Shown here: positions 1 to 64,000 of the stretch, one piece after another | Position numbering within the stretch: the stretch's first letter is position 1 | Layout of the letters: each line of letters opens with the position of its first letter | From: Streptomyces sp. CA-278952 | GTDB taxonomy: Bacteria > Actinomycetota > Actinomycetes > Streptomycetales > Streptomycetaceae | DNA: 64,000 bases | NCBI RefSeq assembly: GCF_028747205.1 | Contig: NZ_CP112880.1 | Span: 5,456,001-5,520,000 of the forward strand | Direction of reading: 5' to 3' | Program-made: the position numbers and the translations under genes | Notes under the pieces: model-generated | The model's input: only the letters and a program-made list of their open reading frames with translations | The model's database searches: none | Told to the model about the DNA's origin: nothing

Positions 1-689
1 CCCGGCAGCCAGAACGCCAGCGGGTCGGAGATCACCTGCACCCGCAGCGTGGCCAGCTCCCCGGTGATCTCCGCCAGGTCGTCCCCGGCCGGATGCTCAC
101 CGGGCCGCACCCCCACGGAGTGCGCCAGCGAACGCGTGCGGTGCAGCTCGGCGGCGAGCAGATCGATCCGGGCGGGCAGCGCCGACCACACGGAGTCGGA
201 GGAGACGACCATGTCCAGGGACCGGGCGTACAGCTCGTTCATCCGGGCGACCAGCTCCTGGAGGGAGAACCGCTCGGAGAGCCTGGCCGGCCCCGCGACC
301 GTTGGCGGCGGCACGGCCCCCGGGTTGGCGACGGTGACGGCCTCGCCACGCAGCAGTTCGGTCAGCGCGGTGAGGTCGTCCCGGTTCGGGTGGCGCCGCC
401 GCGCACGGATCTCCCGGGCCTCGGACAGGGCGCCGGCGTACGCGTCGAAGTAGCCCCACAGCAGGGTGATCGACTGCTCGGTCACGGCCCAGCGCTCCCG
501 GGTGACGCCGGTCAGCTCGGCACCCTCCAGGAGCCGGCGGCCGGCATGGTCCTGGAGCGCGAGGAGCGAGGTCTCGATGGCCTCGTGCTCCGCACCGAGC
601 CGGGCCAGCGCACGGTCCGCCTCCTCCCGGTCCATGACCGGGCCGGGGGGCCTCCCCGCGAAGCTGGGGAAGGATCCCGCGACGCCCAT
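1..689 (-). CDS. Hypothetical coiled-coil protein of the GlnH/GlnX/PknG neighbourhood (C-terminus cut by window edge)
   Basis: About 229 residues are visible; the C-terminus lies outside the window. The ATG at 689 is preceded by GAGAGG at good spacing, so it is preferred to a second ATG at 635. The visible part is alpha-helical and charged (segments MDREEADRALARLG, RIDLLAAELHRTRSLAH), with no signal peptide or membrane segment, suggesting a cytoplasmic helical protein. It follows the GlnH-like gene on the same strand after 118 bp and probably belongs to the same operon. In many actinobacteria the next gene here is the kinase pknG; that gene would lie outside this window. No catalytic motif is recognised and no function is assigned. 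Confidence 0.75.
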   Translation of the reverse strand, partial: MGVAGSFPSFAGRPPGPVMDREEADRALARLGAEHEAIETSLLALQDHAGRRLLEGAELTGVTRERWAVTEQSITLLWGYFDAYAGALSEAREIRARRRHPNRDDLTALTELLRGEAVTVANPGAVPPPTVAGPARLSERFSLQELVARMNELYARSLDMVVSSDSVWSALPARIDLLAAELHRTRSLAHSVGVRPGEHPAGDDLAEITGELATLRVQVISDPLAFWLP

Positions 690-807
690 CGATCACCTCT
701 CCGCTCTCCCCGCCGGGCCGGTGGGCCCGGCGGGATCGGTCTGTCTCGGTCTGCCGGCCCTGTCTCGGACCGCTCGCCCCGGTCCGTGCGCGTGGGTGCG
801 CTCCGGG

Positions 808-1860
808 TCAGTCGCCCCGGTACTTGGGGGCGGGCGGACCCGCTATGCCGGGCAGTCCGCCCGCCAGCCACTTGCGGTACGACGTCATCCAGGGGCTGTT
901 GTCGCCGCCGGCCCGGTAGTCGACGAGGACCTTGTTCACCCGGGCCACCAGGTCGTCGGCGCCCTTCTTCGTCGCGACGCCGTAGTACTCCGTGGTGAAC
1001 GGGGCCTTCCCCTTGAGCTCCACCGCCGGGTCCTGCGCCGCCTGACCGGCCGCCAGGGCGTTGTCCGTGACGATCGCGTCGACCTCGCCGAGCTGGAGCC
1101 GCACCAGGCAGTCCAGCTGGTTGGGCACGGTCAGCAGGTCACGGTCGCGCCCGGTGCCGTCGAAGTCGTCCTTGTAGAGCGCCCCGAACGACTGCTTCTC
1201 CAGCGCCTCGTACGCCGTGGAGCCCTCGGCCGAGCAGACCCGCTTGCCCTTCAGCGACGCGTCGTAGCCGGTGATCGTCGACCCCTTCGGGGCGAGCACC
1301 TGCTGCCCGGCCTGGAAGTAGGCGGTGGAGAAGGAGACCTGCTCCAGCCGCTTGCAGTTGATCGTCATCGTCCGCACGACGACGTCGACCCGGTCGTTCT
1401 CCAGGGCGGCGATGCGCTGGTTGGTGGGGATCGCGCGGAAGATCACCGCGTCCGGGTCGCCCAGGACGTCCTTGGCGATGGCCCGCACCAGATCGATGTC
1501 GAACCCTTCCAGCTCCCGGGCCTCCGGATTGCGGTAGCCCCAGCGGAAGCTGTTCTGGTCGACGCCCGCGATCAGCTTGCCGCGCTCCTTGATCTTCTCG
1601 ATGCCGGGTCCGTCGGCGCTCGACGCGGGCAGACTCGCCTCCGGCTCCGTGCACTCCTCGGCCCGTGCCTGGTCGGCCGTCACCGCTCCGCCGCCCGGGA
1701 CGTCCGCTCCGGCCGCCCCGCCGCTGTGGTGGGCCAGCGGCAACAGGGTGACCGCCGCGGTCACCGCGCACGCCGCCGCCATCCCCGCCACGCCGCCCCA
1801 GCCGCGCAGGCCGCCGCGTGCGGAACGCTCCTTCGACCTGCTCATCGCTGCCCCTCTCAC
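808..1860 (-). CDS. GlnH-like glutamate/aspartate-binding periplasmic-type protein
   Basis: A family 3 solute-binding protein of 350 residues: an N-terminal hydrophobic anchor (about residues 20-45) followed by a typical amino-acid-binding domain (IKERGKLIAGVDQNSFRWGY, then EGFDIDLVRAIAKDVLGD and RIAALENDRVDVVVRTMTIN). No ABC permease or ATPase gene is adjacent. Instead it follows a GlnX-like sensor, the arrangement of GlnH-GlnX-PknG, where GlnH reports extracellular amino acids to the membrane sensor rather than feeding a transporter. Two starts are possible: GTG at 1860, overlapping the upstream stop as GTGA with GGAG before it, or ATG at 1845 behind GAGAGGGG. A clear lipobox is not seen; the Cys in MAAAC sits before the hydrophobic core. 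Role in sensing is inferred from context. Confidence 0.85.
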   Translation of the reverse strand: MRGAAMSRSKERSARGGLRGWGGVAGMAAACAVTAAVTLLPLAHHSGGAAGADVPGGGAVTADQARAEECTEPEASLPASSADGPGIEKIKERGKLIAGVDQNSFRWGYRNPEARELEGFDIDLVRAIAKDVLGDPDAVIFRAIPTNQRIAALENDRVDVVVRTMTINCKRLEQVSFSTAYFQAGQQVLAPKGSTITGYDASLKGKRVCSAEGSTAYEALEKQSFGALYKDDFDGTGRDRDLLTVPNQLDCLVRLQLGEVDAIVTDNALAAGQAAQDPAVELKGKAPFTTEYYGVATKKGADDLVARVNKVLVDYRAGGDNSPWMTSYRKWLAGGLPGIAGPPAPKYRGD

Positions 1861-3245
1861 CGGTACTCCGAGAGCCTGCGGTTGACCCCGACGATCACGG
1901 CGGCGGCCCCCAGGACCGCCAGCGCCGCGGCGCCGATCGGCAGGCCCCGCAGGGCGCCCCGCCCGTCCTCCGCCGCCGCGGTGAACTCGTCCTGCTCATG
2001 CGCGAGCGCTTTCTCCAGCGCGGCGTCCACCCGCTGGAAGGACTGCCCGGTGGAGCTTTCGGTCCCGATGATCTGCTCCAGGGCGCCGTCGTAGTCGCCG
2101 CGGTCGTCCGTAGCACGCGCCTCGCGGTGGCGGGCCCCCCACTCGGCCACGCCCTTGGTCGCGTCGAGGACCGGCGCGTTCCCGCTCTCGTCGTCCGCGA
2201 GCCGGTCGGCCTTCTCCAACCGGTCCTTCACTGCCTTCATCCCCGTGCCGTAGTCCGCCTCGTACTGGTCGCCGGAGCCGTCGGGGGTCAGCACCGCACC
2301 GCGCGCCACCAGGGTGAGGTTCTCGTTGGCGCGCGCCTTCAGGGAGTTGATCCGCGCGTCGTTGAGCACATCCAGGGACGCCTGGCCGTGCACCATCGCC
2401 GACCGCAGCTCCGTACGGGCCACCGCGTGCCCCACGGCCAGCCAGAGCACCACCACCGAGGCGGCGGCCGTAGCCGCCAGCAGCCCGTGGTTCAGCACCC
2501 GGTTCGTCCGGCGGTAGGTGCGCCGCTGCATCCACCCCAGCGCGCCGAGCACCAGGATCCCGGCGCCGAGCGACAGGAGCGGCCACCGCCGGGCGTCGGC
2601 GGAGTCCGTCTCCAGCCGGCCCGTCTCCGCCGCGTACAGCCGCTCGGCGGCCGGCAGCATCTCGCCGGTCATCTTCTGGTTCGCGTACCGGAGGTAGGCG
2701 CCGCCCAGCGGCAGGCCCTGGCGGTTGTTGGCGCGGGCGCGCTCGATCAGGCCCGTGTAGACCGGGAGCAGCTTGTTGAGGGTGGCTATCTCACGGCTGG
2801 ACGCGCTGTCGGAGCCGGTGTTCCCCGACGCCTTCACCAACAGCCGGGCCGCCTCCTCGATGTCCTTCCGATACTGCTCGTGCACGGCCTCGGGCTCCTG
2901 CGCACCCGCGAGGAACCCACTGGCCGCCGTCGTGTCCGCGTCCGCCAGGAAACGGTAGATGTCCGCCGCGTCGGCGCTGAGCGGCTGACTGCGGCTGACC
3001 ACGTCGTCGGCCGACGACGCCCGCGACGAGATCTCCAGGGTGGTCACCGCGCCGAACGCCACGACCAGCAGGGCCAGGACGGCCCCGATGATCTGGAGCC
3101 GGCCGGGCTCGGTCGTCGCCACGGCGCGCAGACGCCCCGCCTGCCCGGCCCACGTGGTGCGGCGCTGTGCGTCCACGTCGGCGTGCGCGGACACCGGGTC
3201 CGGCGTGCGCAGCGTCTGCGTGCCGCCGCTCGGCGGATGTGTCAC
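1857..3245 (-). CDS. GlnX-like membrane sensor protein
   Basis: A 462-residue membrane protein with a repeated plan: a membrane helix (IIGAVLALLVVAFGAV), a helical extracytoplasmic domain of about 150 residues, a hairpin of two membrane helices (LLSLGAGILVLGALGW and LLAATAAASVVVLWLAVG), a second helical extracytoplasmic domain, and a final helix (AALAVLGAAAVIVGV). This is the architecture of GlnX, the sensor that pairs with GlnH to control PknG. The start GTG at 3245 has GGGGGAGG four bases upstream; the longer open frame to 3341 lacks such a site. The stop overlaps the next start (GTGA), so the two proteins are translationally coupled. Function as an amino-acid sensor is inferred from architecture and neighbour. 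Confidence 0.8.
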   Translation of the reverse strand: MTHPPSGGTQTLRTPDPVSAHADVDAQRRTTWAGQAGRLRAVATTEPGRLQIIGAVLALLVVAFGAVTTLEISSRASSADDVVSRSQPLSADAADIYRFLADADTTAASGFLAGAQEPEAVHEQYRKDIEEAARLLVKASGNTGSDSASSREIATLNKLLPVYTGLIERARANNRQGLPLGGAYLRYANQKMTGEMLPAAERLYAAETGRLETDSADARRWPLLSLGAGILVLGALGWMQRRTYRRTNRVLNHGLLAATAAASVVVLWLAVGHAVARTELRSAMVHGQASLDVLNDARINSLKARANENLTLVARGAVLTPDGSGDQYEADYGTGMKAVKDRLEKADRLADDESGNAPVLDATKGVAEWGARHREARATDDRGDYDGALEQIIGTESSTGQSFQRVDAALEKALAHEQDEFTAAAEDGRGALRGLPIGAAALAVLGAAAVIVGVNRRLSEYR

Positions 3246-3648
3246 TCGGCCTCCCCCTCGGTCACTGACGGCGGGCCCCCGCCCCCGGCCCAGGGACGCG
3301 CGCCCGGCCAGAAGTATGGCCGCGGGGACGGACATCCACACCGGGAACGGCTGATTCCCACATCGGCCCCCGATCGGTCCCCTACATTGGTCCCGACATC
3401 AGTCCCGATATCGGTCCCCCCATCAGTCCCCGCATTCGATCAGGGCAGACGCGGCCGATCAAGGCAAGCGGTACAACGTGCCCTGATACATCCCCATAAG
3501 CGAACGGACTCCCCATCAGGTACACGTTTCAGGAGCCCGATCGGTTCCCTCGCACCCCGCGCGTGCCCGGCGTTCACCCGTACGAGGAACGTCCCCCCAC
3601 GCGAACCGCGCGAGGGGACGCCCCCGTGACGTACGACGTGCTCCGGCC
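3246..3648. other. Intergenic region with glnX-like upstream sequence
   Basis: This 403-bp gap separates the GlnX-like gene from the sugar kinase gene; both are on the minus strand. It contains a 12-bp tandem repeat (3360-3443, listed separately). No convincing ORF with a ribosome-binding site was found; the longer open frames here lack coding-like third-position bias. Confidence 0.6.
3360..3443. repeat. 12-bp tandem repeat, about seven copies
   Basis: Seven degenerate copies of ACATCGGTCCCG follow each other at exactly 12-bp spacing (units begin at 3360, 3372, 3384, 3396, 3408, 3420 and 3432). On the minus strand the core reads GGGACCGATGT. It lies about 115 bp upstream of the GlnX-like start, where a promoter would be expected, so it may be a multi-copy protein-binding site; that is inference. 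Confidence 0.8.
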
Positions 3649-4626
3649 TCAGACGTACTGCGCGCGCAGCCTCCGGTGGACCTCCGGCGCCGCGCCCGTA
3701 CGGTCCAGGCCCAGCAGCGCCGCGCCCAGCACCGGCGGCTCGGACACGACGCGCACCTCGGCCTTCGGGGCGCGCGCCGCGAGGAGTGCGGTGATCCGGT
3801 CGTTCAGCTGCGGGTGGCGCGCGGCCAGCACACTGCCGCCCAGCAGCACCGGAACCTCCTCCGCCAGCAGACCGAGCCGCCCCAGCGCCACCGAGGCCAT
3901 TGCCACCACCTCCTCGGCCAGCCGCTCCACCAGCGCGAGGGCCACCGGGTCCCCGCCCGCGGCGGTCGCGAACAGCACCGGTGTCAGCTCGTGCCGCCGC
4001 GCCGACGGGATCCCGCCCCGGTGCAGCGCCTCGATGAGCGCGTACATCGAGTCGAGCCCGAAGTGGGCGGGCAGCGCACGGGCCAGCTCGGACGGTTCGC
4101 CGCGCCCGTCCTCGGCGCGCGCGGCGAACCACAGCGCCTCCTCCGCGAGCCCCGAACCGCCGCCCCAGTCACCGGACAGCCGTCCGATCGCGGGGAAGCG
4201 GGCGGTCCGCCCGTCCGGGGTCATGCCCACGCAGTTGATCCCGGCCCCGCACACCACCGCGACGCCCCGGGGCTCGTCCACCCCGGCGCGCAGGATCGCG
4301 AAGGTGTCGTTGCGCACCTCCACCGAGGAGCCCCAGCCGCGGGCCTGAAGGGCCGCGGCCAACTCGGCCTCCTCGACCGGCAGATCGGCGTTGGCCAGGC
4401 ACGCGGAGACATGGGCGGACGCGCCGAACGGGCCACCGGCGTCCGGCAGCTCCGCGACGGCCCGCTCCAGCGCGGCGGCCAGCACGTCGATCGCCGCCTC
4501 CACCCCGACCACGGGCGGCTGGAAGCCGCCGCCGCGTGCCGTGGACAGCACGGTGCCGTCCTCGCCGATCAGTGCCACGTCGGTCTTGCTGTTGCCCGCG
4601 TCGATGGCGACGACCGACACGTTCAC
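3649..4626 (-). CDS. BadF/BcrA-type sugar kinase (N-acetylglucosamine kinase-like)
   Basis: A 325-residue kinase of the ASKHA fold. It has the N-terminal phosphate-binding motif AIDAGNSKTDVALIGEDG, the second motif GVAVVCGAGINCVGM and the glycine-rich GRLSGDWGGGSGLAEEAL, all typical of the BadF/BadG/BcrA/BcrD family that includes eukaryotic-type GlcNAc kinase. The GTG start at 4626 overlaps the stop of the GH4 gene as GTGA. As last gene of a sugar ABC operon it probably phosphorylates an imported sugar or disaccharide at O6 using ATP, in the cytoplasm, so that the GH4 enzyme can act. The exact sugar cannot be read from sequence; glucosamine, GlcNAc or a beta-disaccharide are all possible. Confidence 0.85.
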   Translation of the reverse strand: MNVSVVAIDAGNSKTDVALIGEDGTVLSTARGGGFQPPVVGVEAAIDVLAAALERAVAELPDAGGPFGASAHVSACLANADLPVEEAELAAALQARGWGSSVEVRNDTFAILRAGVDEPRGVAVVCGAGINCVGMTPDGRTARFPAIGRLSGDWGGGSGLAEEALWFAARAEDGRGEPSELARALPAHFGLDSMYALIEALHRGGIPSARRHELTPVLFATAAGGDPVALALVERLAEEVVAMASVALGRLGLLAEEVPVLLGGSVLAARHPQLNDRITALLAARAPKAEVRVVSEPPVLGAALLGLDRTGAAPEVHRRLRAQYV

Positions 4627-5891
4627 GCCCACGAAAGGTGCTCCCGGTTGTGCGCGATCAGCCGGTCGGTGAGCCCCTCGGCGTACGCGTACTGGCCGAC
4701 CAGCGGGTGGGCGAGGAGCGCCTTGAAGACCCGGTCCCGGCCGCCGCGCAGCGCGGCTTCCAGGGCGAGGTCCTCGTACGCCGTCACGTTGGCGATCAGT
4801 CCGGCGTACAGCGGGTCCAGCGCGGAGACGGCCAGCGGTGTCGCGCCGTCGTGTCCGACCCGGGCCTGGACCTCGATCACCGCGTCGTCCGGGAGGAACG
4901 GCAGCGTCCCGTTGTTGTACGTGTTGACCACCTGGACCGGGGAGCCGCCGTTGCCCAGCAGGGAGGCCGCCAGGTCCACGGCCGCCTCCGAGTAGAACGC
5001 GCCGCCGCGCTTGGCGAGCAGCTCGGGCTTCTCGTCCAGCGTCGGGTCGCCGTACATCGCGAGGAGTTCCTTCTCCATCGCCGCGACCTCGGCGGCCCGG
5101 GACGGCTTGGTGCCGAGCTCCCTGACCACCTCGTCGTGGGAGTAGAAGTAGCGCAGGTAGTAGGAGGGGACGACGCCGAGCCGGTCGACGATCTGTCGGG
5201 GCATGTGGAGGTCGTCGGCGATGGCGTCGCCGTGCTCGGCGAGCAGCTTCGGCAGGACGTTCTCGCCGTCCGGGCCGCCGAGGCGCACCCCCAGCTCCCA
5301 GGTCAGGTGGTTGAGCCCGACGTGGTCGAGGTGCACCTCGGAGGGGGTCACGTCCAGCAGCCGGGCGAACTTCCGCTGGAAGCCGATCGCCACGTTGCAC
5401 AGGCCGACGGCCTTGTGCCCGGCCTGGAGCAGGGCGCGGGTGACGATGCCGACGGGGTTGGTGAAGTCGATGATCCAGGCGTCCGGGTTGGCGCGGCGGA
5501 CCCGCTCGGCGATGTCCAGGACGACCGGCACGGTGCGCAGGGCCTTGGCGAGGCCGCCGGCGCCGGTGGTCTCCTGGCCGACGCAGCCGCACTCCAGCGG
5601 CCAGGTCTCGTCCTGGTTGCGCGCGGCCTGTCCGCCGACGCGCAGCTGGAGCAGGACCGCGTCGGCGTCGGCGACGCCCGCGTCGATGTCGGTGGTGGTC
5701 GTGATTTTCCCGGCGTGGTCCTGCTTGGCGAAGATCCGCCGGGCGAGACCTCCCACCAGCTCCAGGCGGTCGGCCGCCGGATCGACGAGCACCAGCTCCT
5801 CGATCGGCAGCGTGTCCCGCAGCCGGGCGAATCCGTCGATCAGTTCAGGGGTGTAGGTGGACCCGCCACCCACTACTGCGAGCTTCATCAT
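4623..5891 (-). CDS. GH4 family 6-phospho-beta-glucosidase-like enzyme
   Basis: A 422-residue glycoside hydrolase family 4 protein. The NAD-binding start (VVGGGSTYTPELIDG), the DFTNP motif, and the metal/substrate residues Cys165 (CNVAIGF) and His195 (GLNHL) are present. GH4 enzymes cleave phosphorylated glycosides by an NAD- and metal-dependent redox elimination mechanism. ATG at 5891 overlaps the upstream permease stop as TGATG, so it is translated with the transporter genes. Family members act on 6-phospho-glycosides, yet the transporter here is ABC-type and does not phosphorylate; the adjacent kinase could supply the phosphate. Substrate (cellobiose-, chitobiose- or other beta-disaccharide-phosphate) is unknown. 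Confidence 0.88.
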   Translation of the reverse strand: MMKLAVVGGGSTYTPELIDGFARLRDTLPIEELVLVDPAADRLELVGGLARRIFAKQDHAGKITTTTDIDAGVADADAVLLQLRVGGQAARNQDETWPLECGCVGQETTGAGGLAKALRTVPVVLDIAERVRRANPDAWIIDFTNPVGIVTRALLQAGHKAVGLCNVAIGFQRKFARLLDVTPSEVHLDHVGLNHLTWELGVRLGGPDGENVLPKLLAEHGDAIADDLHMPRQIVDRLGVVPSYYLRYFYSHDEVVRELGTKPSRAAEVAAMEKELLAMYGDPTLDEKPELLAKRGGAFYSEAAVDLAASLLGNGGSPVQVVNTYNNGTLPFLPDDAVIEVQARVGHDGATPLAVSALDPLYAGLIANVTAYEDLALEAALRGGRDRVFKALLAHPLVGQYAYAEGLTDRLIAHNREHLSWA

Positions 5892-6802
5892 CAGCCCTTT
5901 ACTCCGGTCAGTGTGACGCCCTCGACGAATGCCTTCTGGGCAAAGAAGAAGACGGCGATCACGGGGGCCATGACCAGAACGGTCGCGGCCATGGTCAGGT
6001 TCCAGTCGGTGTGGTGTGCGCCCTTGAAGGATTCGAGGCCGTAACTGAGCGTCCAGGCGGCCGGGTTCTCGGAGGCGTAGATCTGTGGTCCGAAGTAGTC
6101 GTTCCAGGCGGCGAAGAACTGGAAGAGGGCGATGGCCGCGATGCCGGGCTTGGCCATCGGCAGGACGACCTTCATCAGCGTGCGGAACTCACCGCAGCCG
6201 TCGACCTTGGCGGCGTCCAGGTACTCGTTCGGGATGGTCAGCAGGAACTGCCGCAGCAGGAAGATGGAGAACGCGTCGCCGAAGGCCATCGGGATGATCA
6301 GCGGCCACAACGTGCCGGACAGGTCCATCTGCTTCGCCCAGAACAGGTACATCGGGATGATGATGACCTGCGGCGGCAGCATCATCATCGAGATGACGAG
6401 CATCAGCGACAGCCTGCGGCCCCGGAAGCGGAACTTCGCCAGCGCGTACGCCACCGGGACGGACGAGACGACGGTGAGGACGGTGCCGACGCCCGCGTAC
6501 AGCAGGGTGTTGCGCCACCAGGTCAGAAAGCCCGGGGTGTTGAAGACCCGCTCGTAGTTGTCCCACTCCCAGGTGTTCGGGGTGAGGTCGCGGGTCAGCG
6601 CCTGCTGGTCGCTCATCAGCGAGGTCAGCACCACGAAGACGAACGGCAGCACGAAGAAGAGCGCGGCGGCGATCCCGAGCGAGTGCACGGCGATCCAGTG
6701 CAGCAGCGCCTTGCGGCGGGCGGTGCGCGCGGCGGGGGTCGGTGGAGAGTTCTTCGGCGGGGCGGTGGCGGTCTTGTCGACGGCGTCGAGGAGGTGGGTC
6801 AT
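5891..6802 (-). CDS. Carbohydrate ABC transporter permease (MalG type)
   Basis: A 303-residue inner-membrane permease with about six helices; the first begins near residue 35 (IAVHSLGIAAALFFVLPFV). The EAA loop expected for contact with the ATPase is seen as EYLDAAKVDGCGEFRTLMKV followed by LPMAKPGIAAIALF. It pairs with the MalF-type permease directly upstream (3-bp gap). The operon encodes no ATPase; in Streptomyces a shared ATPase such as MsiK usually serves these transporters, which is established for other sugar systems and inferred here. Confidence 0.9.
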   Translation of the reverse strand: MTHLLDAVDKTATAPPKNSPPTPAARTARRKALLHWIAVHSLGIAAALFFVLPFVFVVLTSLMSDQQALTRDLTPNTWEWDNYERVFNTPGFLTWWRNTLLYAGVGTVLTVVSSVPVAYALAKFRFRGRRLSLMLVISMMMLPPQVIIIPMYLFWAKQMDLSGTLWPLIIPMAFGDAFSIFLLRQFLLTIPNEYLDAAKVDGCGEFRTLMKVVLPMAKPGIAAIALFQFFAAWNDYFGPQIYASENPAAWTLSYGLESFKGAHHTDWNLTMAATVLVMAPVIAVFFFAQKAFVEGVTLTGVKG

Positions 6803-6805
6803 GGC

Positions 6806-7747
6806 TCAGTCACCGGCCTGGATCAGGTTGTTGCGGCCCCGCATCAGCAGCGCGGTGAAGGCCATGGCCAGGGCGAACAGGACGAGGGCGACGACACAGG
6901 CGGCGCCGTAGTCGAAGCGCTGGAAGCCCAGGTTGTAGACGAGCTGCGGGAGCGTCAGTGTCGACTTGTCGGGATAGCCGGGTTCGAAGGACTGCCCGGA
7001 GCCGCCGATGACACCGGACGCGACCTTTCCGGCGACGAGCGGCTGCGTGTAGTACTGCATCGCCTGGATGACGCCCGTCACCACGGCGAACAGCACGATC
7101 GGCGAGATGTTCGGCAGGGTCACGAAGCGGAACTTCTGCCAGGCGGACGCGCCGTCCAGCTCGGCCGCCTCGTACTGCTCGGTCGGGACGTCCAGCAGCG
7201 AGGCCATGAAGATGACCATCAGGTCCCCGATGCCCCACACCGCGAGCATGGTGAGCGCCGGCTTGGACCAGGTGGCGTCGTTGAACCAGCCCGGCGTCGG
7301 CAGCCCCAGGTCCCCGAGGATCGCGTTGACGGGCCCGGTGCCGGGGTTGAGCAGAAAGACGAAGGCGAGCGTCGCGGCGACCGGAGGGGCCAGGTACGGC
7401 AGGTAGAACAGGGTCCGGAAGACCCCGGTCCCCGTCTTGATCTTCGTGATCAGCATCCCGATGCCGAGGCCGAAGACGACCCGGCAGGTGACCATGACGA
7501 GGACCAGCCACAGGGTGTTGCGCAGCGACGGCCAGAACATCGGATAGTCGCTGAAGACGTAGGTCCAGTTGGTCAGCCCGTTGAAGACCGGCGCCCCGAA
7601 GCCGTCGTACTGGGTGAAGGAGAAGTAGACGGTCGAGATCATCGGATACGCGAAGAAGACCGAGAACCCGATCAGCCACGGCGACATGAAGGCCGCCGTG
7701 CGCAGCGCCGACCTGCGACGCTTGGAGCGGAGTGTGTGCGTCGTCAT
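6806..7747 (-). CDS. Carbohydrate ABC transporter permease (MalF type)
   Basis: A 313-residue permease with six predicted membrane helices, starting with AAFMSPWLIGFSVFFAYPMI. The EAA loop reads EQYEAAELDGASAWQKFRFV, followed by TLPNISPIVLF. It forms the heterodimeric channel with the MalG-type protein encoded three bases downstream. The ATG at 7747 is 7 bp after the stop of the binding-protein gene and has only a weak ribosome-binding site, so translational coupling to that gene is likely. Confidence 0.9.
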   Translation of the reverse strand: MTTHTLRSKRRRSALRTAAFMSPWLIGFSVFFAYPMISTVYFSFTQYDGFGAPVFNGLTNWTYVFSDYPMFWPSLRNTLWLVLVMVTCRVVFGLGIGMLITKIKTGTGVFRTLFYLPYLAPPVAATLAFVFLLNPGTGPVNAILGDLGLPTPGWFNDATWSKPALTMLAVWGIGDLMVIFMASLLDVPTEQYEAAELDGASAWQKFRFVTLPNISPIVLFAVVTGVIQAMQYYTQPLVAGKVASGVIGGSGQSFEPGYPDKSTLTLPQLVYNLGFQRFDYGAACVVALVLFALAMAFTALLMRGRNNLIQAGD

Positions 7748-7754
7748 CGTCGGG

Positions 7755-9086
7755 CTACTTGGCCTTGGCGATGTCGGTGTCGATCTGCTGCGCGGTCTTC
7801 TCCAGACCGGCCTTCAGGTCCTTCACCGCGCCCTTCTCGTACTGGTAGCCGAAGTCCTGGAGCGTCAGCTGGTACGTCGACCCGTTGACGGCCCCGTCCG
7901 AGGTGCTGGACTCGGGGTGCTGGGCGATGTCCAGGAAGGTCTTGAACCGCGGGTCGAACTTCAGGTCGGGCGACTTCAGGGCATCGAGGGTGGACGGCAC
8001 GTTGCGGATGCCGTTGGCGAAGGCGACGACCGCCTCGGTGTCGCTGGTCATGTACTTCACCAGCTCCCACGCGGCGTTCTGCTTCTTGCTGGTCGGCGCG
8101 ATGCCCACGATGGTGCCGGAGAGGAAGCCCTTGCCGTAGCTGTCGGCCTCGTCGTCGGCGACGGGCATCGGCGCGACGCCGATCTCGAAGCCGGCCTTGG
8201 CGCTCTCGGCCATCCCGAGCCGCCACTCGCCGTCCAGCTGCATGGCGACCTGCCCGGTGTGGAACGGGTGCTTGGCGCCCCACTCGTCGCCGAAGGTGCC
8301 GCGGTACTTCTCCAGCTTGTCGTAACCGCCGAGCTCCTCGACGAGCTTCTTCTGGTACGTGAACATCTCCGCGAACGCCGGGTCCTTGGCGATGTTGGAC
8401 TTGCCGTTCTCGTCGAAGTACGTGTGGTCCCACGAGGACATGTAGTGGCTGGCGACGGTCTCGTAACCGTGGAAGGTCGGCATGAAACCGAGCTGCTCGT
8501 AGCTGTCACCCTTTTCGACGGTCAGCTTCTTCGCGACGCTCGCCAGCTCCGACATGGTCTTCGGCGGCGCGGTGATGCCGGCCTTCTCGAAGGCGTCCTT
8601 GTTGTAGTAGAGGCCGTAGGCGTCGGTGAGCAGCGGCAGGGCGCAGCGCTTGCCCTCGAACTGGGTGTAGTCCAGGAGGACCTTCGGGAAGGTCTTCTCC
8701 AGGTCGAGCTTCGACTTCTCGATGAACGGCTTCAGGTCCGCGAACGCGCCGGACGAGCAGAACTTGCCGACGTTGGCGGTGGTGAAGGAGGAGACCACGT
8801 CGGGCCCGTCCGAACCGCCCGCGCGCAGCGCCTGGTTGAGCTTGTCGTCGTTGATGTTGCCGGAGACCTTCACCGTGATGTTCGGGTGGGCCTTCTCGAA
8901 CCGGTCGATGTTGTCCTTGACCGCCTTCACCTCGGCGGGCGCGCTCCAGCCGTGCCAGAAGTTGATCGTGGTCTTCGCGTCCGGGTCGTCGGAGGCCCCG
9001 GCCTCGGACTGGCCCGTACACGCGGTGGCGAGCACCGATATCGCGGCGACGGCGACGGCGGTGGTGGTGAGACGGCTTGTGCGCAT
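7755..9086 (-). CDS. Extracellular sugar-binding lipoprotein of an ABC transporter
   Basis: A 443-residue family 1 solute-binding protein. Residues 1-23 form a lipoprotein signal ending in VLATAC, so Cys23 is probably lipidated and anchors the protein outside the membrane. The mature part begins TTINFWHGWSAPAEVKAVKD and shows the sugar-binding fold motif VAMQLDGEWRLG. Start ATG 9086 has GGGAG seven bases upstream. It delivers a sugar to the two permeases encoded just downstream; the neighbouring GH4 and kinase genes suggest a beta-linked disaccharide, which is inference. Confidence 0.9.
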   Translation of the reverse strand: MRTSRLTTTAVAVAAISVLATACTGQSEAGASDDPDAKTTINFWHGWSAPAEVKAVKDNIDRFEKAHPNITVKVSGNINDDKLNQALRAGGSDGPDVVSSFTTANVGKFCSSGAFADLKPFIEKSKLDLEKTFPKVLLDYTQFEGKRCALPLLTDAYGLYYNKDAFEKAGITAPPKTMSELASVAKKLTVEKGDSYEQLGFMPTFHGYETVASHYMSSWDHTYFDENGKSNIAKDPAFAEMFTYQKKLVEELGGYDKLEKYRGTFGDEWGAKHPFHTGQVAMQLDGEWRLGMAESAKAGFEIGVAPMPVADDEADSYGKGFLSGTIVGIAPTSKKQNAAWELVKYMTSDTEAVVAFANGIRNVPSTLDALKSPDLKFDPRFKTFLDIAQHPESSTSDGAVNGSTYQLTLQDFGYQYEKGAVKDLKAGLEKTAQQIDTDIAKAK

Positions 9087-9152
9087 GACAAAACTCCCAG
9101 GGACGGGGAAGAGGCAGACGACGGGGGACGGGGAACGGGGGACGGGCGTGGT

Positions 9153-10376
9153 TCAGCGCGAGGTGTCGAACACTTCGTCGCGGGTGTCGGCGAGCGCCCT
9201 CTCCAGGGCGCCGCGCAGGACGGGGGTGCGGTCGATCTCGCCGACCACCAGCCGAGGCCGGGAGGCGGCGAGCTCGGCCAGCTCGGACTGGATCAGGGAG
9301 CGCAGGATCTCGCCGCCCGCCGCGACCGCTCGGCCGGAGAGCACGATCAGCCCGGGGTCCAGGACGGCGGTGACGGAGGCGAGGCCGGTGGCGAGCCGCT
9401 GGGCGTACTGGCGCAACAGCTCGGTGAGCGCCTCGTCCCGCTCGTACGCGTCGGCCGCCCGCGCCAGCAGATCCGCGGCGACCTTCGCGTACGGCTGCTG
9501 CGGGGTGTCGACGCCCAGCGCCTTCGCGAGCCGGGGCACCGCCTGGGCGCCCGCCAGCTCCTGGAAGCCGCCGCTGTTGGCCTTGACGACCTGGCGCACG
9601 AGCGGGGTGCCCGGCACCGGCAGGAAGCCGACCTCGCCCGCGCCGCCGGTGAAGCCGCGGTGCAGCCGGCCGTTGATGACGAGGGCGGCGCCGAGGCCCT
9701 CCTCGTTCCACAGCAGGACGAAGTCCTCGTGGCCGCGGGCCGCGCCCAGGCGCTGCTCGGCGACGGCGACCAGGTTGACGTCGTTCTCGTACTCCACCGG
9801 CATCGGCAGGAACGCGGCCAGCTCGTCCAGCAGGGTGGGGGAGTGCCAGCCGGGCAGGTGCGAGGCGTACCGCAGCCGTCCGGTGCCGGGGTCGAAGGCG
9901 CCCGGGGTGCCGATGACGACCCGGTGGACGTCGGCGCGGGTGAGCCCGGCGTCCTTCACCGCCCCGTCCAGCGCGTCGGCGACCTGGCGCACCACGCTGT
10001 CGGCGCGCCGGCCCGGGGTCGCCAGCTCGAACTCCCCGACGGTCTGTCCGGTCACGTCCGCGACGGCGGCGACGATACGCCGGCCGTTCACGTCGAGCCC
10101 GGCCACATGGGCCGCCCGCGCGTTCACCGTGTAGAGCTGCGCGTTGGGCCCGGGGCGCCCCTCGCTGGTCCCGGTGGCGACGACGAGTCCGGCCGCCTCC
10201 AGCCGGGCCAGGAGCTGGGACGCGGTGGGCTTGGAGAGGCCGGTCAGCTTCCCGATCCGGGTCCGGGAGAGCGGCCCGTGCTCCAGCAGCAGATCGAGGG
10301 CGGCCCGGTCGTTCATGGCCCGCAGCACCCGTGGTGTGCCCGGGGTGCCGGGTGCGCCGGGAGTGGTTCCCGCCAT
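9153..10376 (-). CDS. ROK family transcriptional regulator
   Basis: A 407-residue ROK protein: winged helix-turn-helix at residues 16-70 (ALDLLLEHGPLSRTRIGKL, then GLSKPTASQLLARLEAAGLV) and a ROK sugar-binding/kinase-like domain (AHVAGLDVNGRRIVAAVADV, VIGTPGAFDPGTG, GGAGEVGFLPV). The canonical CxCGxxGC zinc motif of ROK proteins is replaced by a region without these cysteines. It is the first gene of the sugar operon, 66 bp ahead of the binding-protein gene, and is expected to repress the operon until a sugar ligand binds. A perfect palindrome just upstream (10434-10448) is its likely operator. Confidence 0.9.
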   Translation of the reverse strand: MAGTTPGAPGTPGTPRVLRAMNDRAALDLLLEHGPLSRTRIGKLTGLSKPTASQLLARLEAAGLVVATGTSEGRPGPNAQLYTVNARAAHVAGLDVNGRRIVAAVADVTGQTVGEFELATPGRRADSVVRQVADALDGAVKDAGLTRADVHRVVIGTPGAFDPGTGRLRYASHLPGWHSPTLLDELAAFLPMPVEYENDVNLVAVAEQRLGAARGHEDFVLLWNEEGLGAALVINGRLHRGFTGGAGEVGFLPVPGTPLVRQVVKANSGGFQELAGAQAVPRLAKALGVDTPQQPYAKVAADLLARAADAYERDEALTELLRQYAQRLATGLASVTAVLDPGLIVLSGRAVAAGGEILRSLIQSELAELAASRPRLVVGEIDRTPVLRGALERALADTRDEVFDTSR

Positions 10377-10433
10377 CGTGGATGCACCGCCCTCTGTTCG
10401 GGGACCTCCGGAGCGGATCCGGAGAAACTCTGT

Positions 10434-10448
10434 TAGGAAAGTTTCCTA
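10434..10448. promoter_or_regulatory. Probable ROK operator palindrome
   Basis: TAGGAAAGTTTCCTA is a perfect 7-1-7 palindrome, 58 bp upstream of the ROK start codon and AT-rich compared with its surroundings. ROK/NagC-like regulators bind inverted repeats of this general type. It is probably the autoregulatory and operon operator. Confidence 0.7.
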
Positions 10449-10533
10449 TTCGGTTGGGAGGACGGTAGGCCGCAGGTCACCGGGGCGTCAATGGGTGACC
10501 CCCGTCCGGCAATCAAAGTGTTACCCGGCACGG

Positions 10534-10583
10534 CGACGCCCCCGGCCGCCACCCTGGGGTCCAGGAGGCGGCCGGGGGCGTCG
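10534..10583. terminator. Strong hairpin terminator after the MscS gene
   Basis: A perfect 17-bp stem (10534-10550 with 10567-10583, arm CGACGCCCCCGGCCGCC) around a 16-base loop lies 30 bp downstream of the mechanosensitive channel gene on the minus strand. No U-tract follows, as is common in Streptomyces. Confidence 0.8.
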
Positions 10584-10613
10584 CGGCAGGGGTTGCTCGT
10601 CCAGGTTCGGCGG

Positions 10614-11681
10614 CTACTTGCTCAGGTTCGTCGCCGGCGGTATCGGCGTCGCCGCCAGCGACTGCGGGGAGACGGCCGAGGCGTACGCGGAGGGGGCCGC
10701 CATCGCGGCCGTCGGGTCCGCCGTGGACGCGCCCTCCGGCTGGAGCGGCACCGTGCCGACCATCCGGATGCCCGCCTCGTCCAGCGCCTGCTTGATGCGC
10801 CAGCGCAGCTCGCGCTCCACTCCGAGCGCCTTGCCCGGCATCGTCTTGGCGGTGACGCGGACGGTCATGGAGTCCAGCAGGACCTCGTCCAGGCCGAGCA
10901 CCTCCACCGGGCCCCACAGCCGCTCCGACCAGGGTTCTTCCTTCGTCATCGTCTCGGCGGCCGTGGCGATCGCCTGGCGGACGTGCTCCAGCTTCTCCGT
11001 CGGACGCACCGTGACGTCGACCCCGGCCGTGGACCAGCCCTGGCTGAGGTTGCCTATCCGCTTCACCTCGCCGTTGCGGACGTACCAGATCTCGCCGTTG
11101 TCGCCGCGCAGCTTGGTGACGCGCAGCCCCACCTCGATGACCTCGCCGGAGGCCACGCCCGCGTCGACGGCGTCCCCGACCCCGTACTGGTCCTCGAGGA
11201 TCATGAAGACGCCGGAGAGGAAGTCCGTGACCAGGTTGCGGGCGCCGAAGCCCAGAGCCACGCCCGCGACACCGGCGGAGGCGAGGAGCGGCGCCAGGTT
11301 GATCTTGAAGGCGCCCAGGACCATCAGGGCGGCCGTGCCCATGATCACGAACGAGGCCACCGAACGCAGCACCGAGCCGATCGCCTCCGACCGCTGGCGT
11401 CTGCGCTCGGCGTTCACCAGCAGCCCGCCCAGCGCCGTGCCCTCCACCGCCTGGGCGCCGCGGTTCATCCGCTCGATCAGATTGGTCAGGGCGCGCCGGA
11501 TCAGATAACGCAGCGTGATCGCGACCGCCACGATCAGCAGGATGCGCAACCCGGTGCTCAGCCAGGTGGACCAGTTCTCCTCGACCCAGCCCGCGGCGTT
11601 CCCGGCCTGTTCGGCGGCTTCGCCCAGCGAGCCACCCGGCTCGGGAGACGGGGCTGCGGCCAAGAGGACGGACAGCGACAC
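10614..11681 (-). CDS. MscS family mechanosensitive ion channel
   Basis: A 355-residue small-conductance mechanosensitive channel. It has an N-terminal membrane helix (LRILLIVAVAITLRYLI), two further helices (ASFVIMGTAALMVLGAF and the pore-lining LLASAGVAGVALGFGARNLV), then the MscS beta domain (EDQYGVGDAVDAGVASGEVIEV and EIWYVRNGEVKRIGNLSQGW). The Ala/Gly-rich pore helix is the family signature. GTG at 11681 has GGAGG eight bases upstream and is preferred to the ATG frame start at 11720. It likely releases osmolytes on hypo-osmotic shock. The C-terminal 45 residues are Pro/Ala-rich and probably disordered. Confidence 0.88.
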   Translation of the reverse strand: MSLSVLLAAAPSPEPGGSLGEAAEQAGNAAGWVEENWSTWLSTGLRILLIVAVAITLRYLIRRALTNLIERMNRGAQAVEGTALGGLLVNAERRRQRSEAIGSVLRSVASFVIMGTAALMVLGAFKINLAPLLASAGVAGVALGFGARNLVTDFLSGVFMILEDQYGVGDAVDAGVASGEVIEVGLRVTKLRGDNGEIWYVRNGEVKRIGNLSQGWSTAGVDVTVRPTEKLEHVRQAIATAAETMTKEEPWSERLWGPVEVLGLDEVLLDSMTVRVTAKTMPGKALGVERELRWRIKQALDEAGIRMVGTVPLQPEGASTADPTAAMAAPSAYASAVSPQSLAATPIPPATNLSK

Positions 11682-11994
11682 GACAGGGACCTCCAGGGGG
11701 ACGACGGCTGGTCGTAACACTAACGAAGCCGGGGGAGTGGATCGTTGCCGTCGTGGGAAGAGAGAGAGGTCTCACCGGGAACACCTCCGCTGTGGCCGAT
11801 CGCACAGTGCGGACGGCCGCCCAGGTGAAACACCTGTTCGGCACCGCCGAACGCCGCGTGGAGCCCGGAGTGAGAAAAATCCTCTCGGCCCGTTACTCGT
11901 ACGTGGTGGCGCTTTGACCAGGCATGAGGAGAGACTGAGATCGGATCGTCCCGGCGCGAGCCACGCGCCGCCGGCGTACAAGGAGGCATCCACC
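11682..11994. other. Divergent promoter region of MscS and HNH genes
   Basis: This 313-bp gap lies between divergently transcribed genes. It contains the ribosome-binding site AAGGAGG (11980-11986) of the HNH gene. No ORF with coding-like composition was found; specific promoter boxes could not be assigned with confidence. Confidence 0.5.
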
Positions 11995-12531
11995 GTGCCG
12001 CACGTCCTGGTTCTCAACGCGTCGTACGAGCCGCTCGGCGTCGTACCGCTCCGCCGCGCGCTCGTCCTCGTCCTGGAGAACAAGGCCATCTGCCTTGAAG
12101 AGTCCGGCTCCTTCCTGCACAGTGCCACCCGTGCCGTGCCCGCACCCAGTGTGGTCCGGCTCAAGCGCTTCGTCCGCGTCCCCTACCGGGGCCCCGTCCC
12201 CCTGACGCGACGGGCGCTGTTCGCCCGGGACGGCGGGCGCTGCATGTACTGCGGGGCCGCCGCGACCAGCGTCGACCACGTCATCCCGCGCAGCCGCGGC
12301 GGACAGCACGCCTGGGACAACGTGGTGGCGGCCTGCCGCCGCTGCAACCACGTCAAGGCCGACCGCCATCTGCCCGAGCTCGGCTGGCGGCTGCGCCACC
12401 AGCCCGCCCCGCCGACCGGCCTGGCCTGGCGGATCATCGGGACCGGACACCGCGACCCGCGCTGGCTGCCGTACTTGCAACCGTTCGGCGCGGACGACGT
12501 GATGGCCCGGATCGACGGCGTGTCCGCCTGA
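11995..12531 (+). CDS. HNH endonuclease
   Basis: A 178-residue HNH nuclease. The nuclease core occupies residues about 75-125: FARDGGRCMYCGAA, then DHVIPRSRGG, then NVVAACRRCNHVKADR, giving two CxxC zinc pairs around the catalytic His of DHVIPRSRGG and the following Asn. The N-terminal 70 residues (VLVLNASYEPLGVVPLRRAL) are the usual extension of the widespread actinobacterial HNH protein of about this size. GTG at 11995 follows AAGGAGG at eight bases; the long upstream open frame is not coding-like. The biological role of this conserved family is not established; it is a chromosomal single gene here, with no restriction or phage genes next to it. Confidence 0.9.
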   Translation: MPHVLVLNASYEPLGVVPLRRALVLVLENKAICLEESGSFLHSATRAVPAPSVVRLKRFVRVPYRGPVPLTRRALFARDGGRCMYCGAAATSVDHVIPRSRGGQHAWDNVVAACRRCNHVKADRHLPELGWRLRHQPAPPTGLAWRIIGTGHRDPRWLPYLQPFGADDVMARIDGVSA

Positions 12532-12558
12532 GATTCGGGTCTTCGCCGTTCCCCCCCC

Positions 12559-12627
12559 GTACGTACGGAGAGTCAACCTGTCCGTAGGGGGTCAGTCCGT
12601 ACGTACGCGGTCAGTCTGTACGTACGC
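12559..12627. repeat. GTACGTACG repeats between convergent genes
   Basis: The palindrome GTACGTACG occurs at 12559-12567, 12599-12607 and 12618-12626. The last two are part of a 19-bp direct repeat (GGTCAGTCYGTACGTACGC). They fill the gap between the convergent HNH and GH84 genes and might act as a terminator-like structure or a binding site. Confidence 0.7.
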
Positions 12628-12629
12628 GG

Positions 12630-15620
12630 TCAGTCGTCCACGACCGCGTACGCCTCCACCGACCAGAGCGAGTAGCCGTACTCCGTCGCCCGGCCCTCAC
12701 CCTGCACCCGGATGAACCGGGTGCCCTTCGCGTCCATCCGGACCGACTCGCGCCCGCCCCGGCCCTCCGTCACCGTCGCGGCGGTGCGCCAGACGCGGCC
12801 GTCGGCGGAGACCTGTATCCGGTAGCGGGAGGCGTACGCGTCCTGCCAGTTCAGCACCACCTGGCCCAGCCGCACCGGCTCCGGCAGCTCGGCCCCCCAC
12901 CAGGCCCCGTCCTCCACCGGCGAGGACCACCGGGTCTCCGGATCGCCGTCGGAGGCCGCCGACGCGGGGAAGTCCGGGGTTTCGTCGCCGGACGACGAGG
13001 CCTTCGCCGTACGCGCCAGATCCGGGCCGCCCGTACGCGGGAAGGCCCGCACGGTCAGCGTGGACTCCTGGCCGCCGAAGGTCAGCGGGACCTCGTACTC
13101 GCCGGCCGGGGTGTCCGCCGGGACCGTGATGTCCACGGGCACGTCGGTGCGCGATCCGCGCGGCACGGTCGTCTGCTTCGGGACCCGCACCTCGATGCCC
13201 TCGGGGGCCTCCGCGGTGAGCTTGCCCTTCACCTCGACCGGACGCCGCCCGGCCAGCCGGGCCTTGACCCGCTGGGGCTCGCCGCCGATCTCGGCGTCCG
13301 TCTCGCCGCGCTTCAGGTCGAGCGTGGCGGCGGGCTCGTCGCCGAACCACGGCACCAGGGCGCGCACCTGCGGGGAGCCCGCCACGACGGCGGGGGAGCG
13401 GGGCAGGGTGGGGCTGAGGTACGAGGGCGGGGCGGTCCGCGCGGCCTCCGGCACGGTGACCCGTACGGCGTCCGCGCGCAGCCCCTTCGCGGCGGTCTGG
13501 GTCCAGCCGCTCGGCGAGAGCTTCCCCAGCGCCCGCCACCCCTCACCGGGCACGTGGGCCTCCACGACCGCGTCGGTGAGGGCGGATCCGGGCTCGGCGA
13601 GCGCCGTGACGGCCTCCACCGGGCGGGGTCCGGCCAGCCGGACCGTATAGCTGTGCGCGTCCTTCGTGACCCGTCCCGAGGCGCGGTCGGTGCCGTTCCA
13701 TCCGGCGGCCACCTTCGCCGCCTTGTCCAGGAACGGGTCCAGCACGCCCTCGCCGACCGTGGCCCGGCTCGCCTCGATCTCCTCGCGCAGCGGCTCCAGG
13801 GCCAGTTGGACGCGCCAGGCGGCGGCGCCGTCCCCGGCGGCCTGGGCCTGGAGCAGGTCCACCGCGAGCTCACCGGCCCGGCCGTAGCGGGCCAGCTGCT
13901 CCGTCCAGGGGCGCACCTCTTCGGTCAGCCGGCCGTCGGCGGGGGTCTTCAGCCGATCGGGGGCCCCGCGCATCACGGAGAAGGCCGCGCGCAGCTCGGC
14001 CGCCGCCCGGTCCCGGCGGGGGGCGTCCGCGCGGGTGTTCCAGAACGCGTCGAACAGGGGCTGGAGGTAGGCGGACTCCTCCGCGCCGAGCACCGAGCCC
14101 GCGCTGTTCCCGGCCAGCGCCAGCAGCGCCTCCCGGGCGCCCGCGTCCCCGCCCGCCAGATCCTCGACGGCAGCCCGCCACGACTCGTCCGGGCGGTAGC
14201 CCTTCGGGTTCCAGGCGAAGTCGGCGGCGGTGAACAGCGGGATCCGCGAGGCGGACGCCTGCTCCATCGCGTTGGCCAGCAGCGCCGCCGAACCGCTCGC
14301 CACCGCCGGGTCCCGGCCGGTGTAGGGGCCGAGGAAGATGCGGTCCTGGGCGTAGTCGTTGACCGGGTAGTTGTCCATCGTCACCAGCGGGTGGCGGAAC
14401 GCGGCGCGGGCTCCGGCCAGTTCAGCGCCGGTGATCTTCTTCGGCACCACCCCGACACCGGTCCAGGCCACCTGCACCCGGTCGTCCAGCTCGGCCGCCA
14501 GCGCGGTGCGGTAGTCGGTGGCCCCGTCCTGGTAGAACTCCGTCGGCAGCACCGACAGGGGGGCCGCGTCCGGGTGCCGTTCCTCCAGATGCCGGGCGAG
14601 GGCGCCCGCGACCCGGGCCTGCGCGCGGGCCGCCGCCTTCGGACCGCTGCCGAAGGTCTCCGCGTCCAGGTCGCAGTGCCACTCGCTGTAGCTGACGTCC
14701 TGGAACTGGAGCTGGAAGACCCGGATGCCCAACGCCCACATGGCGTCGATCTTCTTCGTCAGCGCCCGGGCGTCCTGGTCCGAGGCCATGCACATCGCCT
14801 GGCCGGGGGAGACCGCCCAGCCGAGCGTGACGTGCTCGGCGCGCGCCCGCTCGGCGATCGCCCGGAACTCGGCCCGCTTCTCGGCCGGGTACGGCTCGCG
14901 CCAGCGCGCCAGCCGGTAGGGGTCGTCGCCCGCCGCGTAGAGATAGCGGTTCTGCTTGGTGCGGCCCATGAAGGAGATCTGGGCGAGCCGCTCCTCGCGC
15001 GTCCACGGCTCTCCGTAGAACCCCTCGGCCATGCCGCGTACGGCGGTTCCCGGCCAGTCCCGTACCGTCACGCCGGCCACCGAGCCGTCGGCGATCAGCT
15101 GGCGCAGGGTCTGGACGGCGTGGAAGAGGCCGTCCGCGCCGAGCCCGTCCAGCGCGACGGTGGCGCGTCCGGAGACCTGGCCGACCGCGATCCGGTAGCC
15201 GCCCGACGGCAGATCGGCCCGGTCGGGGGCGCGCAGCGCCCGCAGTGCGTCGGCGGCTCCGCTGCCGCCGACGCGGACCACCGGCCCGCCGCCCGGCAGG
15301 CTCTCGTGCAGGGTCCGGACGCCCGCCCCGCGCAGCAGGGTGCGTGCCTGTTCGACGGCGTGACGATCGGCGTCCGGCGCGGCGACGAGCGTGGCCTCGG
15401 AGCCCAGCGGGACGGCGGGCCCGGTGGTCTTCATGCTCTGCGGCCGGGGCCAGACGGGCGGGGTCCGCGCGCTGTCGGCGCGGTCGGCCGAGCCGGCAGC
15501 GGGCCTGCCGGGGTCGGCGGGAGCGGCCGTCGCGGCCGGGGCGACGGAGACGGATCCGAGGAGTCCGCCGATCACGGCGGCGGCCACGGCCGTTGCCTGC
15601 CTTCTGCGCCCGATCCGCAC
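12630..15620 (-). CDS. Secreted GH84 beta-N-acetylglucosaminidase/hyaluronidase-like protein with C-terminal discoidin domain
   Basis: A 996-residue secreted protein. A signal peptide (GRRRQATAVAAAVIGGLLG, cleavage near ATAAPA) is followed by a GH20b-like N-domain (to about residue 190), the GH84 catalytic barrel (from MAEGFYGEPWTREERLAQIS), a linker domain, and a C-terminal F5/8 type C (CBM32-like) carbohydrate-binding domain (last 130 residues). GH84 enzymes remove beta-linked GlcNAc by substrate-assisted catalysis using two adjacent Asp residues. Here the pair is Gln307-Asp308 (FQLQFQDVSY), so the residue that normally polarises the acetamido group is changed. Other pocket segments (LPTEFYQDG, AWTGVGVVP, DNYPVNDY) are conserved. 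GTG at 15620 follows AAGGGGAG and is preferred to the frame start at 15722. Confidence 0.88.
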   Translation of the reverse strand: MRIGRRRQATAVAAAVIGGLLGSVSVAPAATAAPADPGRPAAGSADRADSARTPPVWPRPQSMKTTGPAVPLGSEATLVAAPDADRHAVEQARTLLRGAGVRTLHESLPGGGPVVRVGGSGAADALRALRAPDRADLPSGGYRIAVGQVSGRATVALDGLGADGLFHAVQTLRQLIADGSVAGVTVRDWPGTAVRGMAEGFYGEPWTREERLAQISFMGRTKQNRYLYAAGDDPYRLARWREPYPAEKRAEFRAIAERARAEHVTLGWAVSPGQAMCMASDQDARALTKKIDAMWALGIRVFQLQFQDVSYSEWHCDLDAETFGSGPKAAARAQARVAGALARHLEERHPDAAPLSVLPTEFYQDGATDYRTALAAELDDRVQVAWTGVGVVPKKITGAELAGARAAFRHPLVTMDNYPVNDYAQDRIFLGPYTGRDPAVASGSAALLANAMEQASASRIPLFTAADFAWNPKGYRPDESWRAAVEDLAGGDAGAREALLALAGNSAGSVLGAEESAYLQPLFDAFWNTRADAPRRDRAAAELRAAFSVMRGAPDRLKTPADGRLTEEVRPWTEQLARYGRAGELAVDLLQAQAAGDGAAAWRVQLALEPLREEIEASRATVGEGVLDPFLDKAAKVAAGWNGTDRASGRVTKDAHSYTVRLAGPRPVEAVTALAEPGSALTDAVVEAHVPGEGWRALGKLSPSGWTQTAAKGLRADAVRVTVPEAARTAPPSYLSPTLPRSPAVVAGSPQVRALVPWFGDEPAATLDLKRGETDAEIGGEPQRVKARLAGRRPVEVKGKLTAEAPEGIEVRVPKQTTVPRGSRTDVPVDITVPADTPAGEYEVPLTFGGQESTLTVRAFPRTGGPDLARTAKASSSGDETPDFPASAASDGDPETRWSSPVEDGAWWGAELPEPVRLGQVVLNWQDAYASRYRIQVSADGRVWRTAATVTEGRGGRESVRMDAKGTRFIRVQGEGRATEYGYSLWSVEAYAVVDD

Positions 15621-15975
15621 GTCGCGCTCCCCTTCGTAACGACCAACTGCCGGCGATGGACCGCCGCCGTGCCGATCCCTCGGACCGCGGGCGGTGGCCC
15701 CGGCGGGCTCCGAGCCCACCACCCGCGCGCGAGGGTGTCAATGCGCATGGCCGTTCTGCCGTATTTGCCGGGAATAGCGACGCCTTCGAGCCCTCTGGGG
15801 CTGGTGTGGCGGCCGGGATTGGCTGAAAACAGCCCATACCTGCCGTCCGGGGGAACCGAGTGTGACCTAGAGCACGTTGGGCTCGTTGTCATAACGCCTG
15901 CATCACGTCCACGTCTGCCACGGCGAGGCCTGGGTAGGCCTGCTGTGTCCTGTTCTCCATGGCCAGGAGGCCACC
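15621..15975. other. Divergent intergenic region between GH84 gene and the malQ unit
   Basis: 355 bp without a supportable gene. It must contain the promoter of the secreted GH84 gene on the minus strand and that of the repeat ORF/malQ unit on the plus strand. The plus-strand end carries AGGAGG just before the ORF at 15976. Confidence 0.5.
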
Positions 15976-16287
15976 ATGCCCGCTGCCGCGCAGCTTCTGC
16001 TCTCCGCCCTCTCCAAACAGGTACCCCCGCAGCCCGAATCCGCGCCGCTGACCAGCGAACTCCCCCTTGCCGAGGTCGCCCACCTGATCAGTGGGCCGCC
16101 GCTCGCCGATGTCTCCCTCCTGCTCGGTGAATCCTCGTTCGCCGATTCCGCCCCGCTGACCAGCGAGCCGCCGCTCGCCGATGCCACCCCTCTCACGAGC
16201 GAGCCTCCGCTTGCCGCCGTCGCCCCACTGACCAGCGAGCCGACCGCACCCGGCACCGCAGGGGGCATGGAGTTCCCAGGAGTCTGA
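15976..16287 (+). CDS. Small 12-residue-repeat protein upstream of malQ (hypothetical)
   Basis: A 103-residue ORF of unknown function. ATG at 15976 has a strong AGGAGG five bases upstream, and its stop TGA directly abuts the ATG of malQ, so it looks translated and coupled to malQ. Residues 23-94 are six imperfect copies of a 12-residue unit (consensus APLTSEPPLADV). There is no membrane segment or signal peptide. Because the repeat is 36 bp long it is also open in the other frames, including two minus-strand ones, so coding on this strand rests on the ribosome-binding site and coupling. It may be a leader that sets malQ translation, or a small repeat protein. Confidence 0.55.
   Translation: MPAAAQLLLSALSKQVPPQPESAPLTSELPLAEVAHLISGPPLADVSLLLGESSFADSAPLTSEPPLADATPLTSEPPLAAVAPLTSEPTAPGTAGGMEFPGV
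16042..16257. repeat. 36-bp tandem repeat, six copies
   Basis: Six contiguous units of exactly 36 bp, beginning at 16042, 16078, 16114, 16150, 16186 and 16222. The best conserved core is CTGACCAGCGAGCCGCCGCT. Unit 3 is the most diverged. The length is a multiple of three, so the reading frame of the ORF at 15976 is kept. Confidence 0.9.
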
Positions 16288-18648
16288 ATGGGCTTGTCCC
16301 GGCTCGCCGCACTGCACGGTGTCGCCACCTCCTACTCCCCGTCGCCGGATGTCACGGTGTCCGTCCCCGACGACACGGTCATCGCCGTGCTCGCCGCGCT
16401 GGGCGTCGACGCCGGCACTCCGGCGGACGTACGGAAGTGCCTCGTCGCCGCGGAGTCCCGCTCGCGCCTGCTGCCGCCGACCGTGGTGGTCTGGGCCGGC
16501 GAGCCCCTGCCGCCCGCCCTCGCCGGGCTGCCCCCCGGCTCGACCGTCACGGTCGAGCCGGAACCGGCCGAGACCCAGGGACACCCCTCGGGCCGCCCGC
16601 CCGCCCCGCTGAGCATGCGGGCCCGTGCGGCGGCCCCGGCCTCGTCCATGACGCCGCCGGAGGGCGCCACCGCGCCGCCCGTCACCCCCGGCGCCACCGC
16701 CCTACCCGTGACGCCGCCGGGGGACGCGGACTCCGCCCCGCCCGCGTCCGCTCCTGCGGGTACCGCCACCGCCACCGCCACCGCGTCCGCGCCGCACCCG
16801 CAGCGCGCCGGGGAGGAGCCCGGCGCTCCGGCCGCCGTCCCCGCCTGGTGGATCCCGCCGCCCCCCGGCGTCCACCGCGTCCACGTCGTGACGCCGGACC
16901 ACCGCCGCGCCACCGCCACCCTCGTCGTCGCCCCGGCCCGCGTCCCGCAGCCGCCCGAGCGCTCCCACGGCTTCCTGGTCCAGCTCTACTCCCTGCTCTC
17001 CGCCCGCTCCTGGGGCATGGGCGACCTCGGCGACCTGGCCGACCTCGCCGCCTGGTCCGGGCGGACCCTCGGCTCCGGGTTCGTCCAGGTCAACCCGTTG
17101 CACGCGGCCGTCCCCGGGCACCCCACCGACCCGTCCCCGTACCGCCCCTCCTCACGCCGCTTCCCCGACCCGGTGCACCTGCGCGTCGAGTCGATCCCCG
17201 AATACGGCCACGTCCGCGACCGGGCCGCCCTGGACGACCTCCGGCAGGACGCCGCCGCCCTCAGCGAGGCCGTGCTGAACAAGGGCGCGCTGATCGACCG
17301 GGACGCCGTCTGGGAGCTGAAGCGCCAGGCCCTGGAGCTGGTCGTCGAGGTGCCGCTCACCCCCGGCCGCCGCGCCGCCTACTGCGACTTCCTGGCCGAG
17401 CAGGGCCAGGCGCTGGAGGACCACGCCCTGTGGTGCGCGCTCGCCGAGGTGCACGGCCCCGACTGGCACGCCTGGCCCGAGGCCCTGCGCGACCCCCGCT
17501 CCCCGGGAACCGCCCGCGCCCGGGCCGAACTGCTGGACCGGGTCGACTTCCACTGCCGCCTCGCCTGGCTGACCGCCACCCAGCTCGCCGACGCCCAGCG
17601 GGCCGCCGAGGACGCCGGGATGAGCGTCGGGATCGTCCACGACCTCGCCGTCGGCGTGCACCCGGCCGGCGCCGACACCTGGGCCCAGCAGGAGGCATTC
17701 GCCCACGGCATGTCCGTCGGCGCGCCCCCCGACGCCTTCAACGCGCGCGGCCAGGACTGGGGCCTGCCGCCCTGGCGCCCCGACGTCCTCGCCGCCACCG
17801 GTTATGCCGCCTACCGGGGCCTGCTGCGCGGACTGCTGGCCGACGCCGGGGCCCTGCGCATCGACCACGTCATGGGCCTGTTCCGGCTCTGGTGGGTGCC
17901 CGAGGGCGGCCCGCCCACCGACGGTACGTACGTCGCCCAGGACGCCGAGGCGATGCTCGCCGTCCTCGTCCTGGAGGCCCACCGGGCCGGGGCCGTCGTC
18001 GTCGGCGAGGACCTCGGCACCGTCGAGCCCGGCGTCCGCGAGGCGCTCGCCCGGCGCGGCGTGCTCGGCACCTCGGTGCTCTGGTTCGAACGCGACTGGG
18101 ACGGCGACGGACGGCCGCTCGCCCCGGAGAAGTGGCGCCGGGACTGCCTGGCCACCGCCACCACCCACGACCTGCCCTCCACCGCCGCCCGGCTGACCGG
18201 CGACCATGTGACGCTGCGCCACCGCCTCGGCCTGCTCGCCCGCTCCCTGGAGGAGGAGCTGACCGAGGACGCCACCGACACCGCCGAGTGGCTGGCCCTC
18301 CTCGCCCGGCTGCGGATACTCCCCGAGGGCGACGGCGACGAGGAGGCCGCCGTCCGGGCCGTCCACCGCTTCCTGCTGCGCACCCCCGCCAGGATGACCG
18401 GCGTCTGGCTCCCCGACACCGTCGGCGACCGCCGCCCGCAGAATCTCCCCGGCACCTGGGACCAGTACCCCAACTGGCGCCTCCCGATCGCCGACACCGA
18501 GGGGCACCCGGTCACCCTGGAGGAGATCACCGCCTCGCCCCGGCTGCACGCGCTGATGGACGTCCTGCGGCCCCGAAAGCCTCGTACGGCACCCCCGGGC
18601 GAGCGCGGTCCCCAGCCGTTCGCTACGTTGGCACCGTGGAAAAGATGA
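16288..18648 (+). CDS. malQ: 4-alpha-glucanotransferase (amylomaltase)
   Basis: A 786-residue GH77 enzyme that transfers alpha-1,4-glucan segments between maltodextrins in the cytoplasm, part of maltose and glycogen metabolism. Catalytic residues are seen as Asp526 (LRIDHVMGL, nucleophile), Glu574 (GEDLG, acid/base) and Asp628 (THDLPS, transition-state stabiliser). The N-terminal helical domain found in actinobacterial MalQ (LAALHGVATSYSPSPDV) is present. Residues about 95-175 form an unusual Pro/Ala/Thr-rich low-complexity insert (with PPVTPGATALPVTPP) before the catalytic domain. ATG at 16288 follows GGAG and abuts the upstream repeat ORF stop. Confidence 0.95.
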   Translation: MGLSRLAALHGVATSYSPSPDVTVSVPDDTVIAVLAALGVDAGTPADVRKCLVAAESRSRLLPPTVVVWAGEPLPPALAGLPPGSTVTVEPEPAETQGHPSGRPPAPLSMRARAAAPASSMTPPEGATAPPVTPGATALPVTPPGDADSAPPASAPAGTATATATASAPHPQRAGEEPGAPAAVPAWWIPPPPGVHRVHVVTPDHRRATATLVVAPARVPQPPERSHGFLVQLYSLLSARSWGMGDLGDLADLAAWSGRTLGSGFVQVNPLHAAVPGHPTDPSPYRPSSRRFPDPVHLRVESIPEYGHVRDRAALDDLRQDAAALSEAVLNKGALIDRDAVWELKRQALELVVEVPLTPGRRAAYCDFLAEQGQALEDHALWCALAEVHGPDWHAWPEALRDPRSPGTARARAELLDRVDFHCRLAWLTATQLADAQRAAEDAGMSVGIVHDLAVGVHPAGADTWAQQEAFAHGMSVGAPPDAFNARGQDWGLPPWRPDVLAATGYAAYRGLLRGLLADAGALRIDHVMGLFRLWWVPEGGPPTDGTYVAQDAEAMLAVLVLEAHRAGAVVVGEDLGTVEPGVREALARRGVLGTSVLWFERDWDGDGRPLAPEKWRRDCLATATTHDLPSTAARLTGDHVTLRHRLGLLARSLEEELTEDATDTAEWLALLARLRILPEGDGDEEAAVRAVHRFLLRTPARMTGVWLPDTVGDRRPQNLPGTWDQYPNWRLPIADTEGHPVTLEEITASPRLHALMDVLRPRKPRTAPPGERGPQPFATLAPWKR

Positions 18649-18866
18649 ACGCTATGCGCGCCGGCGTCGTTGCGGCCGGGACGACGCTGATGATGCTGCT
18701 CATGTCGAGCCCGGCGCTCGCGCTCACGCCCGACGACGGCGACGACCCGGCTCCGCGCCTGAGCGCGGTCGAGACCATCGGTCTCTACGTCGTCGCGCCC
18801 ATCGCCCTGTTCGTGGTGATCACGGGCCTGGTCATGGTCCTGGACAAGTCCAAGAAGCAGGTCTGA
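18636..18866 (+). CDS. Small secreted/membrane protein (hypothetical)
   Basis: A protein of up to 76 residues with an N-terminal signal-like segment (AGTTLMMLLMSSPALA, cleavage near ALA-LT), a short acidic stretch (TPDDGDDPAPR) and a C-terminal membrane helix (LYVVAPIALFVVITGLVMVL) ending in a basic tail (DKSKKQV). The frame opens with GTG 18636 inside the end of malQ; ATG 18645 or ATG 18654 (preceded by GGAAAAG) are also possible. It is probably a single-pass membrane protein facing outward. Function is unknown. Confidence 0.75.
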   Translation: MEKMNAMRAGVVAAGTTLMMLLMSSPALALTPDDGDDPAPRLSAVETIGLYVVAPIALFVVITGLVMVLDKSKKQV

Positions 18867-18885
18867 CCCGCACACGTACGCCCTG

Positions 18886-18932
18886 CACGAAGGATGCGCC
18901 GCCGGTGGGCACCACCGCGCGGCGCATTCGTG
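18886..18932. terminator. Hairpin terminator after small membrane gene
   Basis: The arms CACGAAGGATGCGCCGC (18886-18902) and GCGGCGCATTCGTG (18919-18932) pair over 14 bp with a three-base bulge, 20 bp after the stop at 18866. Confidence 0.6.
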
Positions 18933-18942
18933 CGTCCGACCC

Positions 18943-19011
18943 CGGACGCCGCCATGTGCACGGCCCGGACGCCGCCATGTGCACGGCCCGGACGCCGACG
19001 TGCGCACGGCC
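18943..19011. repeat. 23-bp tandem repeat, three copies
   Basis: Three contiguous copies of a 23-bp unit (18943-18965, 18966-18988, 18989-19011). The first two are identical; the third differs at four positions. Each contains GCCGCCATGTGCACGGCC or its variant. It ends 45 bp before the LysR start codon. Confidence 0.9.
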
Positions 19012-19056
19012 CGGGGGCGGGGAACACGGCCCGCGCCGGGCCGGTAGGTTGCGCCC

Positions 19057-19965
19057 ATGACCGAGTGGGACGTCAAGAAGCTCCGCATCCTGCGCACCCT
19101 GCGCGACCGGGGCACGGTGACGGCGACCGCCGAGGCGCTCCGGATGACCCCCTCCGCCGTCTCCCAGCAGCTCACCAACCTGGCCAAGCAGCTCGGCGTG
19201 GACCTCCTGGAGGCCCAGGGCCGCCGCGTCCGCCTCACCGACGCCGCCCACCTCGTCCTGCGCCACGCGGAGGCGGTCTTCGCCCAGCTGGAGCGGGCCG
19301 AGGCCGAACTGACCGGTTATCTGCGCGGCGAGGCGGGCGAGGTCAGGGTGGCCGCGTTCTCCACCGCCGTGCCCGCCCTCGTCGTCCCCGCCGTCCGGCT
19401 CCTGCGCGCCGAGGACCGCCCGGGGCCCGACGTACGGGTACGGGAGGCCGAGGCCGCCCAGGCCTACGAGCTGCTCACCGCGGGCGAGGTGGACCTGGCC
19501 CTGTCGCTGGCCGCCCACGCGCCCACCGCCCGCGACCCCCGCTTCAGCCTCTTCCCGCTGCTCGCCGACCCCCTGGACGTGGCGCTCCCCGCCGACCACC
19601 CACTGGCCGGCGCCCCCGCCCTGCGCCTCGCGGACCTGGCCGCCGACCGCTGGATCTTCGGCGGCTCGGGGCCCTGGTCCGAGATCACCACCGCCGCCTG
19701 CGAGGCGGCGGGCTTCGTCCCCGAGCAGGCCCACAGCGCCGCCGGGTGGACCGCGATCCTCGCCCTGGTCGAGGCGGGCATGGGCGTCGCACTGGTCCCC
19801 CGCATGGCCGCCCGGGAGCGTCGCGAGGGCGTGGTGATGCGGGTGCTGGAGGCGGACCGGCCGCGCCGCCACGTGGTGGCGGCGGTCCGGCACGGGGCAG
19901 AGAGCGGACCGGCGGTGGGCCGGGTCCTCGCGGCGCTCACCAGCGTCGCCTCATCATTCAGCTGA
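19057..19965 (+). CDS. LysR family transcriptional regulator
   Basis: A 302-residue LysR-type regulator. The N-terminal winged helix (residues 1-60: KLRILRTLRDRGTVTATAEA, then PSAVSQQLTNLAKQLGVDLL) is followed by a linker helix and a substrate-binding effector domain (GEVRVAAFSTAVPALVVPAV, then DLALSLAAHAP). It reads toward allantoicase on the same strand with 65 bp between them. It might regulate allantoicase or an unlinked target; in Streptomyces the allantoin pathway is classically controlled by the IclR-type AllR, so the link is uncertain. Confidence 0.9.
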   Translation: MTEWDVKKLRILRTLRDRGTVTATAEALRMTPSAVSQQLTNLAKQLGVDLLEAQGRRVRLTDAAHLVLRHAEAVFAQLERAEAELTGYLRGEAGEVRVAAFSTAVPALVVPAVRLLRAEDRPGPDVRVREAEAAQAYELLTAGEVDLALSLAAHAPTARDPRFSLFPLLADPLDVALPADHPLAGAPALRLADLAADRWIFGGSGPWSEITTAACEAAGFVPEQAHSAAGWTAILALVEAGMGVALVPRMAARERREGVVMRVLEADRPRRHVVAAVRHGAESGPAVGRVLAALTSVASSFS

Positions 19966-19980
19966 GCTGAAAGATACCTG

Positions 19981-20009
19981 CGAAAACTTTCGATGGACCT
20001 GACGGGTCC
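19981..20009. promoter_or_regulatory. Candidate operator sites before allantoicase
   Basis: Two short perfect inverted repeats lie in the 65-bp gap: CGAAAACTTTCG (19981-19992, 5-2-5) and GGACCTGACGGGTCC (19995-20009, 5-5-5). Their position 22-50 bp before the start codon suggests a control region. Short palindromes of this size can arise by chance. Confidence 0.35.
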
Positions 20010-20030
20010 GGTGGCGCGAAAGTAGGAGCC

Positions 20031-21185
20031 ATGACCTTCGACGCGAGCGAGACCACATTCCAGGACCCCGACACCGACCCCCACGCCAATGACGCCGCGC
20101 CCTACGGCGGCGGCGACCCGTACGCCGACTACCGCGAAGCCGGAGACCTCCCCTTCACCGAGCTGGTCGACCTCGCCGACCGCCGCCTCGGCGCGGGCGT
20201 GATCGCCGCCAACGACGAGTTCTTCGCCGAGCGCGAGAACCTCCTGATCCGTGAGCGCGCCGTCTTCGACCCCGAGCACTTCGGGCACAAGGGCAAGATC
20301 ATGGACGGCTGGGAGACCCGCCGCCGCAGGGGAGCGGGCGCCGAGACCCCCTTCCCGGCCCCCGAGGACCACGACTGGGCCATCGTCCGCCTCGGCGCGC
20401 CCGGCATCGTCCGCGGCCTGATCGTCGACACCGCCCACTTCCGCGGCAACTACCCGCAGCGCGTATCCGTGCAGGCCACCTCCGTCGAGGGCGCCCCGAG
20501 CCCCGAGCAACTGCTCGCCGACGACGTGAAGTGGGAGGAGATCCTCCCGCCCACCCCCGTACGCGGCCACGCGGCCAACGCCTTCGAGATCACCGGCGGC
20601 CGCCGCTACACCCACCTGCGCCTCTGCCAGCACCCCGACGGCGGCATCGCCCGCCTCCGCGTGCACGGCGAGGTCGTCCCGGACCCGGCCTGGCTCGCCG
20701 CACTCGGCACCATCGACCTGATCTCGGTGCTCAACGGCGGTACGTACGAGGACGCCTCCGACCGCTTCTACTCCTCGCCCACCCAGATCATCCTGCCGGG
20801 CACCTCCCGCAAGATGGACGACGGCTGGGAGAACCGCCGCCGCCGGGTCCGCGACACCAACGACTGGGTCCGCTTCCGCCTCCCCGCCCAGGGCGCGGTC
20901 CGCGCGATCGAGATCGACACCGCCTACCTCAAGGGCAACTCCGCCGGCTGGATCGCCCTCCAGGGCCGCAACGGCGACACCGGCGAGTGGTTCGAGATCG
21001 TCCCGCGCACCCGCCTCCAGCCCGACACCCTCCACCGCTTCGTGCTGCGCGCCCAGGCCGTCGTCACCCACGTCCGCCTCGACGCCTTCCCCGACGGCGG
21101 CGTGGCCCGGATGCGTCTGCACGGCACGCTCACGGAGTCCGGCGCGGCCGAGCTGACCCGCCGTTACGAGGAGTCGGGCGCGTGA
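20031..21185 (+). CDS. alc: Allantoicase
   Basis: A 384-residue allantoicase, which hydrolyses allantoate to ureidoglycolate and urea in purine breakdown. The protein contains two repeats of the family domain: EFFAERENLLIRE, GKIMDGWETRRRRG and GLIVDTAHFRGNYP in the first half, and KMDDGWENRRRRV with AIEIDTAYLKGNSA in the second. Length matches the family. ATG at 20031 follows GGAG. It provides nitrogen from purines; the other allantoin genes are not in the window. Confidence 0.95.
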   Translation: MTFDASETTFQDPDTDPHANDAAPYGGGDPYADYREAGDLPFTELVDLADRRLGAGVIAANDEFFAERENLLIRERAVFDPEHFGHKGKIMDGWETRRRRGAGAETPFPAPEDHDWAIVRLGAPGIVRGLIVDTAHFRGNYPQRVSVQATSVEGAPSPEQLLADDVKWEEILPPTPVRGHAANAFEITGGRRYTHLRLCQHPDGGIARLRVHGEVVPDPAWLAALGTIDLISVLNGGTYEDASDRFYSSPTQIILPGTSRKMDDGWENRRRRVRDTNDWVRFRLPAQGAVRAIEIDTAYLKGNSAGWIALQGRNGDTGEWFEIVPRTRLQPDTLHRFVLRAQAVVTHVRLDAFPDGGVARMRLHGTLTESGAAELTRRYEESGA

Positions 21186-21281
21186 CCCCGTAACCCTCGG
21201 GCCGGCACCCCCGAGTTCCCGCCCGGCGGACGGTTGCGCTCCCGCGCCCGCTCGCCGGGCGGTTTCCACGTATTCCAAGAC

Positions 21282-21313
21282 GGCGCCCCCTCCGCCGCGG
21301 CGGAGGGGGCGCC
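21282..21313. terminator. Bidirectional terminator between alc and pepN
   Basis: A perfect 32-bp palindrome (arms of 16 bp, GGCGCCCCCTCCGCCG) followed by TTT on the plus strand. It sits between the convergent allantoicase and aminopeptidase genes, 97 bp after one stop and 23 bp after the other. Confidence 0.85.
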
Positions 21314-21335
21314 TTTCGAAGGCCTGCGCGAAAGG

Positions 21336-23912
21336 TCAGGCGGTGGCCGCCGCCGCGTCCGCCGCCCGTGCCTTCAGAGCGCGCTCCACACCGGACCGCG
21401 ACTCCGACATCAGCCGGCGCAGGGCCGCGCTCGGCTCGGCCGAGGCCAGCCAGGCGTCCGTGGCGTCCAGCGTCTCCTGCGATACCTGGAGGGCCGGGTA
21501 GAGGCCCACGATGATCTGCTGGGCCATCTCGTGGCTGCGCGACTCCGAGACGTCCTTCACCGAAGCGAAGTACTTCTCCGTGTACGGGGCCAGCAGCTCG
21601 CGCTGGTCCGCCTGGACGAAGCCGCTGATGACCGCTTCCTGGAGCGAGTTGGGCAGCTTGCCGGACTCCACGACCGAGGCCCACGCCTCGGCCTTGGCCT
21701 CCTCCGAGGGCTGGGCCGCCCGCGCGGAGGCCGCGTGGCGCTCGCCCGCCGCCGTCCTGTCCCGCTCGTACTCGGCGGCGATCTCCTCCTCGTCCAGCAG
21801 CCCGGCCGCCGCCAGCCGCTGCACGAACGCCCACCGCAGCTCGGTGTCGACGGTCAGGCCCTCGATCGACTCGGTGCCGTCCAGCAGCGACTGGAGCAGG
21901 TCCAGCTGCTGCGGGTTGCGGGCCGTCGCCGCGAAGGCACGGGCCCAGGCCAGCTGGTGGTCGCTGCCCGGCTCCGCCGCGTGCAGGTGCGCCAGCGTCG
22001 CCTCCGTCCACTGGTTGAGCGCGCCCTCACGGGCCTCCGGCGCCGCGTACAGGTCGAGTGCCAGCTTCGCCTGGCGGTGCAGCGACTGCACGACCCCGAT
22101 GTCCGACTCCTTGCCGATGCCGGAGAGCACCAGGGCGAGGTAGTCGCGGGTGGCCAGCTCGCCGTCGCGCGTCATGTCCCAGGCCGAGGCCCAGCTCAGG
22201 GCGCGCGGCAGCGACTCGGCGAAGTCGCCCAGGTGCTCGGTGACGACCCGCAGCGACTCGGCGTCGAGGCGGACCTTCGCGTACGAGAGGTCGTCGTCGT
22301 TGAGCAGGACGACCGCCGGACGGGCCTTGCCCACCAGGGCGGGCACGTCGGTCCGCTCGCCGTCGACGTCCAGCTCGATCCGGTCGGTGCGCACGAGCTT
22401 GCCGTCCGCGTCGAGGTCGTAGGCGCCGATGGCGATGCGGTGCGGGCGCAGCGTCGGCTCGCCCTTCGCGCCGGCGGGCAGCGCGGGGGCCTCCTGGAGC
22501 ACGGTGAACGAGGTGACACGACCGTCGGCGTCGGTCTCGATCTCCGGGCGCAGGATGTTGATGCCCGCCGTCTCCAGCCACGCCTTCGACCAGGTCTTCA
22601 GGTCGCGGCCGGAGGTCTTCTCCAGGGCGCCCAGCAGGTCGGAGAGGCGGGTGTTGCCGAAGGCGTGCGCCTTGAAGTACGCCTGGACGCCCTGGAAGAA
22701 CGCGTCCTTGCCGACGTACGCCACGAGCTGCTTGAGCACGGACGCGCCCTTGGCGTACGTGATCCCGTCGAAGTTGACGAGGACGTCGTCCAGGTCCTGG
22801 ATGTCCGCCATGATCGGGTGCGTGGACGGCAGTTGGTCCTGCCGGTACGCCCACGTCTTCATGGAGTTGGCGAACGTGGTCCAGGAGTGCGGCCACTTCG
22901 AGCCCGCCGCGTCCGCCTGGCAGGCGATCGAGGTGTAGGTGGCGAACGACTCGTTCAGCCAGAGGTCGTTCCACCACTCCATCGTCACGAGGTCGCCGAA
23001 CCACATGTGGGCCAGCTCGTGCAGGATGGTCTCGGCCCGCACCTCGTACGCCGCGTCCGTCACCTTGGAGCGGAAGACGTACTGGTCGCGGATGGTGACC
23101 GCACCCGCGTTCTCCATCGCACCCGCGTTGAACTCCGGGACGAAGAGCTGGTCGTACTTGGCGAATGGGTACGCGTAGTCGAACTTCTCCTGGAACCACT
23201 CGAAGCCCTGCCGGGTGACGGCGAAGATGTCCTCCGCGTCCAGGTACTCCGCCAGCGAGGGGCGGCAGTAGATGCCGAGCGGGACGGACTGGCCGTCCTT
23301 CTCGTAGCTGCTGTGCACCGCGTGGTACGGGCCCACGATGAGGGCCGTGATGTACGTGGAGATGCGCGGCGTCGGCTCGAAGGTCCAGACGTCGCCCGCA
23401 GGCTCCGGCGTCGGGGAGTTCGAGATGACCGTCCAGCCGGACGGGGCCTTCACGGTGAACGCGAAGGTCGCCTTCAGGTCGGGCTGCTCGAACGAGGCGA
23501 AGACGCGGCGCGCGTCCGGGACCTCGAACTGCGTGTACAGATAGGCCTGCTCGTCGACCGGGTCGACGAACCGGTGCAGGCCCTCACCGGTGTTGGTGTA
23601 CGAGCAGTCGGCGACGACCTTCAGCTCGTTGGCGCCCTCACGCAGATGCGGCAGGGCGATCCGCGCGTCGCGGAACACGGCGGCCACGTCCAGGTCCTTG
23701 CCGTTCAGCACCACGTCGTGAACGGCCGGGGCGACCAGATCGATGAACGACTCCGCACCCGCCTCCGCGCAGTCGAAGCGCACGGTGGTCACGGACCGGT
23801 AGGTGCCGCCCTCCTGCGCTCCGGAGAGGTCGAGATCGATCTCGTACGCGTCCACGGTCAGCAGGCGCGCCCGCTCCTGCGCCTCTTCGCGGGTCAGATT
23901 CGTGCCAGGCAC
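21336..23912 (-). CDS. pepN: Aminopeptidase N (M1 family)
   Basis: An 858-residue zinc aminopeptidase. The exopeptidase motif GAMEN is at residues 264-268 and the zinc site HELAH at 298-302 with Glu321 (HEXXH-X18-E) as third ligand. The N-terminal beta domain (LLTVDAYEIDLDLS) and the long C-terminal ERAP1-like helical domain are complete. GTG at 23912 has AAGGAG eight bases upstream and is preferred to the frame start at 23948. It trims N-terminal residues from peptides in the cytoplasm. A second, diverged M1 gene is at 31095-33698. Confidence 0.95.
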   Translation of the reverse strand: MPGTNLTREEAQERARLLTVDAYEIDLDLSGAQEGGTYRSVTTVRFDCAEAGAESFIDLVAPAVHDVVLNGKDLDVAAVFRDARIALPHLREGANELKVVADCSYTNTGEGLHRFVDPVDEQAYLYTQFEVPDARRVFASFEQPDLKATFAFTVKAPSGWTVISNSPTPEPAGDVWTFEPTPRISTYITALIVGPYHAVHSSYEKDGQSVPLGIYCRPSLAEYLDAEDIFAVTRQGFEWFQEKFDYAYPFAKYDQLFVPEFNAGAMENAGAVTIRDQYVFRSKVTDAAYEVRAETILHELAHMWFGDLVTMEWWNDLWLNESFATYTSIACQADAAGSKWPHSWTTFANSMKTWAYRQDQLPSTHPIMADIQDLDDVLVNFDGITYAKGASVLKQLVAYVGKDAFFQGVQAYFKAHAFGNTRLSDLLGALEKTSGRDLKTWSKAWLETAGINILRPEIETDADGRVTSFTVLQEAPALPAGAKGEPTLRPHRIAIGAYDLDADGKLVRTDRIELDVDGERTDVPALVGKARPAVVLLNDDDLSYAKVRLDAESLRVVTEHLGDFAESLPRALSWASAWDMTRDGELATRDYLALVLSGIGKESDIGVVQSLHRQAKLALDLYAAPEAREGALNQWTEATLAHLHAAEPGSDHQLAWARAFAATARNPQQLDLLQSLLDGTESIEGLTVDTELRWAFVQRLAAAGLLDEEEIAAEYERDRTAAGERHAASARAAQPSEEAKAEAWASVVESGKLPNSLQEAVISGFVQADQRELLAPYTEKYFASVKDVSESRSHEMAQQIIVGLYPALQVSQETLDATDAWLASAEPSAALRRLMSESRSGVERALKARAADAAAATA

Positions 23913-24015
23913 GCGGCCATCTCCTTCGATAGTGACGTTTCGGATCATCCTTCCATGTCCGGCCCTGCCCGACGATGGGTAGCGCTCCCCTTCCTACTCC
24001 GGTAGCATCAGTGGT

Positions 24016-24246
24016 ATGAAGATCAGTGTGAGTCTGCCGCAGGAGGATGTCGCCTTCGTCGACGAGTACGCGACGAAGACCGAAGCGGATTCCCGGTCCG
24101 CCGTCATACACGCCGCCATCGAGCTGTTGCGAGCCTCGAATCTTGAGGCCGACTACGTGGCGGCTTTCGCCGAATGGGATGAGAGCGAGGACGCCGCGTT
24201 CTGGGACAAGTTCTCGGGGGACGGGATCGTCGATGAGGCGCGGTGA
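24016..24246 (+). CDS. Ribbon-helix-helix antitoxin of a MazEF-type pair
   Basis: A 76-residue protein with an N-terminal ribbon-helix-helix DNA-binding fold (MKISVSLPQEDVAFVDEYAT, then DSRSAVIHAAIELLR) and an acidic C-terminus (EWDESEDAAFWDKF) suited to wrapping the toxin. It overlaps the downstream toxin gene by 14 bp. It should neutralise the toxin and repress the shared promoter, as in type II systems. Confidence 0.88.
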   Translation: MKISVSLPQEDVAFVDEYATKTEADSRSAVIHAAIELLRASNLEADYVAAFAEWDESEDAAFWDKFSGDGIVDEAR

Positions 24247-24580
24247 CATCTATCTGGTCGACTACGAGCCGGTGCGGGACAGCGAGGCCAACAAGGCGCG
24301 TCCCTCGATCATCGTCTCCAATGATGGTGCGAACGCCGCGGTGGACCGGGCGGGACGCGGCGTGGTCACCGTGGTGCCGCTGACGTCGAACGTCTCTCGC
24401 CTCTACCCCTTCCAGGTGCTTCTCCAAGCGGGCGATTCCGGCCTGGCGAAGGACTCCAAGGTGCAGTGCGAGCAGGTACGGGCGATGGCTCAGGAGCGGT
24501 TCGTGCGGCAGATCGGCCGGGTCCCCCGCCAGCGCATGGCCGAGATCGACGCGGCCCTCCGCCGCCATCTCGCGCTCTGA
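24233..24580 (+). CDS. MazF/PemK family endoribonuclease toxin
   Basis: A 115-residue toxin of the CcdB/PemK barrel fold. Family features are the opening RRGDIYLVDYEPVRDSEANK, the PSIIVSNDGAN strand, VVTVVPLTSNVSRLYPFQVL and the KVQCEQVRAMAQER segment that carries conserved active-site-region residues. MazF toxins cut single-stranded RNA at short motifs. ATG at 24233 lies inside the antitoxin gene, whose stop is at 24246, ensuring coupled synthesis. The pair stands alone between pepN and asd. Confidence 0.9.
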   Translation: MRRGDIYLVDYEPVRDSEANKARPSIIVSNDGANAAVDRAGRGVVTVVPLTSNVSRLYPFQVLLQAGDSGLAKDSKVQCEQVRAMAQERFVRQIGRVPRQRMAEIDAALRRHLAL

Positions 24581-24593
24581 CCTCTACGCATGC

Positions 24594-24630
24594 GAAGGGG
24601 CGGTCACCGGACACCGGTGACCGCCCCTTC
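24594..24630. terminator. Bidirectional terminator between the toxin and asd genes
   Basis: A perfect 17-bp stem (24594-24610 with 24614-24630, arm GAAGGGGCGGTCACCGG) and a three-base loop ACA lie between convergent genes. The two stops are 14 and 23 bp away. Confidence 0.9.
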
Positions 24631-24652
24631 CCCGTACGCGTGACGCCGCGGG

Positions 24653-29288
<4,636 letters not shown>

Positions 29289-29809
29289 CAGCATCCCTGT
29301 AATTGAAAGAGAGAGTCCGGAATTCGGTACCGGATGACCGCTCAGCCTGTCGTAAATGACAGGGGTTTGTGGAGAGTTGACGGAGGTGAGTCAGGGACAT
29401 GGCATAGATCCGCCACGGGGCGCGATATGCCACGAGGGATGAATGAGGCCAAACGGTGCGTCCGTGGCGCCCGGCGACGCGGGTGGCGGCGGTTGTGGTC
29501 CGGACCAGACGCGTCCGTGGCCGAGTCGGAGCGGGTCGGTCTCCCGGGGGCCGGTGGTCTCCCGGGGGTCCGTGGTCTCCCCGGGGCCGGTGGTCTCCCG
29601 GGGGCCGGCGTCCCGGGGGTCAGTGGTCTCCCCGGGGCCGGTGGCTTCCGCGGAGCCGGTGGGTTCCGCAGGCCCGGTGGCTTCCGCGGAGCCGGTGGCT
29701 TCCGCAGGCTCGGTGGCTTCCGCGGGGCCGGTGGCTTCCGCAGGCCCGGTGGCATCCCGGGCCCGGTGGCCTCCCTGGCGCCGGTGGCCTCCCCGGGCCG
29801 CCGCCCCTC
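29289..29809. other. Repeat-filled intergenic region
   Basis: 521 bp between the S8 protease start and the stop of the AbiEi/DUF559-like gene. Its upstream half is an 18-bp tandem repeat array (listed separately); the remainder should hold the protease promoter. The ORFs here on all frames are low-complexity products of the repeat (units such as GAGGFR) and are not called. Confidence 0.6.
29536..29800. repeat. 18-bp minisatellite array
   Basis: About 14 degenerate copies of an 18-bp unit. Two subtypes alternate: CGGTGGTCTCCCGGGGGC-like in 29536-29640 and GCCGGTGGCTTCCGCRGR in 29640-29760. The 18-bp period keeps all six frames open, which produces large spurious ORFs. The array begins about 10 bp beyond the stop codon at 29810. 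Confidence 0.85.
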
Positions 29810-30883
29810 TCAGCGCGGCAGCACCATCACGTACGCCGCCGGCTCCCGGTCCGCGGCCGCCATCAGCGCCGTCCGCACCACCGTCGCCTGCTGGTCCGCC
29901 GCCTCGCGCAGCTTCCTCGGCGTGAGGTGGACGACCGTGACCCCGAGCCGCTCCAGATGCTCCCGCTTCGCGGCGTACGCGGACCACTGCGGGTCCGCCT
30001 CCGTCCGGTCCCCCCGGCCATGCGCGCCGTACCGGGGCGCCCGGGCGTCCAGCTCCACCGCCACGGCCTGGTCGGGCCAGTAGGCGTCGACCCCGCCGAG
30101 CAGGGGCCCGCCCGGCAGCCGCAGCTCCACGTTCCACAGCGGCTCCGGCAGCCCGTACTCGCGCACCATCGCGTACAGCCGCGCCTCCGCCACGGCCCGC
30201 CCCTCGGCCAGCAGCGCATCGACCGCGCCCACCACGGCGGGCCGCCCCAGCAGCTTCGCCTCGCTCAACTCCCGTACCACTGCGGCCGGTTCGCAGTGCC
30301 CGTCGCGCACCGCCTCGGTCAGCAGCCGCCGGACGACGGCCGCGTCGGCCGTGTCCGCGACGGCGTCCGCCAGGGCCCGCTCCACGGGTGCGACGGGCAC
30401 CTCGCCCACCCGCACCGGGTTCGGCATCGAGGCGGTCCGCAACACCTCCACGAACCGGGTGGACCGCAGCCGCCTGGTGCGCGGGACCAGCACGTCGATC
30501 CGGTGCAGCGCCTCCACGTCCCCGGCCGCGGCGAAGCCGTACAGCGCAAGCGCGGCCACCCCGGTGAGCATCGACTCGCCGTACCCCGCGTCCGCGGGGC
30601 CCCCCGGAGCGCGCCGCGCGGAGGCCGGCGGACGCCCCGCGTAGAGCAGCGCCCCGCGCAGCCGCTCCCGGCCGGTGGGCGGGTCCGGGTGCAGCAGATA
30701 GACCCCCGGCAGCAGGTGCTGCCAGGGCCCACCGGGCAGACACTGGGCGGACGTCTGCGCGGCGGACACTCCCCGCGCCCGCAACTGGGCGGCGGACAGG
30801 ACACGGTGCGTGACGTCCTCGAGGTGAAGGGGGAGGCCGGGGTGGCCGGGGAGACGGGGGGAGAGCGGGGCGTTCTGGGTCAT
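29810..30883 (-). CDS. AbiEi/DUF559-like protein (hypothetical)
   Basis: A 357-residue protein. The N-terminal third resembles the winged-helix domain of AbiEi-like proteins (VLSAAQLRARGVSAA, then PGGPWQHLLPGVYLLHPDPP). The C-terminal 110 residues resemble the DUF559/Vsr-type PD-(D/E)XK nuclease fold: DAYWPDQAVAVELDAR, YAAKREHLERLGVTVVHLTP. ATG at 30883 (MTQNAPLS) is chosen because sequence upstream in the frame is not coding-like, though no clear ribosome-binding site is seen. Such solitary genes are common in Streptomyces; they lack an AbiEii toxin partner, as here. A role in defence or DNA handling is possible but unproven. Confidence 0.75.
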   Translation of the reverse strand: MTQNAPLSPRLPGHPGLPLHLEDVTHRVLSAAQLRARGVSAAQTSAQCLPGGPWQHLLPGVYLLHPDPPTGRERLRGALLYAGRPPASARRAPGGPADAGYGESMLTGVAALALYGFAAAGDVEALHRIDVLVPRTRRLRSTRFVEVLRTASMPNPVRVGEVPVAPVERALADAVADTADAAVVRRLLTEAVRDGHCEPAAVVRELSEAKLLGRPAVVGAVDALLAEGRAVAEARLYAMVREYGLPEPLWNVELRLPGGPLLGGVDAYWPDQAVAVELDARAPRYGAHGRGDRTEADPQWSAYAAKREHLERLGVTVVHLTPRKLREAADQQATVVRTALMAAADREPAAYVMVLPR

Positions 30884-31094
30884 GTCCCGGGGTTTCCCGC
30901 CCGTGGAGGCTGCCCTAACCCCTGTTACACGCCCGTCGACAATCCCGGACAACGCCGTCCTAAAGTACGGACGTTCGACAACCGAAAAGGGCCGTCGCGC
31001 CGGGAATCGGGGAGGGGCGTCTCGGCCGGGTGTACGAGCGCCGCTTTCACGCCGCACGCACGCCCCGCCCGAGCGCCCCTCATCCCGTCCCTGC

Positions 31095-33698
31095 TCAGGC
31101 GGCGGCCCGGTCGCACTCCTGGCCGCGCAGCGCCCGCGCGAGATCGTCCCGGGCCTCCAGCACCAGTCGCCGCAGCGCCGGGGCGGCGTCCTCGTGCTCG
31201 CCCAGCCAGGCGTCGGTCGCCGCGAGGGTCGCGGGGCTGTCCTGGAGGCCGGGGAACATCCCCCGCACCACGTGCATGCCGATCTGGATGGACCGCTCCG
31301 CCCAGATCCGCTCGATCACCTCGAAGTAGCGGTGCGCGTACGGGGCGAGCAGCTCCCGCTGGGAGGGCTGCCCGAAGCCGGTGATCGTCGCCTCGACCAG
31401 CGCGTTGGACAGCTTGTCCGACTCCACGACCGCCGCCCACGCCTGCGCCTTGACCGCCTCCGAGGGGCGCGAGGCCAGGCACCGTACGTGGTGGCGCTTG
31501 CCGGAGGCCGTGTCGTCGCGGGCCAGCTCGGCGTCGATCGCCGTCTCGTTCGCCACGCCGTGCGAGGCCAGCGGGGAGAGGAAGGACCAGCGCAGCTCCT
31601 GGTCGACGTCGAGACCCTCGATCCGGGCCGTGCCCTCCAGCAGCCCGCCCAGCAGCAGGAAGTCCTCCTCGGACGAGGCGACCGCCGCGAAGAAGCGGGC
31701 CCAGGTCAGCTGGTGCTGGCTGCCCGGCTCGGCGGTCCGCAGCTCGTGCAGCGCGCCGTCGGCCAGCGCCCGGCCACCCTCCTCGCGCCAGTCGGGGGCC
31801 GCGTAGTTGACCAGCGCGGACTGCGCCCAGGCGTGCAGCATCTGGAGGACGCCGATGTCGCTCTCCCGCCCGGCGAACGCCAGCACCAGCGCGACGAAGT
31901 CGCGGGCCGGCAGAGCCGCGTCCCGGGTCAGGTTCCACAGGGCCGACCAGCACAGGGCACGGGCCAGCGGGTCCGTGATCTCGCCCAGGTGGTCGCGCAG
32001 CGTGGCCAGCGACCCCTCGTCGAACCGCACCTTGCAGTACGTGAGGTCGTCGTCGTTGACCAGGATCAGGTCGGGCCGCTCGGAGCCGGCCAGGGCCTCC
32101 ACCACGCTCCGCTCACCGGCCACGTCCACCTCGGCGCGCGCGTAACGCGTCAGCTCGCCCTCGGGCGTACGCCGGTACAGGCCGACCGCGACGCGGTGCG
32201 GGCGCAGCTCCGGGTACGCGGCGGTGGCCTCCTGGACGACGGCCAGCTCGGCCAGCTTCCCGTCCGCGTCGTACGTCGGCACGGGGGTGAGCACGTTGAC
32301 GCCCGCCGTCTGGAGCCACGAGCGCGACCAGGCCGTCATGTCGCGCCCGGACGTCTCGGCCAGCACCGACAGCAGGTCGCCCAGGCGCGTGTTGCCGTAG
32401 GCGTGGCTCTTGAAGTAGCGCCGGGCGCCTTCGAGGAACGCGTCGCGCCCCACGTACGCCACCAGCTGCTTGAGCACGGAGGCGCCCTTGGCGTACGTGA
32501 TCCCGTCGAAGTTCAGCTTGGCGTCCTCCAGGTCACGGATGTCCGCCGTGATGGGGTGGGTGGAGGGCAGCTGGTCGGCGCGGTAGGCCCATGCCTTGCG
32601 GTTGTTGGCGAAGGTGATCCAGCCGTTGGTGAAGCGGGTCGCCTCGACCATCGAGAAGGAGCCCATGAAGTCCGCGAAGGACTCCTTCAGCCACAGGTCG
32701 TCCCACCACTCCATGGTGACCAGGTCGCCGAACCACATGTGCGCCATCTCGTGCAGGATGACGTTGGCACGCCGCTCATAGGCGGCCGAGGTGACCTTGC
32801 CGCGGTAGATGTACTCCTCGCGGAAGGTGACCATGCCCGGGTTCTCCATGGCGCCGAGGTTGTACTCGGGCACGAACGCCTGGTCGTACTTCCCGAAGGG
32901 GTACGGGTAGTCGAAGTGGTCGTGGAAGAAGTCCAGGCCCTGCTTGGTGATCAGGAAGACGTCGTCCGCGTCGAAGTGCTTCGCGAGCCCCTTGCGGCAC
33001 ATCGCGCCGAGCGGGATCTCCAGTGTGGTGCCGTCGTCGAACGTACGGCTGTAGTGATCGCTGACGTAGTGGTACGGGCCGGCGACGACTGCCGTGATGT
33101 ACGTGGAGATCGGCTTCGTCTCGGCGAAGGTCCACACCCCGTCCTTCCGCGACTCCTCGGCCCCGTTGGACCAGACCCGCCAGCCTTCGGGGGCGGTCAC
33201 CCGGAAGCGGTAGGGGGCCTTGAGGTCGGGCTGTTCGAAGTTGGCGAAGACGCGGCGGGCGTCGGCCGGCTCGTACTGCGTGTAGAGGTAGACCTCGCCG
33301 TCCTCCGGGTCGACGAAGCGGTGCATGCCCTCGCCGGTCCGGCTGTACGCGCAGCGGGCGTCGACCACGAGGACGTTCTCGCCCTCGACGAGCCCGTCGA
33401 GGGCCACCCGGGTCCCGTCGAACACGACGGCCGGGTCGAGGGCCGTCCCGTTCAGCGTCACCGCGTCCACCCCCGGGGCCACCAGGTCGGCGAAGGTCGA
33501 GGCGCCCGCACGGGCGGAGCGGAACCGGATCGTGGTGAGCGACCGGAACGTCCGCGGACCGCCGTCCCCGTCGCCCCCGTCGGCCCCCTCGGGCTCGCCG
33601 ACGGCGGACCGCAGGTCGAGTTCGACCTCGTATCCGTCGACGGTCAGCAGCTCGGCCCTCTTCTGGGCCTCGTCGCGGGACAGGTTTTCACCGGGCAC
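31095..33698 (-). CDS. pepN: M1 family aminopeptidase (second PepN paralogue)
   Basis: An 867-residue M1 zinc aminopeptidase. GAMEN is at residues 282-286, the zinc site HEMAH at 316-320 and the third ligand Glu339 (WLKESFADF). It is similar in plan to the aminopeptidase at 21336-23912 but clearly diverged, with an extra acidic glycine-rich insert (EPEGADGGDGDGG) near residue 40. GTG at 33698 follows AAGGAG at five bases. It probably cleaves N-terminal residues from peptides in the cytoplasm; why two paralogues sit 7 kb apart is not clear. Confidence 0.94.
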   Translation of the reverse strand: MPGENLSRDEAQKRAELLTVDGYEVELDLRSAVGEPEGADGGDGDGGPRTFRSLTTIRFRSARAGASTFADLVAPGVDAVTLNGTALDPAVVFDGTRVALDGLVEGENVLVVDARCAYSRTGEGMHRFVDPEDGEVYLYTQYEPADARRVFANFEQPDLKAPYRFRVTAPEGWRVWSNGAEESRKDGVWTFAETKPISTYITAVVAGPYHYVSDHYSRTFDDGTTLEIPLGAMCRKGLAKHFDADDVFLITKQGLDFFHDHFDYPYPFGKYDQAFVPEYNLGAMENPGMVTFREEYIYRGKVTSAAYERRANVILHEMAHMWFGDLVTMEWWDDLWLKESFADFMGSFSMVEATRFTNGWITFANNRKAWAYRADQLPSTHPITADIRDLEDAKLNFDGITYAKGASVLKQLVAYVGRDAFLEGARRYFKSHAYGNTRLGDLLSVLAETSGRDMTAWSRSWLQTAGVNVLTPVPTYDADGKLAELAVVQEATAAYPELRPHRVAVGLYRRTPEGELTRYARAEVDVAGERSVVEALAGSERPDLILVNDDDLTYCKVRFDEGSLATLRDHLGEITDPLARALCWSALWNLTRDAALPARDFVALVLAFAGRESDIGVLQMLHAWAQSALVNYAAPDWREEGGRALADGALHELRTAEPGSQHQLTWARFFAAVASSEEDFLLLGGLLEGTARIEGLDVDQELRWSFLSPLASHGVANETAIDAELARDDTASGKRHHVRCLASRPSEAVKAQAWAAVVESDKLSNALVEATITGFGQPSQRELLAPYAHRYFEVIERIWAERSIQIGMHVVRGMFPGLQDSPATLAATDAWLGEHEDAAPALRRLVLEARDDLARALRGQECDRAAA

Positions 33699-33844
33699 GG
33701 GCACTCCTTCGTGACGCGCGTCAATGTGTCGTGTTCGAACCCATTGATCCTTGCACGCGTCTCCGCCGGGCGGCATGCAGGGAATGGCCGCCGGTCCGGA
33801 GGCGTTCTCGCCCGCAGGTGCAACACGCCTTTCTGAGGAGAGAC

Positions 33845-34495
33845 ATGTCCGAGAACACCCCGGCCAACGGCAAGACCCCGGTCGACTTCTGGTTCGATCC
33901 GCTCTGCCCCTGGGCGTGGATGACCTCGCGCTGGATGCTGGAAGTGGAGAAGGTCCGCGACGTCGAGGTCCGCTGGCACGTGATGAGCCTGGCCGTCCTG
34001 AACGAGGACAAGCTGGACGAGCTGCCGGAGGAGTACCGCGACCTCCTGGAGAACAAGGCCTGGGGCCCGGTCCGGGTCGTCGTCGCCGCCCGGCAGCTCC
34101 ACGGCGACGCGGTCGTCGGCCCCCTCTACACCGCGCTCGGCACCCGCTTCCACAACAACGACGAGGGCCCCACCCGCGAGGCGGTGGCCGCCGCGCTGAA
34201 GGACGTCGGCCTCCCCGCCGACCTCGCGGACTACGCCGACTCCGACCGGTACGACACCGAGCTGCGCGCCTCCCACAAGGAGGGCATCGACAAGGTCGGC
34301 CAGGAGGTCGGCACCCCGGTCATCGCCGTCCCCGGCGCGGACGGCGAGCAGATCGCCTTCTTCGGCCCGGTCGTCACCCCCGCCCCCAAGGGCGAGGAGG
34401 CGGCGAAGCTCTGGGACGGCACGCTGCTGGTCGCCTCCATCCCGGGCTTCTACGAGATCAAGCGAACCCGGACACAGGGCCCGATCTTCGACTGA
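33845..34495 (+). CDS. Rv2466c-like DsbA-family reductase (mycothiol-linked) with monothiol site
   Basis: A 216-residue thioredoxin-fold protein of the DsbA/FrnE group. It matches, from memory of the family, Mycobacterium Rv2466c along its length (VDFWFDPLCPWAW, WHVMSLAVLNED, NKAWGPVRVVVAA, GTPVIAVPG, FFGPVVTP and the end KRTRTQGPIFD). Rv2466c is a mycothiol-dependent reductase that also activates nitro drugs, with a CPWC active site. Here Cys21 is kept but the second Cys is Ala24 (CPWA), so it can work only through a monothiol mechanism, probably a mixed disulfide with mycothiol. ATG 33845 follows GAGGAG. It is divergent from the M1 aminopeptidase gene. Confidence 0.87.
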   Translation: MSENTPANGKTPVDFWFDPLCPWAWMTSRWMLEVEKVRDVEVRWHVMSLAVLNEDKLDELPEEYRDLLENKAWGPVRVVVAARQLHGDAVVGPLYTALGTRFHNNDEGPTREAVAAALKDVGLPADLADYADSDRYDTELRASHKEGIDKVGQEVGTPVIAVPGADGEQIAFFGPVVTPAPKGEEAAKLWDGTLLVASIPGFYEIKRTRTQGPIFD

Positions 34496-34507
34496 CGTCG
34501 GCCGAGT

Positions 34508-34585
34508 CCGTGGCCGCGCGTATCCGCGCAGGTCCATGGCCGCGCGTATCCGCGCAAATCCGTGGCCGTGTGTATCCGCACGGGG
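34508..34585. repeat. 26-bp tandem repeat before the GNAT gene
   Basis: Three contiguous 26-bp copies (34508-34533, 34534-34559, 34560-34585) with core GGCCGCGCGTATCCGCGC. The third copy is changed to GTGTGTATCCGCAC. The core is complementary to the first codons of the downstream acetyltransferase gene (CGGATACGCGC at 34601-34611). Confidence 0.85.
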
Positions 34586-34613
34586 GACGATGCCCCCATG
34601 CGGATACGCGCGG
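34566..34613 (+). promoter_or_regulatory. Hairpin covering the GNAT start codon and ribosome-binding site
   Basis: GTATCCGCA (34572-34580) pairs with TGCGGATAC (34599-34607), and inside it GGGGG (34582-34586) pairs with CCCCC (34593-34597) leaving loop ACGATG; the outer stem extends to 34566/34613 with wobble pairs. The structure hides both the G-rich ribosome-binding site and the ATG at 34598, so translation may be controlled. Function is inference. Confidence 0.5.
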
Positions 34614-35050
34614 GCGAGGCGGCCGAAGCCGCCGCACTGACCGAACTGGCCCTCCGGTCGAAGGGCCACTGGGGGTACGACGCGGAGTTCCTGGCCGCCT
34701 GCCGCGAGGAGTTGACCGTCCGTCCTGCGGACGTGGCGGCCCGGCGGACGGCGGTGGCCGAGGAGGACGGCCGGATCCTGGGCTTCACCACCCTGGACGG
34801 AGAGCCGCCGAGGGGCGCGCTCGGCATGATGTTCGTCGAGCCGGACACCATCGGCAGGGGGGTCGGGCGACGGCTGTTCGCCCACACCATGGACGAGGCC
34901 CGCCGCCTCGGCTTCACCCGCCTCACCATCGACGCCGACCCGAACGCGGAGCGCTTCTACCGGGCCATGGGCGCGGTCCGGATCGGCGTCACCCCGTCCG
35001 GCTCCATCCCGGGCCGCGAACTCCCGCTGCTGGAGATCGCGCCGGCCTGA
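34598..35050 (+). CDS. GNAT family N-acetyltransferase
   Basis: A 150-residue GNAT acetyltransferase. The acetyl-CoA loop is seen as PDTIGRGVGRRLFAHTMDEA (QxxGxG/A-like), with the beta-4/beta-5 region ILGFTTLDGEPPRGALGMMF and the C-terminal NAERFYRAMGAVRIG typical of the fold. The acceptor is unknown; small amines or peptides are usual. Start is taken at ATG 34598, which lies within a strong RNA hairpin. Confidence 0.88.
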   Translation: MRIRAGEAAEAAALTELALRSKGHWGYDAEFLAACREELTVRPADVAARRTAVAEEDGRILGFTTLDGEPPRGALGMMFVEPDTIGRGVGRRLFAHTMDEARRLGFTRLTIDADPNAERFYRAMGAVRIGVTPSGSIPGRELPLLEIAPA

Positions 35051-35069
35051 GGCGGGCCGACAAAGGGCC

Positions 35070-35116
35070 GACAACGGGCCGCCAACGGGCCGAAGGCCGA
35101 CTTCCGGCCCGTTGTC
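35070..35116. terminator. Terminator after the GNAT gene
   Basis: GACAACGGGCCG (35070-35081) pairs perfectly with CGGCCCGTTGTC (35105-35116); a second copy of ACGGGCC lies in the loop. It begins 20 bp after the stop. Confidence 0.65.
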
Positions 35117-35141
35117 AGTGGTGCGCCGTACGGTGAGAGGC

Positions 35142-35489
35142 ATGCGCATCTCACCGGAAATGATCACGATCGACTGTGCCGACCCCCAGGCCCTGGCCGC
35201 CTGGTGGGCCGAGGCGCTGGGCGTCGAGGACACGCAGGACTACGACGCGTTCGTCGTCCTCGCGGCGACCCCGCTGGTCCTCGGCTTCCAGCGGGTCCCC
35301 GAGCCCAAGGCCGCCAAGAACAGGGTCCACGTCGACTTCTCCTCGCCCGACCGCCCGGCCGACGTGGAGCGCCTGGCGAAGCTGGGCGCGACCGTCGTCG
35401 GCGAGCAGTCGATGCAGGGAATGTCCTGGACGGTCCTCAGGGATCCGGAGGGCAACGAGTTCTGCCTCGCCGACGCCGGAAGCCACTGA
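35142..35489 (+). CDS. VOC superfamily (glyoxalase-like) protein
   Basis: A 115-residue protein with the paired beta-alpha-beta-beta-beta fold of vicinal oxygen chelate proteins: ITIDCADPQALAAWWAEALG at the start and TVLRDPEGNEFCLAD at the end are hallmark segments. It could be a small dioxygenase, glyoxalase or binding (resistance) protein; substrate is unknown. ATG 35142 is chosen because it is just after GAGAGG and matches the usual family start. Confidence 0.87.
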   Translation: MRISPEMITIDCADPQALAAWWAEALGVEDTQDYDAFVVLAATPLVLGFQRVPEPKAAKNRVHVDFSSPDRPADVERLAKLGATVVGEQSMQGMSWTVLRDPEGNEFCLADAGSH

Positions 35490-35494
35490 CCCAA

Positions 35495-35557
35495 GGGCTG
35501 TCCCGCCGGGAACAGCGGGACAGCCCGGCGGGGTTCGTGGGACCCGCCGGGTCCCAC
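35495..35557. terminator. Two adjacent hairpins between convergent genes
   Basis: Hairpin 1: GGGCTGTCCCGC (35495-35506) with GCGGGACAGCCC (35515-35526), 12-bp perfect stem. Hairpin 2: GTGGGACCC (35537-35545) with GGGTCCCAC (35549-35557), 9-bp stem. They serve the VOC gene and the convergent oxidoreductase gene respectively. Confidence 0.85.
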
Positions 35558-35562
35558 CGCCG

Positions 35563-36477
35563 CTACCGCGCGCCCGGCTCCGCCGCCTTCTTGAACACCT
35601 CGAAAACGGCCAGGTAGTTCGACTCGCCGTGGCCGTCCTCGATGGCCTGTGCCGCGATCTCCCGCATCAGTCGCGGCTGCCCCGCGTGCACGCCCTGCTC
35701 CTCGCAGGTGAGGGCGATGTGCTCCAGCGCGTTCAGGTTCATGTGCATGGTGCCCAGCTCGCCCGGGTAGTGGCCCGCGTCCAGATCCGGCGCCTGCTCG
35801 ACGAGGGTCGCGTCCACCACCGTGGGCAGGAACCAGTTCACCGCCAGATCGGCGAACTCCTCGGCCCGTACGCCCGCCGAGCCGACGAGCGCGGTGGCGT
35901 GCAGGAAGCCGTTCATCGTCGCGTACATCAGGCCGAGCAGCGCCGCGTTGTGGAGCACCGCGAGCCCGGGATCGGAGCCGAGGTACCGGGGGTCGCCCAG
36001 GCTCGCCAGCGTGGCCCGGTGGGCGTCGAAGACCTCGCGCGGACCGCTGAAGAGGAAGACGGATCCGGGGTCCCCGACGAGGGGCGGCGGCACCATGACC
36101 GCACCGTCCAGGTAGGTGACGCCTCGCTCGGCCGCCCACGAGGCCGCCGCGTGCGCCTCGTTCGGCGTACCGGAGTTGAGGTTGACCAAGGTCCGGCCCG
36201 CCGACGCGCCCCCGGCGGGATCGAGCACCTCGTACAGCGTCGCGTAGTCCTTGAGGCAGACGACGGTGAGAGGGCCGGCGGCAACGGCGTCGGCCACGGA
36301 CCCCGCGAGCCGCGCGCCCCGGGCGACGAGATCCTTGGCCTTCTCCGGGGTGCGGTTCCAGACGGTGGTGGGATGGCCGTTCTTCAGAAGGGCTCCGGCG
36401 AGGGCGAGCCCCATGGGACCGAGGCCGATGACGGTAACGGGATTGTCCTGCGGGCGTGTTGAAGACTGATGTGTCAT
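35563..36477 (-). CDS. NAD(P)-dependent oxidoreductase of the imine reductase / beta-hydroxyacid dehydrogenase type
   Basis: A 304-residue enzyme with an N-terminal Rossmann domain (VTVIGLGPMGLALAGALLKN, then TTVWNRTPEKA) and the all-helical C-terminal dimerisation domain. The segment YLDGAVMVPPPLVGDPG, the phrase LFSGPREVFDAHRATLASLG and the LHNAALLGLMYATMNGFLHA helix are typical of the imine reductase group found in Streptomyces. The lysine used by 6-phosphogluconate/beta-hydroxyacid dehydrogenases is not evident. It is transcribed divergently from a MerR regulator over an 18-bp palindrome, so it is probably induced by a small molecule. ATG 36477 is used; the frame opens six bases earlier with TTG. 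Confidence 0.87.
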   Translation of the reverse strand: MTHQSSTRPQDNPVTVIGLGPMGLALAGALLKNGHPTTVWNRTPEKAKDLVARGARLAGSVADAVAAGPLTVVCLKDYATLYEVLDPAGGASAGRTLVNLNSGTPNEAHAAASWAAERGVTYLDGAVMVPPPLVGDPGSVFLFSGPREVFDAHRATLASLGDPRYLGSDPGLAVLHNAALLGLMYATMNGFLHATALVGSAGVRAEEFADLAVNWFLPTVVDATLVEQAPDLDAGHYPGELGTMHMNLNALEHIALTCEEQGVHAGQPRLMREIAAQAIEDGHGESNYLAVFEVFKKAAEPGAR

Positions 36478-36493
36478 GCGCAATAGGCTGCTG

Positions 36494-36511
36494 TCTCACA
36501 CCGGTGTGAGA
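36494..36511. promoter_or_regulatory. MerR-type operator palindrome
   Basis: TCTCACACCGGTGTGAGA is a perfect 18-bp palindrome in the 59-bp gap between divergent genes. On the minus strand TTGACT (a good -35) sits immediately upstream of it, so the palindrome occupies the promoter spacer, as in MerR-controlled promoters. Confidence 0.75.
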
Positions 36512-36536
36512 GTCAACCGAATGTGGTGGTCGTCAT

Positions 36537-36971
36537 ATGCGCATGGGGGAGTTCGCTCGACGGACGGGCGTCAGCCAGCGTCTGCTGCGCTACTACGAGG
36601 AACAGGGCCTCCTGAGCCCGGCCCGTCGCCCGAGCGGCTACCGCGAGTACGAGGAAGCGGACGTCGTGACCGTACGGGGCATCCGCATGCTGCTGGCCGC
36701 CGGCCTGAACACCGCAGTCATCGCCGAGCTGCTGCCCTGCATGGTCGACGAGGACCGCATCCTGGAGCCGGCCTGCTCCGGCATGCTCCCCGACCTGCAC
36801 CGCGAACGCGCCCGCATCGACGAGGCAGCCGCCGCCCTCCTGGCCGCCCGCAACCGGCTGGACGCGCTGATCGAGCTGACGGCCGAGGGGGGTGTGACCG
36901 ACGAGGAGGCGTGCGTGGCGGTCGGGCGTGTTCAGAGCGGTGATCACCCGGCCGTCGGCGGTCCGAGGTAG
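36537..36971 (+). CDS. MerR family transcriptional regulator
   Basis: A 144-residue MerR protein. The N-terminal winged helix (MRMGEFARRTGVSQRLLRYY, EEQGLLSPARRPSGYREYEE) is followed by a coiled dimerisation helix (ERARIDEAAAALLAARNRLD). Two cysteines in the middle (LLPCMV and EPACSG) could sense metal or thiols, but spacing does not match a known sensor. It should control the divergent oxidoreductase and itself. Its 3' end overlaps the convergent SDR gene by 28 bp. Confidence 0.9.
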   Translation: MRMGEFARRTGVSQRLLRYYEEQGLLSPARRPSGYREYEEADVVTVRGIRMLLAAGLNTAVIAELLPCMVDEDRILEPACSGMLPDLHRERARIDEAAAALLAARNRLDALIELTAEGGVTDEEACVAVGRVQSGDHPAVGGPR

Positions 36972-37723
36972 GTGCCCCCGGAGACGTCGATGGTCTGGCC
37001 GGTTATCCAGCGCCCCCGCGGCCCCGCCAGGAACCCCACCACGTCGGCGACGTCCTCCGGCAGGCCCATGCGCCCGAGCGCGGTGATCGACTCCAGTGCG
37101 GCCACCGCTTCGGGAACGTCGGCGTAGGCGCCGATCATGTCGGTCAGCACCACTCCGGGTTCGACCGTGTTCACGGTGATCCCCCGCTGTCCCAGTTCGT
37201 TGGCGAGCGACGGTCCGAGGGCCGCCAGCGCCGCCTTGCTGACGGTGTAGCCGATCTGCTGGGGATTCGCGATCCGGGTGGCCGCCGAGCCCATGTTGAC
37301 GATCCGCCCACCGTCCCGCAGCAGCGGCAGCGCGCGCTGGACGACGAAGACCGGCGTGCTCACGTTGATCGCCAGCACCCGCGTGAACTCCTCCTCGGTG
37401 AGCTGCCCGATCGACGTGGCCGAGTGAATGCCCGCGTTGTTGACGAGAATGTCCAGGCCGTCCGCGCGGTGCTCCTTGAGCCCGGCCCCGAGCCCCTCGA
37501 ACAGCCGGTCCACCGCCCCGCTCCCGCCGAACAGGGCCCGCACCGTGAAGGCCCTGCCACCGGCCTCGACGATCCGCCCCACGGTCGCGGCGGCTGCCGC
37601 TTCGTTGCCGCCGTAGTGGACCGCGACCAGCGCCCCCTCGGCGGCGAGCCGCAGGGCGACCGCACGCCCGATGCCTCGCGAAGCGCCTGTCACCAGTGCG
37701 GTCCGGCCGTCCAGCTCCCCCAT
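36944..37723 (-). CDS. Short-chain dehydrogenase/reductase (SDR)
   Basis: A 259-residue classical SDR. The cofactor motif TGASRGIGRA is at the N-terminus, NNAG is near residue 90, catalytic Ser is in MGSAATRI and the catalytic pair YTVSK is present; PGVVLTDMI follows. It most likely uses NADPH (basic residues after the glycine motif are weak, so this is not certain). Related to 3-oxoacyl-ACP reductase-like enzymes; substrate unknown. It overlaps the convergent MerR gene by 28 bp. Confidence 0.9.
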   Translation of the reverse strand: MGELDGRTALVTGASRGIGRAVALRLAAEGALVAVHYGGNEAAAAATVGRIVEAGGRAFTVRALFGGSGAVDRLFEGLGAGLKEHRADGLDILVNNAGIHSATSIGQLTEEEFTRVLAINVSTPVFVVQRALPLLRDGGRIVNMGSAATRIANPQQIGYTVSKAALAALGPSLANELGQRGITVNTVEPGVVLTDMIGAYADVPEAVAALESITALGRMGLPEDVADVVGFLAGPRGRWITGQTIDVSGGTYLGPPTAG

Positions 37724-37823
37724 GATCGCCTCTCCGCTCGCGAAGACCGGGCTCCTGGTCGGACCCGGGAACGATTCAGCCTAGGGGGCGTCGGTGGAGC
37801 GTGGTGCTGGATGCGTCGAAACG

Positions 37824-38276
37824 TCAAGGGCCCTCGTTGCCGCCGGAGTTGTCCTCATCGCCCGCGAGCCGCTGGACCTCACCGTGGATGTGCTGGGTGA
37901 TGAGGTCACCGAGCGGGTCGGTCACGGTCCAGGAGTGCGGGCCGGGGTGGTGGTCGAGGTACGCGCACGAGGTGACGGCGCGAGTCACCAGGTCGCGGAG
38001 GAGGGCGGGGCACAGGGGCAGAGTGGCGAACCGGTAGACGCGGTGGGCGCCGGTGCCGGCCCACAGGAGCCACAAGTCCCGTTCGACGTCGGGGACATCG
38101 GCGGTCCAGATGTGGGCGGCGTGCTCGGCGGCCTCGTCGTGCTCGCCCAGTTCGCAGAGGAGGAAGTCGTCCTGGGCGAGGACGTCGGGCGGGTGCTCGG
38201 GACCGCCTTCCATGGTGGCGAGCGCGAGGAGCGCCTCGACGAACGGTACGACGGTGACGGCGGTGCATTGCAGCAC
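37824..38276 (-). CDS. Hypothetical protein downstream of the graspetide genes
   Basis: A 150-residue protein that I do not recognise. It is acidic and rich in Leu and His/Asp (FVEALLALATMEGGPEHPPD, LWLLWAGTGAHRVYRFATLP, QHIHGEVQRLAGDEDNSGGN), with no signal peptide or membrane helix. It lies on the same strand as tgmC but after an 18-bp terminator-like hairpin, so linkage to that operon is uncertain. The frame is open upstream through the methyltransferase, and GTG 38276 or GTG 38312 (inside the hairpin) are possible starts; GTG 38276 has GAAGAGA upstream. Confidence 0.6.
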   Translation of the reverse strand: MLQCTAVTVVPFVEALLALATMEGGPEHPPDVLAQDDFLLCELGEHDEAAEHAAHIWTADVPDVERDLWLLWAGTGAHRVYRFATLPLCPALLRDLVTRAVTSCAYLDHHPGPHSWTVTDPLGDLITQHIHGEVQRLAGDEDNSGGNEGP

Positions 38277-38300
38277 GGGGCAGGTCTCTTCCGTTCTCCT

Positions 38301-38345
38301 CCCGGAGGCCACGGGCGGTACGAAGCTCCGCCCGTGGCCTCCGGG
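38301..38345. terminator. Terminator after tgmC
   Basis: A perfect 18-bp stem (38301-38318 with 38328-38345, arm CCCGGAGGCCACGGGCGG) with a 9-base loop, 24 bp downstream of the methyltransferase stop. It defines the likely end of the graspetide transcript. Confidence 0.85.
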
Positions 38346-38368
38346 AAGTGCGGGGGGCGGGGCACGGT

Positions 38369-39517
38369 TCACATCGGCAGGTCCCACCCCGTACCGTCCT
38401 CGGAGCCGATCCACACCCGCTGCCCAGCAGCCGAGACCGTGATGCCGAAGCCCTCCTGGTGCGGCTCTCCCGCTGCCTGCCAGAGCCGGATCGCGGTCTC
38501 GACCCGGTCCCACAGGCGTACGGGACCGCGCTGTACGACCGTCCACCCGCCATCGGGCCCGAGTCCCGTCCGCGCCTGCGATCCGGTGGAGACGTCCCAG
38601 AGGATCTGCTCCGCCCCCGCCCCCATACGTTCCGCAGCCGGAGCGGCGAGCTGGGCCACCCAACTGCCCGTCCACGTCCCGATCATCGCCGGGTCGATCA
38701 GGCTCGGCCGCTCCTCGCCGGGCAGCAGGGGCAGGGCCGGGCGCGGCGGCCGGTCGTGCGGACGCGCGATCATGAAGCTGGTGAACCCGGGCAGAAGCCG
38801 TCCCGTCGCGCTCCCGGGCCCGGTCACGGTGAGGAGTGTCAGTCCGGACGCGTAGCCCCAGCCGGAAAGGGTGACCAGGATCTTCCCGCCCGGCTTCACC
38901 TGGTGCAGCCAGGCCAGGGGGACGTACCGGACCGAGCATGTGGCGATCAGGCGGTCGTACGTGCTCGGGCCCGCGTACGGGTCGCCCCGCAGACCGTCCC
39001 CGACGACCAGGCGCGGCGCGTACCCGGCTGACGCGAGGGCGGAGGCGGCGGCCCGGCCGACCACGGGGTCGTACTCGATGCTGGTGAGCCGGTCGTCGCC
39101 GAGGCGGTGCGCGCCGAGGGCGGTCGAGTAGCCGGTCCCCGTGCCGACCTCCAACACTCGTTGTCCCGCATCGACGTCGAGCTGCTGCCACATACGCAGC
39201 ACGAGCGACGGCAGGGTCGACGACGACGTCGGATCGCCCGTGACGCTGTCGTCCGTCACATCGCCGGGCCGGACACGGCCGTCGAGCTGGGTGATGAGTG
39301 TCCGGTCGGTGTAGATCCCTTCCAGCCACCCGTCCTCACCCTGGTGAACGGGCCGGTAGCTGGTAGGGGCGCTGTCGGGGACCCGCACGAAGTAGGAGCT
39401 GAGGAACAGCTCCCGAGGAACTGCCTGGGCGGCATCGTGCCATGCGGGGTCGGTGAGCGCCCCGTCCTCGGTGAGCGCGTCCGCGAGGACGGTACGCAGG
39501 CGAGCGGAGCTACTCAT
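38369..39517 (-). CDS. tgmC: Graspetide-associated PIMT-like O-methyltransferase
   Basis: A 382-residue methyltransferase related to protein-L-isoaspartate O-methyltransferase. The SAM motif EVGTGTGYS is at residues 123-131, and the PIMT-like substrate segment SSSTLPSLVLRMW precedes it; the C-terminal 150 residues are an extension seen in the ATP-grasp peptide maturase system methyltransferases. ATG 39517 overlaps the tgmB stop as ATGA. In characterised imiditide graspetides this enzyme methylates one Asp side chain of the crosslinked peptide, and cyclisation with the next residue then gives an aspartimide. The Asp-Gly in the neighbouring precursor fits that role; it is inference for this strain. 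Confidence 0.9.
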   Translation of the reverse strand: MSSSARLRTVLADALTEDGALTDPAWHDAAQAVPRELFLSSYFVRVPDSAPTSYRPVHQGEDGWLEGIYTDRTLITQLDGRVRPGDVTDDSVTGDPTSSSTLPSLVLRMWQQLDVDAGQRVLEVGTGTGYSTALGAHRLGDDRLTSIEYDPVVGRAAASALASAGYAPRLVVGDGLRGDPYAGPSTYDRLIATCSVRYVPLAWLHQVKPGGKILVTLSGWGYASGLTLLTVTGPGSATGRLLPGFTSFMIARPHDRPPRPALPLLPGEERPSLIDPAMIGTWTGSWVAQLAAPAAERMGAGAEQILWDVSTGSQARTGLGPDGGWTVVQRGPVRLWDRVETAIRLWQAAGEPHQEGFGITVSAAGQRVWIGSEDGTGWDLPM

Positions 39518-40479
39518 GTGTCGGAGCCTTTCTCCAGCTGATCGGCAAGCGCGTGGGCGATGCCTTGGGTGGTTTCGGGCGGCTGCCAGGCCCACTGCCC
39601 GTTGGGGTTGCATTCGAGGAAGTACCAGGTCCCGTCGCGGGCTACGGCGAAGTCGAACGCCCCGTAAACCAGACGGAAGTGGGCGAGGTAGGCGTGAACG
39701 GACTTTCCCACCGCTTCGGGTACGTCCACGGGTCCGCACCGCATGAGGTCCTGCCGGCGCCGCCAGTCCAGATCGGGACTGTCGATCCTCACCCCGGACA
39801 GCCACGGCCCGACGCCGGTGATACGCACGTCGAACGCCTTGTCCACCCGGGCCTGGAAGAGGTGGGGACAGACGGCCACGGCGTCGGTGATCTCCTGCTC
39901 ACGCACTTCGCGGACCCAGACGCTGTGAGGTTGGCCGGCCACGCGGTAGGGCGTGTTCCACACAGGCTTGTAGACAACTCCGCCTCTGTGCTGCGCGGTG
40001 AACTCCCGAGCATCCCGTACGACATGGGTGATCAGCGTGTCGGGGACCAGGAATCCGCACTGCTGTGCCGCCGCGAGCTGGGCGGGCTTGTACTCGGCCG
40101 CACGGTTGTTCCACGGGTGGTTGACGTAGTGCGCGCCCGGGAGGGACGCGAGGATGCCTCCGGTTCCCCAGAAGGACTGCTCGGCCGCGAACCGGCGGTC
40201 GCGCTCGTCCAGCCCCGAAGGGCCGTCGTACGGCGACGGCCTGCGGACCCAGACGGACCGCACCCGGGTGAGATCGAGGTCCCGAGTCGGGGTCCGCAGG
40301 AAACCCCGCTGAACGCCCGCGCTGTACGTGGCGGACAGCGAGGCCCCTGCGAGCAGGTCGGTGCCGGGGTCGAGGCGAACCACGGGCACGCGCCGCGCGG
40401 CGAGGACGCGCAGCACGAAGTCCGTGGTCACGTCGTGGAGATTGGTCAGAACCAGCACCGACCCGCGTCGGTCGTCCAT
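39514..40479 (-). CDS. tgmB: ATP-grasp ribosomal peptide maturase (graspetide ligase)
   Basis: A 321-residue ATP-grasp ligase of the graspetide/microviridin type. The N-terminal preATP-grasp part (VLVLTNLHDVTTDFVLRVLA) is followed by the ATP-grasp core: GGVVYKPVW (nucleotide-binding Lys), DKAFDVRITGVG (DxR motif) and FDFAVARDGTWYFLECNPNG QWAW (metal-binding ECNPNG). It activates Asp/Glu side chains as acyl phosphates and joins them to Thr/Ser hydroxyls (esters) or Lys (amides) of the precursor. ATG 40479 shares a base with the precursor stop (TGATG), so the two are co-translated. Confidence 0.93.
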   Translation of the reverse strand: MDDRRGSVLVLTNLHDVTTDFVLRVLAARRVPVVRLDPGTDLLAGASLSATYSAGVQRGFLRTPTRDLDLTRVRSVWVRRPSPYDGPSGLDERDRRFAAEQSFWGTGGILASLPGAHYVNHPWNNRAAEYKPAQLAAAQQCGFLVPDTLITHVVRDAREFTAQHRGGVVYKPVWNTPYRVAGQPHSVWVREVREQEITDAVAVCPHLFQARVDKAFDVRITGVGPWLSGVRIDSPDLDWRRRQDLMRCGPVDVPEAVGKSVHAYLAHFRLVYGAFDFAVARDGTWYFLECNPNGQWAWQPPETTQGIAHALADQLEKGSDT

Positions 40480-40757
40480 CAAGCGGACTGGTCCTGGTCG
40501 TAGGACTCGGTGCTGTCGGAGTCGGTCGCTCCACCCGGTGCCGCGCCGTCGCCCGGGGTGGTGTGGGTCGGCGTCAGCCCGCTGGTGCTGGTGCCGTGGC
40601 CGCCCATCTCGACCGCGCGGCCGTTCTCGTAGACGACCAGGGCGATCTGCGTATCGGTGTCGAGTACGGGGGCGAACTGCGGGACGGCGATGGTGTCCTC
40701 GTACGGTCCCATTCGGCTCGTGCCCCACGGTGCGGGCGTGTGCGTCATCGTGCTCAT
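40479..40757 (-). CDS. tgmA: Graspetide precursor peptide (putative ATP-grasp target RiPP)
   Basis: A 92-residue precursor. The leader (about 1-51) holds the conserved features of this family: PWG at 10-12, RMGPYEDTIAVPQFAPVLD at 15-33, TQIALVVY and GRAVEMGGHGTSTSG at 46-60. The core (about 52-92) has a hydroxyl-rich arm with Thr/Ser at 56-59, 62, 64, 66 and 67, a loop PGDGAAPGG (68-76) with Asp70-Gly71, and an acidic arm with Asp79, Asp81, Glu84, Asp87 and Asp89. This symmetry predicts a stem-loop of side-chain esters with Asp70 as the aspartimide site. ATG 40757 follows GGAGG at nine bases. Confidence 0.9.
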   Translation of the reverse strand: MSTMTHTPAPWGTSRMGPYEDTIAVPQFAPVLDTDTQIALVVYENGRAVEMGGHGTSTSGLTPTHTTPGDGAAPGGATDSDSTESYDQDQSA

Positions 40758-40771
40758 CTTCGTGTACCTCC

Positions 40772-40802
40772 GTGCTGGTGCTGGTGCTGGTGCTGGTGCT
40801 GG
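40772..40802. repeat. Hexanucleotide repeat in front of tgmA
   Basis: Five perfect copies of GTGCTG (CAGCAC on the coding strand) lie just upstream of the tgmA ribosome-binding site. Repeat-number change would alter the leader region of the transcript. Confidence 0.85.
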
Positions 40803-40838
40803 CCGGTTGCTCTCCTGCTGACGTCTGCCGCGCGGCTC

Positions 40839-41029
40839 CTACGGCGGCGACCTCAGCCGCCGGACCAGCGCGTCCACCTCGGCCGAGCGCCAGTGGCCTC
40901 GCTGCGCGATCGCCGCGCCCAGCCCGGGGAAGTACCGGTCCCGGTAGGCGGGGTCGGCCTCGATGCGTACGCGCTCGGCGAAGGGCGAGGGCGGAGGTGA
41001 CGCAGGTGGGCGGCGCAGGGGGACTTCAC
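40839..41029 (-). pseudogene. Small coding-like frame without a start codon, possibly frameshifted
   Basis: Between the ATPase gene and tgmA the minus strand has a 45-50 codon stretch with near-complete third-position G/C, reading FAERVRIEADPAYRDRYFPG then AAIAQRGHWRSAEVDALVRR and ending at TAG 40839. No ATG, GTG or TTG is found in that frame, even far upstream into the ATPase gene. A GTG at 41029 overlapping the ATPase stop (GTGA) opens a different frame that ends at 40853 with non-coding-like codons. A single-base frameshift between the two would restore a protein of about 60 residues. It may be a decayed gene or use an unusual start. Confidence 0.45.
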
Positions 41030-41427
41030 GGGAGCCGGGTCCGGACGGGCAGGTGGACCCAGACGGTCTTTCCGGGGTTGCGCGGCCGTACGCCCCACCG
41101 CTCGGCGAGCGCGTCGACGATGAGCAGGCCCCGGCCGGACGTCTCGTCGTCGCTGGGCTTGCGGAGTTCCGGCATCAGCCACTGGTAGGAGTCGGCGACC
41201 TCCAGGATCAGTACGCCGTTCCGACGCCGTAAACCCAACTCGAAGTAGTCGCCGGTGCCTTTGGCATGGGCGAGGACGTTGGTGGCCAACTCGCTGGTGA
41301 TCAGCGTCGCGTCGTCGATGAGCCCGCCGAGTTTCCACCCGACCAGGACTGTTCTGACGTGCCGCCGAGCGGCGGAGACGGAGTCCCTGCGGACCCGGAA
41401 CCTCTTGCTGTCTGTGCGCCCGGACAT
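41026..41427 (-). CDS. ATP-binding protein (anti-sigma factor-like, GHKL fold)
   Basis: A 133-residue histidine-kinase-like ATPase domain protein of the RsbW-like group common in Streptomyces: SAARRHVRTVLVGWKLG, the N-box DDATLITSELATNVLAHAKG, the G1-box VADSYQWLMP and the G2-box ETSGRGLLIVDALAERWG. These proteins typically act with XRE/DUF397 neighbours, possibly by binding regulators or sigma factors. ATG 41427 follows GGGGGA; the 44 extra upstream codons of the open frame are not coding-like. It is divergent from the XRE gene and upstream of the graspetide genes on the same strand. Confidence 0.88.
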   Translation of the reverse strand: MSGRTDSKRFRVRRDSVSAARRHVRTVLVGWKLGGLIDDATLITSELATNVLAHAKGTGDYFELGLRRRNGVLILEVADSYQWLMPELRKPSDDETSGRGLLIVDALAERWGVRPRNPGKTVWVHLPVRTRLP

Positions 41428-41533
41428 ACGTCCCCCAAGGTCGTGGGCAGGCGGAACCAAGATCACCTGACGTGCTGGAATCAGCACTCGGTGTGACGTA
41501 ATCCACGCTAGAGGTCGAGTGAGACGTGAAGCA

Positions 41534-41602
41534 AGTGAATCTGTAGTGCAAACTTGCATTCACTCGTCCGAGGCAACTCGCTAGCGAGAGCGAACAGTTG
41601 CC
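41534..41602. promoter_or_regulatory. Nested palindromes in the divergent promoter region of the regulator genes
   Basis: Three structures lie between the divergent ATPase and XRE genes: AGTGAAT/ATTCACT (41534-41540, 41558-41564) flanking TGCAAACTTGCA (41547-41558); the perfect 12-bp palindrome CTCGCTAGCGAG (41577-41588); and GGCAAC/GTTGCC (41572-41577, 41597-41602) around it. The region is AT-richer than its surroundings. Binding by the adjacent XRE regulator is likely but not shown. Confidence 0.55.
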
Positions 41603-41634
41603 AGGCAGACTGACCGGAAGGGAGAGGGGGATCC

Positions 41635-42516
41635 ATGCCCGCAGGTGGGAAGCCCACAGTGCGCAGTCGGAGGTTGGGTGCGGCACTCAAGCGGCTGCGG
41701 CTGAACGCGTGTCTGGACCAGGAGCACGCTGCCGATGCGGTGGCATGTTCCACGGCAAAGATCAGCCGCATCGAATCGGGCACGGTCAGCGCACGCGTCG
41801 GCGATGTGCGAGTGCTGCTTGATCTGTACGAGGTGGCGGATGTTGTCGAGCGTCAGCTGCTGGAGAAGCTGGCGCGGGACAGTAACAAGCGTGGATGGTG
41901 GATGGACTTCGATGCCGGGCAACCCGTGCGGGAGATTCTGGGCGACTTTCTTTCCCTGGAGTCCGACGCCACATATATCCGGACCTGGCAGCCGGTTCTC
42001 ATCCCGGGCCTCCTCCAGACTCCCGAGTACACGCGGGCGTTGACCGATGCCAGCCCGGACGTGATCAGTGAGGAAGCGGCCGACATGGTCGTCAAGGTCA
42101 GGCAGGAGAGGCGCCGTGTCTTCGAGGAGACGGGCGCACGGTTCGCTGCCGTGATCTGGGAGCCGGCGATCACCGGCCCGATGCCTTCCCCCGCTGTTCA
42201 CCGGGCTCAGCTCGCCCACCTCAACAAGATGGCCAAGCAGCCCAACATGACCATTCAGGTGCTGCCGCACACCGAGTGGGCTGCTGCGCGAGTGTCGCCC
42301 GCGTTCGTCGGGCTTTCGTACGCCCAGGAGACCTCCCCCGAAGTGATCGTTGTTGATGCGGTCGCCAACTGCATCATCCTCGAAGAGCGCGATGTCATGG
42401 CCAGCTACGTACACGCCTTTGACACGCTCAGGTCGGCAGCCCTCACGCGGACTGAGAGCATGGCTTTCATCGAGAAGATCGCGAGCAGTGTCGCCGCAGG
42501 GAACGAGGAACCGTGA
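41635..42516 (+). CDS. XRE family regulator with DUF5753 (Scr1-type) domain
   Basis: A 293-residue protein: helix-turn-helix at residues 10-65 (RRLGAALKRLRLNACLDQEH, then CSTAKISRIESGTVSARVGD) and a DUF5753 domain (TWQPVLIPGLLQTPEYTRAL, QVLPHTEWAAARVSPAFVGL) over the remaining 200 residues. ATG 41635 has a strong GGGAGAGGGGG upstream. It is followed, with a 4-bp overlap, by a DUF397 gene, the standard actinobacterial pair. Such regulators often govern development or specialised metabolism; here the divergent operon includes the graspetide genes. Confidence 0.92.
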   Translation: MPAGGKPTVRSRRLGAALKRLRLNACLDQEHAADAVACSTAKISRIESGTVSARVGDVRVLLDLYEVADVVERQLLEKLARDSNKRGWWMDFDAGQPVREILGDFLSLESDATYIRTWQPVLIPGLLQTPEYTRALTDASPDVISEEAADMVVKVRQERRRVFEETGARFAAVIWEPAITGPMPSPAVHRAQLAHLNKMAKQPNMTIQVLPHTEWAAARVSPAFVGLSYAQETSPEVIVVDAVANCIILEERDVMASYVHAFDTLRSAALTRTESMAFIEKIASSVAAGNEEP

Positions 42517-42722
42517 GCAGCCTGGACATAGTGACTTCCTTCGAGAGGTCTTCGTATTCCTCCGGGGGGCAGGGAACCGAGTGCGTCGAGGTCGCCCACA
42601 CCGCCGACGGCGGCCGGGCCGTCCGTGACAGCAAGGATCCGGCCGCCGGGCTCCAGTTCTACGGCCCCGGCCACTGGGCCGCGTTCATCGACGGTGTGAA
42701 GGCCGGCACGTTCGGCGGCTGA
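42513..42722 (+). CDS. DUF397 domain protein
   Basis: A 69-residue protein with the DUF397 signature (SSYSSGGQGTECVEVAHTAD, then RAVRDSKDPAAGLQFY and WAAFIDGVKAGTF). GTG 42513 overlaps the XRE stop as GTGA. DUF397 proteins bind their partner XRE regulator; the biochemical role is still unclear. Confidence 0.92.
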   Translation: MSSLDIVTSFERSSYSSGGQGTECVEVAHTADGGRAVRDSKDPAAGLQFYGPGHWAAFIDGVKAGTFGG

Positions 42723-42779
42723 CGGCTCAGCCCGGAGACGGGGGTCGGGCCAGCGCGCTCGGACGTGCCGTGACGTCCG

Positions 42780-43145
42780 GTGCGGCGGCACGAAGGGCAC
42801 CTCACCCCCAGAGCCTGGCAGAGTATCCGCGTGATGCAGAAGAAGCTCGACGCGCTCTCGCAGATTGTGGCCGAGTGCAGGGCCATGCCGTTTCCCCCGG
42901 GGTTCCGCGGCTTGGATGTCGAGGACCAGGACATGGTGATGCTCGACGCGGACACCGCCGGCTACGTCTCCCGCGTTCTCGTAGGCCCGCTCCCCGAACC
43001 GGCCCGAGGAGGCTTGATCAGGCTGGTGGGGGTGTTCGAGAAAGTTCTTCCGGCGATCAGCGACGAGTATGCGAGGAAGTACTACACGCGTGCACGCGAC
43101 GCGGCCGCGCTGGCCGCCGAGATCGAAGTCATGCGCGACGAGTAG
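42780..43145 (+). CDS. Hypothetical protein (conserved in style of Streptomyces genes of unknown function)
   Basis: Up to 121 residues; helical and soluble, no signal or membrane segment. Recognisable phrases are LDALSQIVAECRAMPFPPGF, DMVMLDADTAGYVSRVLVG and LIRLVGVFEKVLPAISDEYA. The frame starts with GTG 42780, but ATG 42834 (MQKKLDAL) is equally likely since no ribosome-binding site is obvious for either. It lies between the DUF397 gene and a truncated membrane gene. No function is assigned. Confidence 0.65.
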   Translation: MRRHEGHLTPRAWQSIRVMQKKLDALSQIVAECRAMPFPPGFRGLDVEDQDMVMLDADTAGYVSRVLVGPLPEPARGGLIRLVGVFEKVLPAISDEYARKYYTRARDAAALAAEIEVMRDE

Positions 43146-43369
43146 TCCCCTGGCAGGAGACGTTCGCCGGGCCGGCGGTCGTGGCGGCAGGAGGCCCGGT
43201 GACGTCGACCGCCGGCCCGAACAACCCGGCGAACCCGCGCTCTCGGCACTGGGCGTTCGCGGTGCCGTGTCGTCGCGGGTCGCGAGCCTCGCCGCGTTCC
43301 CCCGCGCGGCGGAGGCGGATCATCACGCGGCAGGACGTGTCGGGCTGTGCGGCGCGCGAGATTCGGGGT

Positions 43370-43675
43370 ATGACGACGACGGATCCCACCCCGCCGGAAA
43401 CCCACGTGCCGCCACCGGCGCGGGCCCCGGTCCCGCCGCCCCCGCGCTGGGCGGTCCGCGCCGCCCATTTCACGGCGTGGTCGACGGTCCCCTCCGGGGT
43501 GTGGCGCGTCGCGCTCGTGCTCGGGGTGCCGGTCGGGGTGACGGAGCGCGAGGAGTCCCTCGCCGGGTTCCCGGGCAATTGCCCATTGCTCGCCCTCGCT
43601 TACCTCCTGCTGCTCGGCGCGGTCGCCGAGGCCGCCTCGTACCTCACGCTCGGCCTGGTGCGACCGAGACGCCCC
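43370..43675 (+). pseudogene. Truncated integral membrane protein gene
   Basis: The N-terminal half of a membrane protein: MTTTDPTPPETHVPPPARAP, then WAVRAAHFTAWSTVPSGVWR and LLALAYLLLLGAVAEAASYL, ending at LTLGLVRP. At about 43660-43680 the coding sequence breaks into the antisense copy of an acetyltransferase gene; the frame runs on to 43807 with unrelated arginine-rich residues. Intact relatives, as I recall them, continue with two more membrane helices. The junction coincides with the start of the 111-bp direct repeat, so truncation and repeat arose together. Confidence 0.7.
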
Positions 43676-43681
43676 CGGCAT

Positions 43682-43792
43682 CGCCGCCTCCAGCTCCGCC
43701 ACCGTGCCCGACATCACCGTACGGATGTGGCGCGTCAGGTGGTCCGCCGGCCAGTCCCACCAGGCCACCGCCAGCAGGCGCGCGACGTCCGC
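43682..43792. repeat. 111-bp direct repeat, left copy
   Basis: Identical base for base to 47651-47761. It corresponds to the 3' coding end of the CatB-like acetyltransferase gene (minus strand, [19 protein letters not shown]). The two copies are in the same orientation and 3,969 bp apart, flanking the toxin-immunity genes. Confidence 0.97.
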
Positions 43793-43965
43793 GGAACTGG
43801 CCGATGACCAGGCTCCGGGCCGTAGTGGCAGAGCACGTTGCAGGTCTCGCCCTCCGTGGCGTGCATGGCCATTTCGTGCTGCTACTGGTCGCCGGCCTTC
43901 ACCAACTCCGAGGTCAACCAGGGGCTTCGGCTGGACCACACGCGGCTGGCCGGTTTCTACGGGTC
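43682..43965 (-). pseudogene. Degenerate copy of the CatB-like acetyltransferase gene
   Basis: Relative to the intact gene at 47633-48292 this copy keeps the C-terminal part (in the 111-bp identical segment), lacks about 310 bp in the middle, and keeps a diverged piece of the N-terminal part (GQPRVVQPKPLV corresponds to [12 protein letters not shown]). The N-terminal piece has several frameshifts and cannot code. Perfect identity in one segment and divergence in the other suggest a recent recombination or conversion event. Confidence 0.85.
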
Positions 43966-44053
43966 GCGGCTCGAACCGCTGACTGACGGCGTGGCAGGAT
44001 GAGTTGGTAAGGCTGCAGGGAATCAGGCTTGCGCACAACGGGGGTTGCTGACT

Positions 44054-45745
44054 GTGGGCTACACCATTCCTGACGGCGTCGACACCATGCTCGACGTGGT
44101 CGGCGTCGGTTGGCCCAACGTCGACGAAGATGCCTACCGCGACATGGCGGATGCTTTGAGGCAGTTCGCGGAAGACGCGGAGGACGACGGAGGTGCCGCG
44201 CACCGGCATATCCAGCAACTGCTCCTCAGCGGACAGAGCGAATCACTGACCGCTCTTGATACGCACTGGTCGAAGGTACAGAGCAAGCACAAGGACCTGG
44301 CGAAAGCTGCCCGGCTCATTGCGGGTGCTCTTGACAGGGTCGCGGACCTGATCGTGGCCCGGAAGATCGCCGCTGTTGGAGAGCTGGCCGACCTCTGCGC
44401 CACCGTGGGCATCACGCTCGCCTTCGCTCCGGTGACAGCTGGCCTGTCAACCCTTCTGGCGGGGGCGAAGATCGCGGCCACCCGTATCGCGTTCAAGAGG
44501 ATCCTCAAGGAGATGGCAGAGGCTGCCGTGGCGGAGATCGTGGCCATCCTTACGGAGCCCGCGGTCGCCGCGATCGAGGACGTCGTTGCGGACCTGGCCA
44601 TCCAGACCGCGCTGAACGTGGCCGGTGTGCGAAACGGGGTCAATATCGACCAGGCAGTACGTGCGGGCGATGTGGGACTCCAGCTCAACTCTGCAGCGGG
44701 GGCAACCGGTCCTGGCCCCCACGCAGGAGCCGGTCCGGTCATCGATCACGACGCGCACGCCAATACGGGCATGCGCCTGGCCGGCGTCCAGGTATCCATG
44801 CGCGAAAAGACCGGTGGCAAGCTCACGAAGGCCAAGGGTCACCATGGCCGGGCCAAGGGCAAGGACTCTCTGACGGCAGTCCTCGACACCACCATCGACG
44901 GCGTGACCGACAGGCTCGGCAAGGCGCTCAAAGACCTTGGCGACCATGTCGGGAATACGCTGCCCAACTCCATTTCCAAGAGCTCGAAGATCCACAAGGA
45001 ATCCGACCAGGACGTTCGCGATGGGATCAAGAAGATCCAGTCCGGTTCCGGCCAGGACGCCGGTGCCGGGCCTGGGGGAGGTGGGGGAGGCGGTCGCAAC
45101 GGTGGAGGAGGCGGCACGCCCGGGGGCGAACCCAACGGAAAGCCGATCAGCCCACAGCCAGGCTGGCACGGCAGAAGCGCCGGCAAGATGAAACATCATC
45201 GGCGCGACGCGCTCGACGTCAGTCACCTCAGCGAGGAGCAGCAACGGGCCGCCCTGGTCCGCGAGACCCGCCGCCTGGCGGACGACGCCCGCGACCGGGA
45301 GGCGGGGCATAATCCGCCTGGCAAGGACCGCCTGGTGAAATCCTGTGCGGGAGGGCTGTTGCACGAGGGAACCCTGACGAGTCACTCCAGCTCGACCAAA
45401 CGGCACGGACAGACGCTCCTGGAGACCCATCCCGCGCTCCAAAGCGTGGTCGACCGAGTGGAGAGGGAGATTCGAGCGGATAATGAGAACCCCGGTGCGG
45501 GGCATGGTAAGTGCGCCGAGATCGCGCTTGTCTCCGACCGGCTCCATGGTATAGAAGAAAGAGACAAGGCCGCGGTAAGTACGGCAGAAGACATTCGAAG
45601 AGTCATGGAAGGCGCGCGTGTCTACTCTCTTCAGATCGGAGAGCAGGACTCGCCCACGGGATTCAAAAACCACGGTGACTACAAAGAGCCATGCCGATCC
45701 TGCTCCAGGATCCTGCCGCTGATCGGCGTCACTGCGCACACCTAG
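44054..45745 (+). CDS. Polymorphic toxin with C-terminal YwqJ-type deaminase domain
   Basis: A 563-residue protein. Residues 1-170 are helical and resemble WXG100-like export modules (DEDAYRDMADALRQFAED, ALDTHWSKVQSKHKDLAKAA), followed by a hydrophobic stretch (ITLAFAPVTAGLSTLLAGAK). A Gly-rich linker (about 337-360) leads to the C-terminal toxin domain with the deaminase zinc motif: Cys487-Ala-Glu489 (GKCAEI) and Cys547-xx-Cys550 (PCRSCSRIL). YwqJ-family domains are predicted nucleic-acid or nucleotide deaminases. Type VII secretion is likely from the N-terminus but unproven. GTG 44054 with GGGG upstream is preferred to TTG 44045. A SUKH immunity gene follows 13 bp downstream. Confidence 0.87.
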   Translation: MGYTIPDGVDTMLDVVGVGWPNVDEDAYRDMADALRQFAEDAEDDGGAAHRHIQQLLLSGQSESLTALDTHWSKVQSKHKDLAKAARLIAGALDRVADLIVARKIAAVGELADLCATVGITLAFAPVTAGLSTLLAGAKIAATRIAFKRILKEMAEAAVAEIVAILTEPAVAAIEDVVADLAIQTALNVAGVRNGVNIDQAVRAGDVGLQLNSAAGATGPGPHAGAGPVIDHDAHANTGMRLAGVQVSMREKTGGKLTKAKGHHGRAKGKDSLTAVLDTTIDGVTDRLGKALKDLGDHVGNTLPNSISKSSKIHKESDQDVRDGIKKIQSGSGQDAGAGPGGGGGGGRNGGGGGTPGGEPNGKPISPQPGWHGRSAGKMKHHRRDALDVSHLSEEQQRAALVRETRRLADDARDREAGHNPPGKDRLVKSCAGGLLHEGTLTSHSSSTKRHGQTLLETHPALQSVVDRVEREIRADNENPGAGHGKCAEIALVSDRLHGIEERDKAAVSTAEDIRRVMEGARVYSLQIGEQDSPTGFKNHGDYKEPCRSCSRILPLIGVTAHT

Positions 45746-45758
45746 AACGAGAGTGAAG

Positions 45759-46232
45759 ATGCCAATACTTTCCACGGCCGAAGAAGTGGACGCGTGGCTG
45801 ACAGAAGCCGGGTGGTACCCAGGACGGGATGCCGCACGGGAGGCGGAGGAGGCTGTCGCGACTGTGACCAGCCGTTACCGTGCCTACGGGGTGGACATCG
45901 AACCCTCTGCGGCGGCACTCGCCTTCATTCGGGAGCATGTCTCCCTCCGGGCGGTCATCGACACCGCTCCGGAGAACTTCGCAATCTTCACTCCGCACCT
46001 TGTGTTCAAGGGTGACGCCGAGGAGGTCGCTGAACTGGCCGGAGAACTCGGCGTCAAGCTATTCCCGGTCGGTTATGACACTTATGACGGATCCACCATT
46101 CTCATGGATGAAGCCGGTCGATTCTTCTTCTCTCATCACACTGGTTCCTACTATCTGGGAAGCGAAAAGCACGAAGCCTTGATGAGTCTTATGTCCAGCG
46201 AAATGGATGATGCGGAGGATTACTTTGTCTGA
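45759..46232 (+). CDS. SUKH-3 family immunity protein
   Basis: A 157-residue protein of the SUKH-3 group: STAEEVDAWLTEAGWYPGRD at the start, then AAALAFIREHV, GELGVKLFPVGYDTYDGSTI, LMDEAGRFFFSHHTGSYYLG. SUKH proteins bind and neutralise toxins of polymorphic loci. It directly follows the toxin gene and should protect against it. ATG 45759 has GAGAG five bases upstream; GTG 45753 is an alternative. Its 3' end overlaps the next gene, which starts within it. Confidence 0.9.
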   Translation: MPILSTAEEVDAWLTEAGWYPGRDAAREAEEAVATVTSRYRAYGVDIEPSAAALAFIREHVSLRAVIDTAPENFAIFTPHLVFKGDAEEVAELAGELGVKLFPVGYDTYDGSTILMDEAGRFFFSHHTGSYYLGSEKHEALMSLMSSEMDDAEDYFV

Positions 46233-46614
46233 CTTGATTCCGGGCGTCGCCGCGTCGCTGCTCGTTCGCGGGAAAATTTCGAGCCATACCAGCCTCGGCG
46301 GAGACGAGCAGCCTGATCTGCACCCGGCTGTGCGCGAATTCTTCGATGCGCTTCCTGTAGCGGAACGCGAAGCCTTTATCGGCTACTGCGCCGAGTCCGC
46401 GTTGATCTCGGACCAGTTGTGGAGTCTGGATCGCCAACGCGCCGATGGTGGAACAAGCACCCTCGACGAGGGTGCGGTCCATCTCGCAGGTGCCGCCCTG
46501 GTCGCGAAGAAGATCCGGGGCCACGGCGACCCCGAGCACGGTACTCCGGCTCCGGTGTGCCGCTCGTGCTCGGCGCTGCTCGACCGCCTCCGCGTCACCG
46601 TCGTGGACGCATGA
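46225..46614 (+). CDS. Stand-alone YwqJ-type deaminase domain protein
   Basis: A 129-residue protein that consists of little more than a deaminase domain: Cys55-Ala-Glu57 (IGYCAESALISDQL) and Cys112-xx-Cys115 (VCRSCSALLDRL) supply the zinc ligands and catalytic Glu seen in the toxin upstream. TTG 46225 is chosen because GGAGG ends six bases before it; ATG 46207 is possible. It lacks a secretion domain, so it may be an orphan toxin module able to recombine onto the upstream toxin, or a protein working with the neighbouring SUKH fusion. The stop overlaps the next start (ATGA). Confidence 0.8.
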   Translation: MSDLIPGVAASLLVRGKISSHTSLGGDEQPDLHPAVREFFDALPVAEREAFIGYCAESALISDQLWSLDRQRADGGTSTLDEGAVHLAGAALVAKKIRGHGDPEHGTPAPVCRSCSALLDRLRVTVVDA

Positions 46615-47564
46615 CACCGAACCATGACGTGCTGGCGGCCGCAGGATGGCATGACGGCCGTGACGTCAGGGATGATGCGATGTCAGCCGTTCTCAAGACG
46701 ATCGCGCTCGTCGAGCCTGTGGCCGATGGAGCTACTTGGATGCTGTTCCCTGCAGCCGAACAGGCCTTGCGCGCGTTTTACGGACTGCGCATATCCCCGA
46801 CGGGGCCGGGACGTGCTGTGGCGGCCACCGGATGCGTTGTTGATCCCACGGAGGCGCGAAGCGTCTTGCGGCCGTTTGCGTTGCTTGGCGAGGCCCTGGG
46901 TACCCGGTTGTTTCCGTTCGGCCGCACGGACACGGACGCGCTGCTTGCGGTCGATGAGCAGGGCCGCCTCTTCTCGATCGACCACGGCGGTCGTTGGCTG
47001 CTCGGAAGGACAGTGCAAGAGGGGCTTACGGCGCTGGCAGAAGGAGACGCTCCACACCGGATCGCCGCTCGTCGGTGGGTATGGACGGCACCGTCAACGC
47101 CCGGAGGGACGCCACTTCTCGATGCTGTCCGGACCGCGCTGGTGGCCGTGTACGTCCTTCACCACCGACAGGTGTACAGCGCCTGCGAACTACGCTTGAC
47201 CGTAACGGCGTTGCGGGGGATCGGTGTGGAGACCCTGGATCGCGCCATTCCGTTGCCCGGGGGGTTGCTGGAGGACGCCGCAGCACCTCTGGTGGCCGCG
47301 GCACTAGCGCTGATCGAGTCCGAAAGGGCCACCGAGCTGGGGAGTGAACTGAAGGTGAGCGTTGGCGTGCCGCCGCTCGCCACCGCCCCGCTGTCTTCTG
47401 TCGTCTGCTCTGTGCGGACGGGCCACTACGCTGCGACGCCAGCGGTGATAGAGCTCTCGCTGTCGGCAGGCATGGGGGCTTCGGTGGGCGGAGCCGGCGC
47501 AGCCGTTCGCCTCTGTGCCGAGGATCTGGCGCGGTACACCCGGCGGGCGGACATCGAGCGGTAG
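46611..47564 (+). CDS. SUKH-3 domain protein with an unrecognised C-terminal domain
   Basis: A 317-residue protein. Residues 1-150 match the SUKH-3 plan of the gene at 45759 (VLAAAGWHDGRDV, then EALGTRLFPFGRTDTDALLA and VDEQGRLFSIDHGGRWLLGR). Residues 160-317 (LLDAVRTALVAVYVLHHRQV, LRGIGVETLDRAIPLPGGLL, AALALIESERATELG) form a second domain I cannot assign; it has one Cys in VYSACELR and does not show a CAE/CxxC deaminase motif. ATG 46611 overlaps the upstream stop. It is probably the immunity protein for the orphan deaminase, with a fused accessory domain. Confidence 0.78.
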   Translation: MTPNHDVLAAAGWHDGRDVRDDAMSAVLKTIALVEPVADGATWMLFPAAEQALRAFYGLRISPTGPGRAVAATGCVVDPTEARSVLRPFALLGEALGTRLFPFGRTDTDALLAVDEQGRLFSIDHGGRWLLGRTVQEGLTALAEGDAPHRIAARRWVWTAPSTPGGTPLLDAVRTALVAVYVLHHRQVYSACELRLTVTALRGIGVETLDRAIPLPGGLLEDAAAPLVAAALALIESERATELGSELKVSVGVPPLATAPLSSVVCSVRTGHYAATPAVIELSLSAGMGASVGGAGAAVRLCAEDLARYTRRADIER

Positions 47565-47632
47565 CGAGCCGGGCACCTGCGCGCGCTGACCGGTTGCCGA
47601 GGGCCGGGGACTTGAGCCCACCCGCTCCGCCC

Positions 47633-48292
47633 TTACCCGGCCTGCGGCGCCGCCGCCTCCAGCTCCGCCACCGTGCCCGACATCACCGTACGGATGTGGC
47701 GCGTCAGGTGGTCCGCCGGCCAGTCCCACCAGGCCACCGCCAGCAGGCGCGCGACGTCCGCCTCCGCGTACCGGGTGCGGATCAGGCGGGCCGGGTTGCC
47801 GCCGACGATGCCGTAGTCGGGGACGTCGGAGACCACCACGGAGCGCGAGCTGATGATCGCGCCGTGCCCGATGCGGACCCCCGGCATGATCACGGCCTCG
47901 TAGCCGATCCAGACGTCGTTGCCGATCACCGTGTCACCCCGGTTGGGCAGACCCGTCAGCAGGTCGAAGTGGTCGGCCCAGGAGCCGCCGAGCGTCGGGA
48001 ACGGGAACGTGGACGGCCCGTCCATGCGGTGGTTGGAGCCGTTCATGATGAACCGCACCCCGGTGCCGAACGCGCAGAACTTCCCGATCACCAGGCGCTC
48101 CGGCCCGTAGTGGTAGAGCACGTTGCGGGTCTCGAACTCCGTGGCGTGCTCGGGGTCGTCGTAGTACGAGTACTCCCCGGCCTCGATCAGCGGTGAGGTG
48201 ACCAAGGGCTTCAGCTGCACCACGCGCGGCTGGCCGGGCATCGGGTGCAGGACGGTGGGGTCGGCCGGGACGGGCGCGGGGGCAGAAGTCAT
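47633..48292 (-). CDS. CatB-related O-acetyltransferase (left-handed beta-helix)
   Basis: A 219-residue hexapeptide-repeat acetyltransferase of the xenobiotic (Vat/CatB) type. Signature segments are [20 protein letters not shown] (with His of NHRMDG nearby), [21 protein letters not shown] and [20 protein letters not shown]. Members inactivate chloramphenicol or streptogramin, or acetylate sugars; which applies is unknown. Its 3' end carries one copy of the 111-bp repeat whose partner lies at 43682-43792. This copy is full length. Confidence 0.92.
47651..47761. repeat. 111-bp direct repeat, right copy
   Basis: Identical to 43682-43792 and in the same orientation. It lies within the intact acetyltransferase gene. 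Confidence 0.97.
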
Positions 48293-48489
48293 GAGGTCGC
48301 TTCCGGGGAGGGAGAGGAGGTACGGGCGGACGGGCGTAGATCATCGTGGCATCCGGGCCCGGCGGGGTGCGAGCATTTTCCCGCCCGCCGGGACCGCCCG
48401 GCGCCCCTGCTCGGCCCCCGTGCGCGGCCGCCTCTACGCGGCTACCGCCCCCGCCCCGCACCCCACCCGCAACGGGACCGGCCCGCCGT

Positions 48490-48690
48490 CACCTGCCAGG
48501 CTTCCGTGGACAGTTCGAGGACGTCCAAGTGGTCCCCGCCGGTGTTGGGGGAAGGCCCCGGCTGCCGAGGCGGAAGAACTCCGACGCCTCCTCCAGGTCC
48601 GTGAACAGCCCGCTGCCCGAAGTTCGTCGGCGGTCTCCACGGTCGCGTCCGCGGGCAGCAGGGCCGCCGCCATGGGAGAGCCCCCGCGAG
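48490..48690 (-). pseudogene. Frameshifted gene remnant
   Basis: Three coding-like pieces in three frames follow each other on the minus strand: ALLPADATVETADELR, then FTDLEEASEFFRLGSRG, then GDHLDVLELSTEAWQVTAGR. They look like one protein broken by small indels; the phrases recall, from memory, conserved Streptomyces proteins of unknown function. The rest of the 48293-48795 gap shows no gene. Confidence 0.4.
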
Positions 48691-48710
48691 TCATGTCCTC
48701 GCGGGGGCTC
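48678..48710. terminator. Hairpin terminator downstream of sodF
   Basis: GAGCCCCCGCGAG (48678-48690) pairs perfectly with CTCGCGGGGGCTC (48698-48710), 7-base loop, about 86 bp after the sodF stop on the minus strand. Confidence 0.65.
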
Positions 48711-48795
48711 CCCGTTCATCCGCCTGCCGTGGTGAAGGTGGAGAAGACGATCACGAGGCAGGACGTCCGTGGTGGCGCGCTGCGCCGGTCTCCGG

Positions 48796-49437
48796 TCAGG
48801 GGGCGAGCAACAGCACGTCCGCACGCTCCTTGGCGGCGGCGTAACGCTTCGCCACGTCCTGCCAGTTGACGACCCGCCACATCGCCTCGATGAAGTCCAC
48901 CTTCTGATTCTTGTACTGCAGGTAGAAGGCGTGCTCCCAGGCGTCGAACACGAGGACCGGGACCGAGCCCTGGCCGACGTTGCCCTGGTGGTCGTAGACC
49001 TGCTCGACGATCAGCCTGCCGCTCACGGGCTCGTACGCGAGCACGCCCCAGCCGGAACCCTGGGTGGTCGCCGCGGCCTTCGTCAGCTGGGACTTGAAGC
49101 CCGCGTAGGAGCCGAAGGACTCGGTGATCGCGTCGGCGAGGTCGCCCACGCCGTCCGCCGCGAGGGGCTCGCCGCCGCCGTCGCCGGTCATGTTGTGCCA
49201 GTAGATCGAGTGCAGGATGTGGCCGGAGAGGTGAAACGCGAGGCTCTTCTGAAGGCCGTTGATCGCGCCCCAGGCCTCCTTGTCGCGGGCCTCCTCCAGC
49301 TGCTCCAGGGTGTCGTTCGCGCCCTTGACGTACGCGGCGTGGTGCTTGTCGTGGTGCAGCTCGACGATCTGCGGGTTGATGACCGGTTCGAGCGCCGCGT
49401 AGTCGTACGGGAGTTCCGGGAGCGTGTACGTGGCCAT
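48796..49437 (-). CDS. sodF: Iron superoxide dismutase
   Basis: A 213-residue Fe/Mn-family superoxide dismutase. The metal ligands are in [12 protein letters not shown] (His28), [12 protein letters not shown], and [13 protein letters not shown] (Asp and His). It removes superoxide in the cytoplasm. The upstream Nur box (49480-49496) identifies it as the nickel-repressed Fe-type enzyme of Streptomyces, which replaces the Ni-SOD when nickel is scarce; that regulation is established in S. coelicolor and inferred here. Length and N-terminus ([13 protein letters not shown]) are typical. Confidence 0.95.
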
Positions 49438-49479
49438 GGTGCGAGCCCTCCGACTGCTGGGAATGCCGTCCAGTTGTTA

Positions 49480-49496
49480 TTGCAAGTTATATGCAA
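49480..49496. promoter_or_regulatory. Nur (nickel regulator) binding site
   Basis: TTGCAAGTTATATGCAA matches the known Nur box form tTGCAA-N5-tTGCAA with one mismatch. It lies 43 bp upstream of the sodF start, so it overlaps the promoter. The surrounding 312-bp gap to tkt shows no further gene. Confidence 0.8.
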
Positions 49497-49749
49497 GAGC
49501 AGGCTAACAGCAGGAGTGCTCCGAAGTGATCAGCCCTTCGGCCTAGGACTTACGGCGCTGGCCGTCCACTCCCTCCCTCTTCCTCCTTTTTGCGCGGCAA
49601 AGGTGATTTGCTCCTTATTCCGCGCTGCGCACACTGTCGCGCGTTTGGTCCCGTCGTTACGGGGGACCCGGCCCATCAGCCGGGCGGCCCGGGGCCGGGA
49701 CCGCTGGCGCGCCCCGCTGCCCGCCCGCTCCACTGATCAGGAGGACTTG

Positions 49750-51969
49750 ATGGCACCCGCCGAAACGCCCAACGGCCCGAACGACGGTCGCGACCCGCGA
49801 CTGGCCCCGCCCCTCGCGGACGCGGCAGGCTGGGGGCCGCTCGACGTCCGCGCCGTCGACACCGTGCGGGTGCTGGCCGCCGACGCCGTGCAGAAGGCGG
49901 GCCACGGCCACCCGGGCACCGCGATGAGCCTGGCGCCGCTGGCGTACCTGCTGTTCCAGCAGGTGATGCGGCACGACCCGGCCGACGACCAGTGGCTCGG
50001 CCGGGACCGCTTCGTGCTGTCCTGCGGCCACTCCAGCCTCACCCTCTACATCCAGCTGTACCTGAGCGGCTACGGCATGGAGCTGACGGACCTGGAGGCG
50101 CTGCGCACCTGGGGTTCCGCCACGCCCGGCCACCCGGAGTACCGGCACACCCGGGGCGTCGAGATCACCACCGGACCGCTCGGGCAGGGACTGGCCTCGG
50201 CCGTCGGCATGGCCATGGCGGCCCGCCGCGAGCGCGGCCTCCTCGACCCCGACGCCCCGGCCGGCACGAGCCCCTTCGACCACCACGTGTACGTCGTCGC
50301 CTCCGACGGCGACCTGATGGAGGGCGTGACGTCCGAGGCCAGTTCACTGGCGGGGCACCAGGAGCTCGGGAATCTCATCGTCTTCTACGACTCCAACCAC
50401 ATCTCCATCGAGGACGACACCGACATCTCCTTCAGCGAGGACGTCACCGCCCGCTACGCCGCGTACGGCTGGGACGTCCACACGGTCGACTTCACCCGGA
50501 CCGGCGACTACGTCGAGGACGTCGACGCCCTGCTCGCCGCCGTCGAAGCCGCCAAGAGCGAGCGCGGCCGGCCCTCCCTGATCCTCCTGCGCACGATCAT
50601 CGGCTGGCCCGCACCCACCAAGCAGAACACCGGCAAGGCCCACGGCTCCGCCCTCGGCGACGAGGAGGTCGCCGCCACCAAGAAGCTGCTCGGCTTCGAC
50701 CCGAACGCCGATTTCGCCGTCGAGGACGACGTACTGGAACACGCCCGCGCGGTCGTCGAGCGCGGGGCCGATGCCCACCGCGCCTGGGAGCCCGGCTATC
50801 AGGAGTGGCGCTCCACCCACCCCGAACGCGCCGAACTCCTCGACCGGCTGCGGGAGCAGAAGTTCCCCGAGGGCTGGACCGACAGCCTTCCCGTGTTCGA
50901 CGCCGACCCCAAGGGCATCGCCACCCGCAAGGCGTCCGGCGATGTGCTCACCGCGCTGGCCCCCGTGCTGCCCGAGCTGTGGGGTGGCTCGGCCGACCTC
51001 GCGGGGAGCAACAACACCACCATGGAGGGCGAGCCGTCCTTCGTGCCGGAGTCCAAGCAGACCGGCGAGTTCCCCGGCAACCCCTACGGCCGCACGCTCC
51101 ACTTCGGCATCCGCGAGCACGCCATGGGCGCGATCCTCAACGGCGTCGCGCTCCAGAGCCTCACCCGCCCCTACGGCGGTACGTTCCTGATCTTCAGCGA
51201 CTACATGCGCCCGGCCGTCCGGCTCGCCGCCCTGATGAAGCTCCCGGTCACCTACGTCTGGACCCATGACTCCATCGGCCTGGGCGAGGACGGCCCCACC
51301 CACCAGCCCGTCGAGCAGCTCGCCGCCCTCCGCGCGATCCCCGGCCTCGACGTCGTACGGCCCGCCGACGCGAACGAGACGGCCGTGTGCTGGCGCACCG
51401 TCCTGGAGCACCACGACCGGCCCGCCGGTCTCGCCCTGACCCGGCAGCCGCTGCCCGTCCTGGAGCGGGGGGACGACGCGTACGCCCCCGCCGAGGGGGC
51501 CGCCCGGGGCGGCTACGTACTCGCCGACAGCCGGGGCGGGACGCCCGACGTCATCCTCGTCGCGACCGGATCCGAGGTCCACATCGCCCTGGAGGCGCGC
51601 GACGTGCTGGCCGCCGAGGGACACGACGCGCGTGTGGTCTCCCTGCCCTGCCGCGAGTGGTTCGCCGAGCAGCCGTACGCCTACCAGGACGCCGTCCTGC
51701 CGCCCGAGGTCCGGGCCCGGGTCAGCGTTGAGGCCGCCGTCGCCCAGGGCTGGCGGGATGTGGTGGGGGACGCGGGCCGCATGGTGAGCCTGGAGCACTT
51801 CGGCGCGTCCGCCGCCTACGAGCGGCTGTACGAGGAGTTCGGCATCACACCCCGCGCGGTCGCCGACGCCGCACGGGAGAGCATCCGCGCGGCGGCCGGA
51901 CCCGTGCGGCCCGGCGGGGAGCGCCCCGGCGCGGCCCCGACCGAGGGCGGCACCGGAGACGTCGGCTAG
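49750..51969 (+). CDS. tkt: Transketolase
   Basis: A 739-residue thiamine diphosphate enzyme of the non-oxidative pentose phosphate pathway and, with RpiB nearby, sugar-phosphate exchange. The TPP motif GDGDLMEG with the following N (VVASDGDLMEGVTSE, YDSNHISIEDD) is intact, and GHGHPGTAMSLAP, THDSIGLGEDGPTHQP and DYMRPAVRLAALM are typical. ATG 49750 follows AGGAGG. It stands alone, not in the usual tkt-tal-zwf cluster, so it is probably a second isoform. The C-terminal 25 residues are a Gly/Pro-rich extension. Confidence 0.95.
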   Translation: MAPAETPNGPNDGRDPRLAPPLADAAGWGPLDVRAVDTVRVLAADAVQKAGHGHPGTAMSLAPLAYLLFQQVMRHDPADDQWLGRDRFVLSCGHSSLTLYIQLYLSGYGMELTDLEALRTWGSATPGHPEYRHTRGVEITTGPLGQGLASAVGMAMAARRERGLLDPDAPAGTSPFDHHVYVVASDGDLMEGVTSEASSLAGHQELGNLIVFYDSNHISIEDDTDISFSEDVTARYAAYGWDVHTVDFTRTGDYVEDVDALLAAVEAAKSERGRPSLILLRTIIGWPAPTKQNTGKAHGSALGDEEVAATKKLLGFDPNADFAVEDDVLEHARAVVERGADAHRAWEPGYQEWRSTHPERAELLDRLREQKFPEGWTDSLPVFDADPKGIATRKASGDVLTALAPVLPELWGGSADLAGSNNTTMEGEPSFVPESKQTGEFPGNPYGRTLHFGIREHAMGAILNGVALQSLTRPYGGTFLIFSDYMRPAVRLAALMKLPVTYVWTHDSIGLGEDGPTHQPVEQLAALRAIPGLDVVRPADANETAVCWRTVLEHHDRPAGLALTRQPLPVLERGDDAYAPAEGAARGGYVLADSRGGTPDVILVATGSEVHIALEARDVLAAEGHDARVVSLPCREWFAEQPYAYQDAVLPPEVRARVSVEAAVAQGWRDVVGDAGRMVSLEHFGASAAYERLYEEFGITPRAVADAARESIRAAAGPVRPGGERPGAAPTEGGTGDVG

Positions 51970-52069
51970 GCGACCCCACGCCCCCCGCCACCACCCACGA
52001 CCCACCACCCCCGACCCACCGACACCATCACCATCACCATCACCGTTGTTCACCCCGCAGAGGAGCCCC

Positions 52070-52741
52070 ATGTCCCCCGCACGCACCCCCCGCTACACCG
52101 TTCCCGGCCTCGGCGTCGACGAGGGCCGGCAGGTCATCGACCTCCTGACGCTGCGCCTGCACGCGCTCAACGACCTCGCGCTCACGCTCAAGCACATCCA
52201 CTGGAACGTCGTCGGGCCGCACTTCATCGCCGTCCACGAGATGCTCGACCCGCAGACCACCGCCGTACGGGACATGGCCGACGCCGCCGCCGAGCGCATC
52301 TCCGCCCTCGGCGGCGAACCGAACGGCACCCCCGGCGCCCTGGTCAGGGAGCGCACCTGGGACGACTACAGCGTCGGGCGTGCCGACGCCATCGCCCATC
52401 TCGGCGCCCTGGACCTCGTCTACACGGGCGTCATCGAAAGCCATCGTGAGGCGGTCGAGAAGGCCGGCGAGATCGACCCCGTCACCGAGGATCTGCTCAT
52501 CGAGCACCTGCGTGGCCTGGAGCAGTTCCAGTGGTTCGTCCGGGCCCACCTGGAGTCCGGCTCCGGCGCCCTGTCGAACGCCGGCGCCGACACCGAGGAG
52601 GAGGCGGCCGAGGCCGCGTCCCCGAAGCAGGCTGCCGCCAAGCGCACCCCCGCCAAGAAGACGGCGCTGCCCGCCCCGGCGAAGAAGACCGCCAAGAAGG
52701 CGGCCAAGAAGAACACGGCGAGCAGGCGCACCACCCGCTGA
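52070..52741 (+). CDS. dps: Dps family ferritin-like protein with lysine-rich tail
   Basis: A 223-residue Dps protein that stores iron and protects DNA. The ferroxidase region is HIHWNVVGPHFIAVHEMLDP, with MADAAAERISALGGEP and LIEHLRGLEQFQWFVRAHLE. Residues about 170-223 form an unusual tail of Ala/Lys/Pro repeats (KRTPAKKTALPAPAKKTAKK), like histone H1 or HupS, that should bind DNA. ATG 52070 follows AGAGGAG. It follows tkt and is not far from sodF, giving a small oxidative-stress neighbourhood. Confidence 0.92.
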   Translation: MSPARTPRYTVPGLGVDEGRQVIDLLTLRLHALNDLALTLKHIHWNVVGPHFIAVHEMLDPQTTAVRDMADAAAERISALGGEPNGTPGALVRERTWDDYSVGRADAIAHLGALDLVYTGVIESHREAVEKAGEIDPVTEDLLIEHLRGLEQFQWFVRAHLESGSGALSNAGADTEEEAAEAASPKQAAAKRTPAKKTALPAPAKKTAKKAAKKNTASRRTTR

Positions 52742-52752
52742 GGAGGCCCGGC

Positions 52753-52778
52753 GGCCCTGGACGGAAGCGTTCAGGGCC
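52753..52778. terminator. Probable terminator after dps
   Basis: GGCCCTG (52753-52759) and CAGGGCC (52772-52778) form a 7-bp stem with a 12-base loop, 12 bp after the dps stop. Confidence 0.45.
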
Positions 52779-53081
52779 TGCGGCCGCGGAAGGTGCGGCG
52801 CAGGTCGCTCACCCACGCGTCGGGGTTGCTCAGGGGATGAAGTGCCCGCCGTGGTCATGGGCGTTGACGTTGACGTGGTTGAACCACTCCGCCTGCGGGC
52901 CGTTCTCGAACGCCCGGACGCGCTCGTCGGCGGGCGGCGAGGTTGCCCTCAAGGATGATGTGCAGGATCTCTGGTCGGACACACGGGTCGGGGTGGGCTC
53001 CAGGGGGAAGACGTGCGGGACGGCCATGGCGTGGTCCCTTCCGGGCAGGAGGAAGCGCTGTTGCCAGGAACGTTTCCACAT
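52767..53081 (-). pseudogene. Remnant of an alpha/beta-hydrolase (epoxide hydrolase-like) gene
   Basis: The minus strand reads PHVFPLEPTPTRVSDQ, RVRAFENGPQAEWFNHVNVN and AHDHGGHFIP, then, after a frameshift near 52838, NPDAWVSDLRRTFRGRRP and a stop at about 52768. This is the typical C-terminal end (GGHF with the catalytic His) of epoxide hydrolases, but the rest of the enzyme is missing. The 362-bp gap between dps and the phosphodiesterase gene shows no other gene. Confidence 0.6.
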
Positions 53082-53103
53082 CCGCCGCCCCGCCCGGCGG
53101 GAG

Positions 53104-54171
53104 TCACGCCCGCAGGTCGTCCCTGGCCTGCGCCGCCAGGTCCGGGAAGTCCGTCACCACCGCGTCCACGCCCTGCCCGTAGTGGAAGGCGTACTCGGCG
53201 AACGCGTCGCCGAAGGCGGTGGGCGCACTGCCCCGGCGGTACGCGGCCGGGAGGTACTGGTTCTCCGCCCGGAAGGTGTACGCGCCGACCTTCAGGCCCG
53301 CCGCGTGTGCGTCCGCCAGCAGGGTGCTCGGCGGGACGAGCGAGGACTTGTCCGGGCCGATCCACTGCGCGTACGAGGCGATCTCGCGGAGCCCGGCCGG
53401 GGTCATCATGTCCCGGTAGGTGGCCCCGTGCCCGTACGGGCCGCCGCTCGTGCCCAGCGCCTGCCACAGCGGGAGGCCGAGGCGGGCCGCGGCCACCCGG
53501 CGCAGGCTCGCGGGATCGAAGGACTGGACGACGCAGTCCCGGGCGGTCAGCCGGTTCCGGCGGATCACCCGGATCAGCTCCTCCTCCAGCGGCAGCCCGA
53601 TCGAGCGGAAGTACGTCGGGTGCTTCGTCTCCGGGAACACCGCGATCCGCCGGCCCGACTCCCGGGACAGCCGCCGGGCCAGGTCGACCACCTCCTGGAA
53701 GGTCATCACCGAGCCCCGCCCGTCGAAGACCGTGTTGCGGTCGCGGACCAGCGGAAGCCGTTCCACCGTGCGCAGCGCCCGCAGCTCGCGCAGGAGGAAG
53801 TCCTCGGTGAACCAGCCGGTCACCGCCTTGCCGTCGACGGTCTTCGTGGTGCGGCGGTCCGCGAACTCGGGGCGGCGCGCGACGTCCGTCGTCCCGCCGA
53901 TCTCGTTCTCGTGCCGCACGACCAGGACGTGGTCCTTCGTCGGCACGAGATCCGGCTCGATCCAGTCGGCCCCGGCCCGTACGGCATAGGTGTACGCGTC
54001 GGCGGTGTGCTCGGGCCGCCAGCCCGCCGCCCCGCGATGCCCGATGACCAGGGGGCCCGACGGGCGGTGGGGGCCCCGGCCGGCGGGGGCGGCGACGGCC
54101 GGGGCGGTGGCCGCGGCGGTGACGGCGGCGGTGGCCAGGAGGATCGAACGACGCCTGGGGGCAACGGACAT
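53104..54171 (-). CDS. Secreted glycerophosphodiester phosphodiesterase
   Basis: A 355-residue GDPD enzyme that cleaves glycerophosphodiesters to glycerol 3-phosphate and an alcohol, for phosphate or carbon supply. The N-terminus (APRRRSILLATAAVTAAATA) is a twin-arginine-type signal. The catalytic motifs are IGHRGAAGWRPEHT, DWIEPDLVPTKDHVLVVRHE and DAVVTDFPD at the end. ATG 54171 follows GAGGAG. It is divergent from nothing close; the upstream region of 282 bp contains a hairpin for the preceding permease gene. Confidence 0.92.
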   Translation of the reverse strand: MSVAPRRRSILLATAAVTAAATAPAVAAPAGRGPHRPSGPLVIGHRGAAGWRPEHTADAYTYAVRAGADWIEPDLVPTKDHVLVVRHENEIGGTTDVARRPEFADRRTTKTVDGKAVTGWFTEDFLLRELRALRTVERLPLVRDRNTVFDGRGSVMTFQEVVDLARRLSRESGRRIAVFPETKHPTYFRSIGLPLEEELIRVIRRNRLTARDCVVQSFDPASLRRVAAARLGLPLWQALGTSGGPYGHGATYRDMMTPAGLREIASYAQWIGPDKSSLVPPSTLLADAHAAGLKVGAYTFRAENQYLPAAYRRGSAPTAFGDAFAEYAFHYGQGVDAVVTDFPDLAAQARDDLRA

Positions 54172-54310
54172 GACGGCTCCTCGGGTGGGTGGAGCCACCA
54201 CGGAAGCGAGGGCGGATGACGGCCCGGCGTACGGTACCCGGCTCTGCGATGTCCTGTTGGCCACGGGTGCGCGCGGCGCCGGAACCACACACCGGAACGC
54301 CGGACGCCGA

Positions 54311-54354
54311 AACGCCGGGCTCCGCCCCGATCGTACGAGGAGGAGCCCGGCGTT
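54311..54354. terminator. Terminator after the first amino-acid permease
   Basis: AACGCCGGGCTCC (54311-54323) pairs perfectly with GGAGCCCGGCGTT (54342-54354), 18-base loop, about 100 bp after the permease stop. Between 54370 and 54440 a 29-bp sequence containing CCGCGAGCCGCCCGGGA occurs about 2.5 times. Confidence 0.7.
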
Positions 54355-54453
54355 CGTAGAGGGCGCTCGGGAACCTGCTGCCGCGAGCCGCCCGGGAACC
54401 CGGCCCCGCGAGCCGCCCGGGAGCCGGTACCGCGAGGCGGCCGGCAGCGGGAG

Positions 54454-56004
54454 CTACTTCCGCTGCGCCGGGATCGCGGCCGTGCCGTCGCCGCCGTCGG
54501 CGCTGCTCCCGTCGGCGCTGCTCCCGCCGTCGCCGCCCCGTCGCCGCTGACGTACGAGGCCGATGCCGATCAGCACCACGGTCAGCGCTCCCGTGGCCAG
54601 CAGCTGGTCCCGGGTGTCCGGCTGGCGCAGCATCAGCAGGAAGATGCCCACCATGGCCGCCAGGGCGACGATCGTGCCGACGGGGAAGAACCACATCCGC
54701 ACGACGAGCTTCTCGGGCGCCTCCCGCTCGGTGCGGCCGCGCAGGATCAGCTGGGAGGCCGCGATGAAGATCCACACCACCAGGATCACCGCGCCGATCA
54801 TGTTCAGCAGCCACGGGAAGACGTCGTCGGGCCGCCAGTAGCTGAGCAGCACGCACGCGAAGCCGAAGACCGAGGAGAACAGCACGGCGTTGCGCGGCAC
54901 CCCGGAGGAGATCTTCCCGAGCACGGCCGGGCCCTGGCCGCGGGCGACCAGCGACCGGGCCATGCGGGACGCCCCGTAGATGTTGGCGTTCATCGCGGAG
55001 AGCAGGGCGATGAGGATGACCACGTTCATGATCTGCGCGGCCGACCCGATGCCGAGGTGGTCGAGCATCGCGTAGAACGGGCCGACCTCGGCGACCTTCG
55101 GGTCGTCCCAGGGGACCAGCGTGACGATGACCGCCATCGAGCCGATGTAGAACACCGCGATGCGCCACATCGCCGTACGGACCGCCTTCGCGACGCCCTG
55201 CACCGGGTTCTCGGACTCGGCCGCCGCGATGGTGACGGTCTCCAGACCGCCGTACGCGAAGACGGAGGCGAGGAGTCCGATGATGAACCCGTCCATGCCC
55301 TGGGGGAGGAAGCCGCCGTCCCCCGTGAGGTTGGACAGGCCGGGGGCGTCCGTGTCGGGCAGCAAGCCCAGGATCGCCAGCAGGCCGAGCACCAGGAACA
55401 GCGTGATCGCGATGACCTTGAGAGCGGCGAACCAGAACTCGAACTCGCCGAAGTTCTTCACGGCGGCCAGGTTCGTCCCGAGGAAGATCACCATGAACAG
55501 GGCGACCCACGCCCACTCCGGCGTCCCCGGCAGCCAGCCGCTGACGATCTGCGCGGCCCCGATGCCCTCCAGGCCCACGGCGACACAGAGCAGGAACCAG
55601 AAGGACCAGCCCGCGGTGAACCCGGCCCACGGGCCGATCGCCCGCTCGGCGTGCACGGAGAAGGAACCGGACGCCGGATTGGCGGCCGACATCTCGCCGA
55701 GCATGCGCATCACCATCATGACGAGCAGTCCGGAAATGGCGTACGCCACGACGATCGAGGGGCCCGCCGCGGCGATCCCGGCGCCCGAGCCGACGAACAG
55801 CCCGGCGCCGATCACCCCGCCGAGGGCGATCATCGAGAGGTGGCGCTGTTTGAGTCCGTGGGTGAGCGCGGAGTCCGCCGAGGGGCCGGCGGGGGCCGCG
55901 GAGTCAGCGGTGGGGGGAGACGCGGAGGTCCGATCCATGGACGGGCTCTGTTCGGTAGCTGAGACAGGGGGCGAACCCACAGTCTGAGCATCCGCACCGT
56001 TCAC
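54454..56004 (-). CDS. Amino-acid permease (APC family, first of three)
   Basis: A 516-residue transporter with 12 predicted membrane helices. The first begins after GLKQRHLSMIALGGVIGAGL (AAT-family motif) and GAGIAAAGPSIVVAY follows. EFEFWFAALKVIAI and NIYGASRMARSL are signatures of the GABA/aromatic amino-acid group. Substrate unknown. The acidic/Ala-rich N-terminus is long; the GTG at 56004 is weakly supported and ATG 55938 is an alternative. The C-terminus has a Ser/Asp/Gly-rich repeat (GSSADGSSADGG). It is close to a second permease gene upstream, 54 bp away. Confidence 0.9.
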   Translation of the reverse strand: MNGADAQTVGSPPVSATEQSPSMDRTSASPPTADSAAPAGPSADSALTHGLKQRHLSMIALGGVIGAGLFVGSGAGIAAAGPSIVVAYAISGLLVMMVMRMLGEMSAANPASGSFSVHAERAIGPWAGFTAGWSFWFLLCVAVGLEGIGAAQIVSGWLPGTPEWAWVALFMVIFLGTNLAAVKNFGEFEFWFAALKVIAITLFLVLGLLAILGLLPDTDAPGLSNLTGDGGFLPQGMDGFIIGLLASVFAYGGLETVTIAAAESENPVQGVAKAVRTAMWRIAVFYIGSMAVIVTLVPWDDPKVAEVGPFYAMLDHLGIGSAAQIMNVVILIALLSAMNANIYGASRMARSLVARGQGPAVLGKISSGVPRNAVLFSSVFGFACVLLSYWRPDDVFPWLLNMIGAVILVVWIFIAASQLILRGRTEREAPEKLVVRMWFFPVGTIVALAAMVGIFLLMLRQPDTRDQLLATGALTVVLIGIGLVRQRRRGGDGGSSADGSSADGGDGTAAIPAQRK

Positions 56005-56058
56005 AGGGAACAGGCGTCCGCTATACGGTCACCAGGCTCACACAAGGTACACACCCGC

Positions 56059-57498
56059 CTACCGGTCGGTAACGGCAGGTTTCCCGTGCTGCTCCCGCCG
56101 CTGCCGTCCCACCGCCACCAGCAGCACCAAGGCCGTCGCCCCGGCCGACCACAGCACCTGCGGGCGCGCCGCCTCGTCGGTCAGCATCAGCACCAGCACC
56201 CCGAACAGCCCGGCCAGCGTCACCCAGGTCAGATACGGGAAGCACCACATCCGCAGCGAGAGCGCCTCGGGGGCCTCCAGCTCCAGCCGGGCGCGCAGCC
56301 GCAGCTGGGAGGCGGCGATCAGCGCCCACACGAACAGCAGCACCGCGCCGACCGAGTTGAGCATGTAGAGGAACACCGTGTCCGGCCACACCAGGTTGAG
56401 CAGGACGGAGACGAAGCCGAAGGCCACCGAGGCCAGCACCGCCCGCCGGGGAACCCCGCCCGCCCCGGGGGCGCCCGAGACCTTCAGCAGCCCGCGCGGG
56501 GCCTCCCCGCGCTCCGCCAGCGAGAAGACCATGCGGGAGGAGCCGTACAGATTGGCGTTGAGCGCCGAGAGCAGCGCCACGAACACCACGATGTTCATGA
56601 TCTGCCCGGCCGACGGGACCCCGATCGCGTCCAGCACCTTCACATACGGGCTCAGCCCCGCCTGCTGCGCGGTCCACGGCAGCACGGTCACGATCACCAG
56701 CATCGAGCCGACGTAGAAGAAGAGGATGCGCACCACCGCGCTGCGCACCGCACGCCCCACCGCGCGCGCGGGGTCGTCCGTCTCGGCGGCGGCGATGGTG
56801 ACGACCTCGAGACCGCCGAAGGCGAAGACCACGGTCAGCACACCGGAGACGACCCCGCTCCAGCCGTTCGGCAGGAAGCCGCCCTGGCCGGTCAGGTTGG
56901 CCATCCCGACCGGATCGGTGTCCGGGAGCCATCCGAGGACGGCCAGCAGCCCGAGCACCAGGAAGACGACGATCGCGCCGACCTTCAAGGAGGCGAACCA
57001 GAACTCGAACTCGCCGAAGTTCTTCACCGCCGTCAGATTCGCCGCGGTGAACACCACCATGAACAGCAGCACCCACGCCCACGGTTCGACGCCCGGCACC
57101 CAGCCATGGGCGATCTGCGCGGCCGCCGTCGCCTCCACGGCGAGGACCACCACCAGCAGGAACCAGTACAGCCAGCCGACGCTGAACCCGGCCCACCGCC
57201 CGAGCGCCCGCTCGGCGTGCACGGAGAACGAACCGGAGGCGGGCATCGCGGCGGACATCTCGCCCAGCATCCGCATCACCAGCATCGCGAGGGCCCCCGC
57301 GATCAGATACGAGACGACGATGGCGGGCCCCGCCACCGCGATCCCCGCGCCGGAGCCCACGAAGAGCCCCGCCCCGATCACCCCTCCGAGCCCCAGCATC
57401 GTCAGATGGCGCTGCTTGAGTCCGTGCGACAGCGGCTCGGCCGGGACGGCGGTGGACGCAGGCGTGGAAGCCGGGGTGGGGGGAGGGGCCTCGTGCAT
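56059..57498 (-). CDS. Amino-acid permease (APC family, second of three)
   Basis: A 479-residue transporter closely similar to its neighbour: GLKQRHLTMLGLGGVIGAGL, GAGIAVAGPAIVVSY, EFEFWFASLKVGAIVVF, NLYGSSRMVFSLAERG. Both probably arose by tandem duplication. 12 membrane helices are expected. The ATG at 57498 is preceded by GAGAGTGACCCTCCCC. Upstream lies a triplicated 26-bp sequence (57593-57669). Confidence 0.9.
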   Translation of the reverse strand: MHEAPPPTPASTPASTAVPAEPLSHGLKQRHLTMLGLGGVIGAGLFVGSGAGIAVAGPAIVVSYLIAGALAMLVMRMLGEMSAAMPASGSFSVHAERALGRWAGFSVGWLYWFLLVVVLAVEATAAAQIAHGWVPGVEPWAWVLLFMVVFTAANLTAVKNFGEFEFWFASLKVGAIVVFLVLGLLAVLGWLPDTDPVGMANLTGQGGFLPNGWSGVVSGVLTVVFAFGGLEVVTIAAAETDDPARAVGRAVRSAVVRILFFYVGSMLVIVTVLPWTAQQAGLSPYVKVLDAIGVPSAGQIMNIVVFVALLSALNANLYGSSRMVFSLAERGEAPRGLLKVSGAPGAGGVPRRAVLASVAFGFVSVLLNLVWPDTVFLYMLNSVGAVLLFVWALIAASQLRLRARLELEAPEALSLRMWCFPYLTWVTLAGLFGVLVLMLTDEAARPQVLWSAGATALVLLVAVGRQRREQHGKPAVTDR

Positions 57499-57592
57499 GG
57501 GGGAGGGTCACTCTCGGATCAGCGGGTCGCAGCGAGTCGTAGCGGTGTGGCGAGTCGTCCGGGGGCCGACCAGAGCGAGCTGATCGTCCAGG

Positions 57593-57669
57593 GGGGAGCT
57601 GGAGTCTCGTCGTGTACGGGGAAGCTACAGTCTCGTCGTTTATGGGGAAGCTACAGTCTCGCCGATCGC
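57593..57669. repeat. Triplicated 26-bp sequence upstream of the permease
   Basis: Three neighbouring copies of a unit like GGGGAAGCTACAGTCTCGTC (units begin near 57593, 57618 and 57644). Copies 2 and 3 share 18 of 18 bases from GGGGAAGCTACAGTCTCG; copy 1 is diverged. It lies about 100 bp before the permease start on the opposite strand side, as expected for tandem regulatory sites. Confidence 0.75.
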
Positions 57670-57810
57670 CGCCCTCCCCGCCAAAATGCGCCGAGGCCCC
57701 CCTCACCTCCGTGACGAGCGTCACGCGGGCGAGCGATTACCGCCCGGCCTTTGTGCGAATCCCACCAAGGCATCAACCGCCGCTTTGTGGGCGGCTGATG
57801 GTGATCGAGC

Positions 57811-57828
57811 GTTAACCCGTGGGCTAAC
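57811..57828. promoter_or_regulatory. Candidate operator before bioY
   Basis: GTTAACCC and GGGCTAAC form an 8-2-8 inverted repeat with one mismatch, 74 bp upstream of the bioY start. A biotin-responsive regulator is a guess from context only. Confidence 0.4.
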
Positions 57829-57901
57829 GTCGGCGGGAGCCCGACCCCACCCTGCCCGGCGGGGGCCGTCCCGGCCCACTGCCCTCACCCGCGGAGTCCC
57901 G

Positions 57902-58495
57902 ATGAGCACTGCTGCCGCCCCCGTCCGCTCCGGAGCGGTCCTCGCCGACCTGCTGCCCGCAGCCCGGCACCGCTACGCCGTGGACGCGGCCCTCGTCCTC
58001 GGCGGCGCCGCCCTGACCGGCATCGCGGCCCAGATCGCCGTCCCGGTCCCCGGCTCCCCGGTGCCGGTCACCGGCCAGACCTTCGCCGCGCTCCTCATCG
58101 GCACCGCGCTGGGCGCCCGCCGAGGCTTCCTCTCCCTCGCGCTGTACGCGCTCGTCGGCATGGCCGGCATGCCGTGGTTCGCCGAGGCCTCCTCGGGCTG
58201 GTCGATGCCGTCCCTGGGCTACGTCTTCGGCATGCTCCTGGCCGCCACCGTCGTCGGCGCCCTCGCCCGGCGCGGCGGCGACCGCTCCGTACTGCGCACC
58301 GCGGGCACGATGGTCCTCGGCTCCGCGATCATCTACGCCATCGGCGTGCCCTACCTCGCGCTGTCCACCGGGATGTCGCTGAGCGCCGCCGTCGCCGCCG
58401 GCCTCGTCCCCTTCCTGATCGGCGACGCCCTCAAGGCGGCACTGGCCATGGGCCTCCTGCCGACCACCTGGAAGCTGCTGGGCCGCCGCGGCTGA
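57902..58495 (+). CDS. bioY: Biotin transporter BioY
   Basis: A 197-residue membrane S-component with six predicted helices. Family segments are AALTGIAAQIAVPVPGSPVP, VTGQTFAALLIGTALGARRG, GYVFGMLLAATVVGALARRG and FLIGDALKAALAMGLLP. BioY binds biotin and can work alone or with an ECF energy module; none is encoded nearby. ATG 57902 follows GGAG. Its stop is 7 bp from the convergent oxidoreductase stop. Confidence 0.93.
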   Translation: MSTAAAPVRSGAVLADLLPAARHRYAVDAALVLGGAALTGIAAQIAVPVPGSPVPVTGQTFAALLIGTALGARRGFLSLALYALVGMAGMPWFAEASSGWSMPSLGYVFGMLLAATVVGALARRGGDRSVLRTAGTMVLGSAIIYAIGVPYLALSTGMSLSAAVAAGLVPFLIGDALKAALAMGLLPTTWKLLGRRG

Positions 58496-58502
58496 CCCCT
58501 GC

Positions 58503-59795
58503 TCAGCCCTCGTAAGGCCCCCCGAAGAGGCCCGCCGGATCGAACTGGGAGACCAGACCGGCGAGCCTCTTCGCCGTTTCCGGCTCATGGAGACCGGCGG
58601 TACGGTCCCCGCCACCGAAGGAGAAGTTCAGCGACCGCCCCTGAACGAGCGGCCCCAGCACCCCGGACACCTCCCCGTACAGCGAGCGCACCGCCGCCAC
58701 GTCCGTCCCGTCCAGCGGCGACAGCAGCCGCAGCAGGAAGCCCGCGTCCCGGTACGGCACCGCGTTCGCCGCCTCCGGCCGCCCGGCCAACGCCCCGCCG
58801 AGATGGTTGAGCTGCACCACCGTCATCATCGGGGCCCCGGGCCCGGTCAGCTCCAGCACCCGGGCCGCCCGCCCCGCGTCCAGCTCCCGGAGCACCAGCC
58901 CCTCCCCGTAGTACGCGTGCGGGAACGGCGGGTCGCTGTGGATGGTGGGACTCTCGGCGTACGGCATCTCCCGCAACGAGTCCGCGAGCACCGGACCGAT
59001 GCCCCGCAGCGGGGCCACCAGCCGCTCGCCCTCGGCCGCGTCCCCCGTGAAGGCGACCCGCACCGAGACGACGTACCGCCCGCGCAACTCCTCGGGCAGC
59101 TGCGGCAGGTCCGGATAGACGAGCGCGGCCAGCGAGGAAGTGAGCGACTCCGGCACGGTCCGGGTCCACTCCGTATAGCGGCCCGCCACCTCGGCCGCCC
59201 GCTCCCCGGCATACGCGATCGAGCCCCCGTACAGCCGCTCCACCGCCACCAGGCCGATCTCCAGGGCGGTCACCACCCCCAGCCGGTGCCCGCCGCCGCG
59301 CAGCCCCCAGAACAGCTCCGGCTCGCGCTCCGGCGTGACCCGGCGCGAAACCCCGTCGGCGGTCACCACCTCCAGCGCCCGCACATGGTCGGCGGCGTAC
59401 CCGAACTCCCGGGCCAGGATGCCCAGCCCGCCGCCCAGTGTGTACGAGACCGCGCCCACCGAGGGCGACGAGCCGTTCAGCGGGGCCAGTCCGTGCGGAG
59501 TCGTCGCCGCGGTCACCGCGCCCCAGGTCGCGCCCGCACCGATCAGGGCGGTGCGGCGGACCGGGTCGACGGCGACGGAGTCCAGGGCGCGGGTGACGAC
59601 GAGGACGCCGCCCTCGACCGCCCCGGGCAGCCCGTGGCCGGTGGCGTGCGCGGCGACGGGGAGCCCGCGCGCGGCGGCGTACGCCACGGCCTCCCGTACG
59701 TCGTCGGGCGTGGCGGCCTCGACCAGTCGGCCGGGCCGGATCGGGAAGCCGGTCTGGAAGGTGGCGGGTGCGGATCCACTGGGCTGGTACGACAT
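58503..59795 (-). CDS. FAD-binding (BBE-type) oxidoreductase
   Basis: A 430-residue flavoprotein of the berberine-bridge/6-hydroxynicotine oxidase family. FAD-binding segments are EAATPDDVREAVAYAAARGL, AAHATGHGLPG (His likely carries FAD), GAGATWGAVTAAT and SYTLGGGLGILAREFGYAAD. The Cys that gives a second covalent flavin link in some members is not present (GGGLGIL). The C-terminal BBE segment with FDPAGLFGG is intact. ATG 59795 has AAGGAG ten bases upstream. It may oxidise a small alcohol or sugar; substrate unknown. Confidence 0.9.
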   Translation of the reverse strand: MSYQPSGSAPATFQTGFPIRPGRLVEAATPDDVREAVAYAAARGLPVAAHATGHGLPGAVEGGVLVVTRALDSVAVDPVRRTALIGAGATWGAVTAATTPHGLAPLNGSSPSVGAVSYTLGGGLGILAREFGYAADHVRALEVVTADGVSRRVTPEREPELFWGLRGGGHRLGVVTALEIGLVAVERLYGGSIAYAGERAAEVAGRYTEWTRTVPESLTSSLAALVYPDLPQLPEELRGRYVVSVRVAFTGDAAEGERLVAPLRGIGPVLADSLREMPYAESPTIHSDPPFPHAYYGEGLVLRELDAGRAARVLELTGPGAPMMTVVQLNHLGGALAGRPEAANAVPYRDAGFLLRLLSPLDGTDVAAVRSLYGEVSGVLGPLVQGRSLNFSFGGGDRTAGLHEPETAKRLAGLVSQFDPAGLFGGPYEG

Positions 59796-59915
59796 GGGGG
59801 AGGCTCTCCTTCGCTCGCGTTTCGGCGGTGCGAGGAAGAGCCTCCCCGGGATACGTGACAACCTCTGTCAGGTATCGGTCGAACGGGTGCGGGTCAGCCG
59901 CGGATCACCGGCGGA

Positions 59916-61349
59916 TCACTTGGCCACGGCCTTGCGAGCGCGCATCTCCCGGAACAGCGAGACGCCCACCACCACGGCCGCGACCAGCAACGACAGCACG
60001 ACCTGCTCGCGGGCGGCGTCGTCGGTCAGCATGTAGACCAGGACGAAGGAGATCATCGCGATCGTCGCCCAGGTGAGGTACGGGAAGAGCCACATCCGTA
60101 CGACCAGCTTGCCGGGGGTCTCGCGCAGGATGATCCCGCGCATCCGCAGCTGGGTGAAGCAGATGACCAGCCACACGAAGAGCGCGACCGCGCCGGAGGA
60201 GTTCAGCAGGAACTGGAACACCGTGTCGGGCCACTGGTAGTTGAAGAACACCGCCACGAAGCCGAAGACGACCGAGGACAGGATCGCCGCCTGCGGCACA
60301 CCGCGCTTGTTGACCTTGGCGAAGGCCTTCGGCGCGTCGCCCCGCTCGCCGAGCGAGAACGCCATCCGGGAGGCGGTGTAGAGGCCGGAGTTGAGGCAGG
60401 ACAGCACGGCCGTCAGCACGATGAAGTCCATGACCTGCCCGGCGTGCGGGATCCCGATCACGTCGAGGGCGGCGACATAGCTGCCCTTCTCGACGATCGA
60501 CGGGTCGTTCCACGGCAGCAGCGTCAGCACCACGAAGATCGAGCCGAGGTAGAAGACGGCGATACGCCAGATCACGCTGTTGGTGGCCTTGGAGACGGCC
60601 CGCTGCGGGTCCGACGACTCACCGGCGGCCAGCGTCACGATCTCACTGCCCATGAACGAGAAGACGACCATCAGCACACCGGTCAGGATCGCGCCGGGCC
60701 CCTCGGGGAAGAACCCGCCGCTGTCCGTCAGATGCGCCAGACCCGATCCCGCGTGGTCCGACCCGGGCAGGAAGCCGAAGACCGCGAGGAAGCCGATGAC
60801 CACGAACGCGCCGATCGCCACGACCTTGATCCCGGCGAACCAGAACTCGAACTCGCCGTAACTGCCCACCGAGACCAGGTTGGTGGCGGTCAGCACGACC
60901 ATCACGATCAGTGCCCAGGCCCACTGGGGGACCCCCGGGATCCAGCTCTCCAGGATCTTCGCGCCCGCCGTGGCCTCGACGGCGAGCACCACGACCCAGA
61001 AGAACCAGTAGAGCCAGCCGATGGAGAAGCCGGCCCAACGGCCGAGCGCCTGGTCGGCGTAGGCGGAGAAGGAACCGGAGCTCGGCCGGGCGGCGGCCAT
61101 CTCGCCGAGCATCCGCATCACGAGGACGACCATCAGGCCGACCATCGCGTACGACAGCAGAATCGCCGGGCCCGCGGCCGCGATACCCGCGCTGGAACCC
61201 ACGAAGAGCCCGGCGCCGATCACACCGCCGATCGCGATCATCGAGAGGTGGCGGTTCTTCAGACCTGCCTGAAGCCCGCCCGACGAGTCCGGCCGGTCCG
61301 GCTCACCGGGCTCCTGGCCCGGCTTCGCCAGCGTCGTCTGCGACGTCAT
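59916..61349 (-). CDS. Amino-acid permease (APC family, GabP-like, third of three)
   Basis: A 477-residue, 12-helix transporter with GLKNRHLSMIAIGGVIGAGL, SAGIAAAGPAILLSY, EFEFWFAGIKVVAIGAF and GLYTASRMAFSLGERGDAPK. Overall it is closest in style to gamma-aminobutyrate permeases. It is separated from the two related permeases by bioY and the FAD oxidoreductase. ATG 61349 follows AAGGA. Confidence 0.92.
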   Translation of the reverse strand: MTSQTTLAKPGQEPGEPDRPDSSGGLQAGLKNRHLSMIAIGGVIGAGLFVGSSAGIAAAGPAILLSYAMVGLMVVLVMRMLGEMAAARPSSGSFSAYADQALGRWAGFSIGWLYWFFWVVVLAVEATAGAKILESWIPGVPQWAWALIVMVVLTATNLVSVGSYGEFEFWFAGIKVVAIGAFVVIGFLAVFGFLPGSDHAGSGLAHLTDSGGFFPEGPGAILTGVLMVVFSFMGSEIVTLAAGESSDPQRAVSKATNSVIWRIAVFYLGSIFVVLTLLPWNDPSIVEKGSYVAALDVIGIPHAGQVMDFIVLTAVLSCLNSGLYTASRMAFSLGERGDAPKAFAKVNKRGVPQAAILSSVVFGFVAVFFNYQWPDTVFQFLLNSSGAVALFVWLVICFTQLRMRGIILRETPGKLVVRMWLFPYLTWATIAMISFVLVYMLTDDAAREQVVLSLLVAAVVVGVSLFREMRARKAVAK

Positions 61350-61574
61350 GGGGGGAATCCTTACGGTTGGTGCGTGAGGGTGCGCCCTGCTCCGCCGTGG
61401 GGTGGTGCGAAGACAGGACCACGCATTCAAGCCCGGAAAGAGGCGGAAGCGGAACCCCCTCTTTCGGATCGTTTGCCTGATCGTTGCCCGAACGGTGTTG
61501 ACCACGGCGAACGCGGCGGGAGGCCCCGACCCCGCTGACCGCTACCCCGCGAAGTTCGTGCCACACTTCGCACC

Positions 61575-62063
<489 letters not shown>

Positions 62064-62081
62064 CCCGCCCACCACCCTCTC

Positions 62082-62114
62082 CCGTGCCGCCGGGTCCCGG
62101 GCCCGGCGGCACGG
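62082..62114. terminator. Terminator after rpiB
   Basis: CCGTGCCGCCGGG (62082-62094) pairs perfectly with CCCGGCGGCACGG (62102-62114), 7-base loop, 19 bp after the rpiB stop. Confidence 0.75.
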
Positions 62115-62193
62115 CCATGCCGCCGCCCGGCACAGCCGTACAGCCGCCCGGCGCACCCCTACCGCCGCCCGCCCTTCCAGCAGGAGCCCCGCC

Positions 62194-63018
62194 GTGCCCG
62201 AGGGACACACCATCCGCCGCCTCGCCGACGACCACGCGGAACGGTTCGCGGGCGCGCCGGTACGGGTGAGCAGCCCGCAGGGCAAGTTCTCCGACAGCGC
62301 GGCCCTGCTCGACGGGCGGACCCTCACCGCCACCGACGCCCACGGCAAGCACCTCTTCCTCGGCTTCGGCGACACCGGCTGGGTCCACATCCACCTCGGC
62401 CTCTTCGGCAAGCTCGGCTTCGGCGCCGCCCCGCCCCCGCCGCCCACCGACACGGTCCGCCTCCGGCTGGTCAACGCCGGCCACCACGCGGATCTGCGCG
62501 GCCCCACCACCTGCGCCCTGATCACCGAGCCCGAGAAGCGCGCGATACACGAGCGCCTGGGCCCGGACCCGCTGCGCGGCGACGAGGACGGCGAGCGCGC
62601 CTGGCAGCGGATCTCCCGCAGCCGGACCACCGTCGCCGCCCTGCTGATGGACCAGAAGGTCATCGCGGGCGTCGGCAACGTGTACCGCGCCGAGGTCCTC
62701 TTCCGCCACGGCATCGACCCGTACCGCACGGGCAGGGACCTCACCCGCGCCGAGTGGGACACGATCTGGGCGGACCTGGGGGAGCTGATGCGCGAAGGCG
62801 TGCGGAACAACCGGATCGACACCGTCCGCCCCGAGCACCTCCCCGAGGCCATGGGCCGCCCGCCCCGCAAGGACGACCACGGCGGCGAGGTCTACGTCTA
62901 CCGCCGCGCGAACCTGCCCTGCCACATCTGCCGTACGGAGATCCGCACCGCGGACCTGGTCTCCCGCAACCTCTTCTGGTGCCCCCGGTGCCAGCCCCCG
63001 GGACCTTCCGGCGACTGA
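62194..63018 (+). CDS. Fpg/Nei family DNA glycosylase (endonuclease VIII-like)
   Basis: A 274-residue base-excision repair enzyme. After Met removal the N-terminal Pro2-Glu3 (PEGHTIRRLADDH) are catalytic. The helix-two-turn-helix domain includes MDQKVIAGVGNVYRAEVLF, and the C-terminal zinc finger is CHICRTEI ... CPRC. PEGHTIRR is typical of Nei-type proteins that remove oxidised pyrimidines, rather than MutM (PELPEVE). GTG 62194 follows CAGGAG. Confidence 0.95.
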   Translation: MPEGHTIRRLADDHAERFAGAPVRVSSPQGKFSDSAALLDGRTLTATDAHGKHLFLGFGDTGWVHIHLGLFGKLGFGAAPPPPPTDTVRLRLVNAGHHADLRGPTTCALITEPEKRAIHERLGPDPLRGDEDGERAWQRISRSRTTVAALLMDQKVIAGVGNVYRAEVLFRHGIDPYRTGRDLTRAEWDTIWADLGELMREGVRNNRIDTVRPEHLPEAMGRPPRKDDHGGEVYVYRRANLPCHICRTEIRTADLVSRNLFWCPRCQPPGPSGD

Positions 63019-63150
63019 CGCCCCGACCCCGCGTATCCATGTCATATGCCATGCGAAATCAGCTCCCGCCGCGCGGACGACCCCATTTCGAGCACATTGT
63101 CACCGGGGTCCCCCTGCACCGGAGGCGTCCGGGTCGATAAGGTCCCGGCA

Positions 63151-64000
63151 GTGGCCCGTAGCGGAGGAGTAGACGATTTTGGGGCCCGGTGGCGCAGGAA
63201 CCTGCACCGGGCCCGCATCGGCCTGCGCAAATCCGGGGTCGACTACTTCCGCGGCGACGGTTCCGACTGGATCGCCCTGGCCGGTCTGCTGCTGACGATC
63301 CCGGCCATCACCCTCGCCACCATCGCGAGCCCGGTCTGGATCGACCCCGCCGCCCTCGCCCTGCCCATCGTGGCGGGCGGCCTCCTGCTGCGCCCCGCCA
63401 GCCTGCTGGGCCTCTACGCGACGGCCGCCGGCGCACTGATCGTCGAGGCGCTCACCCTCGGCCCGTACCTGGACGGCCCCGCCCGGGTCACTCCCGGCAC
63501 GGTGCTCACCGTCGCGGCCTGCGGCTTCTTCGGGCTGATCCTGGCCCAGTTCCGGGCCCGGGTCGGCGTGCCCTGGCGGCGCGGCGGCACGATGCTCTTC
63601 GACCTGCGCGAACGCATCCGGGTCCAGAGCGCTCTGCCCCGGCTGCCCCAGGGCTGGCACCGCGAGATGGCCCTGCGCCCGGCCGGCGGCCAGTCGTTCT
63701 CCGGGGACTTCGTCGTCGCGGCCCGCACCCACGGGGGCCGCACCTTGGAGGCCGTCCTCACCGACGTCTCCGGCAAGGGCATGGACGCGGGCTCCCGGGC
63801 CCTGCTGCTGTCCGGCGCCTTCGGCGGGCTGCTCGGCTCGCTGCCCCCGCACGCCTTCCTGCCCGCCGCCAACGGTTATCTGCTGCGCCAGGACTGGGAC
63901 GAGGGGTTCGCCACCTCGATCCATCTGGTGCTGGACCTGGAATCGGGCGACTACGAGATCTTCTCCGCAGGGCATCCGCCCGCCCTCCAACTCCACGCGG
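63151..64000 (+). CDS. PP2C-type (SpoIIE/RsbU) membrane-linked phosphatase, N-terminal part
   Basis: The gene runs off the window; about 283 residues are visible. Three membrane segments lie near the N-terminus (WIALAGLLLTIPAITLATIA, LALPIVAGGLLL, LTVAACGFFGLILAQF), followed by a PPM/SpoIIE phosphatase domain: SFSGDFVVAARTHGG, VLTDVSGKGMDAGSRALLLS, and SAGHPPALQLHA. It probably dephosphorylates an anti-anti-sigma factor in a stress or developmental pathway. GTG 63151 is chosen with AAGG eleven bases upstream; start is tentative. Confidence 0.85.
   Translation, partial: MARSGGVDDFGARWRRNLHRARIGLRKSGVDYFRGDGSDWIALAGLLLTIPAITLATIASPVWIDPAALALPIVAGGLLLRPASLLGLYATAAGALIVEALTLGPYLDGPARVTPGTVLTVAACGFFGLILAQFRARVGVPWRRGGTMLFDLRERIRVQSALPRLPQGWHREMALRPAGGQSFSGDFVVAARTHGGRTLEAVLTDVSGKGMDAGSRALLLSGAFGGLLGSLPPHAFLPAANGYLLRQDWDEGFATSIHLVLDLESGDYEIFSAGHPPALQLHA

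What the first reader, a model, noticed from the sequence alone, without database searches (positions are those of the whole stretch)
38369..40757. Graspetide (imiditide-type) biosynthetic cluster
Three genes overlap by 1-4 bases: a 92-residue precursor with a conserved leader, an ATP-grasp ligase with KPVW, DVR and ECNPNG motifs, and a PIMT-like methyltransferase with SAM motif EVGTGTGYS. In characterised systems this trio makes side-chain-crosslinked peptides that are further turned into aspartimide. The product here is probably undescribed, since core sequences vary widely.
Basis: partly seen in the sequence, partly recalled or inferred. Interest (0 to 1): 0.82.

Follow-up and report, generated by a model that had tools for sequence, protein, structure and literature searches.

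The report
Aspartimide graspetide gene cluster
Three overlapping Streptomyces genes encode a small peptide, an enzyme that staples it into a hairpin and an enzyme that then modifies one aspartate in the hairpin's loop; this kind of cluster is already well known and common, but I found no description of this version's finished peptide, and its sequence is unusually well preserved between species.

Summary
In detail: on the minus strand, 40757-38369, a 92-aa precursor (TIGR04186), an ATP-grasp ligase (TIGR04187) and a PIMT-like methyltransferase (TIGR04188) overlap by 1 and 4 bases, all over curated cut-offs. This is a graspimiditide (group 13 graspetide) cluster, a class with over a thousand predicted members; 'imiditide-type' is the wrong name, since imiditides have no ATP-grasp step. 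Over 78 distinct cores it is nearly fixed, and under stronger purifying selection than the leader (pN/pS 0.19 against 0.38). I predict a hairpin with four or five nested esters (T56-D89, T58-D87, T64-D81, T66-D79, perhaps T62-E84) and an aspartimide at D70. No held paper text contains the core, but the albusimiditide paper could not be read, so identity with that product is not excluded. A side result: seven loci whose ligase falls in the same clade lack the methyltransferase, and six have a core without the long Asp-Gly loop (the seventh precursor is cut short), which supports D70 as the methyltransferase target. Ordinary class, new member.

The parts
40479..40757 (-). tgmA-type precursor gene, 92 aa (TIGR04186 GRASP_targ, PF14408 Actino_peptide)
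40599..40757 (-). leader, residues 1-53, with the PAPWG motif near the N terminus; true cleavage site unknown
   Evidence: sequence; alignments; boundary set at the start of the invariant HGT core, inferred
40482..40598 (-). core region, residues 54-92: HGTSTSGLTPTHTTPGDGAAPGGATDSDSTESYDQDQSA
   Evidence: sequence; conservation
40524..40559 (-). predicted 12-residue loop, residues 67-78, holding Asp70-Gly71, the predicted methylation/aspartimide site
   Evidence: D-G in 73 of 73 cores of this loop length, and by eye in the 5 shorter ones printed there; known sites lie in the loop before Gly (PMC13001092); assignment inferred
39514..40479 (-). tgmB-type ATP-grasp ligase, 321 aa (TIGR04187, 403 bits)
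38369..39517 (-). tgmC/PAMT-type O-methyltransferase, 382 aa (TIGR04188, 438 bits; match spans the PIMT domain and the C-terminal extension)
40767..40771 (-). likely ribosome-binding site GGAGG, nine bases of spacer before the precursor ATG
   Evidence: sequence
38298..38348 (-). strong GC-rich hairpin just after the methyltransferase stop (21-bp outer stem), likely operon end
   Evidence: MFE -54.2 kcal/mol, z -5.9; no T run, so not called by the terminator scan; not clearly shared by relatives
41635..42516 (+). XRE-type HTH regulator with DUF5753, divergent; possible regulator
   Evidence: XRE/DUF397 pairs may co-occur with groups 11 and 13 (PMC13097080); present beside the cluster in L038 and L039
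42513..42722 (+). DUF397 partner of the XRE regulator
41026..41559 (-). RsbW-like HATPase upstream of the precursor, same strand; belonging to the cluster not shown
   Evidence: shared with the two nearest relatives, in L039 in pieces

Best explanation
This is a graspimiditide (group 13 graspetide) biosynthetic operon. The ATP-grasp ligase, guided by the leader's PAPWG-type motif, activates acidic side chains in the C-terminal half of the core as acyl phosphates and joins them to Thr hydroxyls in the N-terminal half, giving nested omega-esters that staple a hairpin: T66-D79 (innermost), T64-D81, T58-D87 and T56-D89, with T62-E84 as a possible fifth. The PIMT-like enzyme then methylates Asp70 in the loop of the stapled peptide; loss of methanol gives an aspartimide at Asp70-Gly71, which may hydrolyse to isoAsp. 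A protease encoded elsewhere removes the leader. Shown here: gene identities, overlaps, conservation, selection on the core. Inferred from characterised relatives: chemistry, order of steps. Inferred from this sequence alone: the exact rung map. The 2026 review that I read in part names no biological function for the class; near-fixation of the core argues for a conserved target rather than a diversifying weapon.
For: Family scores over curated cut-offs for all three genes; A-B-M order in 23 of 23 named window-type loci, of which two have a broken B or M (L055, L059) and one a B match that starts at residue 46 (L048). In 78 distinct cores: T56, T58, T64, T66 78/78, T62 76/78; D79, E84, D87, D89 78/78, D81 77/78. 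Nested pairing gives residue sums 145, 145, 146, 145, 145, as in a regular antiparallel hairpin; fuscimiditide T3-D22 and T7-D18 (PMC12291112) also give a constant 25. Three Kitasatospora relatives (P0218, P0223, P0225) lack E84 but keep the four in-register acceptors and donors. Core more constrained than leader: mean identity 0.884 v 0.752, core higher in 200 of 210 equal-length pairs (of 253), pN/pS 0.185 v 0.378; window v S. sindenensis L039 core 10 synonymous and 0 non-synonymous changes. Seven loci of the same ligase clade (100/100) have no methyltransferase; six show a core without the long D-G loop.
Against: No product has been seen for this cluster. The register regularity is weak on its own: 826 of 7056 random interior placements do as well. 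Residues that cannot be linked (H54, G55, G60, Y86, Q88) are equally invariant, and S57 and S59 nearly so (77 and 76 of 78), so invariance does not single out the linked residues and Ser could be a donor. Two cores lack T62 but keep E84 and one lacks D81 but keeps T64: no covariation. Many relatives were collected by words from the core itself, which inflates core conservation. One locus without a methyltransferase match, L070, keeps a loop Asp-Gly core.
Confidence: 0.9

Rival explanations
1. Same class, but the hairpin carries exactly four esters (T56-D89, T58-D87, T64-D81, T66-D79) and T62/E84 are structural or target-binding residues.
For: E84 is the only off-register acceptor (sum 146) and is absent in P0218, P0223, P0225 while the other four pairs stay. 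Amycolimiditide has four esters, and the review gives Thr-Asp links for the four characterised members (PMC13003496, PMC13001092).
Against: E84 is 78/78 and T62 76/78 in the window-type cores; SsfA(BM) is thought to have five links (PMC10787088).
Confidence: 0.45
2. The core is the already described albusimiditide or a near copy, so the product is known.
For: Albusimiditide comes from S. albidoflavus J1074 (PMC13001092) and S. albidoflavus strains carry a window-type precursor, P0044.
Against: By my recollection (the paper is not held) albusimiditide belongs to the largest Streptomyces cluster and has four esters; the window type is a minor one (73 proteins at E<=1e-3, against 214 at E<=1e-8 for the genome's second precursor type).
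Confidence: 0.15
3. The operon is intact by eye but silent or decaying in this strain, so no peptide is made.
For: Two of 23 named relatives have broken ligase or methyltransferase genes (L055, L059).
Against: In the window all three frames are open and full length, and core changes from relatives are mostly synonymous.
Confidence: 0.07

Closest known systems
Fuscimiditide (ThfA/B/M, Thermobifida fusca)
   Same: precursor, one ATP-grasp, one PIMT homologue; nested Thr-Asp esters; aspartimide in the loop (PMC12291112)
   Different: two esters, 22-aa core, 10-aa loop; here four or five predicted rungs and a 12-aa loop
Amycolimiditide (AmdA/B/M)
   Same: stem-loop with nested esters and loop aspartimide; four rungs (PMC13003496, PMC13001092)
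   Different: its core letters were not in the text I read; here a possible Thr-Glu rung
Albusimiditide (S. albidoflavus J1074)
   Same: same class and genus (PMC13001092)
   Different: core could not be read; likely the commoner Streptomyces type by recollection, not tested
SsfA(BM) (Streptomyces sp. F-3)
   Same: same class and genus; five links suggested (PMC10787088)
   Different: its last 12 residues hold only four Asp and no Glu and the fifth link is thought to use the C terminus; here there is a Glu and the fifth acceptor would be that side chain
Imiditides / type I pamtides
   Same: PIMT homologue and aspartimide
   Different: the aspartimide is the sole modification (PMC13001092); here an ATP-grasp ligase is part of the operon

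Membership tests
Graspimiditide (group 13 graspetide) | precursor of the actinobacterial ATP-grasp-target family | tested here: met
   TIGR04186 75.3 bits, cut-off 25; PF14408 56.5 bits
Graspimiditide (group 13 graspetide) | adjacent graspetide-type ATP-grasp ligase with catalytic motifs | tested here: met
   TIGR04187 403 bits, cut-off 350; alignment to AMdnB, CdnC and three other PDB chains
Graspimiditide (group 13 graspetide) | adjacent PIMT homologue with C-terminal extension | tested here: met
   TIGR04188 438 bits over residues 11-367 of 382; PCMT domain 97-216; the structure model was too poor to use
Graspimiditide (group 13 graspetide) | Thr-rich then acid-rich core halves with an Asp-Gly in the loop between | tested here: met
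   window and the other 77 distinct cores
Graspimiditide (group 13 graspetide) | omega-ester links and aspartimide in the product | not testable with these tools
   needs co-expression and mass spectrometry
Imiditide / type I pamtide | aspartimide as sole modification, no ligase step | tested here: not met
   an ATP-grasp ligase gene overlaps both partners
Albusimiditide | same core sequence | tested here: inconclusive
   paper not held; core words in no held text

The most novel reading that the evidence does not exclude
The product is a pentacyclic graspimiditide with a Thr-Glu rung and an almost fixed mature sequence, kept by purifying selection across Streptomyces and Kitasatospora because it acts on a conserved internal or self target; and one sister lineage has turned back into a plain graspetide by losing the methyltransferase together with the aspartimide loop, so the two lineages make a natural test of what the aspartimide is for.
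Probability: 0.3. Interest if true: 0.55.

Novelty: new member of a known kind. Interest (0 to 1): 0.3.

Why it matters
The 2026 review of aspartimidylated RiPPs says that linking them to a biological function is the bigger remaining challenge (PMC13001092, passage). A core that is nearly fixed between species, and a close lineage without the methyltransferase, give a concrete pair to compare. As a compound it is one more member of a class with over a thousand predicted clusters.

Tried and rejected
Imiditide label: rejected, because an ATP-grasp gene is present. Core novelty by diversity: rejected. Hairpin register as proof of the rung map: too weak (826 of 7056). Covariation of donors and acceptors: none seen, the three losses among window-type cores are one-sided. 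Structure model of the methyltransferase from 12 close relatives: mean pLDDT 43, not used, no fold search made. Promoter and terminator scans found no site. The 150-aa open frame after the operon (37827-38276) has no Pfam match and, among the 23 loci, was matched only in L038. Precursor against the PDB: only one hit, E = 1. L035 first looked like a further cluster without methyltransferase (533 bases held); the longer stretch L163 of the same place shows the gene further on, so it was dropped from that list. The claim that the loop Asp was simply deleted in the MT-less lineage is kept as likely only: the Asp/Glu at the turn (D-S in 26, E-G in 5, one cut short, of 32 such proteins; P0209, of the same kind by eye, fell in the other bin) could be an ester acceptor after a 3-aa turn or a loop residue; the D/E exchange favours the acceptor. 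Whether MT-less forms are one of the published groups 8, 9 or 11, whose motifs occur with a shared leader (PMC8939145, passage), was not tested.

Full report
OBSERVATION. On the minus strand the precursor (40757-40479), the ATP-grasp ligase (40479-39514) and the methyltransferase (39517-38369) are open, full length and overlap by 1 and 4 bases. NCBIfam assigns the three to three linked families, each over its curated cut-off: TIGR04186, TIGR04187, TIGR04188; Pfam agrees. The ligase aligns over nearly its whole length with the PDB chains AMdnB (7m4s), CdnC (7mgv), 5ig8, 5ig9 and 9bou, including the D/E-x-R and E-x-N-x-x-G segments.

WHAT IT IS. Papers seen: PMC13001092 (first two of five parts and passages), PMC10787088 (first two of five parts), PMC12291112 (first part and passages), PMC13003496, PMC8939145, PMC13097080, PMC9576775 and PMC12262139 (passages only). 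They describe this trio as graspimiditides or group 13 graspetides: the ligase makes nested Thr-Asp esters, then a PIMT homologue acts on an Asp in the loop of the closed peptide. 1326, 962 and 1432 such clusters are reported by three surveys and four products are characterised (PMC13001092). PMC13097080 notes that XRE (DUF5753) and DUF397 genes may co-occur with groups 11 and 13; the window has such a pair, divergent, at 41635-42722.

HOW COMMON. The precursor is matched in 141 of 392 genomes of the genus, but only 7 of these, own genome included, have a match at 70% identity or more. The ligase family is over its cut-off in 91 of 131 genomes and in 87 of 147 drawn from the order. The window's own genome has a second such cluster at C1:5656425-5658742, same strand, about 160 kb away, with another core. 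Protein searches gave 73 relatives at E<=1e-3 for the window type and 214 at E<=1e-8 for the second type.

THE CORE IS NEARLY FIXED. From the window, 72 of the 73 proteins (P0073 has no core) and 24 loci I had 97 cores, 78 distinct. Five Thr (56, 58, 62, 64, 66) and five acids (79, 81, 84, 87, 89) are each present in 76 to 78 of 78. The loop D-G is in 73 of 73 cores of the usual loop length and, by eye, in the five shorter ones. P0002 and L039 have the window's core letter for letter, as has P0001, whose source is not given and which may stand for the window's own species. Among 23 distinct DNA sequences the core is more alike than the leader in 200 of the 210 equal-length pairs (of 253), with pN/pS 0.185 against 0.378. 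Caveat: searches found relatives partly by words of the core. Loci of this ligase clade that came in by the ligase search instead are few: own genome and G075 have the window core; G016, G017, G026 and G414 the MT-less core; G420 a precursor cut short. More distant precursors do vary: P0218, P0223 and P0225 have a longer loop and no E84.

RUNG MAP. Pairing outermost with outermost gives sums 145, 145, 146, 145, 145. The one off-register pair, T62-E84, is the one whose acceptor is missing in P0218, P0223 and P0225. So four rungs are likely and a fifth possible. For the genome's second type my hand-picked pairs give four equal sums (33). The statistical weight is low: 826 of 7056 and 36 of 1296 random placements do as well, and the pairs for the second type were chosen by eye.

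METHYLTRANSFERASE LOSS IN A CLOSE LINEAGE. Of 153 distinct ligase loci, 26 had no methyltransferase match downstream in the stretch held. One of these, L035, was a false negative: the longer stretch L163 has the gene. Seventeen are distant ligases (37-40% identity, one 42%) next to which my pattern found no precursor of this type. Seven (L015, L019, L020, L025, L029, L104, L107) are 69-71% identical to the window ligase and fall with the window type in one clade (28 rows, 100/100); they form one group (99/96), and whether it lies inside or beside the window type is unresolved (window type one side of a branch in 41% of bootstraps). All 23 outer rows of that tree have the methyltransferase (22, L035), so loss is simpler than repeated gain. 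In five of the seven genomes a whole-genome search found no TIGR04188 match near the ligase, and three of the five have none over the cut-off anywhere; the other two (L104, L107) have none in the 1482 bases downstream. Six of the seven cores (HQTSSGTSSSTSTSSADSYDSDDSSDSDHD and the like) lack the long D-G loop; L104's precursor ends early. A TPR protein gene and a ~90-aa open frame lie upstream in 6 of the 7. Against a strict rule, L070 has no match downstream or on its contig yet keeps a loop Asp-Gly core. Taken together this supports D70 as the methyltransferase's target.

EXPRESSION SIGNALS. GGAGG (40767-40771) lies nine bases before the precursor ATG; touching it upstream is a 5.2-copy hexamer repeat (40772-40802) that is not expanded in L038 or L039. 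A hairpin with a 21-bp outer stem follows the methyltransferase.

VERDICT. A real graspimiditide cluster, a new member of a known kind. The class is not surprising; the fixed core and the MT-less lineage are the parts worth a specialist's time.

Noticed in passing
40772-40802: Perfect hexamer repeat (CACCAG on the minus strand, 5.2 copies) touching the precursor's ribosome-binding site; not expanded in the nearest relatives L038 and L039. Could vary in length between strains and tune translation.
   Followed up: partly
L015, L019, L020, L025, L029, L104, L107: Graspetide loci with a ligase close to the window's but no methyltransferase; in six of seven a TPR protein and a ~90-aa open frame without Pfam match upstream, and Thr/Ser-Asp-rich cores.
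   Followed up: partly
G000:C1:5656425-5658742 (L005, L006), outside the window: Second graspimiditide cluster of the same genome, about 160 kb away, with the core HGTAKGTETSTITNSDSAPDQGHDQDSEQD.
   Followed up: partly
G000:C1:5446958-5447650, 3310062, 3849424, 4875014: Further PIMT-like genes below the TIGR04188 cut-off, possibly of lanthipeptide or pamtide clusters; one lies about 8 kb before the window start.
   Followed up: no
L055 (S. niveus NRRL 2466), L059 (S. inusitatus): Window-type clusters with broken ligase or methyltransferase genes, natural losses.
   Followed up: no
L163 (same place as L035): A repeated piece of the ligase's 3' end lies between the ligase and the methyltransferase.
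   Followed up: no
37827-38276 (-): 150-aa open frame after the operon, 80% identical in L038 at the same place, no Pfam family.
   Followed up: partly
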